NCBI GenBank assembly: GCA_030840105.1
Contig: JAUZGC010000109.1
Location: forward strand, 1-35,922
DNA length: 35,922 nt
Direction: 5' to 3'
DNA from: Microbacteriaceae bacterium
Lineage (GTDB): Bacteria > Actinomycetota > Actinomycetes > Actinomycetales > Microbacteriaceae
Made by a program: the position numbers and the translations under genes. This document shows, piece after piece, positions 1-35,922 of this stretch (position 1 is its first letter; every line of letters starts with the position of its first letter). The notes under the pieces were generated by a model. It was not told where the DNA came from and made no database searches. It worked only from the letters and a program-made list of their open reading frames with translations.

Positions 1-946
1 GCGAATCATGGATGGCGCGGACTCCGAGCGACCCCGCGACGCTCACCGCGAGCTCGAACTCGTCGTCGCTCGCGTAGTCGCCAGCCGCAAGGCTGAGCGC
101 GACCATGAGGTGGCTGCGCCTGGTCTCATCGTACTGCCGCACCATGTAGCTGCCGGTCTTCGCCGTGCTCTTCCAGTGGATGTTGCGCCGTTCGTCGCCT
201 GGCACATACTCACGCAACGAATGGAAAGCGACGTCGCTTGTCGTGAGGTCCTTGGTCGGGGCACCCTCGAGGTCACGGATGAATCCCGTACTCATGCTCG
301 GGATCGCGATCGTCCTGGGGTGCACGTACAGGTCGAGCGCGCTCGCCCAGACGACCTCGCGTCGCAGAAGCCCAACCGGATCCGCCCGAACCGTGCGCAC
401 CGGCCCGATCGGGATGACCCCGCGCCTCGAGGTCGGCACCAGGAAGACGTCCTGGTAACCGCCGCCACGGGGCAGGCTCGGCATGGCGAACTCCGCAAGG
501 CCCAACCCCACGGGGACCTCGATCCGTACACCAGCCAGACGACGCCTCGTCGGGTTGGCGACGATCACTTCGCCCGGCGCCTTCTCGCCGGCGACGACGC
601 GGTTGGATGGCATCGACAGCCGCACGTCATAGGCGTTGCGCCCGATCAGGTAGAGCATCGCGAGCAGGATGAGCACGAGTCCGGTCCACGCGACAACGAC
701 GGCCTCCGCCCAGCCGACCGCGTAGCCGAGGACGAACGCCGCGATGACCACCGCAGCCGTCGACCAGCCGAGTGGCGTGATGACTGTGCTGATCCATCGC
801 CATCCGGTCCGGATCGAATGCCGAGTCATCCGAACGATGCGCACGATCGCGACGATGGTGTCGGCGAGCACGCCGTCGCGCGTGCCGACGATTCGCGTTC
901 GGGCGTTGGTCAGCTCCGTCTGGGTTCGCGTGACGGTGTTGGTCAC
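1..946 (-). CDS. DUF58 domain-containing protein, C-terminus truncated by window edge
   Basis: Reverse-strand frame read by eye from a GTG at 946: VTNTVTRTQTELTNARTRIV...STAAVVIAAFVLGYAVGWAEAVVVAWTGLVLILLAMLYLIGRNAYDV...SLREYVPGDERRNIHWKSTAKTGSYMVRQYDETRRSHLMV. Two N-terminal TM segments and the DUF58 'YxxGDxxRxIxW' signature. GTGA overlap with the MoxR stop. Absent from the ORF track because it runs off the edge. Confidence 0.85.
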   Translation of the reverse strand, partial: MTNTVTRTQTELTNARTRIVGTRDGVLADTIVAIVRIVRMTRHSIRTGWRWISTVITPLGWSTAAVVIAAFVLGYAVGWAEAVVVAWTGLVLILLAMLYLIGRNAYDVRLSMPSNRVVAGEKAPGEVIVANPTRRRLAGVRIEVPVGLGLAEFAMPSLPRGGGYQDVFLVPTSRRGVIPIGPVRTVRADPVGLLRREVVWASALDLYVHPRTIAIPSMSTGFIRDLEGAPTKDLTTSDVAFHSLREYVPGDERRNIHWKSTAKTGSYMVRQYDETRRSHLMVALSLAAGDYASDDEFELAVSVAGSLGVRAIHDS

Positions 947-1935
947 ACGGCTTGCCGATCCGACGGGGGCGGGGTCTCGATCAGGATCTGGGCGATCACG
1001 CTCGACGCCGTCACGCCGTCGAACTCCGCCTCCGGCTCGAGAAGGAGCCGATGCGCGAGGACCGGCTCGGCGAGTGCCTTGATGTCATCCGGGATCACGT
1101 AGTGCCTGCCGCTCGCCGCGGCGAGGGTCTTCGCCGTGCGCACGAGGGCGAGCGCACCGCGCACACTCACACCGAGGCGCACCTCGGTCGCGGTCCGCGT
1201 CGCGTCCACGAGCCGGGAGACGTAGTCGTTGATGGTCGGGTCGACGTGCACCGTGCGAGCCACCGAGCCCATCCGCACGATGGTGGACGCGGGAACGACC
1301 TCGGGCACAACGATGTCGTGTGCCTTGCGGTCTGCGCCTTCGAGGATGCGGATCGTGGCCTCGTGGTCCGGGTAGCCGATGGATGCCTTCATGATGAAGC
1401 GGTCCAGCTGCGCCTCTGGCAGGCGGTACGTTCCCGCCTGCTCGATCGGGTTCTGCGTGGCGATGACCATGAACGGGGCAACCACGGGATGCGTGACGCC
1501 GTCGACGGTCACCTGGCCCTCTTCCATGACCTCGAGGAGCGCGGATTGCGTCTTGGGGCTCGCCCGGTTGATCTCGTCGGCGAGCACCACGTTGGCAAAG
1601 ATCGGTCCCCGGTGGAATTCGAAGGTGCCCGTGCGCTGGTCATAGATGTTGACGCCCGTGATGTCGCCAGGCAGCAGATCGGGAGTGAACTGGACCCGAT
1701 TGCTCACGCCGCGTACGCTCTGCGCGATGGCGCGAGCGAGTGAGGTCTTGCCGGTGCCGGGAAAATCCTCGAGCAGCAGGTGACCCTCGCTGAACAGCGC
1801 GGTGAGCGACAACCGGATGATGTGGGACTTGCCGAGCACCACTTGCTCGATGTTAGCCACCAGGCGATCGAAAACACTGGCGAAGGAGGTCGCCTGCTCC
1901 CTGGTCATGGTTGTCATGTCGGCGGTCTCGATCAT
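943..1935 (-). CDS. MoxR family AAA+ ATPase
   Basis: Walker A EDFPGTGKTSLARA, Walker B VVLADEINRASPKTQSALLEVMEE, sensor VIATQNPIEQAGTYRLPEAQLDRF. Start set at ATG 1935 because GGGAGG lies just upstream; the ORF extends to 2049 and ATG 1959 is an alternative. Confidence 0.93.
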   Translation of the reverse strand: MIETADMTTMTREQATSFASVFDRLVANIEQVVLGKSHIIRLSLTALFSEGHLLLEDFPGTGKTSLARAIAQSVRGVSNRVQFTPDLLPGDITGVNIYDQRTGTFEFHRGPIFANVVLADEINRASPKTQSALLEVMEEGQVTVDGVTHPVVAPFMVIATQNPIEQAGTYRLPEAQLDRFIMKASIGYPDHEATIRILEGADRKAHDIVVPEVVPASTIVRMGSVARTVHVDPTINDYVSRLVDATRTATEVRLGVSVRGALALVRTAKTLAAASGRHYVIPDDIKALAEPVLAHRLLLEPEAEFDGVTASSVIAQILIETPPPSDRQAV

Positions 1936-1999
1936 GCCCTGGCCTCCCTCGACGATCATCGGCTGCACTGCGCTGTCATTCAGTATGACGGTCGATGGC

Positions 2000-4900
2000 T
2001 CATCCAAGGTCGCTGCTCCGATAGTCGTGGGTGTACAGGGTCCCGCCATTGGCGATGACGGTCACCGTGAGGGTTCCGCTCAGCTGGCCGGTTGCCAGCG
2101 TGCAGGTCCCCGTCTGGCCGGGCGCGGGCATATCCCGCTGCGTTACGCCGCCGTCACAGCTGTATTTAACCGCAGAGTACGTGCCGGTCGGCCAGCCCGT
2201 CCAGCTGAACTGGCCGGTCGTCGCATCCGCTGGGCTCGGTCCGAAGCGTGCGCCACTCAGCACCGTACTGACGGGCACCCCTGGACTCTTGGCCGAGGAC
2301 CAATCACTGCGCAGGACGACGCCACCCGGATAGGTGGCCACGGTGCGCAGCTGCACGGATGCCGCCTGCCCATAGCTCTGGGACCCACCCGCCAGGACCC
2401 CGCCCGCGGGAACCGGCAGGGGGGCCGTCGTAAACGCCCCGACGAATTGGTATTCGTAGCTCAGGGCGGCACCTCCTGGGTTCGCCGGTGGAGTCATGCT
2501 CGTCAACACCGCGTCGAAATAACCCGTGTCGCTGCTTCCGCCCGGCACACTCGCCGCAAAGCCTGCTGGTGGATCCGGCCGCGAACGCGGCGTCGCGGTC
2601 GCCACGGCGCTGGCCGTGCAGCCCTGGCCGTTGTACGCATAGACCAGGAAGTTGTAGTTCGTGTTGGCGCTCAAGCCGGTGAATGTGACACTCGTCGTCC
2701 CGCCTGACACTTTGATGAAGTGGCTGTTCTGCGAATCCACCGAAAGCGTCGGGTTGCCGTTTTCGACACCCGTGACGGCGCACGACGGAGCCGATCCCCC
2801 CTGGTAGACCGCCGCGTAGTACGACGTGATGGATTTGCCATTGTCGGTGAAGATTCCGGGCCAGCTGAGCGTCGCGCTCTGGCCGGAGTCGAGGTCGGGC
2901 ACCGCGGACGGCGCTGATGCGCTGGCGATGGGAGGGCCGGAGGGGATGCCCGTGCCTCTCACCTGATTCCACAGCGTCCGCCCGCCATAGAAGTCGTTTC
3001 GTGATGCAACCGAGAACGGGACACTCCCGCCGTTGCCGATGCTGGCATCCGTGAGATTCACTGAATACGGTGTGCCGACGGCGTCGCTGCCTGGCACCGT
3101 GACCGACCGCGAAATGCCGCCGACATTCACGAGATACGAGGTGATCGGGCTCGCTCCCGGTGCGTCAGCCGGCTTCGTCCACGTGACGCGAAGACCGGTG
3201 TCCAGCGGTGTTGCATTCAGGGCCGCCGGTGCAGCAGGCATGATGTTCGACCACGCGGCATCCGTGTAGCTCACCGGATCGGACACGCCCAGAGCGTTAC
3301 GCGCTGTGACCGCGATGTGCACTGCGTTGTCCGGGCCATTGCCGGGCGTCTGCACAGTGCAGGTCGTCGTCTGGCACGATGTCGTTCCCACGATCTGCCC
3401 GTTGTCCGCGCGCGTCACGGTCAGCTCGAATCCCGTGATCGTCGAGTTGTTGAACGAGCCGGGGATCCAGCTCAGTGTGAGCGCGTGGTCGGAGATCCCG
3501 GCGATCTGCACGTTGGTGACCGGTGCAGGGCGATCCTGCACCGAGATCCGCACGGTGCCCCAGGCGTTCCGATCCGGGTCGCCCGTCGCGTCGACGACCT
3601 CATACTGCAGGTTCGTGTCCGCCGCCGCAGCGCCCGCTGCCACCGTGACGGAGAGCTTGCTGTTGTCGGCGTTCGGCGTGATCGATACTCCGGCGGGCAG
3701 ATTCGCGTTGTCGAGTCCGCGCACCGCGACCACGCGCAGCGGCACGTCGGGGAACGGGTTTGTCGCTCCGTCGTTGGCGAGCACGTCGACAACCGTCGTC
3801 GTCCCGCGCGGCGCGATGGCCACATCCGGCTGGGGGTTGGCGACGGGGCGTGTCGATGGGACCACGTTGAGGTCGATCCGTCCGGCCTGTCCCGGGTTGA
3901 CCGCATCCTTCACCCCGATCGAGATCGACGGATGCGCGCCCTTGGCCGTCTTCTCGCTCACCGCGATGGTGAGCTTCTGTCCGGACAGGCTCAGGCTGAC
4001 CCCCGACGGCTGCTCGCCCTGCACCGTATACGTGAGCTCGCTCTGGTCCTTCGCGTACGGGTAACTCGTGAGCTTGACCAGGTCGATGGTCTTCTGCTGG
4101 CCTGGCTCAAAGTCGATGAGCGCCCCGGTGAACACGGGCGGCTGGTTCGCGCGCGCCGTGACCGTGATCGGCAGCACGATCGTGGCGACGCGCCCCTGCG
4201 GATCCGTCGCCGACGTGCCGTCGGTGACCTGGAATGCGATGGATGCCGTTCCGAAATACCGCGCGGCGCTCGTGAACTCGAGCGTGTCACCGTTGACGAC
4301 CAGGTTGGCCCCGTTGGAGTGCGTAGCGCGCACCGTGGACGCGTCGGTGAGCCGCACCTGCTTACCGCCGACAGCGACGACGTAGTCGTTCAGGTGGATC
4401 CTTACGGCGCTCTCGCTCGTCACGGTCAACCGCGGCACGCCGCGCTTGAGCTGGGGGAGCGCATCGTCGTAGCCGGGCACGCGAATGAATGCGAATGAGG
4501 AGATGTTCGGGTCGCCGGGGTGGGCGACCTCGAAGGGGATGATCTGGCTCGTCGCTCCGATCGTGACCCGCACACGCTTGTTCGCGGTCACCTGCGCCCT
4601 GTCGGAGTATCCAGGGAGCACGGACAGCGCCAGTGAGGAGACGGGCCCATCGGGGAAGAAGACGTTCGCGAGAACGTTGACGTCGACGGTCTGCTTGCCG
4701 AGGATGTCGGAGAGCCCGAGCACGGTGTCGCGAGTGATGGGCCGCGCGAGCGGCGCATCCTTACTCACGGCCACGCGGATAAAGCTTTCACTCGACCCGC
4801 CCCTGGCGTTCTGGATCGTGTACAGAAAGCTATAGACGCCCTCCTTGGCCGGCGCCGTCACCGTCACGATGCTGCCCTTGCGTACGGCCTTGGCATTGCC

Positions 4901-7900
4901 GTCGAGCGGCACGACCCCGGTCACGCTCAGCGCGCTTCCGTCGGGGTCGGAGTCGTTGGCGAGCACCTGCACCGACACCGACTTGCCTGGGCGCACCGTC
5001 ACGTCATCCTCGACCGCGACGGGGTTTCGGGCGCCGTCGCTTCGACTCGCAATGCCCACCCTGACCGTTCCGATCGCGCGCGCGCCGAGGGCATCGATCA
5101 CCGCATAGGTGAAGGTATCGGTGCCCGCCGAGTATTCACCGGCCTGGTAATCCATCCAGTCGCTGCCAACTGCAAGGACCGCGCCCTTGCTCGGGTTGGT
5201 CTCCTGGCCGAGCAACTGCACCGAATCGCCGTCCGGGTCGACGCCGGTCAGCGGGATCGGGATGCGCACCGTGTCGCCTGCGAGGACGCGGGCCGTGACG
5301 GTCGTCGGGACCGGCGGGTTGTTGGTGGCTGCGTCGAGTTCGCGGACGGAGATCGTCACAGCGGCCGTTGCCCACTGCCCGTCCGCTCCCGTGACCCGGT
5401 AGACGGCAGTGAAGTTGCCCGGCTTGGACGGCGCGAGGTAACGCAACACGTCACCCGAGGCGAAGAGGAGGCCGGCACCGCTCGGGAGCGGGGTGGCGAG
5501 CGTCGGGTCGAGTGTGAGCGTCTCGCCATCCGGCTGCTGGTCGTTGGCTAGGACCGGAATGTCCGTCGTGTCGCCCACACGAACCGAGATGGTATCCGGA
5601 TTCGCGACGGGCGGTTGGTGCACGGTCAGGGCCGGCAGCTGGACGACCGTGACCGTCCCTTCTGTCTCCGCGAGGCCATTGCTGATCCGGTAGTGAAAGT
5701 CGACGGGTGCGTCGAGCGGCCGGTTGAGCGTCACGCGCAGGACCCTCTGCCCGAGGATCTCGACTCGGATGCCGCTCGATGCTGGCGGCTGCGTGACCCC
5801 GGTGATCAGCAACACTCCCCCAGACGGGTCGACGTCGGTTGCGAGCACGTCGACCTGCTGGGTCGTCTGCTCGCGGATGAAGGCGGTGTGCGGCACGGCA
5901 ATGGGCTGCGTCTTCGCCTCGGGCGGTGCCTGCACGTCGATGCGCACCGTACCCGTCGTCGTGAGCGTCCCATCCGTCACCGCGTAATCGATGTTGTGCG
6001 TGCCGACCTGGTCACTCAAGAACCGGAAGGAGCCACCCTGGTAGTCGGCCGAAATCGTCGCATCGGGCTTCGCCGGCACGTTTCCGAGCCGGAGCGTGCC
6101 GGTGCCGCCGCGGGCATGCGTGAGCGGCGTGACGGTCACTTCGTGGCCCTGGTATGCCAGCACGACGAATGGCTCGGTGATGATCGGCACACTTCCCGGT
6201 GGTTGTACCGTCACGGCGAGCGAACCGGTGCCCTGTGCGCGCGAATCGGAAACCACGAGGGCGACGTCCTTGAGGGTGCCGCCCGCTCCCTTGTCGGAAT
6301 ACGCAACGGCGCCTTGCGGCGTGAAGCTGACCGCATCCGGTGTCGCCACGGTTGCACTTGCCAGGTAGAACGGGTCGCCGTCCGGGTCGTACCAGTCGCC
6401 GAGCACCTGGGTCGTGACGCGTCCGCCTGCCTGCACGATCGCCTTGGTCGCGCGCGCCTGCACCGGCGGTGAATTCTCGGTGGGCAACCGTACCGTCACG
6501 GTGACCTTCGCCGTCGCGCTGCCGCCGTGTCCATCCGTGATCGTGTAGCTGAAACTCACCGTGCCGCTCGCCGAGTCCGGAAGCGTGATCTGCAGCTGCT
6601 GGTTGTTGTTCACCAGGTCGACCCGCCCGGCCGACGCGGGAATTCCCTCAAACGAGTCGACGACGAGCACGTCACCGTTCGGGTCGTAGTCGTTCAAAAG
6701 CACGGGTAGCGTCGTCACGCGACCTGGGCGCGCTCCGAACTGGTCATCGACGGCAACGGGCGGCAGCTGACTCTTCTCATACTGGGGTGGCGTGTCCTGC
6801 TTGTTCAGTGCGACCTGCTGCAGGTTGGTCTTCTTGGTGACCAGCTCGTCCCAGTTGTTGATGGACGCGTTCCCGCGCTGCACGGCCCAGGTTGCCCCCG
6901 ACTTCACGTCGTTCGCCACCACGCGCTCGCCGTTGGCCCGCAGCGCCAGCTCTGCCCCGCTCGGCACGCCGGCAAGCGTGCCACGGTGGCCCGCGGATGC
7001 TCCCCCGCAGGTGCTCCAGGTCGTTCCTCCCGCCCACGCGGCGTACACGCAGCCGTGCACGAGTGCGGGGGCAGCGGCCCGGCCGAGGTTTTCGGTGAGG
7101 ATCCTCCTGGGGGTCCCCCCGGCGATGGGTACGCCGATCAGGCCCGTCGACGAGGCGATGTAGACGGTGTCACCTGTGGTGCTCGGCTGCTCCAGGACGG
7201 GGTTGGCCGCACCGGCCAGCTCGCTCGAGAGGTCGACGGCCCCACTCGGCAGATACAACATCTTCGCGTCTGGATCGAGCAGCGCCCACTGCCCGGCGAT
7301 CGAGGTCATGCTGTCGTTCGTGCCTTTTCCGGTCGCGCCGACCGTGACCGAGGTGCTGACGCCTCCGCCGGTGGTCGCGTCGATTCGGTGCACGACGCCG
7401 GTGTCGGGAAGAAACGTGAAAAGGGTCCCGTCGGGGGCCAGGCTGGTGACCGCACGTCCGCCGAGGTCGATCGTCGGACCTGAGCTCGCATCGAAGGTGG
7501 GCAGCTGGGCAAAGGGCATCAGCCAGACCTGGCCGGTCACGGCCGATGAGATGGCCACGCGATCACCGGCGAGCTGGACACTCGGCTGACGAGCCGGCAG
7601 GGGCACGCTCTTGCCCGCCTCTCCCGTCGCGGGGTCGACCACGCCGACGGTGTTGTTGCCGAGGTCGACCATGATGACGTTGCTGCCGGACTGGACGACG
7701 TCCAGGGCCGGGCCGGCCGAGGGTACGACCGAATTGAGCTGGAGGATCTCGGTATTCGCACGTCCGAGAAGCTGTCTGGTCTGGCTGGTCACCCATACCG
7801 CCGCGTCGCCCAGGTTCATCTGCTGGGCGGTGTATCCGCCCGAAACAATCGCGACGGTCGTCACGAGCGCAACGATGACGGAGCCGCTCGTCGCCGTGGC

Positions 7901-7939
7901 GACGAGCGACTTATGAGAGGCGAGCCACTGCCGGATCAT
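2000..7939 (-). CDS. Giant (~1979 aa) single-TM anchored extracellular protein with tandem Ig/cadherin-like repeats and C-terminal fibronectin type III domains
   Basis: N-terminal TM (SGSVIVALVTTVAIVSGGYTA) after a ~20-aa tail; at least seven modules with 'PVAxxDxxxVxxGxxxxxxVLANDxDPDGDxLxV'-type motifs; FN3-like modules near the C-terminus (PAPVTNVQIAGISDHALTLSWIPGS..., PAAPAALNATPLDTGLRVTWTKPAD...). Start at ATG 7939 overlaps the kinase stop (ATGA). Confidence 0.9.
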   Translation of the reverse strand: MIRQWLASHKSLVATATSGSVIVALVTTVAIVSGGYTAQQMNLGDAAVWVTSQTRQLLGRANTEILQLNSVVPSAGPALDVVQSGSNVIMVDLGNNTVGVVDPATGEAGKSVPLPARQPSVQLAGDRVAISSAVTGQVWLMPFAQLPTFDASSGPTIDLGGRAVTSLAPDGTLFTFLPDTGVVHRIDATTGGGVSTSVTVGATGKGTNDSMTSIAGQWALLDPDAKMLYLPSGAVDLSSELAGAANPVLEQPSTTGDTVYIASSTGLIGVPIAGGTPRRILTENLGRAAAPALVHGCVYAAWAGGTTWSTCGGASAGHRGTLAGVPSGAELALRANGERVVANDVKSGATWAVQRGNASINNWDELVTKKTNLQQVALNKQDTPPQYEKSQLPPVAVDDQFGARPGRVTTLPVLLNDYDPNGDVLVVDSFEGIPASAGRVDLVNNNQQLQITLPDSASGTVSFSYTITDGHGGSATAKVTVTVRLPTENSPPVQARATKAIVQAGGRVTTQVLGDWYDPDGDPFYLASATVATPDAVSFTPQGAVAYSDKGAGGTLKDVALVVSDSRAQGTGSLAVTVQPPGSVPIITEPFVVLAYQGHEVTVTPLTHARGGTGTLRLGNVPAKPDATISADYQGGSFRFLSDQVGTHNIDYAVTDGTLTTTGTVRIDVQAPPEAKTQPIAVPHTAFIREQTTQQVDVLATDVDPSGGVLLITGVTQPPASSGIRVEILGQRVLRVTLNRPLDAPVDFHYRISNGLAETEGTVTVVQLPALTVHQPPVANPDTISVRVGDTTDIPVLANDQQPDGETLTLDPTLATPLPSGAGLLFASGDVLRYLAPSKPGNFTAVYRVTGADGQWATAAVTISVRELDAATNNPPVPTTVTARVLAGDTVRIPIPLTGVDPDGDSVQLLGQETNPSKGAVLAVGSDWMDYQAGEYSAGTDTFTYAVIDALGARAIGTVRVGIASRSDGARNPVAVEDDVTVRPGKSVSVQVLANDSDPDGSALSVTGVVPLDGNAKAVRKGSIVTVTAPAKEGVYSFLYTIQNARGGSSESFIRVAVSKDAPLARPITRDTVLGLSDILGKQTVDVNVLANVFFPDGPVSSLALSVLPGYSDRAQVTANKRVRVTIGATSQIIPFEVAHPGDPNISSFAFIRVPGYDDALPQLKRGVPRLTVTSESAVRIHLNDYVVAVGGKQVRLTDASTVRATHSNGANLVVNGDTLEFTSAARYFGTASIAFQVTDGTSATDPQGRVATIVLPITVTARANQPPVFTGALIDFEPGQQKTIDLVKLTSYPYAKDQSELTYTVQGEQPSGVSLSLSGQKLTIAVSEKTAKGAHPSISIGVKDAVNPGQAGRIDLNVVPSTRPVANPQPDVAIAPRGTTTVVDVLANDGATNPFPDVPLRVVAVRGLDNANLPAGVSITPNADNSKLSVTVAAGAAAADTNLQYEVVDATGDPDRNAWGTVRISVQDRPAPVTNVQIAGISDHALTLSWIPGSFNNSTITGFELTVTRADNGQIVGTTSCQTTTCTVQTPGNGPDNAVHIAVTARNALGVSDPVSYTDAAWSNIMPAAPAALNATPLDTGLRVTWTKPADAPGASPITSYLVNVGGISRSVTVPGSDAVGTPYSVNLTDASIGNGGSVPFSVASRNDFYGGRTLWNQVRGTGIPSGPPIASASAPSAVPDLDSGQSATLSWPGIFTDNGKSITSYYAAVYQGGSAPSCAVTGVENGNPTLSVDSQNSHFIKVSGGTTSVTFTGLSANTNYNFLVYAYNGQGCTASAVATATPRSRPDPPAGFAASVPGGSSDTGYFDAVLTSMTPPANPGGAALSYEYQFVGAFTTAPLPVPAGGVLAGGSQSYGQAASVQLRTVATYPGGVVLRSDWSSAKSPGVPVSTVLSGARFGPSPADATTGQFSWTGWPTGTYSAVKYSCDGGVTQRDMPAPGQTGTCTLATGQLSGTLTVTVIANGGTLYTHDYRSSDLG

Positions 7940-9363
7940 GTCCCGTTCGCCGAGTCGACACACTTCGGACTGCTGGGCTGCCCGGTCTTGCCATCTCGAT
8001 TGACGGTCACCGTGATGCACACGCTGCCCCCCGTGTTCACGTCGACGCGGAACTCGGTGCTGCGCTGGATGCTGGGCGGCGCGGTTCCCACACTCACTTG
8101 GTACGCATCCTGGGCCTGCAGGCCCGGGTCGTTCCAGGAGAAGATGACGGTGCCGTTGTCGAGCCGGCCCGAGACGTCGCGCACGGTGGGAATGTCACCG
8201 TTCGCGGCAACCCGCACGAGCACAAAGGCCGCCGTCGCACCGAGCAGCACGACGAGCACCGAGCATGCGACGAGCGACCAGACGAGCGCCCTGGTCCATC
8301 GACCCTGCGTATCCGGCTCCCTGCTCGCGCCGCTTCCCGCACTCTCGCGCGGGAGCGTTCCCGGCGGTGTGCGCGTCACGATGGCGGATGCCGGCAGCTT
8401 CCGTTTTCGCCGGCGTCCGGCCGGGTCGACACTCACCACGCCCCCGATGCGCGTGCGATCGTCCGGGTCTGACGCCGTCGCGAGCGCCCACTCGTCCATC
8501 GCGACTTCCATCGACGTCTGGGCGAGGCCGAGTTCCGTCTCGACGGACTGCAGCTCGCGGATGAGTTCCAGCACGCTGTGCTGTCGCGCTTCGGGCTTCT
8601 TCGACATGGCGCGGGCGAGAATGACCTCCAGCCGGTGCGGCAGGTCTTCGCGCCCGATCGGCTGCGGCTTCGACTTCGTGATCCTCTGGATCAGGTCGGC
8701 CGACGTGTTGTCTTTACCTGGGACCTCGAACGGCGATCGCCCGGCCAGCAGGGAGTAGATGGATGCACCCAGCGCCCAGATCTCGCTCGCGACAGTGCCC
8801 GACGTCTCATCGAGGAGGACCTCCGGTGCGGACCACGGAATCGACAGCCCAATCGGCTCGCTCGACTCCGCTTCGCTCAGGGTCGCTGCAATGCCGAAAT
8901 CGCTCAGCACGGGATGTCCGTACGCCGTGGTGAGGATGTTCGATGGCTTGATGTCCCGGTGCAGGACACCCGACCGGTGCGCCGTCTCGACAGCGCTCGC
9001 GATCTTGATCCCGATGCTCAAAACCTCTGGCACGGCAATCGGCTGCTCCCGGTACCGCAGGCCAATCGCAGCGGAGCACAGTTCCATGACCAGGTACGGA
9101 CGCCCATCGGACGACACCCCCGCCTGGTAGACGGTGAGGATGGAGGGATGCGTACTGAGCTGAGCCATGAGGTTGGCCTCGGCCTGGAACATATGGCGCA
9201 CCTGGCTCGTGACGACCTCTGCCAGCATGACCTTGACCGCGACCTGTCGTCGAGGAAGATTCTGCTCGTACAGGAAGACATCGGCAAAACCGCCGGATCC
9301 GAGGATCCGAACATAGGAGAAACCGGGAAGGTTCGGGGGTTGAGACGGCAAGCGTCTGGCCAT
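7936..9363 (-). CDS. Transmembrane Ser/Thr protein kinase with FN3-like extracellular domain
   Basis: Kinase motifs GSGGFADVFLYEQ, VAVKVM, HRDIKPSNIL, SDFGIA, SAPEVLL; TM segment RALVWSLVACSVLVVLLGATAAFVLV; extracellular tail DVSGRLDNGTVIFSWNDPGLQAQDAYQVSVG... resembles FN3. Start at internal Met (9363) just before ARRLPSQPPNLPGFSYVRILGSG. Confidence 0.92.
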   Translation of the reverse strand: MARRLPSQPPNLPGFSYVRILGSGGFADVFLYEQNLPRRQVAVKVMLAEVVTSQVRHMFQAEANLMAQLSTHPSILTVYQAGVSSDGRPYLVMELCSAAIGLRYREQPIAVPEVLSIGIKIASAVETAHRSGVLHRDIKPSNILTTAYGHPVLSDFGIAATLSEAESSEPIGLSIPWSAPEVLLDETSGTVASEIWALGASIYSLLAGRSPFEVPGKDNTSADLIQRITKSKPQPIGREDLPHRLEVILARAMSKKPEARQHSVLELIRELQSVETELGLAQTSMEVAMDEWALATASDPDDRTRIGGVVSVDPAGRRRKRKLPASAIVTRTPPGTLPRESAGSGASREPDTQGRWTRALVWSLVACSVLVVLLGATAAFVLVRVAANGDIPTVRDVSGRLDNGTVIFSWNDPGLQAQDAYQVSVGTAPPSIQRSTEFRVDVNTGGSVCITVTVNRDGKTGQPSSPKCVDSANGT

Positions 9364-9536
9364 ATCGCCTCCCGCACGCTCGCTCGAACAGTTTCGTCCA
9401 CCCACTGCCTGCCGGTTTCGGGCGAACGGCAGACGTTCCTCATTCTAGGCAGCCCATCGCGTTTCACGGCCGGTCGCACCCCGACTGGAGGCTCCGATCG
9501 CACCCCCAACTCGGGGGTCGCAGAATCGCTACCGAA

Positions 9537-10373
9537 TCAGTGTCGGCGCAGGCTGCGGCGCGATCCGCTCTCGCTGTGCGAACCGCTCTCCGGCGTGTCG
9601 AGGACGTCGACCACGACGACGGTCACGTTGTCGCGACCCCCATTGCCGAGTGCCGCATCCATGAGCTGCTGTGCCGCGTCGAGCGGCGAACTGCCGTCTC
9701 CGAGGAAATGCGCGATGCCGTGCTCGGTCAGCTCCTTCGTGAGTCCGTCCGAGCACACGAGCAAGCGTGCGCCCGCGACGATCGGGATGAGCCAGTAGTC
9801 GGGAACCGGGTCTTCATTGAAGCCGACCGCGCGCGTAATCACGTTGCTGTGCGGATGCACTTCGGCCTCGGCCGGAGTGATGGCGCCGGCATCCAACAGC
9901 TCCTGCACGATCGAATGATCGGTCGTGAGCTGCTGCAGTTCGCCGTCCGCGAATTGGTAGACCCTCGAGTCCCCGATGTTGAAGATGAGCCATCGCGCAA
10001 TGCCATCGACGAGCGCGAGCGCGATCCCCGTGACGGTCGTGCCCGTCCCCAGATCGGTCTGGCCGACGCCGCGGCTCATGTCATCGACGGCCGCGCGCAG
10101 TGCGCCGTTGATCGCGTCTTCCTCGACGAAGTCGACCGATACCTGTTCCGCGAGTCGCGTGACGACAGCTGCGCTCGCGAAGTCGCCTGCGGTGTGCCCG
10201 CCCATGCCGTCCGCTACGGCGAAGATGGGAGACTTCGCGAGGAGGCTGTCCTCATTGACCGCGCGGCGATAGCCCTTGTCACTGAGCGCCGCCCACGAGA
10301 GGCTCACGCGCGCGCCTCCGCCACCTGGCACGGCCACGTTGTGGCGTCTGTTGCTGCGACCGATCTGGGTCAC
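9537..10373 (-). CDS. PP2C-family Ser/Thr protein phosphatase
   Basis: Motifs DKGYRRAVNEDS, VADGMGGHTAGDFAS, FNIGDSRVYQF, LLVCSDGLTKEL, GGRDNVTVVVVDV. Confidence 0.94.
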   Translation of the reverse strand: MTQIGRSNRRHNVAVPGGGGARVSLSWAALSDKGYRRAVNEDSLLAKSPIFAVADGMGGHTAGDFASAAVVTRLAEQVSVDFVEEDAINGALRAAVDDMSRGVGQTDLGTGTTVTGIALALVDGIARWLIFNIGDSRVYQFADGELQQLTTDHSIVQELLDAGAITPAEAEVHPHSNVITRAVGFNEDPVPDYWLIPIVAGARLLVCSDGLTKELTEHGIAHFLGDGSSPLDAAQQLMDAALGNGGRDNVTVVVVDVLDTPESGSHSESGSRRSLRRH

Positions 10374-11467
10374 TCGGATCCTCTCCCGGTCGAATCGACG
10401 ATCATGTATCCCCCGGCAGGAATGATCTCGATGATATTACCGTCACCAATGTCAACCGTCGTACCAGGGAGGACCACACGCGACTCACCTGGTCGCATGC
10501 GCAAGCGGTCGATACCCGGACTGGTCACGAACGTGCCGTTCGTCGAGCGCAGGTCGGTGACGACAACCGCGTCGCCCACCTGCTGGAGTTGCACATGGGT
10601 CGAGGACACCACCTGAGTCGGTGACTCGACCGTGACGAGCAGCGGCGAGGCGCCCAGTGCGATGCGCGGCGGCGCCGGCTCGCGCCCGACGAATGCCGGC
10701 GCATCAAGCGAGCGCGGTTCGCCGCCGCCAACCCGGAACGTGATGAGGTCCTCCACCGGCATGGGCCGCTGTGGCGGGCGACTGCGCAGGATCGTGTCGT
10801 CGTCGAATTCGGACTCGAGATCGGGGGTGTGCGCCGATCCGGCCCGTGGGACGGGCGCGTACCGCGACCGGATGATGGTCTCGTCCGGGTCAGCGGCGGC
10901 GCTCACGTTGTCGCTCGAAGCCGCACCGGCAGCAGGATCCATGTCCTCGATCGGCGCGAGAGACCAGGCAAGCAATTCGCCCTCAACGACCCCGATGGCA
11001 AGTGGGAGGCCACCGGCGGCACGCCGCGGAACCTCGCCGGTCGGGTGGTCGCCTCCGCCGAGGACGACACCCGTCACCGAGCGGAAGTCGGCCAACACCC
11101 ACGGCTCGACACCCCCCGCAGAGAACCTTCTGGAACCCCCTACCGAGAAGATGTCGACGTTGGCAGCGCCACGAACGACGGCGGTGGCCGTTGTGTCGCT
11201 GGATGCGGCCTCGATCGCGGCCAGGCTCACCGCCGCGAACGACCGCACTGCATGCTCACCCGTCAGCGGGAACGCACCAACGATCGACTCGATCGGAGCA
11301 TGATCGGATTGGGCAAGCCGCCACAGGGCGTCCAGGACCGGCTTCACGACGTCGGCACTCACCGCGGCGACGAAGGAACGCCCGGCGACGAAGAGCCAGC
11401 GCGGGTTGGCCGAGGCCGGTGCGTACCGGGTATAGCCGGGGACCACTCGCGATTCCCCCAACCTCAC
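10370..11467 (-). CDS. FHA domain-containing protein
   Basis: C-terminal FHA-like segment SPTQVVSSTHVQLQQVGDAVVVTDLRSTNGTFVTSPG...LPGTTVDIGDGNIIEI. Uncharacterised N-terminal half. GTG start; 4-bp ATGA overlap with the PP2C gene. Confidence 0.87.
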   Translation of the reverse strand: MRLGESRVVPGYTRYAPASANPRWLFVAGRSFVAAVSADVVKPVLDALWRLAQSDHAPIESIVGAFPLTGEHAVRSFAAVSLAAIEAASSDTTATAVVRGAANVDIFSVGGSRRFSAGGVEPWVLADFRSVTGVVLGGGDHPTGEVPRRAAGGLPLAIGVVEGELLAWSLAPIEDMDPAAGAASSDNVSAAADPDETIIRSRYAPVPRAGSAHTPDLESEFDDDTILRSRPPQRPMPVEDLITFRVGGGEPRSLDAPAFVGREPAPPRIALGASPLLVTVESPTQVVSSTHVQLQQVGDAVVVTDLRSTNGTFVTSPGIDRLRMRPGESRVVLPGTTVDIGDGNIIEIIPAGGYMIVDSTGRGSE

Positions 11468-11473
11468 GACCGC

Positions 11474-12910
11474 TTAGGAGCCGATGTAGCTCATGACGTG
11501 CTTGATCCGAGTGTAATCTTCGAAGCCGTAGAGCGAGAGATCCTTTCCATAGCCCGAATGCTTGAATCCGCCGTGCGGCATCTCGGCGACGAGCGGGATA
11601 TGCGTGTTGATCCAGACACAACCGAAGTCGAGCCCCTTGGCGAAGCGCATCGCCCGCCCGTGATCGCGCGTCCACACCGACGACGAAAGCCCGTACTGCA
11701 CGTCGTTGGCCCAGCGCATCGCCTGCGCCTCATCCGTGAACTTCTGGACGGTGATGACCGGCCCGAAGATCTCACGCTGGATCGCTTCGTCTTTCTGGTC
11801 GAGCCCGGAGACAATCGTCGCTTCGTGGAAGTACCCCTTCGTGCCGACGCGGTGACCGCCTAGCTCGATGGTGGCGTTGTCCGGCAGGCGATCGATGAAG
11901 CCAGTGACCTGGGCGAGCTGGTTGACATTGTTGACCGGACCGTACAGGATGCCGTCCTCGTTCGGCGCGCCCGTTGTCGCGTTCACCCGCGCATACGCGG
12001 CGAGCGCTGCGACGAACTCGTCATGGATGCCTTCCTGCACGAGCAGCCGCGTGGCGGCCGTGCAATCCTGGCCGGCGTTGAAGTAGCCCGCAGCAACGAT
12101 TCCCTCGACCGCACGCTCGACATCCGCGTCATCGAAGACGATGACGGGAGCTTTGCCACCGAGCTCGAGGTGCACTCGCTTGAGATCGCTCGCCGCCGAG
12201 GTGGCCACCTCCATGCCGGCGCGCACCGACCCGGTGATCGAGATCATCTGCGGAATCGTGCTTTCGACCATCGCTGCGCCCGTCGAGCGGTCTCCGGTGA
12301 TGACGTTGACGACACCGGCCGGAACGAACTCGGCAATGACCTCCGCGAGCAGCAGCGTCGAGGATGGCGTGGTATCGGACGGCTTGAGAACCGTCGTGTT
12401 GCCCGCCGCGACCGCGGGCGCGAACTTCCACACCGCCATGTTGAGCGGGTAGTTCCACGGCGTCACCTGGCCGACGACTCCGATGGGCTCGCGGCGGATG
12501 AATGACGTGTGATCGCGCATGTACTCGCCGGCGGCCTTGCCCTCGAGGCTGCGGGCGGCACCGGCGAAGAAGCGGATCTGGTCGACCGAGAGCAGGATCT
12601 CATCGTCGACGAGCGAGGCCCTCGGCTTACCGGTGTCCTGCGACTCGAGGTCGGCGAACTCCTCGGCCCTCGCCTCGATCGCATCGGCGATTCGGAACAA
12701 CGCGAGCTGGCGCTCGGCCGGCGTGGTGTCGCCCCATTCGGCAAAAGCGGTCTTCGCCGAGGAGAACGCGTCAGCGACATCCTCGGCGGATGACACCGGC
12801 GAGGTCGCATAGACCTCCTCGGTCGCCGGATCCACCAGATCGAGGCGATTGGACGACTTCGACTCCACAAAGGCGCCATTGACAAAGTTGCGAAGCTCGC
12901 GCTGACTCAT
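11474..12910 (-). CDS. NAD(P)-dependent aldehyde dehydrogenase, gamma-aminobutyraldehyde dehydrogenase-like
   Basis: ALDH motifs [72 protein letters not shown]. Next to aminotransferase and FAD oxidoreductase genes. Confidence 0.9.
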
Positions 12911-12998
12911 GCTGTCAGTCTACTGATTTCGTCTGTGAAATGGCCATAAAGATGCGGATTCGCTTGCTGAAGGCTCCTTACACTGACAGAATCGAGCC

Positions 12999-13481
12999 AT
13001 GAGCACCCCGAAAGCGTCGAATTCCGCGAAACCGGTGCAGATCGACGACGTTTCCAAGTCGATTATCGAGCAGCTGCAGTCCGATGGCCGCAGGTCGTAC
13101 GCGGAGATCGGGAAGGCGGTGGGCCTCAGCGAGGCCGCCGTACGCCAGCGCGTGCAGAAACTCACCGACTCTGGCGTGATGCAGATCGTCGCTGTCACCG
13201 ACCCGATGCAGCTCGGCTTCTACCGCCAGGCCATGATCGGGATCCGGGTCAGCGGCGACACGCGCGCCGTTGCTGACAAGCTCGCGGCCATGCCTGCCGT
13301 CGACTACGTCGTGCTCACGGCGGGCACTTTCGACATCCTTGCCGAGGTGGTCTGCGAGAACGACAACGACCTCATCACGATGCTCAACTCGGAAATCCGC
13401 ACGCTCGAGGGCGTGCTCTCGACGGAGACGTTCGTCTACCTGAAACTTCACAAGCAGTTCTACAACTGGGGAACACGATGA
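12999..13481 (+). CDS. Lrp/AsnC family transcriptional regulator
   Basis: HTH SIIEQLQSDGRRSYAEIGKAVGLSEAAVRQRVQKLTDSGVMQIVAVTDP and RAM-like C-terminal domain; divergent from the ALDH. Confidence 0.93.
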   Translation: MSTPKASNSAKPVQIDDVSKSIIEQLQSDGRRSYAEIGKAVGLSEAAVRQRVQKLTDSGVMQIVAVTDPMQLGFYRQAMIGIRVSGDTRAVADKLAAMPAVDYVVLTAGTFDILAEVVCENDNDLITMLNSEIRTLEGVLSTETFVYLKLHKQFYNWGTR

Positions 13482-14950
13482 CTATGCCCACTACGAGCAC
13501 GCCGAGCGGAACGACCACGGGCAGCACGACGACAACGGGCGGCACGACCACGCTGCCTGCGACATCCGCGACCGGTTTCGACAATGCGGACCTGCAGCAG
13601 AAGGCCAAGGACCACCTCTGGATGCATTTCGCGCGCCAGTCGACCCTCGAGGACGGCCACGGCGTCCCCATCATCACCAGGGGCCAGGGGCACCACATCT
13701 GGGACTCGAACGGGCGCAAATACATCGACGGGCTCTCCGGCCTCTTCGTCGTGAACGCCGGCCACGGGCGCAAGCGCCTGGCCGAGGTTGCCGCCAAGCA
13801 GGCAGAGGAGCTCGCCTTCTTCCCGATCTGGTCGTACGCGCACCCGAACGCCATCGAGCTGGCCGACCGGCTCGCGAGCTACGCACCAGGCGACCTCAAC
13901 CGGGTCTTCTTCTCGACGGGCGGAGGCGAGGCCGTCGAGACGGCGTTCAAGCTGGCCAAGTACTTCTGGAAGCTGCAGGGCCGGCCGACGAAGCACAAAG
14001 TGATTTCGCGCGCCGTCGCATACCACGGCACCCCGCAGGGTGCGCTCGCGATCACGGGCATCCCCGCCATGAAGGAAATGTTCGAGCCGGTGACGCCCGG
14101 CGGTTTCCGCGTGCCGAACACGAACTTCTATCGCGCGGAGGAGATGGGCTTCTCCGGCGACCTCGATGCCTTCGGCCAATGGGCGGCCAACCGCATCGAA
14201 GAGATGATCATCTTTGAGGGCCCGGAGACCGTGGCTGCGATCTTCCTCGAACCGGTCCAGAACAGTGGCGGATGCTTCCCCCCTCCCCCCGGATACTTCC
14301 AGAGGGTGCGCGAAATCTGCGACAAGTACGACGTGCTGCTGGTCGCAGACGAGGTGATCACGGGCTTCGGGCGCATCGGCAACTGGTTCGCATCCACGAC
14401 GTACGGATTCCAGCCGGACATGATCACGTGCGCCAAAGGCATGACGAGCGGATACTCCCCCATCGGCGCGACCATCATCAGTGACCGGATCTACGAGCCG
14501 TTCAAGCACGGGAACACGTCCTTCTACCACGGTTACACGTTCGGCGGCCATCCGGTCTCCGCTGCTGTCGCCCTGGCCAACCTCGACATCTTCGAGGAGG
14601 AGAAGCTCAACGAACGCGTGCGCGAGAATTCGCCGCTGTTCCGCGCCGAACTCGAGACGCTTCTCGACCTTCCCATCGTCGGTGACGTGCGCGGCGACGG
14701 CTATTTCTTCGGCATCGAACTCGTCAAGGACAAGGCGACCAAGGAAACCTTCGACGACGACGAGTCGGAGCGCCTGCTACGGGGGTTCCTCTCCAAGGCA
14801 CTCTTCGACGCGGGCCTCTACTGCCGCGCAGACGACAGAGGCGACCCCGTCGTGCAGCTCGCTCCCCCGCTGACGACCGGACCCGCCGAATTCGCCGAGA
14901 TCGGCCAGATCCTGCGCGGTGTGCTGTCAGAAGCATGGACTCGGCTCTGA
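13478..14950 (+). CDS. Class III PLP-dependent aminotransferase (putrescine/diamine/omega-amino acid type)
   Basis: DGLSGLFVVNAGHGRKRLAEVAAKQ, FSTGGGEAVETAFKLAKYFWK, LLVADEVITGFGRIGNWF, MITCAKGMTSGYSPIGA. ATGA overlap with the Lrp gene. Unusual Thr/Gly/Ser-rich N-terminus. Confidence 0.93.
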   Translation: MTMPTTSTPSGTTTGSTTTTGGTTTLPATSATGFDNADLQQKAKDHLWMHFARQSTLEDGHGVPIITRGQGHHIWDSNGRKYIDGLSGLFVVNAGHGRKRLAEVAAKQAEELAFFPIWSYAHPNAIELADRLASYAPGDLNRVFFSTGGGEAVETAFKLAKYFWKLQGRPTKHKVISRAVAYHGTPQGALAITGIPAMKEMFEPVTPGGFRVPNTNFYRAEEMGFSGDLDAFGQWAANRIEEMIIFEGPETVAAIFLEPVQNSGGCFPPPPGYFQRVREICDKYDVLLVADEVITGFGRIGNWFASTTYGFQPDMITCAKGMTSGYSPIGATIISDRIYEPFKHGNTSFYHGYTFGGHPVSAAVALANLDIFEEEKLNERVRENSPLFRAELETLLDLPIVGDVRGDGYFFGIELVKDKATKETFDDDESERLLRGFLSKALFDAGLYCRADDRGDPVVQLAPPLTTGPAEFAEIGQILRGVLSEAWTRL

Positions 14951-16410
14951 GCAGCGAGGCAGCGTTGAGCAGCGAGGCAGCGTTGAGCAGCGAGGCAGCG
15001 TCGAGCCGCATGACAGTACCCGACTACCGCAACGTCAGCTTCTGGCTCGACTCGCTGGCGGCGTCCGGCGTCGATGACCTGACGCCACGCGCTGCACTCG
15101 CTTCGGATGTCTCCGTCGACGTGTGCATCGTGGGTGGAGGACTCACCGGCCTCTGGACCGCGTACTACCTCAAGAAGGCGAACCCGTCGCTCGACATCGC
15201 CGTCCTCGAGAAGAACATCGCCGGTTTCGGCGCATCCGGTCGCAACGGTGGCTGGTGTTCGACCCTGTTCCCGCTCTCGGCATCGGCGCTCGAGGCTCGT
15301 TACGGCTTCGAGTCGGCCGTCGCGATGCGCAAGGCGATGAACGACACCGTCGATGAGGTCGGCCGCGCGACCCTGGCAGAAGGAATCGACTGCGATTTCG
15401 TCAAGGGCGGCACTGTCACGTTCGTGCGCACACGCGCCCAGCTCGCCGGCGCACGCAGCGAGGTCGCCGAGGCGCTTCTCTTTGATGTGGACAGGGTCAG
15501 CCTGTGGGGGGCGGACACGGTTGGCGCGAGGTTTCCCGGAGCGGCCGCACGGGCGGCGACCTTCACGCCGGACTGTGCGAGCGTCCAGCCGGCCAAGCTC
15601 GTACGCGGGCTGGCCAGGGTGGTCGAGTCGCTCGGCGTCGCCATCTCCGAGCGGACCGCGGTGACTGGTTGGACCGCAGGTGAGGTGCGCGTCGTAACCG
15701 CGGGCGGGCCGCGCACCGTCCGCGCGACCACCGTGGTCAACGCAACCGAGGGCTACGGATCCACGCTTCCGCAGGTCGGGCGTGCGGTCATCCCCCTCTA
15801 CTCGCTCATGATCGCAACCGAACCGCTGCCGGAGGAAACCTGGCAACGCATCGGGCTCGAGCACGGCCAGACGTTCAGCGACTTCCGCCACCTCCTGGTC
15901 TACGGGCAGCGAACAGCCGACAACAGGATCGCGTTCGGCGGCCGCGGCGCGCGCTATCACTGGGGCAGCGCCATCCGCCCGTCCTACGATCGAGTCGCCC
16001 GGGTGACTCACCACCTGCACAAGGCGCTCCTCGGCCTCTTCCCCGACGTCGGCTCTGCTCGGATCACGCACGAATGGGGCGGGCCGCTCGGCGTCACGCG
16101 CGACTGGCACGCGAGCGTCGGTTACGACAAAGCGAGCGGAATGGCCTGGGCCGGCGGCTATGTCGGCGACGGCCTGAGCACGACGAACCTGGCCGGGCGC
16201 ACGCTCGCCGACCTCATCATGGACAGGGAAACCGAGCTGACCCGGCTGCCGTGGGTCAATCACCGCTCCCCGCGCTGGGAGCCGGAACCGCTGCGGTTCC
16301 TCGGCGCCAATGGCGGCCTCCTCGGCATGGAATTCGCGGATGTCGAGGAGCAGGTCACGCGCCGAAGTTCGCTCACGGCCCGTCTGATCGCGCCACTCGT
16401 CGGGCGTTAG
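14935..16410 (+). CDS. FAD-dependent oxidoreductase (DAO family, PuuB/gamma-glutamylputrescine oxidase-like)
   Basis: Dinucleotide-binding motif VDVCIVGGGLTGLWTAYYLKKANPSLDIAVLEKNIAGFGASGRNGGW. Start ambiguous: ATG 14935 (reads through the 18-bp repeat) or ATG 15010 (MTVPDYRNVSFWLDSL). Confidence 0.88.
   Translation: MDSALSSEAALSSEAALSSEAASSRMTVPDYRNVSFWLDSLAASGVDDLTPRAALASDVSVDVCIVGGGLTGLWTAYYLKKANPSLDIAVLEKNIAGFGASGRNGGWCSTLFPLSASALEARYGFESAVAMRKAMNDTVDEVGRATLAEGIDCDFVKGGTVTFVRTRAQLAGARSEVAEALLFDVDRVSLWGADTVGARFPGAAARAATFTPDCASVQPAKLVRGLARVVESLGVAISERTAVTGWTAGEVRVVTAGGPRTVRATTVVNATEGYGSTLPQVGRAVIPLYSLMIATEPLPEETWQRIGLEHGQTFSDFRHLLVYGQRTADNRIAFGGRGARYHWGSAIRPSYDRVARVTHHLHKALLGLFPDVGSARITHEWGGPLGVTRDWHASVGYDKASGMAWAGGYVGDGLSTTNLAGRTLADLIMDRETELTRLPWVNHRSPRWEPEPLRFLGANGGLLGMEFADVEEQVTRRSSLTARLIAPLVGR
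14948..15001. repeat. Three perfect tandem copies of an 18-bp unit (TGAGCAGCGAGGCAGCGT)
   Basis: Read directly: units at 14948-14965, 14966-14983, 14984-15001. The first unit begins with the aminotransferase stop codon. Confidence 0.97.
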
Positions 16411-16450
16411 CGCCGAGCCTGCCGGCTCCAGGCGAAGGCAAGCCAGGCCG

Positions 16451-19400
16451 TTACGCCCTCGCGAAGCGCAGCGTCACGAGTTGGAACGGCCGAAGCGTCA
16501 AGTCGACCTCGCGCTCGGACTCACTCACGACGGCATCCGTGAAAGACAGCGAGCGTTCGATCAGGTCGGTTTCGACGACGCCAAGCCAGTCGAATCCGGG
16601 AACGAGTTTCGCGCTCGTGCGTGAACCGTGGGCCTCGTACAGACGCACGATCACGTCGCCGGAGCGATCTTCCGCGAGCTTGACCGCCTCGACGACCACC
16701 GCCGGGTTATCGACCGACAGCAGGGATTCAACGGGGCCGGCACCGCGGACTTGTCGCAGCGACAGGTTGAGGCGATAGCCCTCGGCAATCGCCTCGGCGA
16801 TGTCCGCACCGATCAGCACGGACACCCGGAACTGGTGCATGCCCTGGTCTGCGCCGGGGTCGGGGTAGAGCGGGGCCCGCAGGAGCGAGAGCCGCACGGT
16901 CGTGGCGGTGCGGCCATCCGGAAGCGTCGTGCGGCTGATGTCGTGACCATAGGTCGCGTCGTTGGCGACCGCGACGCCGAAGCCCGGCTCCCCTGCGTGC
17001 ACCCAGCGATGTGCAGCCGTCTCGAACCTGGCGACGTCCCACGACGTGTTCGCGTGCGTCGGCCGATAGACATGCCCGAACTGGATTTCGGATGCCGCAC
17101 GCTCGGCGTGCACGTCGAATGGGAAGGCGAGCTTGAGCAGTTTCTGCCTGTCCCGCCAGTCCACGCTGGTCAGGATCTCGAGTGCTCCGTTCTCGTCGTG
17201 CAGGCTCAGTTCCTGCACGATGCGGGATGCGCCCGTCGAGCGCACCACGCGAACCGCACGGCCGTCATCCGTCACTCCCACGCTCTCCGCGTCGGTGAGT
17301 TCACGCCCCGAGAGCGTGTACTCCGCGTCGATGTCCCAGGCATCCCACTGCGTCGGGGTATCCCTGAACAGCTGGAGCACGTTGCCCGCGACACCGGGCG
17401 GGATGACCTCACGGTCGGCGTCGAGGTCCATGGCCGAGACGATCAGCCCGCGCCGATCGACCAGGATGCGCACGCGGGAGTTCTCGAGGATGAACCCGTC
17501 GTCGGCCTCGGTGACGATGCTCGCCTGCGGCAGACCGCGCGATGCTCCACCGAATGCCGGAGTGCCCTCGCGCCAATACGGGCCGGCGTTGAACGTCACT
17601 TCCTCGTCGCCGTCGCCGGCGAGGCGCGCGAGCGAAAGCCCGATCTGGAACTCGAGGAGCTGACGGATCGCTTCGTAGTTGCCTTCCACCTCCTGGTGCA
17701 CCCACGCGATCGACGTTCCGGAAAGGATGTCGTGGAACTGCTGCAGAAGCACCATCTTCCAGGTCTGGTCCAGCAGGTCGTACGGGTAATCCTCGCCCGT
17801 GCGAATGGTCGCGAGAGTCGCCCACAATTCGGCCTCCCGCAGCAGATGTTCGCTCCTGCGGTTGCCTCGCTTGGTCCGAGCCTGGGAGGTGTATGCCCCC
17901 CGGTGCAGCTCCAGGTACATTTCTCCCGACCAGATCGGCGGGTCGGCATATTCGGCCTCGGCCGCCTCGAAGAAGCGACGCGGTGAGCTCAGCTCCGTCC
18001 GGGGTGAGCCCTCGAGGTCGCCTGTGCGGTGCGCGGCGGCGAGCATCTCCCGCGTCGGCCCACCGCCACCGTCACCCCACCCGAACGGGATGAGGGAGGT
18101 GTTCGCTGCGCCACCCTCGGCAAATTGACGCTCCGCCCTGGCCAGGTCGGCCGCGGATAGCTCCGAGTTGTAGGTGTCCGCGGGCGTGAAATGCGTGAAG
18201 ATGCGCGTCCCGTCGATGCCCTCCCAGAGGAAGGTGTGGTGCGGCATCCGATTGGTCTGGTTCCAGGAGAGCTTCTGCGTGAAGAACCAGCGCGAGCCCG
18301 CCGCGGCGAAGATCTGCGGCAAGGCAGCCGAGAAGCCGAACGAGTCCGGCAGCCACACGTCGAGCGGTTCGACACCGAGCTGCTGCATGAAGAACCGCTT
18401 GCCCGTCACGAACTGGCGCACCATCGCTTCACCGCCGACCAGGTTGGTATCGGACTCGACCCACATGCCGCCCGCCGGCGTGATGCGTCCGGCCGCGACC
18501 TGCGCCTTGACCCGCTCGAACAATTCGGGATAGTGCTCCTGCAGCCAGGCGTAGTGCTGGGCGGATGACGCGGCGAACACGAATTCCGGATCATCCTCGA
18601 TCAGCGCGAGAACGTTCGAGAACGTCCGCGCGACCTTCCGTACGGACTCGCGCACGGGCCACAACCAGGCGGAATCGATGTGCGCGTGGCCCACGGCGTG
18701 CACGCGGTGGGCGCTCGCGTGTGCGGGCTGCGCAAGGACGCCGGCGAGCGCAGCTCGCCCATCCGCGGCCGTCCCGGCCACGTCATCCGGGTCGGTCGCC
18801 TCGATCGCGCTGCCGAGCGCCCGCAGGATCTGGGCCCGGCGCTGGAGCGTTGGTGGCAGCTCGTGCACGAGGCCGACAAGAGTCCAGATGTCCTGCAGGA
18901 ACTCCCAGACCTGGACGTCCAGAAGGCCGAGCTCGAGACGGTTCAGGCGATAGATCGGGTCGCGACCGGCCGTCGCCTTGTCGCCGAGCAGGTTCGGGGC
19001 GAAGCTGAAGTCGCCGGCGTTGGCCGGATTCGAGGCGGCCTCCAGGTAAACATCGACCGCACCGTGCGGAACCGGCACGTACGGGTTGAGCGGCTCGATC
19101 GCCTTGATGATGACGCCATCCGGCGTGTACGCGGTGCCCTCCGCCTGGAAGCCGGGCGGGGTGGTCACGAAACCAAGGTCGACGACGAGCTCCGGCCTGG
19201 TCCCCTGCACAGACCACTCGCTCGGCACCTGGCCCACGACATGAAACCAGACCGTCCCCCACGGCGGACCCCAGGAATCGCCTACCGCAAACGCCCGGTA
19301 CTCCTTGCCGAGTGCCGCCGCAAAAGGGACGGGTTCGTCCGGCACGCTCCACGCCGTGATCTCGACGGGTACGGTCTCGCGGTAGACGGCCGGCGTGACC

Positions 19401-19456
19401 CGCTCGCGCACAAAACGATCGACACGCATGAGCATGAGGCTGTCGGCATCGTGCAC
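16451..19456 (-). CDS. Alpha-mannosidase, glycoside hydrolase family 38
   Basis: GH38 motif AVGHAHIDSAWLWPVRES; WLPDSFGFSAALPQIFAAAGSRWFFTQKLSWNQTNRMPHHTFLWEGIDGTRIFTHF. Exact start uncertain (internal Met at about 19429 also possible). Confidence 0.93.
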   Translation of the reverse strand: MHDADSLMLMRVDRFVRERVTPAVYRETVPVEITAWSVPDEPVPFAAALGKEYRAFAVGDSWGPPWGTVWFHVVGQVPSEWSVQGTRPELVVDLGFVTTPPGFQAEGTAYTPDGVIIKAIEPLNPYVPVPHGAVDVYLEAASNPANAGDFSFAPNLLGDKATAGRDPIYRLNRLELGLLDVQVWEFLQDIWTLVGLVHELPPTLQRRAQILRALGSAIEATDPDDVAGTAADGRAALAGVLAQPAHASAHRVHAVGHAHIDSAWLWPVRESVRKVARTFSNVLALIEDDPEFVFAASSAQHYAWLQEHYPELFERVKAQVAAGRITPAGGMWVESDTNLVGGEAMVRQFVTGKRFFMQQLGVEPLDVWLPDSFGFSAALPQIFAAAGSRWFFTQKLSWNQTNRMPHHTFLWEGIDGTRIFTHFTPADTYNSELSAADLARAERQFAEGGAANTSLIPFGWGDGGGGPTREMLAAAHRTGDLEGSPRTELSSPRRFFEAAEAEYADPPIWSGEMYLELHRGAYTSQARTKRGNRRSEHLLREAELWATLATIRTGEDYPYDLLDQTWKMVLLQQFHDILSGTSIAWVHQEVEGNYEAIRQLLEFQIGLSLARLAGDGDEEVTFNAGPYWREGTPAFGGASRGLPQASIVTEADDGFILENSRVRILVDRRGLIVSAMDLDADREVIPPGVAGNVLQLFRDTPTQWDAWDIDAEYTLSGRELTDAESVGVTDDGRAVRVVRSTGASRIVQELSLHDENGALEILTSVDWRDRQKLLKLAFPFDVHAERAASEIQFGHVYRPTHANTSWDVARFETAAHRWVHAGEPGFGVAVANDATYGHDISRTTLPDGRTATTVRLSLLRAPLYPDPGADQGMHQFRVSVLIGADIAEAIAEGYRLNLSLRQVRGAGPVESLLSVDNPAVVVEAVKLAEDRSGDVIVRLYEAHGSRTSAKLVPGFDWLGVVETDLIERSLSFTDAVVSESEREVDLTLRPFQLVTLRFARA

Positions 19457-19554
19457 AGGGCCCTCCGTCTCGAGTAGACCACATCGACTACCAGCATGGC
19501 AGTCACGCCGACGGAGCGTAAGCGCAGAGTCAGAGTCCGCGCCCTCGGCGGCGG

Positions 19555-20523
19555 CTACGCAGGCGCGAAAATACTCGAGATCTCAGCGATGTCAGCTGCG
19601 CTCGGTGTCCAGGCCGTTGCGGCATCCGCGTTCTGGATGATCTGCTCCGGCTTCGTCGCACCTGCGATGACGCTCGAGAGCCCTGGCTGGGCGAGCAACC
19701 AGGCGAAGGTCGCCTCGAGCATGCTCACGCCGCGCTCCTCACAGAAGGCCTGGTAGCGATCGATCGTGTCCCACGGCGCGTTGTCGGCGAGGTGCTTGCG
19801 GATCATCATGATGCGGCTGTCGGCCGGGCCGCCCTCGCGGTTGAACTTGCCCGTGAGAAGTCCGTTGTAGAGCGGGAAGAACGGGAGGAAGCCCAGGCCG
19901 TATGCGTTCACCGCAGGCAGCACCTCCTGCTCCGCGTCGCGGACGAGGAGGCTGTACTCGTTCTGCGCCGAGATGAACCGCGGATGCCCGTGCAGCCTGG
20001 CCGTGTACTCGGCATCCGCGATCTGCCAGCCCGCGAGGTTCGAGTGGCCGATGTAGCGGATCTTGCCCTCGCCGATGAGGTCGTCGAGCGTGTCGAGCGT
20101 CTCCTCGATCGGCGTGTTCGGGTCAGGCACGTGCAGCTGGTACAGGTCGATCCAATCGGTCTGCAGCCTGCGCAGGGATGCCTCGACGGCGAGCCTGATG
20201 TAGCGGCGCGACCCGCGCGCGTTCCAGTCGGGCCCGTTGGCGCCCCCCATGTCCATACCGAACTTGGTTGCGAGCACGATGTCGCCGCGCTTGCCCTTGA
20301 GCGCATTACCCATGAGCGTCTCAGAGAGTCCCCGCTCAGCGCCGTAGATGTCGGCCGTGTCGAACAGGGTTACGCCCGCACCGATCGCCGCGTCGATGAC
20401 AGCGTTCGTGCCTTCCTGGGTTTCGGTTGCGGTGCCGGTTCGTCCGAAGTTGTTGCAGCCCAGGCCGATCGTGGAAACGATGAGTCCTGAGGCGCCGAGG
20501 TTGCGGTATTCGATCTGAGACAT
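19555..20523 (-). CDS. Aldo/keto reductase
   Basis: EYRNLGASGLIVSTIGLGCNNFGR, LFDTADIYGAERGLSETLMGNAL, VLATKFGMDMG, DLYQLHVPDPNTPIEETLDTLDDLIGEGKIRYIGHSNLAGWQ. Confidence 0.95.
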   Translation of the reverse strand: MSQIEYRNLGASGLIVSTIGLGCNNFGRTGTATETQEGTNAVIDAAIGAGVTLFDTADIYGAERGLSETLMGNALKGKRGDIVLATKFGMDMGGANGPDWNARGSRRYIRLAVEASLRRLQTDWIDLYQLHVPDPNTPIEETLDTLDDLIGEGKIRYIGHSNLAGWQIADAEYTARLHGHPRFISAQNEYSLLVRDAEQEVLPAVNAYGLGFLPFFPLYNGLLTGKFNREGGPADSRIMMIRKHLADNAPWDTIDRYQAFCEERGVSMLEATFAWLLAQPGLSSVIAGATKPEQIIQNADAATAWTPSAADIAEISSIFAPA

Positions 20524-20642
20524 TCGTCAAGGCTATCGTCGCGGGAGCCTCCCCCTCCTCCACCCGTCCGGCGTGTGCCGCGCTCTCCCCCGATGTCCGA
20601 TTTCCGCGTGTTCGAGTCGGATGCCCGGTCTACAGTCGAAGC

Positions 20643-21140
20643 ATGACCAGCTCATTTGCGTACCTCATTCGCACCGAGAGCCCCATCGGCCGACTCGAAC
20701 TCACGAGCGATGGCGAGAGCATCACGTCGCTCTCCATCGAGCGCAAGGGGCACCTTCCTTTCGAGGAGCACCCCGAGCGCTCCACTCCCGTTCTCGTCGA
20801 GGCCGCGCGCCAACTCGACGAATACTTCGCGGGCACACGACGTGACTTCGATCTGCCCGTCCGACCCGTCGGCACGGACTTCCAGCGCGCCGTGTGGGAC
20901 CGACTCGACTCATTGGGCTGGGGCGAGTACACCTCGTACGGAGAACTCGGCAACGACATCGGCAAGCCAGGCTCCGCACGCGCCATCGGTGGCGCCGTGG
21001 GTTCGAATCCCATTCCCATCATCATTGGCTGCCACCGCGTGCTCTCCTCGAACGGCAGGATCACGGGATACAGCGGTGGAGAGGGCATCCCAACCAAGCT
21101 GTGGCTGCTCGCCCACGAGGGAATCACCCTGGCGGCATGA
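20643..21140 (+). CDS. ogt: Methylated-DNA--protein-cysteine S-methyltransferase
   Basis: TDFQRAVWDRLDSLGWGEYTSYGELGNDIGKPGSARAIGGAVGSNPIPIIIGCHRVLSSNGRITGYSGGEGIPTKLWLLAHEG; catalytic Cys in a GCHRV variant of PCHRV. Confidence 0.93.
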   Translation: MTSSFAYLIRTESPIGRLELTSDGESITSLSIERKGHLPFEEHPERSTPVLVEAARQLDEYFAGTRRDFDLPVRPVGTDFQRAVWDRLDSLGWGEYTSYGELGNDIGKPGSARAIGGAVGSNPIPIIIGCHRVLSSNGRITGYSGGEGIPTKLWLLAHEGITLAA

Positions 21141-21784
21141 CAACCAACAGTGCGACGACGGTGGCGGCGGGCGATGCCCCGGGAAAGCCCGCCCGCCCGC
21201 CGATCGCCGTGGGCGACGACGGTGTCTCGCGCTGCGCCTGGGTCGGGCATGACGCGGAGTACGTGCGTTACCACGATGAGGAGTGGGGGCGCGAGCAGAA
21301 GGACAACCGGGCGCTGTTTGAGAAGCTGTGCCTCGAGGGTTTTCAGGCGGGGCTCTCCTGGATCACCATCCTCAGGCGTCGGCCCGCGTTCCGCGAAGTC
21401 TTCTTCGACTTCGATGTCGAGCGCGTGGCCGCGATGACCGAACGAGACGTCGAGCGACTCCTCCAGGATGCGCGGATCATCCGGCATCGCGGCAAGATCG
21501 AGGCCACCATCGGCAATGCACGAGCGACGCAGGAGCTCGACGGGAGCCTCACCGAGCTGATGTGGCGATTCGCGCCGGATGCAGCGGCGCGGTCGAGACC
21601 CAGGACATACGCGGAGATGCCCGCTGTCACGCCGGAGTCGGCCGCGATGAGTGTCGAACTCCGCAAGCGGGGCTTTCGCTTCGTCGGCCCAACGACGATG
21701 TACGCGCTCATGCAGTCCACGGGCATGGTCGACGATCACTTCGTCGGGTGCTGGCGCACGGAGCCGCAGATGAAGTCAGCCTGA
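21137..21784 (+). CDS. tag: DNA-3-methyladenine glycosylase I
   Basis: RCAWVGHDAEYVRYHDEEWGREQKDNRALFEKLCLEGFQAGLSWITILRRRPAFREVFFDFD and C-terminal FVGPTTMYALMQSTGMVDDHFVGCW. Start ATG overlaps the ogt stop (ATGA). Confidence 0.94.
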   Translation: MTTNSATTVAAGDAPGKPARPPIAVGDDGVSRCAWVGHDAEYVRYHDEEWGREQKDNRALFEKLCLEGFQAGLSWITILRRRPAFREVFFDFDVERVAAMTERDVERLLQDARIIRHRGKIEATIGNARATQELDGSLTELMWRFAPDAAARSRPRTYAEMPAVTPESAAMSVELRKRGFRFVGPTTMYALMQSTGMVDDHFVGCWRTEPQMKSA

Positions 21785-21815
21785 ATTCGCCCTGATGAAG
21801 TCAGCCTGAATTCGC
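21769..21815. repeat. 25-bp-period tandem duplication (22 bp identical, GATGAAGTCAGCCTGAATTCGC) spanning the tag stop codon; partial third copy to about 21846
   Basis: Direct reading: copies at 21769-21790 and 21794-21815; degenerate copy ATCAGGCCTGAATTCACTCAG follows. Confidence 0.95.
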
Positions 21816-21836
21816 TCAGGCCCGGATCAGGCCTGA
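21816..21836. terminator. Stem-loop downstream of tag, possible weak terminator
   Basis: TCAGGCC-CGGATCA-GGCCTGA; perfect 7-bp stem, 7-nt loop, no clear T-run. Confidence 0.35.
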
Positions 21837-22138
21837 ATTCACTCAGACTGGGCCTTGGGCCCGAGTCACGAGAACTGGCTTCAAGCCCGATTGACGGGAG
21901 GGGAGGTCGGGCCGACCATGGCGCTCCTGTCGATGCACCGGATTCTCGCGCATGTGACCATGTCCGCTCGTGCCCGACCGCAGGCGGAGATGTCTGTGTC
22001 ATCATGCATCCGAGCAATCAAACTCAGTGCGAAGTTCTCGCACTGGGCCACCGATGCGTCGGCCCGACAGATTGGCGAGTGGATTCACGCGGACGATCGC
22101 GCAGATCCAGTCAGTCTCGCCTGGCTCGCTGCCTCCTC

Positions 22139-22221
22139 TGGTTGCACTGTTACTGTGGTTGCACTTCTCTGTGGTCGCACTGTTCAGTAGCACTGCCCTG
22201 TGGTCGCAACCGTGGCTGCAC
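22139..22221. repeat. Cluster of five imperfect TGGYYGCAC elements
   Basis: TGGTTGCAC at 22139 and 22156, TGGTCGCAC at 22172, TGGTCGCAA at 22201, TGGCTGCAC at 22213. Confidence 0.7.
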
Positions 22222-22302
22222 TTTTCGCTGTCAAGCCGTGATCACAATTCACTAACACTGAGTATACCTCAGTTTCAAGCCGGGAGACAGCTTCACAGAG
22301 AA

Positions 22303-23088
22303 CTATCGGAGGGCGACCATGAGCTTTCCTGGTGCCCCCACAACATGCGGCACCGTGAGCTCCAACGCGCCCGCTTCGACACCCACATCGAAGCCACTGC
22401 CGATCGCCCACTCACGCAACTCACGCGCGTTCGCGTGCTCGACGCCGGACTGAATGATGGCTCGCACGAACTGGCCTTTGGCTTGCTTGTTGAAATGGTT
22501 GAGAGCACGCGTGCGCCCATCTTCGTCTCGAGTGACGACATGCACGGACAGTGTGTCGTCGCGTCGCGGCGCGGGGCCGAGCCCGACATATCCTTGTGAG
22601 CGCAGATCGAGCACGAGCCCCTCGTATGCGTCGAGCGCGGCGGCAACCGGCGGGGCCCAGTGCTTCTTGAGCGGCAGGTCCGGCAGGCGAGAATCGAACG
22701 ACAGGCGGTACGCGGGGATGAAGTCAAGCGCCGCGACCGGCCCGAGCATCGCGGAATGAATCGCGACGTGACGGTGCGCGAAAGCCCGCTCCGCGGGAGT
22801 GAGCGACCCGGCATCCAGCGCATCGAAGAGCACGCCCGTGTACCTGTCGATCGCCGGCATGGTTGCCGAGGTCGTGACCGCACGATTTCGGTCGACCTCG
22901 GCGTGCTGCTTCGGTCCGAGCTTGAGCGCGGAAACGGCCGCTTCGCGATTGCGCGCGAGCGCCCGCACGGCGCGGATGACCGAGCGACGCGGCGACGTCA
23001 GTGCAGTGAATTCCAGAGCGGCGAGGTCGAGAGGGTCACCGTCTCCCCCGTCCCGTTTCGTTTCTGACGGAGGGAGAAGAATAAGCAC
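22303..23088 (-). CDS. yaaA: Peroxide stress protein YaaA (UPF0246 family)
   Basis: MLILLPPSETKRDGGDG...RYTGVLFDALDAGSL...HVAIHSAMLGPVAALDFIPAYRLSFDS...FNKQAKGQFVRAI. Confidence 0.9.
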   Translation of the reverse strand: MLILLPPSETKRDGGDGDPLDLAALEFTALTSPRRSVIRAVRALARNREAAVSALKLGPKQHAEVDRNRAVTTSATMPAIDRYTGVLFDALDAGSLTPAERAFAHRHVAIHSAMLGPVAALDFIPAYRLSFDSRLPDLPLKKHWAPPVAAALDAYEGLVLDLRSQGYVGLGPAPRRDDTLSVHVVTRDEDGRTRALNHFNKQAKGQFVRAIIQSGVEHANARELREWAIGSGFDVGVEAGALELTVPHVVGAPGKLMVALR

Positions 23089-23142
23089 CCAGCAAGCCTA
23101 AGCCAGGCCTGCCGACCCGTGTGCGACCCCCAGTGCAGAGCG

Positions 23143-23721
23143 CTAACGGGCGAGAAAAGTGAAGGCGATCTCGACGTTTTCGCCGATCGGCGCGACAGTG
23201 TCCAAGGTCACGCGAGGCAGGAGAGCGCTCTGGCCCTTCCACTCGTCGTACTCCTCCAGACTCTGCTCGACGGCACGCCAGGATCCGGCTTCGATGTTGG
23301 GGAGCGTGCGTCCGCGCTTCTCGAGCCTCGCTCTGTGCAGTTCCTTGTCGGAACACATAACCTCAACCACGCGCACATCCACACCGACTCGCGCAGCCAG
23401 GTCTCGCCACTGCAGCCGTGCGGACATGACGGCATTCACAGCATCCACGATCACAGAGCGACCGGAGCTCAACACCTGCTCCGCCATGGTCTCGGCGACC
23501 AGATAGGCCGCCAGGCCAGTGGGCTGATCCGCGTCGATCCCGGCACGCAGGATGGCGGACTCGATCGGGTCGACAGACACGATGGTCGCGCCCAGCCTCG
23601 CACTCAGGATCTCAGCGATGGTGGACTTTCCTGTCCCTGGCAAGCCGGCCATGGCAATCAGAACGGGAACATGAACATCCCCGAACTGACGGTCAACCGC
23701 AGGTTTTCCCGCGTCGGCCAT
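23143..23721 (-). CDS. P-loop AAA-type kinase-like protein (small-molecule/zeta-like kinase fold)
   Basis: Walker A AMAGLPGTGKSTIAEILSARLGATIVSVDPIESAI; SVIVDAVNAVMSARLQWRDLAARVGVDVRVVEVMCSDKELHRARLEKRGR. Begins 2 nt after the atpC stop. Confidence 0.85.
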   Translation of the reverse strand: MADAGKPAVDRQFGDVHVPVLIAMAGLPGTGKSTIAEILSARLGATIVSVDPIESAILRAGIDADQPTGLAAYLVAETMAEQVLSSGRSVIVDAVNAVMSARLQWRDLAARVGVDVRVVEVMCSDKELHRARLEKRGRTLPNIEAGSWRAVEQSLEEYDEWKGQSALLPRVTLDTVAPIGENVEIAFTFLAR

Positions 23722-23723
23722 GC

Positions 23724-23987
23724 TTAGACCAGCTCCGCCTGCCGAGCCACGATCGTCACCGTATCGTTCTCCACCGAAAGGAAGCCGTCCTCGGCACTGG
23801 CCCTGACCGACGTTCCACCGGCCAGCGTCACCCGCACCTCACCGGAGGCAAGGATTGCGAGCAGCGGTTCGTGACCGGCCAGGATGCCGATCTCGCCCTC
23901 CACGGTTTTGGCAACGACCATGCTCGCCTCGCCGGACCACACCTCGTGGTCCGCCGCGACGACGCTCACTTTCAACGGCGAAGCCAT
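23724..23987 (-). CDS. atpC: F1Fo ATP synthase subunit epsilon
   Basis: MASPLKVSVVAADHEVWSGEASMVVAKTVEGEIGILAGHEPLLAILASGEVRV; start at the internal Met of the 98-aa ORF, just after atpD. Confidence 0.95.
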   Translation of the reverse strand: MASPLKVSVVAADHEVWSGEASMVVAKTVEGEIGILAGHEPLLAILASGEVRVTLAGGTSVRASAEDGFLSVENDTVTIVARQAELV

Positions 23988-23989
23988 GC

Positions 23990-26397
<2,408 letters not shown>

Positions 26398-26431
26398 GTC
26401 TCTCCTGTAGTCGTTTCTCTAGGCCCGGCGC

Positions 26432-28069
26432 TTAGCGCTTGGCCTTGACAATGCGCTCCTGGTTGACGTCCTCGGCCGCGATGGCCTCGAACTCTTCCTT
26501 ACCGACCGATGCGAGCGGCTTGCCCTCGCCGGTCTGGAACTCGAGCTTGAACTTGTCGACCTCGGCATCGAGCGTCGCGACAACGTCGTCGCCGAGGACG
26601 TTCGTCTCGCGCAGCGTGTCGAGCACGCTCGAGTTACGACGCAGGTGGTCGAGCAGCTCGCTTTCGAAGCGAAGCACGTCTTCGACGGGCACCTCATCGA
26701 GCTTGCCGTTCGTACCGGCCCAGATCGAGACGACCTGCTCCTCAACCGGGTAGGGCGAGTACTGCGGCTGCTTGAGCAGTTCGGTCAGGCGGGCACCGCG
26801 AGCGAGCTGGCGACGGCTGGCCGCATCCAGGTCGGAAGCGAACATTGCAAACGCCTCGAGCGAGCGGTACTGCGCGAGCTCGAGCTTGAGCGTTCCAGAG
26901 ACCTTCTTGATCGACTTGACCTGGGCGTCGCCACCGACTCGTGAGACGGAGATACCCACGTCGACGGCCGGACGCTGGTTCGAGTTGAACAGGTCGGACT
27001 GCAGGAAGATCTGGCCGTCGGTGATCGAGATCACGTTCGTCGGGATATACGCCGAGACGTCGTTCGCCTTGGTCTCGATGATCGGAAGACCGGTCATGGA
27101 GCCCGCGCCCAGCTCATCGGAGAGCTTCGCACAACGTTCCAGCAGGCGGGAGTGCAGGTAGAAGACGTCACCCGGGTATGCCTCGCGGCCCGGCGGGCGG
27201 CGCAGCAGCAGCGAGACAGCACGGTACGCCTCGGCCTGCTTCGAGAGGTCATCGAAGATGATCAGGACGTGCTTGCCGCCGTACATCCAGTGCTGGCCGA
27301 TGGCCGAACCGGTGTACGGGGCGAGGTACTTGAAGCCGGCGGGGTCGGACGCGGGAGCGGCCACGATCGTCGTGTACTCCATGGCGCCGGCATCCTCGAG
27401 CGCACCCTTGACGGCCGCGATCGTGGAGCCCTTCTGGCCGATGGCGACGTAGATGCAGCGAACCTGCTTGCTGACGTCGCCGGACTCCCAGTTGGACTTC
27501 TGGTTGATGATCGTGTCGATCGCAATTGCGGTCTTACCGGTCTGGCGGTCACCGATGATGAGCTGGCGCTGGCCGCGGCCGACCGGGATCATCGCATCGA
27601 TCGCCTTGATGCCCGTCTGGAGCGGCTCGTGCACGCTCTTGCGCTGCATGACGCCGGGCGCCTGAAGCTCAAGCTCGCGGCGGCCCTCCGACGCGATCTC
27701 GCCGAGACCATCGATCGGGTTACCGAGCGGGTCGACGACGCGGCCCAGATAGCCGTCGCCGACCTCGACCGAGAGAACCTCGCCCGTGCGGGTGACCTCC
27801 ATGCCTTCGACGATGCCGGTGAACTCACCCAGCACGACAACACCGATCTCGTTCTCGTCAAGGTTCTGCGCGAGTCCGCGCGTGCCGTCGGCGAAACGAA
27901 TGAGCTCGTTGGCCATGACGCCGGGCAGGCCCTCGACGTGCGCGATACCGTCGGCGGCATCGATGACGTGACCGACCTCTGTCGCCTGCGCCGCGCTCGG
28001 CTCATACGACGTGACGAAGTCCTTGAGAGCGTCCCGGATCTCGTCGGGGCTGATCGTTAGTTCTGCCAT
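26432..28069 (-). CDS. atpA: F1Fo ATP synthase subunit alpha
   Basis: [88 protein letters not shown]-like segment. Confidence 0.99.
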
Positions 28070-28086
28070 CATCTTCCTTACGTTTT

Positions 28087-28130
28087 CGGAAAAACCTTCG
28101 CGGTTTTCCGATCCGAAGCGCCTGGGCGCT
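28087..28130 (-). promoter_or_regulatory. Two adjacent intercistronic stem-loops between atpH and atpA
   Basis: + strand CGGAAAAACC-TTCGC-GGTTTTCCG (28087-28110, one bulge) and AGCGCC-TG-GGCGCT (28117-28130). Confidence 0.55.
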
Positions 28131-28155
28131 GTGTCTCGTTCTCAGTCCTGCTCGG

Positions 28156-28953
28156 CTAGCCGATCAGCTGAAGTCTCAATTCATTAATGCGGGTGGCAAC
28201 GCTGCCGTCGATCACGTCGTCGCCGATCTGCACGCGGAGTCCACCGACCAGGCTCGGGTCGATGATCTGGTTGATCTTGAGCTGCCTGCCGTACTGCTTG
28301 GCGAGGCTCGCCTGCAGCCGGGTGAGCGCGGCAGCGGCGATGGGGCCGGCACTCGTCACGGTCGCGATTGCGAGGCCGGCCTGGTCGGCAACAATGGAAG
28401 CCGCCTGCCGCAGTGCTTCGCGGATGCTGCGCCCGCGCGGCTGGAGGACCAACTGCCTGATGATCGCGATCGTCTGCTCCGACGCCTTGCCCGCGAGCAA
28501 ACGCTCGGCGAGAGCAGCCTTCGCAACGGGGTCGGCGAGCTTGCCTCGAAGCGCGAGTTCCAGCTCTGCGTCAGAGGCCACGGCGACCTCGAAAGCGAAA
28601 AGCTCTGCCTCGATTCCAAGGCTCGGCGGCGCATAGGCAGCGATGGCACGGATGCCGAGCTCCTCGATTGCAGCGAGGAGGTCGCGCTGGCCGGACCAGC
28701 GCTGAGCGACCACGTTGCTCAGCAGGCCGACCGCAGCCGGTGAAAGCTGCGGACCGAACACGCGAGCAACGAGTGCCGACTTGCCGGCGGCATCCGCGGA
28801 TGGGTCACTGATGACCGCGCGCAGCTGAGCCGAGTCGGCGATGACTCGTCCGGCGGCGAACAGGTCGTTAGCCGTCGCCAGATCGGCCTTGGAGCCAAGC
28901 TCGGCGAGTGCCGACCTGGCTGCGGCCAATGCTTCCCTGGTGGCGCTGCCCAT
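28156..28953 (-). CDS. atpH: F1Fo ATP synthase subunit delta
   Basis: Position between atpF and atpA; C-terminal [51 protein letters not shown]. TAATG overlap with atpF. Confidence 0.95.
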   Translation of the reverse strand: [265 protein letters not shown]

Positions 28954-29498
28954 TACTTGCTCGATCCTGCCTTTGCTTCGCTTGCCTCGAGTTCGGCGAG
29001 GAACCGGTCGACGATCGCCTGTGCCTTCGTGTCGTCAGACAACACTTCGCCGACAACCCCGGAAGCGAGGTCGATCGCGAGCGAGCCAACCTCGGTGCGC
29101 AGGGAAACGACCGCAGCCTGGCGCTCGGCCTCGATCTGGGCCTGGGCGTTCGCGGTGACGCGCGCCGCTTCAAGCGTCGCCTGCTCCTTGAGCTCGGCCA
29201 GGATCTTCGCTCCATCGGCCCGAGCCTGCTCGCGGATCTTCGCGGCCTCACTGCGTGCCTCGGCAAGCTGGGCGGTGTACTCCTCGAGGAGTGCCTCTGC
29301 CTTCGCCTGGGCCTCGTCCGCCTTCGCGATGTTGCCCTCGATGGCTTCCGCGCGCTCATCCAGCAGCTTCTGCATGCGCGGAAGAACGCGCTTCCAGAAG
29401 AAGAACAGAATGACGATGAAGCAGAGCGCACCCCAGAGAAGGTCGGGGATCCCGGGGAGCAGCGGGTTGATCGGCTCTGCGGCTGCGTGAAGCATCAT
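28953..29498 (-). CDS. atpF: F1Fo ATP synthase subunit b
   Basis: N-terminal TM DLLWGALCFIVILFFFWKRVLPRMQKLLDERAEAIEGNIAKADEAQAKAEALLEEY followed by a long charged helix. Confidence 0.96.
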   Translation of the reverse strand: MMLHAAAEPINPLLPGIPDLLWGALCFIVILFFFWKRVLPRMQKLLDERAEAIEGNIAKADEAQAKAEALLEEYTAQLAEARSEAAKIREQARADGAKILAELKEQATLEAARVTANAQAQIEAERQAAVVSLRTEVGSLAIDLASGVVGEVLSDDTKAQAIVDRFLAELEASEAKAGSSK

Positions 29499-29526
29499 GC
29501 CTCCTTACTCAACGTAGAAAAGAGGA

Positions 29527-30602
<1,076 letters not shown>

Positions 30603-30758
30603 AGCGTTAGATAACAGCGCTATCTCCTGTTTCGGGGCGTAGAGCTCAGCTCTCGCGACGACGAACGTGTGGGCACCCTGCTACCCGCGAAATTCGCGGA
30701 ACGGGGAGGGGGGAACTTTGACAACTCTACAAGAGAATCCCCAGCGGAACGAATCGGA

Positions 30759-31259
30759 TCATCCGTTGTGATCGTCGTTCTTCGTCGTTGGCGTCGTCGT
30801 TGTCGGGGGAAGCGTGACGTCACTGGCATATGGGATACGGCTCTTCACGACGACGAGCAGGTCGACGATGAGCGAGCCGAGCACTCCGGCGATGAGACTG
30901 AGAAACATGACGGTGGGGTTGATCCAAGGCTGACCCCGCAGCAGCATGGCGAGCACGATGAAAAGAACGAACTTCACAAGCCACGAACCGAGCACGATTC
31001 CGAAGAATGCCCCGACGAAGAGATCGGAACCCGCGAAGCGATTGGCCAGCAGGATGCTCCCGGCCGTGATGCTCAGGAAGACGACCGCCATGGCCGTTCC
31101 GATCAGGGCGCTCGTGATACCGATCCAGCCCGTGAAGATGCCGCCGAGGATCGCTCCGATCACGGCGATCGCAAGCGCGAGCAAAGCACCGTACACGAGC
31201 ACGCGCTTGAGAACGGGCGTCGACGACGGGACGGGACGCGGGTTACGTGGGCTGGTCAC
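30759..31259 (-). CDS. Small integral membrane protein, likely AtpI-like
   Basis: Four hydrophobic segments, located immediately upstream of atpB, e.g. VLVYGALLALAIAVIGAILGGIFTGWIGITSALIGTAMAVVFLSITAGSILLANRF. Confidence 0.75.
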   Translation of the reverse strand: MTSPRNPRPVPSSTPVLKRVLVYGALLALAIAVIGAILGGIFTGWIGITSALIGTAMAVVFLSITAGSILLANRFAGSDLFVGAFFGIVLGSWLVKFVLFIVLAMLLRGQPWINPTVMFLSLIAGVLGSLIVDLLVVVKSRIPYASDVTLPPTTTTPTTKNDDHNG

Positions 31260-32470
31260 TCAGGTCTCCTTGATTCAGATGCCCGATCGAGCGGGTCGAA
31301 GTGTGCCGTCACGTCCGCCTCTACCGAGTTGACAGGGGCAAGTTCGGCTGCAGCCTCCACGACCTTCCGGCGGCTGAGCGGGGCAAGGGTGATCGCCGTG
31401 CACACCACGAGGCCGACCGCGATGGACACGACGGCGATCCAGTACGGACCGAAGAAGAAGAGCAGGCATCCGATTGAGAGCACGGCGGTCCACGCATAGA
31501 AGATGAGGACGGCGTGCAGGTGGGTGTGCCCCATGTCGAGGAGTCGGTGGTGGAGGTGCTTGCGATCCGCGCTGAATGGTGACTTGCCCGCGCGCAGGCG
31601 CCGGAACACCGCAAGCGAGAAGTCGAGCAACGGCACGATCAGCACGGCGAACGGAAGCAGGATCGGGATGAATGCGGGAACGAAGCTCGCCCGCCCGAGT
31701 GCGGACAGCGACGCCAGGTTGATCTGGCCGGTGACCGAGATCGCGGAGGTCGCCATCAGCAGACCGATCAGGAGTGCTCCGGCGTCGCCCATGAACATCT
31801 TGGCCGGGTGCCAGTTGAGCGGCAGGAAGCCCGCGCACGCCCCGACCAGGATGGCCGCGATCACGCCGGCCAGGCTGAAGTAGTTGGTCGGGCTGAGCTC
31901 CCGCTGGAGGAGATACGTGTAGACGAGGAAGGCGCCGTTGGCGATGAGGGCGACCCCGGCCACCAGGCCGTCGAGACCGTCGATGAAGTTGATCGCGTTC
32001 ATGACGAGCACGATCGCGAAGAGGGTGATGATGATGCTCATCTGGGGAGAGCCGACGGTGAGGCCGCCGATAGGCAGCGAGTAGATCTGCACGCCAAGCC
32101 AGGCAACCAGGCCGGCCGCAACGAATTGGCCGGCGAGCTTGGTCATCCAGTCGAGGTCCCAGATGTCGTCAGCGACACCGATGGCCACAATCAGCACGGC
32201 CGCACCGAGGATCGCGATGATCGGGCCTGGGTCGCTGAAGATCAGCGTCAGGACCGGGAACTGCGATGACAGCAGGAATGCGGCCACGAACGCGACGATG
32301 ATGCCGATGAACATCGCGACGCCGCCGAGGCGCGGGGTCGGGCGCGTGTGCACATCCCTCGACCGGATCTTGGGGTAGAGCCGGTAGCGCAGGCTCAGCC
32401 GGTAGACGACGAGCGACATTCCGAACGTCGTCAGGGCCGAGATGAGGGCGAGGACCAGGAGAAGGGTCAC
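31256..32470 (-). CDS. MraY/WecA/TagO-family undecaprenyl(decaprenyl)-phosphate GlcNAc-1-phosphate transferase
   Basis: HTRPTPRLGGVAMFIG, VADDIWDLDWMTKLAGQ, NAINFIDGLDGLVAGVALI, FLPLNWHPAKMFMGDAGALLIGL, DRKHLHHRLLDMGHTH. Confidence 0.95.
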   Translation of the reverse strand: MTLLLVLALISALTTFGMSLVVYRLSLRYRLYPKIRSRDVHTRPTPRLGGVAMFIGIIVAFVAAFLLSSQFPVLTLIFSDPGPIIAILGAAVLIVAIGVADDIWDLDWMTKLAGQFVAAGLVAWLGVQIYSLPIGGLTVGSPQMSIIITLFAIVLVMNAINFIDGLDGLVAGVALIANGAFLVYTYLLQRELSPTNYFSLAGVIAAILVGACAGFLPLNWHPAKMFMGDAGALLIGLLMATSAISVTGQINLASLSALGRASFVPAFIPILLPFAVLIVPLLDFSLAVFRRLRAGKSPFSADRKHLHHRLLDMGHTHLHAVLIFYAWTAVLSIGCLLFFFGPYWIAVVSIAVGLVVCTAITLAPLSRRKVVEAAAELAPVNSVEADVTAHFDPLDRASESRRPE

Positions 32471-33168
32471 GACGCGTTCTCGTCCCGGTCGGCGAAGCTG
32501 TCCCCGACGACCGAGCGCAGTTGGTCTTCCGTGATCACACCGTGACGCAGGATGCGCAGGAGTCCCGTGCCGGTGGCGAGTGCGGTCGCATCAACGATGG
32601 TCGACGACGACTCGTCGATGCCGACGCCGGCATACGCGCCTCCCGCGGCGCCCCCGTCGAGGTAGATGGCGACGGAGTCGCCCAGCATGCCTTCGGCTTC
32701 GGCGGCCGTCCGCGCGGCGGGCTCGCCGGTCAGGTTGGCCGAGGAGACGGCGAGAGGCCCGGTCTCGGAGAGCAGTTCGAGCGCGATCGTGTCGCGCGGC
32801 ATCCGAAGCGCCACCGTTCCGTTGGTCTCCCCCAGGTCCCAGGCGAGCGACGGCTGCGCCGGCAGGACGATCGTCAGGCCACCCGGCCAGAATTCGGCGA
32901 CGAGGTCGCGCACCGCCTGTGGCACGGACTCGGCGAGCGCGTCGAGCGTCGGGATACCGGGGATGAGCACGGGCGGCGGCGACTGGCGATCGCGACCCTT
33001 GGCATTCAGCAGACGCTGCACGGCGGCCGGATCGAACGCATCGGCCGCGATTCCGTAGACGGTGTCCGTGGGGATCACGACAAGTTCGCCCCGGCCGATT
33101 GCGGCGCGCGCGAGCCGCATCCCGCTAAGGAGTTCGCTGTCGACCGAGCAGTCGTAGATGGGAGCCAT
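32467..33168 (-). CDS. L-threonylcarbamoyladenylate synthase (Sua5/YciO/YrdC family)
   Basis: GELVVIPTDTVYGIAADAFDPAAVQRLLNAKGRDRQSPPPVLI, FWPGGLTIVLPAQ, VALRMPRD, GPLAVSSANLTGEPAART. Confidence 0.95.
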   Translation of the reverse strand: MAPIYDCSVDSELLSGMRLARAAIGRGELVVIPTDTVYGIAADAFDPAAVQRLLNAKGRDRQSPPPVLIPGIPTLDALAESVPQAVRDLVAEFWPGGLTIVLPAQPSLAWDLGETNGTVALRMPRDTIALELLSETGPLAVSSANLTGEPAARTAAEAEGMLGDSVAIYLDGGAAGGAYAGVGIDESSSTIVDATALATGTGLLRILRHGVITEDQLRSVVGDSFADRDENAS

Positions 33169-33246
33169 GTCGGCACCAATGATAGTTGAGCCACGTTAGC
33201 TGAGCGGTTCTCGGCTCACTGTCAGGTGCCCGGATTCGGCTGAGCG

Positions 33247-33888
33247 ATGATGGAGGCAATGGATGTCTACTTCTTCGACTGCGACAAAACCCTCTACGAT
33301 TACGACTTCCGGAAGCGACTGCCGAAGCTCGCGGAACTTTCCGGAGTCAGCCAATACCAGTTGGCTTCCGCCTGGTGGGCAGGGGGCCACGAGCGCGCGG
33401 CAGAAGCCGGCGAATACCCGACAAGCGAGGAATACCTCGAGGCCTTCGCCGTCGTGACGGGGGCGCGGATCACCCTCGAGCAGTGGCAGGTTGCACGCAA
33501 GGCAGCGATGACACCGATCCGTGGCGCGATCGCATCCCTGCACCGGGCAGCCGAGCGTGGCACGGTGTCGTTGCTCTCGAACAACCCGATCCCGTTCAAG
33601 GATTCACTGCCCGTACTCACCCCCGAGATCATCGACGTCCTCCAGGGCAATGACCTCATCTCCGCCGTGCTCGGCGCGCGGAAGCCAGAGCGACGGATCT
33701 ACACGCGCGCACTCGGGGTCTTCGGGGTGCCAGCCCAGAACGCCATCCTCTTCGACGACTCTGCCGCGAACGTCGCGGGTGCGATCGAAGCCGGAATGCA
33801 CGCGTTCCAGTTGCGCACGATCGACGGTGAGTTCGACATCGCCGGCCTCGACGCCGCGATCGATGCCTTCGCGAATCGGGCACGCTGA
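33247..33888 (+). CDS. HAD superfamily hydrolase (pyrimidine 5'-nucleotidase-like), paralog 1
   Basis: Motif I YFFDCDKTLYDYD; SLLSNNP; GARKPERRIYTRAL; ILFDDSAANVAGAIEAGMHAFQ. ATG 33259 is an alternative start. Confidence 0.88.
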   Translation: MMEAMDVYFFDCDKTLYDYDFRKRLPKLAELSGVSQYQLASAWWAGGHERAAEAGEYPTSEEYLEAFAVVTGARITLEQWQVARKAAMTPIRGAIASLHRAAERGTVSLLSNNPIPFKDSLPVLTPEIIDVLQGNDLISAVLGARKPERRIYTRALGVFGVPAQNAILFDDSAANVAGAIEAGMHAFQLRTIDGEFDIAGLDAAIDAFANRAR

Positions 33889-34496
33889 TGCTCTTCATCT
33901 TCGACATGGACAACGTGCTCTACGAGTACAACTGGCGGGTGCGCATGGCCGCCATGACCGAGCACACCGGACTGGAGCTCGCGCAGTTGCGCGAACGCTG
34001 GTGGAACGACGATGGCGAATGGGCAGCGGAGGCCGGCCGCTTCACCACGGCCGATGAATACCTCGCCGCGCTCCGGCAGGCGCTCGGCGTACCCGTGGAC
34101 GAAGATGCCTGGGTGAAGGCACGTAGAGGGGCGATGACGCCCTGGGCGGACTCGATCAGCGCGGTCGGGCGAGCGGCCGAGCTCGGAACCGTCACGCTCC
34201 TGACCAACAATGGCGCCCTGACCGCCAAGCACCTTCGAACCCTCGCCCCTGAGCTCGTCCCGCACTTCGGCGACCACCTCTTCACGTCGTCGGACTACGG
34301 CGCCCGCAAGCCCGATCCCATCGTCTTTGAGCGCGTGCTCACGCGCTATCAGACGGATGCCGCCGACGCCTTCTTCGCTGACGATCTTGCGGAGAACGTC
34401 GCAGGGGCCAGGTCGGTGGGAATCGCGGCTCACCTGTTCAGCACGTCCGCCGAACTCCTTGCGGCAATCGAGGCGTTCGCCGCGGCTCGCGTGTAG
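33888..34496 (+). CDS. HAD superfamily hydrolase, paralog 2
   Basis: Motif I FIFDMDNVLYEYN; TLLTNN; GARKPDPIVFERVL; AFFADDLAENVAGARSVGIAAHLF. TGATG overlap with paralog 1; extensive similarity to it. Confidence 0.9.
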   Translation: MLFIFDMDNVLYEYNWRVRMAAMTEHTGLELAQLRERWWNDDGEWAAEAGRFTTADEYLAALRQALGVPVDEDAWVKARRGAMTPWADSISAVGRAAELGTVTLLTNNGALTAKHLRTLAPELVPHFGDHLFTSSDYGARKPDPIVFERVLTRYQTDAADAFFADDLAENVAGARSVGIAAHLFSTSAELLAAIEAFAAARV

Positions 34497-34540
34497 CTTG
34501 CGTGGCTCGCGTGTAGCCTGCGTGGCTCGCGTGTAGCCTG
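34481..34540. repeat. Three tandem copies of a 20-bp unit (CGTGGCTCGCGTGTAGCCTG) spanning the stop codon of the second HAD gene
   Basis: 34481-34500 (two mismatches), 34501-34520 and 34521-34540 (identical to each other); TAG stop at 34494-34496 is inside the first unit. Confidence 0.97.
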
Positions 34541-34552
34541 CGCCGCCCCCGG

Positions 34553-35431
34553 CTAGCGGATGGCCGTCGTCGCGCGGTCGCGGGTCGTCAGGTCCCGGTG
34601 CGTTGCCGCGCCACGCCAGCCGTCGTCGGTGAGCAGCGCGCGGATCTCCGCACCCTGCAGCTCGCCGTGCTCGATCACGAGAGTGCCGCCCTGATGCAGG
34701 AGCCGCCGCGCGGTCTGCGAGACGGCGCGTACGACATCCAGGCCGTCTGCTCCTCCATAGAGCGCATGCGCGGGGTCGAACAGGCGCACCTCCGGGTCAC
34801 GCGGGATGGCATCGGCGGGAATGTATGGGGGGTTCGAGATCACGACGTCGACGAGTCCGGCAAGCTCGGGTAGTGCTTCCGCGAGATCGGAGAAGACGAG
34901 CCGGGCGTTCGGCGCATCGGTTTCATCAAAGTTCCGCCTGGTCCAGATGAACGCCTCTGGCGAGTTCTCCACGGCGACGATGCGCGCATTCGGAACCTCT
35001 GTCGCCATCGCGAGGGCGATGGCGCCGCTGCCCGTCCCGAGGTCGACGCCGAGCGGTTCAGGGGACGCGACTGCTCGCAGCGCATCGATCGCGAACTGCA
35101 CGACCTGCTCGGTCTCCGGCCGCGGCACGAAGACTCCCGGCCCGACCGCGAGCTCGAGGCCGCGAAACGCCGCACGCCCCGTGATGTGCTGCAGCGGCTC
35201 GCGGGATGCCCGGCGTTCGACCAGCTCGGCGATGGATGCGACATCCGCAGCGCTCACGACGGCCTCCGTCACCGTCAGTGCCTGCACGCGACCGCGGCTG
35301 GCGCCAAGCACGTGGCCGATCAGGAGGTCGGCATCAACCTCAGGATCGAGGATGCCCGCCCGCGCGAGCACGTCGATCGCTTGCTTTCGCAGGGCGGCGA
35401 CGGTGAAGATGTCGTTGTCAGCGGGGGTCAT
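34553..35431 (-). CDS. prmC: Peptide chain release factor N(5)-glutamine methyltransferase
   Basis: FVPRPETEQVVQFAIDAL, GVDLGTGSGAIALAMATEVPNARIVAVENSPEAF, VDVVISNPPYIP, LYGGADGLDVVRAVSQTARRLLHQGGTLVIEHGE. Confidence 0.95.
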   Translation of the reverse strand: MTPADNDIFTVAALRKQAIDVLARAGILDPEVDADLLIGHVLGASRGRVQALTVTEAVVSAADVASIAELVERRASREPLQHITGRAAFRGLELAVGPGVFVPRPETEQVVQFAIDALRAVASPEPLGVDLGTGSGAIALAMATEVPNARIVAVENSPEAFIWTRRNFDETDAPNARLVFSDLAEALPELAGLVDVVISNPPYIPADAIPRDPEVRLFDPAHALYGGADGLDVVRAVSQTARRLLHQGGTLVIEHGELQGAEIRALLTDDGWRGAATHRDLTTRDRATTAIR

Positions 35432-35500
35432 GGCTCGATGAGCCTACGCGTGGTCGCCGTGCTTTCGCGAACGAGCGTCACACGGCGCCTGCACAGGCGG

Positions 35501-35529
35501 CTGACCAATAGGCTGGAGAGGCATACGAC
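35501..35529 (+). promoter_or_regulatory. Candidate sigma70-type promoter for cysK
   Basis: CTGACC (35501-35506), 17-nt spacer, TACGAC (35524-35529), 27 nt before the cysK ATG. Confidence 0.4.
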
Positions 35530-35555
35530 TCGCCTCCACCTTAAGGGAGAAACCC

Positions 35556-35922
35556 ATGCCAGCCCAGATCTATTCAGACATCACCCAGGTCGTCGGCAAC
35601 ACGCCCCTGGTGCGGCTCAATCGCGTGACGGATGGCGCAGGCGCCACCGTTCTCGCCAAGCTCGAGTTCTACAACCCGGCGGCGAGCGTCAAGGACCGGA
35701 TCGGCGTTGCGATCATCGACGCCGCGGAAGCCTCTGGAGCCCTCAAGCCAGGTGGCACCATCGTGGAAGGCACGAGCGGCAACACGGGCATCGCGCTCGC
35801 GCTGGTCGGCGCCGCCCGCGGCTACAAGGTCATCCTGACCATGCCGGAAACCATGAGCAAGGAACGACGCGTGCTCTTGCGGGCATATGGCGCCGAGATC
35901 GTGCTGACCCCCGGAGCCACGG
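35556..35922 (+). CDS. cysK: Cysteine synthase A (O-acetylserine sulfhydrylase), C-terminus truncated by window edge
   Basis: Translated by eye: [129 protein letters not shown] upstream as RBS. Confidence 0.95.

Follow-up and report, generated by a model that had tools for sequence, protein, structure and literature searches.

How a surface protein some 2,000 residues long is attached to an actinobacterial cell, and what it is for, are the questions raised by the giant gene in the window, by which we mean the whole stretch of DNA analysed: 35,922 nucleotides, the entire contig JAUZGC010000109.1 (C259) of a 2.74-Mb Microbacteriaceae assembly in 294 contigs. The product is a genuine surface protein, built of a propeller base and a rod of bead-like modules (Table 1). 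By its architecture and by its gene set, it is the fn3-type gene product of a PFNA-type operon, a point missed by the sequence-only reading that preceded this analysis.

Table 1. Features of the giant protein and its operon in the window
Feature	Position	Strand	Basis
Giant surface protein (PFNA FN3-type), 1,979 aa	2000..7939	-	ORF, Pfam, relatives
Basic cytoplasmic N-tail, residues 1-12 (MIRQWLASHKSL)	7904..7939	-	R/K and W columns conserved; S8, S11 not
Single transmembrane helix, ~residues 13-35, probable signal anchor	7835..7903	-	Hydropathy; cleavage sites tested
Conserved post-helix motif, residues 36-50 (YTAQQMNLGDAAVWV; family consensus TTEVDLNDGGVWVT)	7790..7834	-	Alignments A1 to A3
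Predicted β-propeller domain, residues 37 to ~366, invariant C297 and C311	6842..7831	-	AF2, Foldseek, alignment
Shaft, eleven Ig/cadherin-like modules D1-D11, residues 392-1469	3533..6766	-	Pfam Big_9/Cadherin; collinear in relatives
Three FN3-type modules, residues 1470-1789	2573..3532	-	Pfam fn3, model
Variable tip, two β modules, residues 1790-1979	2003..2572	-	Lowest conservation; model
Ser/Thr kinase, one transmembrane segment, FN3-like ectodomain; second possible start ATG 9363	7936..9405	-	Pkinase 3e-38; ectodomain in relatives
PP2C phosphatase	9537..10373	-	PP2C_2 7e-13
FHA-domain protein	10370..11467	-	FHA 6e-7
MoxR-type AAA+ ATPase; ORF overlaps giant gene 3' end	943..2049	-	AAA_3 6e-62
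DUF58 protein, truncated by contig end, continued on contig C222	2..946	-	DUF58 5e-9

Overall layout of the giant protein

The start codon of the giant gene (ATG at 7939) overlaps the stop codon of the kinase gene (ACATGATCC). The GC contents at the three codon positions are 0.64, 0.53 and 0.84, which is the pattern expected for a coding frame in this genome. The Pfam models Big_9 (1e-69; nine stretches), Cadherin_5 (6e-26) and fn3 (2e-19; three stretches) matched the protein with E-values that place these domains far beyond chance, and Cadherin_4 matched too; the Ig/cadherin-like and FN3 modules proposed earlier were thus confirmed. The literal motif VLANDxDPDGD, by which modules had been described, is absent, whereas degenerate forms (DYDPNGD, WYDPDGD, DVDPSGG, DQQPDGE, GVDPDGD and DSDPDGS) are present; DPDGD lies in modules D2 and D6. 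The short N-terminal tail, the single transmembrane helix and the unique region of about 350 residues were recognized again in the sequence.

In addition, the AlphaFold2 (AF2) model of residues 1066-1979 was a chain of β-sandwich modules that continues to the C-terminus (...GGTLYTHDYRSSDLG), as the earlier assignment of FN3-like/Ig modules to this end had it. The pLDDT was 82.2; the pTM of 0.39 is what is expected of beads on a string. The Foldseek matches of this chain were contactins, receptor phosphatases and gp130, a likeness to Ig/FN3 chains of a generic kind. The protein has eight cysteines, all past the helix and in four close pairs (297/311, 1522/1527, 1720/1774 and 1928/1946), and the paired residues might form disulfides.

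N-terminal domain and membrane attachment

The suggestion that the N-terminal region is propeller-like gained support from structure prediction. The AF2 model of residues 37-395, based on 61 sequences, was nearly all β, with a pLDDT of 81.5 and a pTM of 0.81. In the Foldseek comparison of this model with the PDB, the best E-value was 8e-9, and the 50 matches listed were all below 1e-6 and nearly all propellers; the leading ones were an archaeal YVTN propeller/PKD S-layer protein, BamB and Vgb lyase. The TM-scores were modest (0.33-0.57), with no settled blade number. A Pfam scan and a PDB sequence search with the N-domain gave nothing convincing, weak propeller-type Pfam matches being seen in relatives only. 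The model supports a β-propeller fold for this domain. The best PDB match, the archaeal surface-layer protein (1l0q), shares with the giant a propeller joined to Ig-like modules; however, the identity in the structural alignment was 12%, the TM-score was just 0.43 and the two have no operon in common. As modelled, the resemblance is one of fold, not of kinship. It should be mentioned that no part of the N-domain is better conserved than the post-helix motif, yet the model confidence of this motif is low.

The hydropathy of the helix is 1.9 in the window protein, and the mean of 96 relatives is 2.0. Among these relatives, basic residues are kept ahead of the helix and acidic ones past it, and an invariant glycine directly past the helix is followed by the conserved motif. 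This charge pattern agrees with the N-in/C-out orientation claimed before, with the basic tail inside, one helix and the modules outside, as in type II membrane proteins. The Ser/Thr residues of the tail had also been considered as targets of the adjacent kinase. The columns of S8 and S11 contain Ser or Thr in just 15% and 9% of the relatives, so that these phosphosites are unsupported; the well conserved Ser/Thr column of the N-terminus falls within the helix in the alignment of the 96 relatives.

Cleavage of the helix was assessed by a residue-pattern test alone. Sites resembling those of signal peptidase are rare between the helix end and the propeller in the 96 relatives, and none is common, which favours the uncleaved type II anchor of the earlier reading; against it, a small-x-A pattern within the helix fits 89% of the relatives (TVA in the window protein). 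If the helix were a cleaved signal peptide, the giant would be released or would stay in the wall, either non-covalently, for example through its propeller or tip, or cross-linked by the transglutaminase. The in-helix pattern and the transglutaminase in the operon are consistent with this explanation, and passages of PMC10688814 give a signal peptide besides a transmembrane segment for the FN3 protein of B. longum. However, the small-x-A site lies within the hydrophobic stretch, the invariant glycine and the conserved motif stand directly past the helix, and no other anchor is visible in the giant. Cleavage seems the less likely of the two, though it keeps appreciable weight; the helix probably stays in place as the membrane anchor.

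The absence of a sorting signal was found throughout the family: an LPXTG-like motif occurs in the last 100 residues of 0/112 full-length members, the window protein included. A second hydrophobic segment is absent from the window protein, whose best later 19-residue stretch scores 1.35; this accords with the lack of a C-terminal transmembrane segment stated earlier. The sortase LPXTG surface-protein class, defined by a C-terminal LPXTG, a hydrophobic segment and a basic tail, was set aside, since the first two are missing. An internal LPDTG at residues 177-181 sits inside the propeller and cannot serve as a sorting signal there.

The operon and its distribution

The genes are arranged on one strand in the order FHA, PP2C, kinase, giant, MoxR, DUF58 and transglutaminase. 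The window end overlaps the start of C222 by exactly 127 nt, and on C222 the DUF58 gene goes on and is followed by one for a TgpA-type transglutaminase; the five core PFNA genes, from the kinase to the transglutaminase, are thus present in one direction, the last via this overlap. In passages of the PFNA literature, the operon of Bifidobacterium is given as pkb2-fn3-aaa-atp-duf58-tgm, with prpC and fha. The genes and their core order are the same, whereas FHA and PP2C are upstream in the window and downstream in Bifidobacterium. The window giant is close in length to the Bifidobacterium FN3 protein (1,992 residues), and both have an N-terminal transmembrane segment. The FN3 modules, which precede the C-terminal region, begin at about residue 1470 in the former and occupy residues 1490-1665 in the latter, according to passages of PMC12607495. 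On the other hand, the host belongs to a Microbacteriaceae-type family, not to Bifidobacterium, and the FN3 modules of the window protein lack a WSxPS-type motif. No description of an N-terminal propeller was found in the PFNA passages.

DUF58 was the most frequent neighbour in the 44 loci, each read up to 20 kb (42 loci), followed by MoxR (41), transglutaminase (40), kinase (35), PP2C (32) and FHA (22). Contig ends truncate some of the loci, which partly explains the missing kinase, PP2C and FHA genes. The sensor part of the kinase in the window and in loci L113-L171 is a variable FN3-like module, with cysteines conserved in most loci, and in four loci (L118, L137, L149 and L150) the kinase stops shortly past the transmembrane segment. 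Assignment to the PASTA kinases (PknB/Stk1) was rejected: the score was 171 bits against a cut-off of 450, there was no PASTA match and the ectodomain is FN3-like.

A MoxR protein and a propeller in one cluster recall the MoxR-vWA-β-propeller conflict (defence) systems, and the MoxR, at 37 bits, indeed exceeds the cut-off of the bpMoxR model, which is 27. However, it is matched far better by AAA_3 (208 bits). In the known systems, vWA protein and propeller form one fused chain, whereas here the propeller is in the giant and not in the DUF58 protein, and the gene content is constant, not patchy with exchanged effectors. Membership of the giant in such a ternary system is highly improbable and was set aside because the propeller-vWA fusion is lacking.

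Within the order, a family with small genomes (L131, L132, L138 and L147) also has homologous giants, in the gene order kinase-giant-MoxR-DUF58-transglutaminase. In one of these loci (L147:8615-15196), the giant and MoxR are fused in a single open frame, and a fn3-aaa fusion of the same type is reported for B. breve in passages of the PFNA literature. The C-terminus of the giant being outside, such a fusion would carry an ATPase of the cytoplasm to the cell exterior; MoxR may be made separately from an internal start (ENTMNPTIDD).

The N-terminal 389 residues of the giant were matched in 92/198 sampled genomes of the order (36/73 genera). In the phylum sample, 21/297 matched; the few outside the class are frames of 2,100-2,300 residues with the same neighbours, and the large-genome same-class families among those listed gave no match to this region. 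Named relatives were mostly Microbacterium, plus Herbiconiux and Subtercola, a skew caused by the Microbacterium-centred query alignment. Microbacterium-like giants with their customary neighbours also occur on contigs titled Planococcus and Stenotrophomonas (L051 and L081), probably through contamination of those assemblies. Orthologs of the PFNA genes are stated not to be found elsewhere (passages of PMC6803598), and the FN3 protein is stated to be confined to Bifidobacterium (passages of PMC10688814). In view of the 92/198 genomes and the conserved loci, these statements fail for the architecture and gene set, the range of which appears from sequence matches to be far wider than published. 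No such protein from beyond the bifidobacteria turned up in a literature search.

Shaft, tip and proposed mechanism

The full-length family proteins have a mean length of 2,022 residues with an SD of 60 (n=112); the frames of other tandem-95 proteins of the same order range from about 280 to 1,970 residues. For each of the modules D1-D11 of the window protein, 81-100% of 27 relatives have the matching module in the corresponding place; for the last three modules the figure is 19-22%. The occupancy of the alignment stays mostly at 0.9-1.0 as far as residue 1570 or so and at 0.8 or more to about 1710, and is lower beyond. Module D6 (window 4973-5269, residues 872-970) is clearly the best conserved of the shaft; partners from the operon may make contact with the giant here and at the post-helix motif. 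At least two tandem giants occur in 14 loci, with one common downstream MoxR-DUF58 set where the locus reaches that far. Between such copies, the tip is 18-43% identical and the shaft 34-90%, the tip value being the lowest or nearly the lowest in each pair. The best reading of the family is a rod of fixed length with a constant shaft and a variable tip. Bacterial Ig/cadherin-like adhesins match the same models as the shaft modules (Big_9, Cadherin_4/5, tandem-95 repeat); the giant differs from them in its fixed module number, its individually conserved modules, its N-terminal instead of C-terminal attachment and its set operon.

The reading to which we incline, if only by a little, is as follows. 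The single helix would insert the giant N-in/C-out and would probably remain as the membrane anchor, with the β-propeller at the membrane or the wall base. The eleven fixed Ig/cadherin-like modules together with the FN3 modules, at about 4 nm per module, would give a shaft of about 60 nm able to cross the cell wall, and the variable tip would touch a ligand on the outside. Folding, assembly or modification of the giant at the membrane is probably the task of MoxR, DUF58 and the TgpA-type transglutaminase. The kinase with its FN3-like ectodomain, PP2C and the FHA protein would control this maturation through reversible phosphorylation, most likely of MoxR. The conserved operon, the propeller model, the fixed length, the collinear modules, the tip divergence and the tandem giants support this model. 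So does the phosphorylation by Pkb2 in B. longum of MoxR, the operon-encoded kinase substrate reported in passages of PMC8430577. The in-helix small-x-A pattern, as a possible cleavage site, speaks against the uncleaved anchor, and the loci in which no kinase, PP2C or FHA gene was seen also count against the model.

Tandem giants with a single MoxR-DUF58 set and differing tips are expected of several clients of a common machine, but are no proof of it. MoxR-DUF58-transglutaminase sets are also present in other bacteria without a giant, which means that the client relation is not exclusive. The fixed-length shaft with its variable tip nevertheless offers a concrete client candidate for this machinery, the role of which is poorly understood.

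PFNA and its FN3 protein are presented, in the passages of the literature, as an immune-sensing device unique to Bifidobacterium. Passages of PMC8430577 and PMC12607495 report in vitro cytokine binding by fragments of the FN3 proteins from B. longum and B. bifidum, and the variable tip is compatible with ligand recognition. The giant might accordingly be a dedicated host-interaction protein, either an adhesin or a cytokine receptor, as proposed for Bifidobacterium FN3. However, Microbacterium, Herbiconiux and other actinobacteria that are not animal-bound commonly have the giant family and its operon, the window FN3 modules have no motif of the WSxPS/WSxES type, and their likeness to gp130 is only that of generic Ig/FN3 chains. 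This explanation is improbable for the window protein. That the same protein with the same neighbours occurs in many free-living actinobacteria suggests that human immune sensing is not its basic job; the distribution points to a general function in the envelope that is older, and Microbacterium, which is easy to grow, makes it testable. As a doubtful extension of the anchored-rod model, the giant and its operon may represent an unrecognised envelope system found across the Actinomycetales, in which a phosphorylation-gated MoxR-DUF58-transglutaminase machine displays a wall-crossing rod of fixed length, constant shaft and variable tip; the bifidobacterial "cytokine receptor" would then be one specialised descendant of this system.

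Two tandem repeats were seen elsewhere in the window. An 18-nt repeat of 3.3 copies (14948-15006), translated as repeated ALSSEA, lies where a plus-strand FAD-oxidoreductase-like ORF begins; the length of the repeat may be variable, or translation of the ORF may start further downstream. A 20-nt repeat of 3 copies with 97% matches is located at 34484-34542.
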